Assembly: GCA_020200615.1 (NCBI GenBank)
Contig: JAIVIH010000338.1
Span: forward strand, 1-8,093
Direction: 5' to 3'
Source: Actinomycetota bacterium
GTDB taxonomy: Bacteria > Actinomycetota > Acidimicrobiia > Acidimicrobiales > AC-14
DNA: 8,093 nucleotides
Shown here: positions 1-8,093 of the stretch, piece after piece
Numbering within the stretch: position 1 is the stretch's first letter
How the letters are laid out: each line of letters starts with the position of its first letter
Program-made: the position numbers and the translations under genes
Notes under the pieces: generated by a model
The model's input: the letters and a program-made list of their open reading frames with translations, nothing else
Database searches by the model: none
What the model was told of the DNA's origin: nothing

Positions 1-557
1 ACGATGATCTCAAGGGCGCCTCGGGTACGGAGGCCCTGGTTCGAGCCGATCCAAGACCCGAGGGGCATCACCGTGGCGCACCCGACCTCTTCCAGGCGCT
101 TGCACAGCACGGGATCGGCGTTCACGTAGGGAAGCACGGTGAAGCCGTCGGCGACGAGGATCTCGGCCGCCTTGAGCGTCTCCACGGGGTCGGGAAGGAG
201 GTAGCGGGGGTCGGGGGTGATCTCGAGCTTGATCCACGTGGGCAGCCCCGCGGCACGGGCCAGACGGGCCAGCCGCACCGCTTCCTCGGCGTCGTCGGCG
301 CCGCTCGTGTTGGTGAGCAGCAGGACCCGATCGGGGTCGATGGCGTCGAGGATGTCGTCGTCATCGCCGCTCCCGGGCGACGGAGACAGCGGCGCGTCCA
401 TCCGGCGCAGGGCGACGGTCACCATCTCGGTGCCCGACGCCTCGATGGCCCCTCGGAGGGCAGCGTTGGACGGGAACTTCCCGGTGCCGACGAACAGCCG
501 CGAGCTGAACTGGCGCCCGGCGATCACCAGGGCATCGCTTCCGTTGAGATCGGACAA
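1..557 (-). CDS. thiG: Thiazole synthase ThiG (partial, C-terminus beyond left edge)
   Basis: ThiG makes the thiazole phosphate half of thiamine from 1-deoxy-xylulose 5-phosphate, dehydroglycine and the thiocarboxylate of the carrier ThiS, in the cytoplasm. The 185 residues visible cover about 70% of the usual ~255-residue TIM-barrel. They show the family landmarks: [19 protein letters not shown] at 10-28, [11 protein letters not shown] at 44-54, the Schiff-base lysine K110 in WIKLEI, FTVLPY at 139-144, and the phosphate-site segment [12 protein letters not shown] at 164-175. The start is TTG at 557: an in-frame TAA lies nine codons upstream, and AAGGGAG (573-567) sits nine bases before it. 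GTG and ATG codons nearby are in other frames or too far inside. The gene lies immediately behind a TPP riboswitch, so it should be shut off when thiamine pyrophosphate is plentiful. No thiS precedes it; thiS must lie downstream or elsewhere. Confidence 0.93.
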
Positions 558-563
558 GGTGCC

Positions 564-658
564 ACGCTCCCTTCGCCCGCATTACCGGGCCGGTTGACTT
601 GAGGGTCGCGAGCCGTTCGTACTCGCCTCTCAGCCCGGCGCTCCGAGCTCCCCTGCGT
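564..658 (-). promoter_or_regulatory. TPP (THI-box) riboswitch controlling thiG
   Basis: The minus strand folds as a thiamine pyrophosphate aptamer. An outer stem ACGC (658-655) pairs with GCGT (567-564). Stem P2 is AGCTCGG (649-643) with CCGGGCT (638-632), followed by the hallmark GAGA of GCTGAGA (628-634). P3 is GCGAG (626-622) with CTCGC (612-608). P4 is CCCT (605-602) with AGGG (572-569). P5 is GCCCG (590-586) with CGGGC (579-575), closing the GTAATG loop (585-580), the other hallmark. The conserved GCGAAGGGA end is present at 576-568. The ribosome binding site AAGGGAG (573-567) is part of the 3' strands of P4 and the outer stem. There is no room for a separate expression platform before the TTG at 557. 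Ligand binding is therefore inferred to block translation initiation directly. I see no terminator hairpin. Confidence 0.93.
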
Positions 659-669
659 TTGCCTGGCCG

Positions 670-704
670 TTGGGACGACCAGGCTCGGAACTACGGTACT
701 CGCC
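670..704 (+). promoter_or_regulatory. Putative leaderless promoter of the DUF2203 gene, overlapping a minus-strand -10
   Basis: TTGGGA (670-675) and TACGGT (692-697), 16 bases apart, resemble -35 and -10 boxes. Seven bases follow before the GTG at 705, so transcription would begin at or next to the start codon. On the minus strand the same bases give TACCGT (698-693), a possible -10 for the thiG riboswitch transcript, about 27-35 bases before the aptamer. No good -35 is visible for that direction. Both are inferences from motif and spacing. Confidence 0.4.
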
Positions 705-1043
705 GTGCGCCTGTGGACCGTCGACGAGGCTCGGGCCTACCTTCCGAGGGTCCGCGAGCTGGTCGAGGTCATCCGCCAGGCGGCGCTCGTGCGCTCCGGC
801 CGGCACCCCTCGACCAACGGGCAGCGGTCGTCGCTGGTTGACGCCCAGGAGGCGTACGAGGAGCTCCAGGCGGGCGACATCATCCTCCGGGACGCCACCA
901 CCGGCCTCATCGACTTCCACGCCCAGGGGGAGGACGGCGTCGTCTACTACCTGTGCTGGCGGCGCGGCGAGCCCGAGCTGGCCTGGTGGCACCTGCCCGA
1001 GGAGGGCTTCCCCGGCCGCAAGCCCCTGCCCCGAGAGCCATGA
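705..1043 (+). CDS. DUF2203 family protein
   Basis: A 112-residue soluble protein of the DUF2203 family, whose function is not known. It has the family's layout: an N-terminal WTVDEARAYLPRVRELVEVI helix (residues 4-23) and a middle helix leading to the 'long glycine' segment GDIILRDATTGLIDFHAQ. The end is WRRGEPELAWWHLPEEGF followed by PGRKPL, matching the family's conserved 'lCWr.ge..i.fWH....Gf.gR.pl' close. The GTG at 705 gives the complete family N-terminus and lies just behind a TANNNT box with no leader. There are no signal peptide or membrane segments. Its stop overlaps the start of a small membrane ORF (ATGA, 1040-1043), so the two are probably translated together. It is divergent from thiG; nothing in the sequence ties it to thiamine. 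Confidence 0.88.
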   Translation: MRLWTVDEARAYLPRVRELVEVIRQAALVRSGRHPSTNGQRSSLVDAQEAYEELQAGDIILRDATTGLIDFHAQGEDGVVYYLCWRRGEPELAWWHLPEEGFPGRKPLPREP

Positions 1044-1129
1044 GCACCCGGAAGCTCATCATCGCCGCCCTGCTCTGCGGTCTGCTGATCCTGGTCGCGT
1101 TCGCCGTCCAGGTCTCGCTGATGCCGTAG
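1040..1129 (+). CDS. Small single-pass membrane microprotein (29 aa)
   Basis: A 29-residue ORF starting with ATG inside the ATGA overlap with the DUF2203 stop and ending at TAG 1127-1129. The product starts MSTRKLIIAALL, with two positive residues, then has about 20 hydrophobic residues (roughly 6-25) and a very short tail ending SLMP. This is the pattern of a single transmembrane helix, or of a signal anchor with an inside N-terminus by the positive-inside rule. There is no Lys or Arg inside the helix and no lipobox. The stop/start overlap and the clean hydrophobic stretch are the only evidence that it is real. I do not recognise a family. It is too short for most gene finders and is probably unannotated in relatives. 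Confidence 0.5.
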   Translation: MSTRKLIIAALLCGLLILVAFAVQVSLMP

Positions 1130-1197
1130 GCCCACCCCGGGCGAGGGGTTCCTGCCTTCCCGCCAGGACAAGATCACGTACTCACTAGTCTGAGGTC
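1130..1197 (+). promoter_or_regulatory. Gap with weak hairpin and putative leaderless promoter of lpd
   Basis: A short hairpin ACCCC (1134-1138) / GGGGT (1145-1149) with a 6-base loop follows the microprotein stop. It has no T-run and is at best a weak terminator. TAGTCT (1186-1191) lies six bases before the lpd ATG at 1198, the spacing expected if transcription begins on the A of the start codon. No convincing -35 is visible. GAGGT just before the ATG is too close to act as a normal ribosome binding site. Confidence 0.4.
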
Positions 1198-1761
1198 ATG
1201 GCCGAGCAGTTCGACGTCGTCGTCATCGGAGGGGGCCCGGGCGGGTACGCGGCCGCCCTTTACGGGGCGGGAGCGGGCCTCAGGGTTGCAGTCGTCGAGC
1301 GCGAGAAGGTGGGTGGCACCTGCCTGCACCGGGGTTGCATCCCGGCCAAGCAGTTCCTGGAGACGGCCACCGTCTTCCGCACCGTGGCCGGGGCCAAGGA
1401 GTTCGGCGTCATGGCTGACCAGCCCACGGTCGACTTCGCCGCCTCCCAGGCTCGCAAGCAGAAGGTCGTCGACCAGCTGTGGAAGGGCCTCCAGTCGCTC
1501 ATGAAGGGCCGCAAGATCACGACCGTCCAGGGAACGGGCACCCTCCAGCCGCATCAGACCGTACGGGTGGACGACGGGACCGAACTGAAGGGGCGGGCGG
1601 TGATCCTGGCCAGTGGATCGGTCCCCCGCACCCTTCCCGGATTCGACGTCGACGGCCGGTTCGTCCTCACGTCGGACGAGGTCCTGGCCCTCGACCGGCT
1701 ACCCGCATCGGCCGCCGTCATCGGAGGCGGGGCCATCGGGTGTGAGTTCGCGTCTCGATGA
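1198..1761 (+). CDS. lpd: Dihydrolipoyl dehydrogenase (E3), N-terminal part; gene split by a frameshift
   Basis: First 187 residues of the flavoprotein that reoxidises dihydrolipoyl groups of 2-oxoacid dehydrogenases and the glycine cleavage system with NAD+. Seen: the FAD dinucleotide-fold GGGPGG at 11-16, the redox disulfide C42/C47 in GGTCLHRGCIPAK, and the start of the NAD-binding fold VIGGGAIGCEFAS at 174-186. Reading then hits TGA at 1759-1761. The rest of the enzyme follows without loss in the -1 frame from 1758. The family expects CEFAS to run straight into MMSDLGTQVTILE; removing one TC from TCTC (1753-1756) restores exactly that. The full gene would be 1198-2588, about 462 residues, a normal E3 length. 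As read, this piece lacks the rest of the NAD domain and the interface domain and should be inactive alone. The ATG at 1198 directly follows a TAGTCT box. Confidence 0.93.
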   Translation: MAEQFDVVVIGGGPGGYAAALYGAGAGLRVAVVEREKVGGTCLHRGCIPAKQFLETATVFRTVAGAKEFGVMADQPTVDFAASQARKQKVVDQLWKGLQSLMKGRKITTVQGTGTLQPHQTVRVDDGTELKGRAVILASGSVPRTLPGFDVDGRFVLTSDEVLALDRLPASAAVIGGGAIGCEFASR

Positions 1762-2588
1762 TGAGCGACCTGGGAACCCAGGTGACGATCCTCGAGGCCC
1801 TCCCCCAGATCCTCCCCGGTTGTGACGCCGACGTGGCCAACGTGGTCGTGCGATCGTTCAAGCGCCGGGGCATCGACGTGCGCACCGGGGTACGGATCGA
1901 GGGCCACGATCCTTCGGGCGAGCAGACGACGGTCAAGCTGGCCGACGGGTCCTCGGTGACGGTGGACGCCATCGTGATGAGTGTCGGCCGGCGGCCCCTG
2001 TCGGAGACGCTCGGGCTGGACGGCACGGCGGTGGAGGTCGACGCCAAGGGCTTCGTGGTGGTCGACGAGCACCTGCGCACGGGTGAGGACGGCGTCTACG
2101 CCCTCGGTGACCTGATCAACACCCCGCAGCTCGCCCACGTGGGCTTCGCCGAAGCCATCGTCGCCGTCAAGGACATCCTCGGGGAAGATGCGGTGCCGGT
2201 CGACTACCAGCGCGTCCCCTGGTGCATCTACTGCTTCCCGGAGGTGGCCTTCGCCGGGCTGTCCGAGCAGGCCGCCGAAGACGCAGGGATCGACGTGGTC
2301 GTGGCCAAGCACCGCTTCAACGGCAACAGCCGCGCCCTCATCGTGGGCGAGCCCGAGGGTTTGGTGAAGGTCATCGCCGAGAAGGGGGCCGACGGCAAGG
2401 CCGGCCGCCTGCTCGGGGTACACATGGTCGGACCCTGGGTCACCGAGCAGCTGGCCGAGGGCTACCTGGCCGTCAACTGGGAGGCCACCCCCGACGAGGT
2501 CAGTCACTTCATCCATCCACACCCGACGTTGTCGGAGACATTCGGCGAGACCGTCATGGCGCTCACCGGAAGGGGGCTTCACGGCTGA
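1758..2588 (+). CDS. lpd: Dihydrolipoyl dehydrogenase (E3), C-terminal part; continuation after frameshift
   Basis: Remaining 276 residues of the E3 begun at 1198. They contain most of the NAD-binding domain (DLGTQVTILEALPQILP), the second FAD-contact segment YALGDLINTPQLAHVGFAEA, and the dimer-interface domain. The latter ends in HPHPTLSETFGE with catalytic H255 and E260. No family region is missing. The apparent ATG (1758) overlaps the upstream TGA as ATGA. No Shine-Dalgarno-like sequence precedes it, so independent translation is doubtful unless coupled. The Met pair sits where the unbroken protein has MMSDLG, so this 'start' is most simply an internal codon. The end overlaps the E2 start by one base (TGATG, 2586-2590), typical of one operon. 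Confidence 0.92.
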   Translation: MMSDLGTQVTILEALPQILPGCDADVANVVVRSFKRRGIDVRTGVRIEGHDPSGEQTTVKLADGSSVTVDAIVMSVGRRPLSETLGLDGTAVEVDAKGFVVVDEHLRTGEDGVYALGDLINTPQLAHVGFAEAIVAVKDILGEDAVPVDYQRVPWCIYCFPEVAFAGLSEQAAEDAGIDVVVAKHRFNGNSRALIVGEPEGLVKVIAEKGADGKAGRLLGVHMVGPWVTEQLAEGYLAVNWEATPDEVSHFIHPHPTLSETFGETVMALTGRGLHG

Positions 2589-3103
2589 TGCCCGACATCA
2601 CCATGCCGCAGCTGGGCGAGACCGTCACGGAGGGAACCATCACCAAGTGGTTCAAGAAGGTCGGCGAGCAGGTGGTGGAGGACGAGCCGCTGTTCGAAGT
2701 GTCGACCGACAAGGTCGACTCCGAAGTCCCCTCCACCGCCTCCGGGTACGTGTCGGAGATCCTCGTGCAGGAGGGCGAGACGGTCGACATCGGCGTCAAG
2801 CTGGCGGTCATCGAAGCGGGCAAGCCCGGAGAGGGAGGCGGGACCTCGCAGGCGGAAGCCACCGAGGAGGCTGAGGGCGGCGAGCCGGCCGAGGCCAAGG
2901 CCGAGTCGCCCCCGTACGAGGAGCAGACCGAGCCCGTCCCCGAGGACAGCGACCCCCGCCCGCCGGGCGCCGAAGCGGAGGCGGCCAGCGCCGAGCGCCA
3001 GCAAGAGCGGGTGGAGGCCGAGGACAGTTCGACCCCTCCGAAGGAGACCGCCAAGCCGGCGCCTGCGGCCGAGGCTGCCCCGCCCACCCCTCCGAGCACA
3101 TGA
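2588..3103 (+). CDS. Dihydrolipoamide acyltransferase (E2), lipoyl domain and linker; gene disrupted
   Basis: A 171-residue product. Residues 1-77 are a complete biotinyl/lipoyl domain: MPQLGETVTEGTITKW, then EVSTDKVDSEVPS with the lipoylated lysine K42, then VQEGETVDIGVKLAVIE. Residues 78-171 are a low-complexity Glu/Ala/Pro/Gly linker. In an intact E2 the subunit-binding domain (~40 residues) and catalytic domain follow; here reading ends at TGA 3101-3103 with no binding domain in any frame. AAGGGGG (2570-2576) is a fair ribosome binding site before ATG 2588. An upstream in-frame ATG at 2222 would read through lpd and is rejected. In this operon K42 is the expected target of LipB/LipA and the swinging arm that E3 reoxidises. 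Whether the complex is the 2-oxoglutarate (sucB) or pyruvate type (pdhC/dlaT) cannot be settled without E1, so I give no symbol. Confidence 0.88.
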   Translation: MPDITMPQLGETVTEGTITKWFKKVGEQVVEDEPLFEVSTDKVDSEVPSTASGYVSEILVQEGETVDIGVKLAVIEAGKPGEGGGTSQAEATEEAEGGEPAEAKAESPPYEEQTEPVPEDSDPRPPGAEAEAASAERQQERVEAEDSSTPPKETAKPAPAAEAAPPTPPST

Positions 3104-3759
3104 TCAAGTCGCAGGCCACGTCGGCCCATGTGCTGGTGGCGACCGAGGTCGACTACTCGGGCGTCGACCGGGTGAGGATGGCCGAGCGCAACGCCTTCAA
3201 GGAGAAGGAGGGCTTCTCCCTCACCTACCTGCCCTTCATCGCCCGCGCCCTCATCGACGCCCTCGCCGATTTCCCCCACGTCAACTCCTCGGTGGGGGAC
3301 AACGCCCTGACCATCCACCGTCGCATCCACCTGGGAATCGCCGTCGACCTCAGCTTCGAGGGACTCATCGTCCCCGTCGTGCACGACGCCGACCAGATGC
3401 GCCTGCGGGCCCTGGCCCGGAGGATCGCCGACCTGGCGCACCGCGCCCGTTCCCGGGAGCTGACGGCGGACGACATCTCGGGCGGCACCATCACCATCAC
3501 CAACCCCGGGCCCTTCGGGACGTTCCTCACGTTCCCCGTCATCAACCAGCCTCAGGTGGCCATAGTCTCCACCGACGGCATCCGGAAGCGCCCGGTGGCG
3601 GTGGAGCTGCCCGACGGGTCCGACGCCGTCGCCGTCAGGCCGGTGGGAGTGCTCGGTCTCGCGTTCGACCACCGTGCCTTCGACGGTGCCTACGCTTCCG
3701 CGTTCCTGGCCCGGGCCAAGGAGATCCTGGAAACCCGCGACTGGTCCCAGGAGGTCTAG
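3100..3759 (+). CDS. Dihydrolipoamide acyltransferase (E2), catalytic domain lacking its first residues
   Basis: A 219-residue 2-oxoacid dehydrogenase acyltransferase domain. Seen: ATSAHVLVATEVDYS at 6-20, LTYLPFIARA at 41-50, HLGIAVDLSFEGLIVPVVHDAD spanning 77-98, the core GGTITITNPGPFG at 128-140, and the catalytic DHRAFDG with H191. It begins at MIKSQ, which in the family is an internal point of the helix '(R)..iAeHMv+SkatsAHV'. About 12-15 catalytic-domain residues and the whole subunit-binding domain are absent. The three codons before the ATG in this frame (TCC GAG CAC) still read S-E-H, so homology resumes slightly upstream of the apparent start. That looks like a deletion junction rather than a true start. 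No ribosome binding site precedes it; the ATG overlaps the upstream stop (ATGA, 3100-3103). Its tail carries the AGGAGGT used by lipBA. Confidence 0.88.
   Translation: MIKSQATSAHVLVATEVDYSGVDRVRMAERNAFKEKEGFSLTYLPFIARALIDALADFPHVNSSVGDNALTIHRRIHLGIAVDLSFEGLIVPVVHDADQMRLRALARRIADLAHRARSRELTADDISGGTITITNPGPFGTFLTFPVINQPQVAIVSTDGIRKRPVAVELPDGSDAVAVRPVGVLGLAFDHRAFDGAYASAFLARAKEILETRDWSQEV
3749..3755 (+). promoter_or_regulatory. Strong ribosome binding site of lipBA
   Basis: AGGAGGT, a perfect anti-16S match, ends ten bases before the ATG at 3766 and overlaps the last codons of the E2 gene. It fixes the lipBA start. It is the best Shine-Dalgarno sequence in the window and contrasts with the missing sites before the ATGs at 1758 and 3100. 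Confidence 0.75.
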
Positions 3760-3765
3760 CCCGGT

Positions 3766-5376
3766 ATGGGAGCACCGCTCCGGGCCCGCTGGTTGGGCCG
3801 AGTGCGCTTCGCCGACGCCCTGGCCCTTCAGAGGTCCCTGTTCCTACAGGCGTCTGACCCCTACCTGCTCCTGCTGGAGCACCCCCACGTGTTCACCCTC
3901 GGGCTCCGGGGCGACATGCAGCACGTGCTCGTCGATCCCGCCGCCGTCGGCGCCGAGCTGGTCCGCACCAACCGGGGGGGCGACGTCACCTACCACGGAC
4001 CGGGGCAGCTGGTCGGCTACCCGATCCTGTCGTGGCCCGACGGTCCCGACGCCACCCCCGCCTACGTGCACTCCGTCGAGCAGGTCGTCATCGACGCCTG
4101 CGCCGACGTCGGCCTGCCCGGCCTGGGTCGGCTCCCGGGCTATCCCGGTGTCTGGGTGGATGTCGACGGCCCCGACCCCCGGAAGGTTTGCGCCGTGGGG
4201 GTCCGCCGCACCCGGGGCCGCACGATGCACGGCTTCGCCCTCAACGTGGAGCCCGACCTGGCCTGGTTCGACCGGATCGTGCCCTGTGGCATCCCCGACA
4301 AGGCCGTCACGTCCCTGGCCGCCGAGGGGGTCACCGCCTCCATGAGAGACGTGGTCGAGGCCGTCGTGGACCGAGCTTCCCGGCGATGGGCCGCCGGCCG
4401 GGTCGACCGGGCTGACGTCGCCTGGCGCGCCCCGTCAGCCGGAGTCGATGGTTCGCACGGCGACCGCCGGCGGGCCGAGGCCGGCCTCGTCGACGGCCTT
4501 TCCATAAGCGAACGCAAGCCGCCGTGGCTGCGGGTCCAGGCCGACATGGGGCCCGGATACCGGAAGCTGAAGCGCACCATGCGCTCCCTCGACCTCGTCA
4601 CCGTTTGCGAAGAGGCGGGCTGCCCCAACATCTTCGAGTGCTGGAACGACGGGACCGCCACCTTCATGATCAACGGCGAGCGCTGCACCCGCTCCTGCGG
4701 TTTCTGCCTGGTCGACACCCGGCGCCCGTCAGGTCCGCCCGATCCCGAAGAGCCGGAGCACGTGGCCGAGGCGGTGGCCCACATGGGCCTGTCCCACGCC
4801 GTGGTCACGGCCGTGGCGCGCGACGACCTGTCCGACGGCGGGGCGGGCCAGTTCGTGGACACCGTCGCCGCCATCCGCCGCCGCTGCCCTCAGACGACGG
4901 TCGAGCTGCTCATCCCCGACTGCAAGGGCGACCCGGAGGCGTTGAACACCCTCTTCGCCGCTCGCCCGGACGTGCTCAACCACAACCTGGAGACGGTGGC
5001 GCGGCTGCAGCGGGCGGTGCGGCCCCAGGCGTCCTACGCCCGAAGCCTGGGCGTGCTGGGCCAGGCCGGGGCGGCCGGGCTGGTCACCAAGTCGGGCCTG
5101 ATCGTCGGCATGGGTGAGACCGAGGAAGAGGTCCTCTCCGCCATGATCGACCTGCGCAGCGTGGGCGTCGACATCCTCACCGTGGGGCAGTACCTCCGGC
5201 CCACGTCCGACCACCTCCCGGTCGCACGGTGGTGGCGACCGGAGGAGTTCGACCGCATCCGCCAGGCCGGCCTGGCCATGGGCTTCGCCCACGTGGAGGC
5301 CTCTCCCCTGACCCGCTCCAGCTACCACGCCCGCCAGGCGACGGAGGCCGCCGCAGGGGGTCAGGTCGGTCCGTAG
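3766..5376 (+). CDS. Fused octanoyltransferase LipB - lipoyl synthase LipA
   Basis: One 536-residue ORF holds both steps of de novo lipoylation. Residues 1-221 are LipB, which moves octanoyl from acyl carrier protein to a lipoyl-domain lysine: RGGDVTYHGPGQLVGYP at 70-86, Lys140 in RKVCAVGVRRTRGRTMHG, and the active-site Cys174 in PCGIPDKAVTSL. Residues ~250-528 are LipA, a radical-SAM enzyme that inserts two sulfurs: C281/C286/C292 of CEEAGCPNIFEC hold the auxiliary cluster, C307/C311/C314 (CTRSCGFC) hold the radical-SAM cluster, and RSSYHA is at 517-522. A ~28-residue Gly/Ala/Arg-rich linker joins them. It contains no ATG, GTG or TTG in frame, so a separate LipA start is not available without losing conserved sequence. 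All catalytic residues of both halves are present. It lies six bases after the E2 stop, in the operon of its substrate. Separate lipB and lipA genes are the usual arrangement. Confidence 0.94.
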   Translation: MGAPLRARWLGRVRFADALALQRSLFLQASDPYLLLLEHPHVFTLGLRGDMQHVLVDPAAVGAELVRTNRGGDVTYHGPGQLVGYPILSWPDGPDATPAYVHSVEQVVIDACADVGLPGLGRLPGYPGVWVDVDGPDPRKVCAVGVRRTRGRTMHGFALNVEPDLAWFDRIVPCGIPDKAVTSLAAEGVTASMRDVVEAVVDRASRRWAAGRVDRADVAWRAPSAGVDGSHGDRRRAEAGLVDGLSISERKPPWLRVQADMGPGYRKLKRTMRSLDLVTVCEEAGCPNIFECWNDGTATFMINGERCTRSCGFCLVDTRRPSGPPDPEEPEHVAEAVAHMGLSHAVVTAVARDDLSDGGAGQFVDTVAAIRRRCPQTTVELLIPDCKGDPEALNTLFAARPDVLNHNLETVARLQRAVRPQASYARSLGVLGQAGAAGLVTKSGLIVGMGETEEEVLSAMIDLRSVGVDILTVGQYLRPTSDHLPVARWWRPEEFDRIRQAGLAMGFAHVEASPLTRSSYHARQATEAAAGGQVGP

Positions 5377-5400
5377 CGGGCCCGCTCACTGCGGGGACCG
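5367..5400. terminator. Possible bidirectional hairpin between convergent genes
   Basis: CGGTCC (5367-5372) pairs with GGACCG (5395-5400) and GTAG (5373-5376) with CTGC (5389-5392), with a two-base bulge. The loop holds the self-complementary GCGGGCCCGC (5376-5385). It spans the nine bases between the convergent stops of lipBA and the DUF1990 gene. There is no T-run on either side, so intrinsic termination is uncertain. Confidence 0.3.
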
Positions 5401-6672
5401 GTTGTGCGCCGCGTTCGGCTTCAGCCCGTCCGCGGTGAGGCGCGCCATCCGCTCGCAGGCCCGCCGGGCGAACTTCACCTGCTGGCGCCGGCCGAAGAGC
5501 CGTAGGCCTAGGCCCACGATGGGGTTGGGGACGCGGGACCGGCGGGAGAACCGGCACGTGCGGAACTCCACTTCTCCCGTGTCCAGCCACTTCCACACCT
5601 CGTAGTCCATCTGTCCCATCTCCAGGTGACCCTGAAGGGTGCGGTAGTTCCACCCCCACACCTGCACCTTCCGTCCGTCGACCACGCGCGCCTCTTCGAC
5701 CACGCCCCCGACACGAACGCCCAACCGGAAGCGAAGGCCGTAGAAGCGAGCCTCGAGGAGCATGTCGCGCTCCTCCAGCGGCCGGTCCGGGTGGTAGACG
5801 GCGCGGACAATCGCAGGATCGGCGAACTCGTAGTTGCGCATAAGCTCGCGGGCGACCTCCCACGAGCCGCCGGGGACGGGTGGCCCCGGCGGTTCGGAGG
5901 GCAGCGGCTCGCAGTACTCGTCGACCAGCCAACCCTTCTCCGGCGTGAACTGGCCCCGCTGGCCGAGGTCGAAGTTGAGGCCCTTGTCGTGGAGCTCGTC
6001 GAGGATGCGCCTCGCCTCGGGGTCGCCCAGCGATGCCCCACCCCTGAACGCAGCCTCGCCCACTCGCCTGGTGTCAATGTCGATGCCCCCCGCCAGCCGG
6101 CCGCCAGCCACCTCCGACACCCGCTCCAGGAAGGAGATCCACATGTGGAGCTGGACCTCCTTGGCCATGCGGACGCCCTGGTACATGAAGCTCGAGAGGC
6201 GGTCCCCGCTGCGGGCCCAGGACTCGATGGTGAAGACCAGCTCCTTGTTCGAGGCACCTGCGACCCGGAACTCGATCTGCCCCGCCTCCAGATGCCCCTC
6301 CAGCGTGACCAGCTGGAAGGAGGTGGGCGTCACCGCGACCACCCGCACGGGTCCGTCCCATGGCCCCGGCATGCGCACCACGAACTCGTCTCCTGGCCGG
6401 AGGGTGCCGTCCTCGCCGCGGACCTTGTGGAAGCGGGCGAACTCCGTAGGCGCAACCGCGTCGAGGTCGGTGCTGACCTGTTCGAACAGGTCTTCGGGTG
6501 TGTAGCGGGAGTCACTGATCCGGGCCTGGTACCGGCGGTGGAAGAGGGGACCGGCGCCCTGCTCGGGAAGTTGGACTTCGTCGTGGGACACATCGGGCGG
6601 GAGGTCGGGCGGACAGTCCTCAGCCAGTGACCCCGGCCGCTCTCGACGGTGGAAGGGCGTCGTCCGCCACAT
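5386..6672 (-). CDS. Tandem DUF1990 domain protein
   Basis: A 428-residue protein with no known function. It has two copies of a DUF1990-type domain (related to plant UPF0548 proteins), roughly at residues 45-205 and 270-415. The duplication is visible: EGHLEAGQIEFRV at 125-137 matches QGHLEMGQMDYEV at 347-359. The first copy continues with ELVFTIESWARSGDRLSSF and AKEVQLHMWISFLERV; the second with VEFRTCRFSRRS and a basic C-terminal helix (LRLFGRRQQVKFARRACERM). Between them lies a more variable, Pro-rich stretch. There is no signal peptide or clear membrane span. The ATG at 6672 (start of MWRTTPFHRRE) is the only usable start nearby, although homology-like sequence (FGIGLTSWHY) continues in frame upstream, so a rarer start is possible. 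No good ribosome binding site is seen. The same frame stays open to 7488, but that part lies under other genes and is chance. Convergent with lipBA. Confidence 0.8.
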   Translation of the reverse strand: MWRTTPFHRRERPGSLAEDCPPDLPPDVSHDEVQLPEQGAGPLFHRRYQARISDSRYTPEDLFEQVSTDLDAVAPTEFARFHKVRGEDGTLRPGDEFVVRMPGPWDGPVRVVAVTPTSFQLVTLEGHLEAGQIEFRVAGASNKELVFTIESWARSGDRLSSFMYQGVRMAKEVQLHMWISFLERVSEVAGGRLAGGIDIDTRRVGEAAFRGGASLGDPEARRILDELHDKGLNFDLGQRGQFTPEKGWLVDEYCEPLPSEPPGPPVPGGSWEVARELMRNYEFADPAIVRAVYHPDRPLEERDMLLEARFYGLRFRLGVRVGGVVEEARVVDGRKVQVWGWNYRTLQGHLEMGQMDYEVWKWLDTGEVEFRTCRFSRRSRVPNPIVGLGLRLFGRRQQVKFARRACERMARLTADGLKPNAAHNRSPQ

Positions 6673-6700
6673 GTAGTGCCACGACGTGAGCCCGATCCCA

Positions 6701-6716
6701 AAGGTAGCTTGCCCGA
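6701..6716. promoter_or_regulatory. Overlapping divergent -10 boxes (putative bidirectional promoter)
   Basis: On the plus strand TAGCTT (6705-6710) lies six bases before the ATG at 6717, the leaderless spacing. On the minus strand TACCTT (6706-6701) would start transcription near 6694, about 22 bases before the DUF1990 ATG. The two boxes share two bases. No clear -35 is visible either way. The call rests on motif and position only. Confidence 0.4.
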
Positions 6717-6929
6717 ATGCTAACTGGACTCCTGCACTCCAGCGGACTGCGCGGCTGGCACCTTCACCTGACGTCGCTCGGATCCGTGGGGCTCTGCATC
6801 GGCCTGTGGATCCGGGCCAAGACCGTCGACCAGGACGAGCGGGGGAACGCCGAGCGGCGCGCCCTCTTCGTAGGGCTGTGGCCGCCCACCCTCTGGCTGA
6901 TCGGGGACTCCCTCGAGCGTCACGACTAG
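6717..6929 (+). CDS. Small hypothetical protein, probably membrane-associated
   Basis: A 70-residue product I cannot assign to a named family. Two hydrophobic stretches are visible, SLGSVGLCIGLWI (about residues 20-32) and RALFVGLWPPTLWLIGDSL (about 48-66). They are separated by a charged loop RAKTVDQDERGNAERR. This pattern would suit two short membrane segments with the charged loop inside the cell. The second stretch, with FVGLW-PPTLWLIG, resembles a recurring motif in small uncharacterised bacterial membrane proteins, from memory. The ATG is placed by the TAGCTT box six bases upstream; no ribosome binding site is present. The gene is divergent from the DUF1990 gene and its stop is six bases from the pdxH stop on the other strand. 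Its codon choice is GC-rich like its neighbours, which supports it as a real gene. Confidence 0.6.
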   Translation: MLTGLLHSSGLRGWHLHLTSLGSVGLCIGLWIRAKTVDQDERGNAERRALFVGLWPPTLWLIGDSLERHD

Positions 6930-6935
6930 CCGGTC

Positions 6936-7514
6936 TTACGGCCAGAGGAGCTGGCCCACCCACTCGTCTGGGTCGGAGCCCCGCCGGTACCGGATGCGGT
7001 GGTGCAGGCGGTCCGGGAGGCCCTGCCACAGCTCGATCTCCTCGGGGACGATCCGGTAGCCGCCCCAGTAGGGGGGTCGTGGGACGGGACGGCCGGAGAA
7101 CTCCTCCACCACCTCGACCAGCCGGGCCTCGAGCTCCTCCCGGTTGGCCAGGGGCTGGCTCTGGCGGGACGCCCATGCCCCAAGCTGGTGCCCGCGAGGG
7201 CGGCCCGCGAAGTACCGGTCGGACTCCTCGGGCGCCAGTCCCTCCACGGGGCCCTCGACCCGCACCTGGCGCTGCAGCTCGTCCCACACGAGCACCAGGG
7301 CGGCCCGGGGATTGGCGGACAGCTCCCCGCCCTTGCGGCTCCGGGTGTCCGAGTAGAAGACGAACCCTCGCCGGTCCAGACCCCGGAGGATGACGGCCCT
7401 GGCCGAGGGCCGGCCGTCGGGGCTGGCCGTGGCCACGATGGCGGTGTCGTAGCCGGGCAGGCCGGCCGTCTTGGCCTCGGCCAGCCACCCCTCCACCTGC
7501 TCGACCGGGTTCAT
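6936..7514 (-). CDS. pdxH: Pyridoxamine 5'-phosphate oxidase
   Basis: This FMN enzyme oxidises pyridoxamine or pyridoxine 5'-phosphate to pyridoxal 5'-phosphate with O2, in the cytoplasm. The 192 residues are somewhat shorter than E. coli PdxH (218) because of a short N-terminus. The family motifs run in order: ARAVILRGLDRRGFVFYSD at 38-56, the FMN-phosphate segment SRKGGEL at 59-65, RQVRVEGPVE at 82-91, SDRYFAGRPRGHQLGAWASR at 98-117, and the C-terminal PYWGGYRIVPEEIELWQG then DRLHHR (168-173), which contacts the substrate phosphate. The ATG at 7514 gives the normal family start; an in-frame ATG at 7763 would add 83 Arg/Gly-rich residues overlapping the divergent peptidase and is rejected. 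It is divergent from that peptidase with 38 bases between. A hairpin of GGCCAG/CTGGCC (6940-6956) lies within its last codons. Confidence 0.95.
   Translation of the reverse strand: MNPVEQVEGWLAEAKTAGLPGYDTAIVATASPDGRPSARAVILRGLDRRGFVFYSDTRSRKGGELSANPRAALVLVWDELQRQVRVEGPVEGLAPEESDRYFAGRPRGHQLGAWASRQSQPLANREELEARLVEVVEEFSGRPVPRPPYWGGYRIVPEEIELWQGLPDRLHHRIRYRRGSDPDEWVGQLLWP
6940..6956 (+). terminator. Possible hairpin downstream of the 70-residue gene
   Basis: GGCCAG (6940-6945) and CTGGCC (6951-6956) form a perfect six-base stem with a five-base loop, starting 11 bases after the plus-strand stop at 6929. It lies inside the end of pdxH on the other strand and has no T-run. It may act as a weak stop or may only reflect codon use. 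Confidence 0.2.
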
Positions 7515-7540
7515 GGGGCCCAGTGTCCCGCGACCACCGG

Positions 7541-7552
7541 TACCCTCGCCCC
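7541..7552 (+). promoter_or_regulatory. Putative leaderless promoter of the M24 peptidase gene
   Basis: TACCCT (7541-7546) stands six bases before the GTG at 7553, the same layout as at 1186 and 6705. It lies in the 38-base gap between pdxH and the peptidase. No clear -35 is visible and no ribosome binding site precedes the GTG. Confidence 0.4.
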
Positions 7553-8093
7553 GTGGCTGCCGACTTCGCCCATCGTGCCGACCGCGTCCGGGTCCGGATG
7601 GGCGACGTGGGCGTCGACGCTCTGCTTCTCTCGCTAGGCGCCGACCTGCCCTGGTTGACGGGCTACGCAGCCATGCCCCTCGAGCGGCTGACCATGCTCG
7701 TGCTGCCCGACGACGGCCTCGCCACCCTGGTGGTACCTGCGCTGGAAGCCCCTCGCGTGGCACCGTGCCCCGACGTGTTCTCTATCCGGCCCTGGGCCGA
7801 GACGGAGGACCCGGTCGCCGTCGTCGCCGGGCTCGTCGGCCGGCGGCGACGGCTGGCCGTCTCCGACCGCACGTGGGCGACGTCCGTCCTGGGGCTTCAG
7901 AAGACGCTCCCCGAGGCGCTATGGCAGGTGGCGTCGACCGTCGTCGGACCGCTGCGGGCGGTCAAGGACAAGGGCGAGATCGCGGCCCTGGCCGAGGCCG
8001 CCTCGGCCGCCGACCGGGTCGCGGGCCAGCTCCTGGGCGGCGAAGTGCCGCTGATCGGACGGACGGAGGCGGACGTGTCGAGGGACCTCGGCG
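7553..8093 (+). CDS. M24 family (Xaa-Pro aminopeptidase-like) peptidase, N-terminal part
   Basis: The first 180 residues of a peptidase of the M24 'pita-bread' family run off the right edge. Only the N-terminal creatinase-type domain is seen: MAADFAHRADRVRVRMGDVG, then VDALLLSLGADLPWLTGY (the common '.d.lll....n..yltGf' strand), then ERLTMLVLPDDGLATLVVPALE. The domain closes with VVGPLRAVKDKGEIAALAEA (the usual 'lr.iKd..Ei..lr.A' hinge), after which the catalytic domain begins. Metal ligands (two Asp, His, two Glu) lie beyond the window. It could therefore be a true X-Pro peptidase, a prolidase or an inactive relative. The GTG at 7553 fits the family N-terminus and the TACCCT box. An ATG 15 codons downstream would cut the first helix. 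Confidence 0.85.
   Translation, partial: MAADFAHRADRVRVRMGDVGVDALLLSLGADLPWLTGYAAMPLERLTMLVLPDDGLATLVVPALEAPRVAPCPDVFSIRPWAETEDPVAVVAGLVGRRRRLAVSDRTWATSVLGLQKTLPEALWQVASTVVGPLRAVKDKGEIAALAEAASAADRVAGQLLGGEVPLIGRTEADVSRDLG

Follow-up and report, generated by a model that had tools for sequence, protein, structure and literature searches.

LipB and LipA, the order in which they act and the frequent neighbourhood of their genes are classical, and the chemistry of both steps has been established for the LipB and LipA of other bacteria. LipA acts on octanoate that is already bound to protein and uses up one of its own iron-sulfur clusters per turnover, so that how the octanoylated domain reaches LipA is a real question. 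A described one-chain system close to the present one is NF053790 (LplA_LipA_fuse, bifunctional lipoate--protein ligase/lipoyl synthase), whose name points to a member of the same wide family placed before LipA, but with a lipoate ligase as the N-terminal part. A 2023 study on lipoate assembly in prokaryotes mentions LplA-LplB fusions, and none of the six uses of "fusion" or "fused" in its accessible text concerns LipB-LipA (PMC10332631). A description of a LipB-LipA fusion was likewise not found in the titles, abstracts and passages, mostly from outside subscription journals, that the literature search covered, including passages of PMC3904984, PMC4398509, PMC12246082, PMC3917532, PMC9307952 and PMC10218983.

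The DNA analysed here, referred to as the window, is a stretch of 8,093 nucleotides from contig JAIVIH010000338.1 of an Actinomycetota bacterium of the order Acidimicrobiales (assembly GCA_020200615.1), and its features are collected in Table 1. An earlier reading made from the letters alone (the sequence-only reading) had placed LipB and LipA together in one 536-residue frame, and this is borne out by curated NCBIfam models, the cut-offs of which are exceeded by both halves. The LipB half scored 171.5 bits against PRK14345 (residues 4-207, cut-off 155) and 128.9 bits against TIGR00214 lipB (cut-off 83.55), with matches to three further LipB equivalog models, PRK14341, PRK14342 and PRK14343, falling under their own cut-offs; the LipA half scored 352.3 bits against TIGR00510 (residues 247-527, cut-off 310.25) and 396.9 bits against PRK05481 (residues 251-529, cut-off 203). 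Pfam placed PF21948 at residues 16-202, PF16881 at 249-286 and PF04055 at 305-459 of the fused protein, the ATG of which lies 6 bases past the stop of the E2 gene. Assignment to NF053790 was rejected, since the protein matched only model positions 330-605, the LipA part, and its 352.3 bits fall short of the cut-off at 800. Relative to separate LipB (PRK14345/TIGR00214; structure 1w66), the window protein has the whole domain with the catalytic Cys and Lys and the RGG loop, but continues into a C-terminal lipoyl synthase where LipB ends after about 215 residues. Relative to separate LipA (TIGR00510/PRK05481; structures 5exi-5exk), it has the whole radical SAM domain, both Cys triads and RSSY, but this LipA is without a start of its own and has LipB in front of it.

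Table 1. Features of the window, in positions of the 8,093-nucleotide stretch
Feature	Position	Strand	Remarks
thiG, partial	3-557	-	
DUF2203	705-1043	+	
lpd (E3, dihydrolipoyl dehydrogenase)	1198..2588	+	Frame broken near 1750-1761 in the window copy
E2 (2-oxoacid dehydrogenase acyltransferase)	2588..3759	+	Lipoylation substrate; frame broken in the window copy
Shine-Dalgarno-like AGGAGG	3749..3754	+	Within the terminal part of E2, separated from the ATG by 11 bases; putative role
Fused LipB-LipA gene	3766..5376	+	Single ATG-opened frame, 536 aa, stop within the coordinates
LipB domain (octanoyl-ACP:protein octanoyltransferase), residues 4-207	3775..4386	+	NCBIfam PRK14345 above cut-off; Pfam PF21948
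RGG loop, residues 70-72, LipB half	3973..3981	+	Invariant in 92/92 aligned fusions
Lys140, LipB catalytic dyad	4183..4185	+	Invariant in 92/92
Cys174, LipB catalytic dyad	4285..4287	+	Invariant in 92/92
Linker, residues 209-250	4390..4515	+	Without in-frame start codon
LipA domain (radical SAM lipoyl synthase), residues 251-529	4516..5352	+	NCBIfam PRK05481 and TIGR00510 above cut-offs
Cys281/286/292, CX4CX5C	4606..4641	+	Invariant in 92/92
Cys307/311/314, CX3CX2C	4684..4707	+	Invariant in 92/92
RSSY, LipA C-terminal motif, residues 517-520	5314..5325	+	R517, S518 and S519 invariant; Y in 84/92
DUF1990 in a long frame	5386-7488	-	Shares positions with the oxidase gene, which is read in a different frame
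Pyridoxamine 5'-phosphate oxidase	6936-7763	-	
Creatinase_N	7523-8092	+	Cut by the window end

The catalytic residues of both enzymes, which had been read as complete, were all located, namely Lys140, Cys174, the two Cys triads and RSSY. The auxiliary CX4CX5C motif reads CEEAGCPNIFEC (residues 281-292), its three cysteines being, as we take it from the LipA literature, ligands of the auxiliary 4Fe-4S cluster, and the CX3CX2C motif reads CTRSCGFC (residues 307-314), presumably the radical SAM cluster motif. Conservation was judged on an alignment of 92 fusions drawn from the sequences at hand, 55 of them database proteins and 37 from named loci; the invariance in it of Lys140, Cys174, the RGG loop, the six LipA cysteines and R517, S518 and S519 indicates that both sites are under selection. 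For E. coli, full LipB activity is reported to depend on the RGG loop (PMC9307952). It is highly improbable that one half, more likely LipB, has lost catalysis and now acts in docking or regulation: nothing was found in favour of such a role, the dyad, the RGG loop and other LipB residues do not vary among the aligned fusions, and a further LipB was usually not found in the genome.

The linker between the domains had been described as free of ATG, GTG and TTG, leaving LipA without its own start, and a codon scan agrees, as no such codon occurs in frame between 4367 and 4545 of the window; the nearest in-frame starts are GTG 4366 (codon 201, within LipB) and ATG 4546 (codon 261, within LipA). 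These two codons bear on the reading that the protein is made fused and then separated, through cleavage of the linker or internal initiation at one of them, to release free LipA. The GTG would yield LipA with an N-terminal extension, and separate LipA proteins do carry variable in-frame upstream extensions; yet the stretch between the two codons holds no start, and the ATG would drop the beginning of the LipA domain, where K251 is conserved in 90/92 and P252 in 92/92 fusions, which makes this reading very unlikely. From W208 to P252 the linker measures 43 residues in the window and 25-92 across the 92 fusions, and such variation in length and sequence argues against a tightly conserved channel running through it. 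AlphaFold predicts a strand at residues 213-217 and a helix at 231-238 within the linker, the second half of which shows a recurring R-L-x-x-A-G-V pattern, and by eye its C-terminal part is similar to the extension that certain separate LipA proteins have at their N-terminus, among them those of L093, L094, L096 and L097.

The genes immediately upstream are broken in the window copy. For lpd, positions 1-187 and 188-460 of TIGR01350 fall in two frames, relatives such as L002 and L007 have lpd intact through the equivalent of the break, and the frameshift may be either an assembly error or decay. For E2, the lipoyl-domain part and the catalytic part are out of frame with each other; missing as well is a stretch that by eye resembles an E3-binding domain and that L001, L002, L007 and L011 have between the two parts. 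Two broken frames in adjoining, functionally linked genes are odd, and they may reflect errors in the window contig or an operon in decay. It could be supposed on the same ground that a sequencing or assembly artefact removed a stop codon from the fused gene itself, as the damaged frames lie on the same contig directly 5' of it; that almost certainly did not happen, given that the same open junction recurs throughout the class genomes and named loci described below.

The spread of the fusion was assessed in 394 genomes sampled from the class to which L012 ("Acidimicrobiia bacterium") belongs, Acidimicrobiia going by record titles; in this class sample 372 genomes had a match and 22 did not. 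The frame was open over the LipB/LipA junction in 364 of the 372 matching genomes, some of which are truncated by a contig end beyond it; the count rests on single matches that span both halves, on a DNA check of two-piece cases and on a DNA check of single-piece matches that contain a stop. Matches in two or more pieces (86 genomes) were rechecked on the DNA, and for the nine single-piece matches holding a stop the DNA placed it past LipA in all nine. G321 and G373 were counted by their spanning matches, and G255, where the DNA check showed LipA alone, through its single spanning match. Among the eight genomes not counted, the LipB tail and LipA head share one frame on the DNA in G158, G170 and G312 (the last with a stop within its LipB half), the locus is truncated at contig ends in G391, G108, G365 and G207, and in G097 a LipB stands alone, closed by its own stop and with no neighbouring LipA. 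At the loci of named genomes both halves lie in a single stop-free frame in 37 of 38, and the remaining one (L038) begins within LipA at a contig end. An indel or stop in the linker, or close relatives with two genes, would have spoken against the fusion, and neither was seen.

Single proteins matching both families, for which a database search had been proposed, were found. When long proteins were searched with the LipB half, scoring only candidates that share most words, 119 of the best 120 of 7995 matches were LipB followed by LipA, and the names among those 120 listed proteins were Acidimicrobiales, Acidimicrobiia or Actinomycetota MAGs. L030 ("Bifidobacterium breve") and L003 ("Acidobacteria bacterium") likewise have a fusion and a gene neighbourhood of the Acidimicrobiia type, and their MAG names look doubtful for that reason.

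More than one locus, not being pieces of one cut gene, occurred in seven class genomes (G058, G070, G158, G186, G284, G321 and G373), with two fusions in G373. In the other class genomes no LipB or LipA besides the fusion was detected at E 1e-10, in a second-copy search that scored, for part of the class sample, at most three candidates per genome. Given that second copies are rare, the fused protein very probably performs both lipoate steps, to judge from the sequences. G058 carries, at C83 (L114), adjacent separate lipB and lipA of about 40-50% identity besides the fused gene, and these were perhaps acquired or are a contaminant; in L115 (G207) the LipA frame runs upstream, near a contig end, into a stretch that by eye is PurD-like, perhaps through chimeric assembly.

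Outside the class the picture is different. In a phylum-wide sample 74 of 90 genomes matched, and the seven with a spanning match all belong also to the class sample; of the 67 matching genomes that belong to the phylum but not to the class, none gave a spanning LipB-LipA match. A DNA check of 25 of those 67 (20 chosen for gene closeness and 5 from another class of the phylum) revealed no fusion, and none was present at 20 loci of that other class, 17 of which had both genes and 3 LipA only. Three candidate fusions in the second class (G429, G484 and G485), suggested by equal open-frame lengths for the two halves, were discarded when the DNA showed a stop between the halves. The fusion thus tracks one clade, the class Acidimicrobiia (364/372 against 0/67 outside), a point that the sequence-only reading had left to be checked. 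On spread, where that reading had given the two genes as normally separate, a correction is due: the LipB-LipA fusion is not rare but the usual form in this class of environmental bacteria and not a one-sequence oddity, and further fusions exist among relatives of E. coli LipB.

We next considered where the fused gene sits and how it may have arisen. An E2 catalytic domain is encoded immediately upstream of the fusion at 33 of 37 named loci, and the order lpd-E2-fusion holds at 29 of the 37, so that the fused enzyme is encoded next to its own substrate. In the separate-gene relatives chosen for closeness, lipB precedes lipA on the same strand at 16 of 20 loci, with a gap below 240 bases in 15, the order of the two genes being reversed at the remaining 4; in the other class lipB precedes lipA on the same strand at 17 of 20 loci, with a gap below 340 bases in 16. 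The fusion probably arose by the joining of adjacent lipB and lipA. Trees were computed from 78 rows, 75 of them different, comprising 39 fused rows (38 of 128 fused loci and the window) and 39 separate ones, and the fused rows fell on one side of a branch with SH-aLRT support of 93 for LipA, 92 for LipB and 96 for both joined. In wider trees of 58 rows that also took in the fusions of E. coli LipB relatives described below, the long-branched fused row L124 no longer grouped with the fused rows for LipA, and for LipB the fused label required 3 changes, for which reason a single origin of the Acidimicrobiia fusion is graded as likely rather than proven.

Such an origin could have been largely neutral: the stop of lipB would have been lost between adjacent co-transcribed genes, harmlessly and with no catalytic gain, fixed in the ancestor and then hard to reverse. 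The closeness of lipB upstream of lipA in many unfused relatives, the variable linker and the likeness of its C-terminal part to separate LipA extensions all agree with this reading, which we regard as possible, if short of an even chance. Against it, no clear reversal to two genes was seen in the 372 class genomes, the lone LipB of G097 being one possible case, and the fusions of other lineages, including those in reverse order, exceed what neutral chance would give; yet going back to two genes would take a start codon and a ribosome-binding site that the fused gene lacks.

Those other fusions were found by querying long proteins with E. coli LipB. Among the best 120 of 669 matches at least 103 had both domains, at least 18 of them in the order LipB-LipA and at least 85 in the order LipA-LipB; over all listed proteins the reverse order occurred at least 149 times. 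Of the fusions listed in either order, only three come with a host name: a Gammaproteobacteria MAG (P0137) and a Rhodanobacteraceae MAG (P0139), both with LipB-LipA, and a Steroidobacteraceae MAG with LipA-LipB (P0294, from a third listing of the best 120 of 514 matches in which only candidates sharing most words were scored), and all named hosts of fusions outside the Acidimicrobiia set are Gammaproteobacteria. The LipA-LipB protein P0197 is encoded on a contig of 2.79 Mb. The motifs CX4CX5C, RSSY, HGPGQ and PCG were present in all 88 full-length matches to the E. coli query, and CX3CX2C in 87; by score, E. coli was nearer than the window for the LipB half in 88/88 and for the LipA half in 85/88. 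Other LipB fusions appeared in precomputed Pfam annotation, with PF04359 (presumably DUF493) in P0127, P0132 and P0179, with PF04480/PF18741 in P0128, P0130 and P0133, with PF13673/PF13508/PF00583, which we take to be acetyltransferase domains, in P0138 and P0149, and with PF01612 in P0123; in E. coli, the DUF493 gene ybeD lies immediately 5' of lipB.

The LipB-LipA fusions of the E. coli LipB relatives (P0139, P0137) share domain order and both active sites with the window protein, but the LipA tree places them with E. coli LipA, apart from nearly all Acidimicrobiia rows, so that their origin is most likely independent of that in Acidimicrobiia. Separate E. coli LipA nests within these LipB-LipA rows, and the LipA-LipB rows form one clade with support of 100. 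The reverse fusions (P0294; P0162, P0203 and P0243, the last three under the JGI name "lipoate synthase/lipoate-protein ligase B") resemble the window protein in having the same two predicted activities per chain, but have LipA first and LipB last. On these trees and domain orders, LipB-LipA linkage most likely has three or more origins, with both orders among them.

The structure of the window protein was predicted with AlphaFold at a mean pLDDT of 93.2 and a pTM of 0.93, with pLDDT dropping below 50 for three or more residues in a row only at 223-226; at these values the two domains are predicted in a defined relative position. In Foldseek the halves aligned to 5exk (lipoyl synthase, TMt 0.94) and 1w66 (LipB, TMt 0.82). 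A PDB sequence search together with Foldseek matched the C-terminal half to 5exi-5exk, human LIAS and cyanobacterial LipA and the N-terminal half to the LipB structures 1w66 and 2qhs, and no PDB chain covering both halves was among the matches listed (8 from the sequence search, 50 from Foldseek). The reverse-order P0197 was predicted at a pLDDT of 68.8 and a pTM of 0.48, from an alignment of 91 closely alike sequences with a mean column identity of 73%, a poor model that bears on channelling in neither direction.

A confident joint placement could mean that the fusion is retained for channelling in a fixed geometry, with the domains packed so that the LipB site would hand the octanoylated lipoyl domain over to the LipA site unreleased. 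The joint model is compatible with channelling, which the sequence-only reading had raised as a possibility, without demonstrating it, the predicted strand and helix and the recurring pattern of the linker would suit it, and the additional fusions among E. coli LipB relatives suggest repeated selection for linkage. The range of linker lengths, 25-92 residues, stands against it, as does the occurrence of both domain orders, which does not suggest one required geometry, and we consider fixed-geometry channelling doubtful as the reason for retention. A bolder proposal, which we hold to be unlikely, is that of a repeatedly evolved assembly line, arisen once in Acidimicrobiia and at least twice among E. 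coli LipB relatives, once with the domains swapped, along which the octanoylated lipoyl domain would be passed unreleased; a LipB-LipA partnership might then exist unfused in ordinary bacteria as well.

Taken as a whole, the data favour the reading that the gene encodes a bifunctional octanoyltransferase-lipoyl synthase, with one origin in Acidimicrobiia from adjacent genes, kept for proximity, to which we assign a probability of roughly 0.8; the two activities, the existence of a single protein in the cell and the benefit are argued from sequence comparison. The LipB half would load octanoate, donated by acyl carrier protein, onto Cys174 as a thioester and pass it to a lipoyl-domain lysine, most directly that of the neighbouring E2 and probably that of GcvH too, and the LipA half would insert two sulfurs at C6 and C8 of the bound octanoyl chain. 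The gene would have been born once, in an ancestor of Acidimicrobiia, when lipB and lipA were joined within an lpd-E2-lipB-lipA cluster, and would have persisted from then on, usually with no other lipB or lipA detectable. Proximity would be the likeliest gain, a freshly octanoylated lipoyl domain being already beside the enzyme that inserts sulfur, and the two enzymes would be made 1:1. Retention for proximity and matched dosage is the explanation we favour, direct hand-over is possible, and neutral fixation is a serious rival.

The fused form is already present in sequence databases, mostly under one-sided names: among the matches listed, NCBI calls the chain "lipoyl synthase", or "lipoyl(octanoyl) transferase LipB" for some partial records, and such names mask one of the two activities, with consequences for annotation. 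The fusion is a real and widespread variant of the classical pathway, and a natural one-chain enzyme that occurs class-wide, and again elsewhere in both orders, offers a ready system for hand-over tests.
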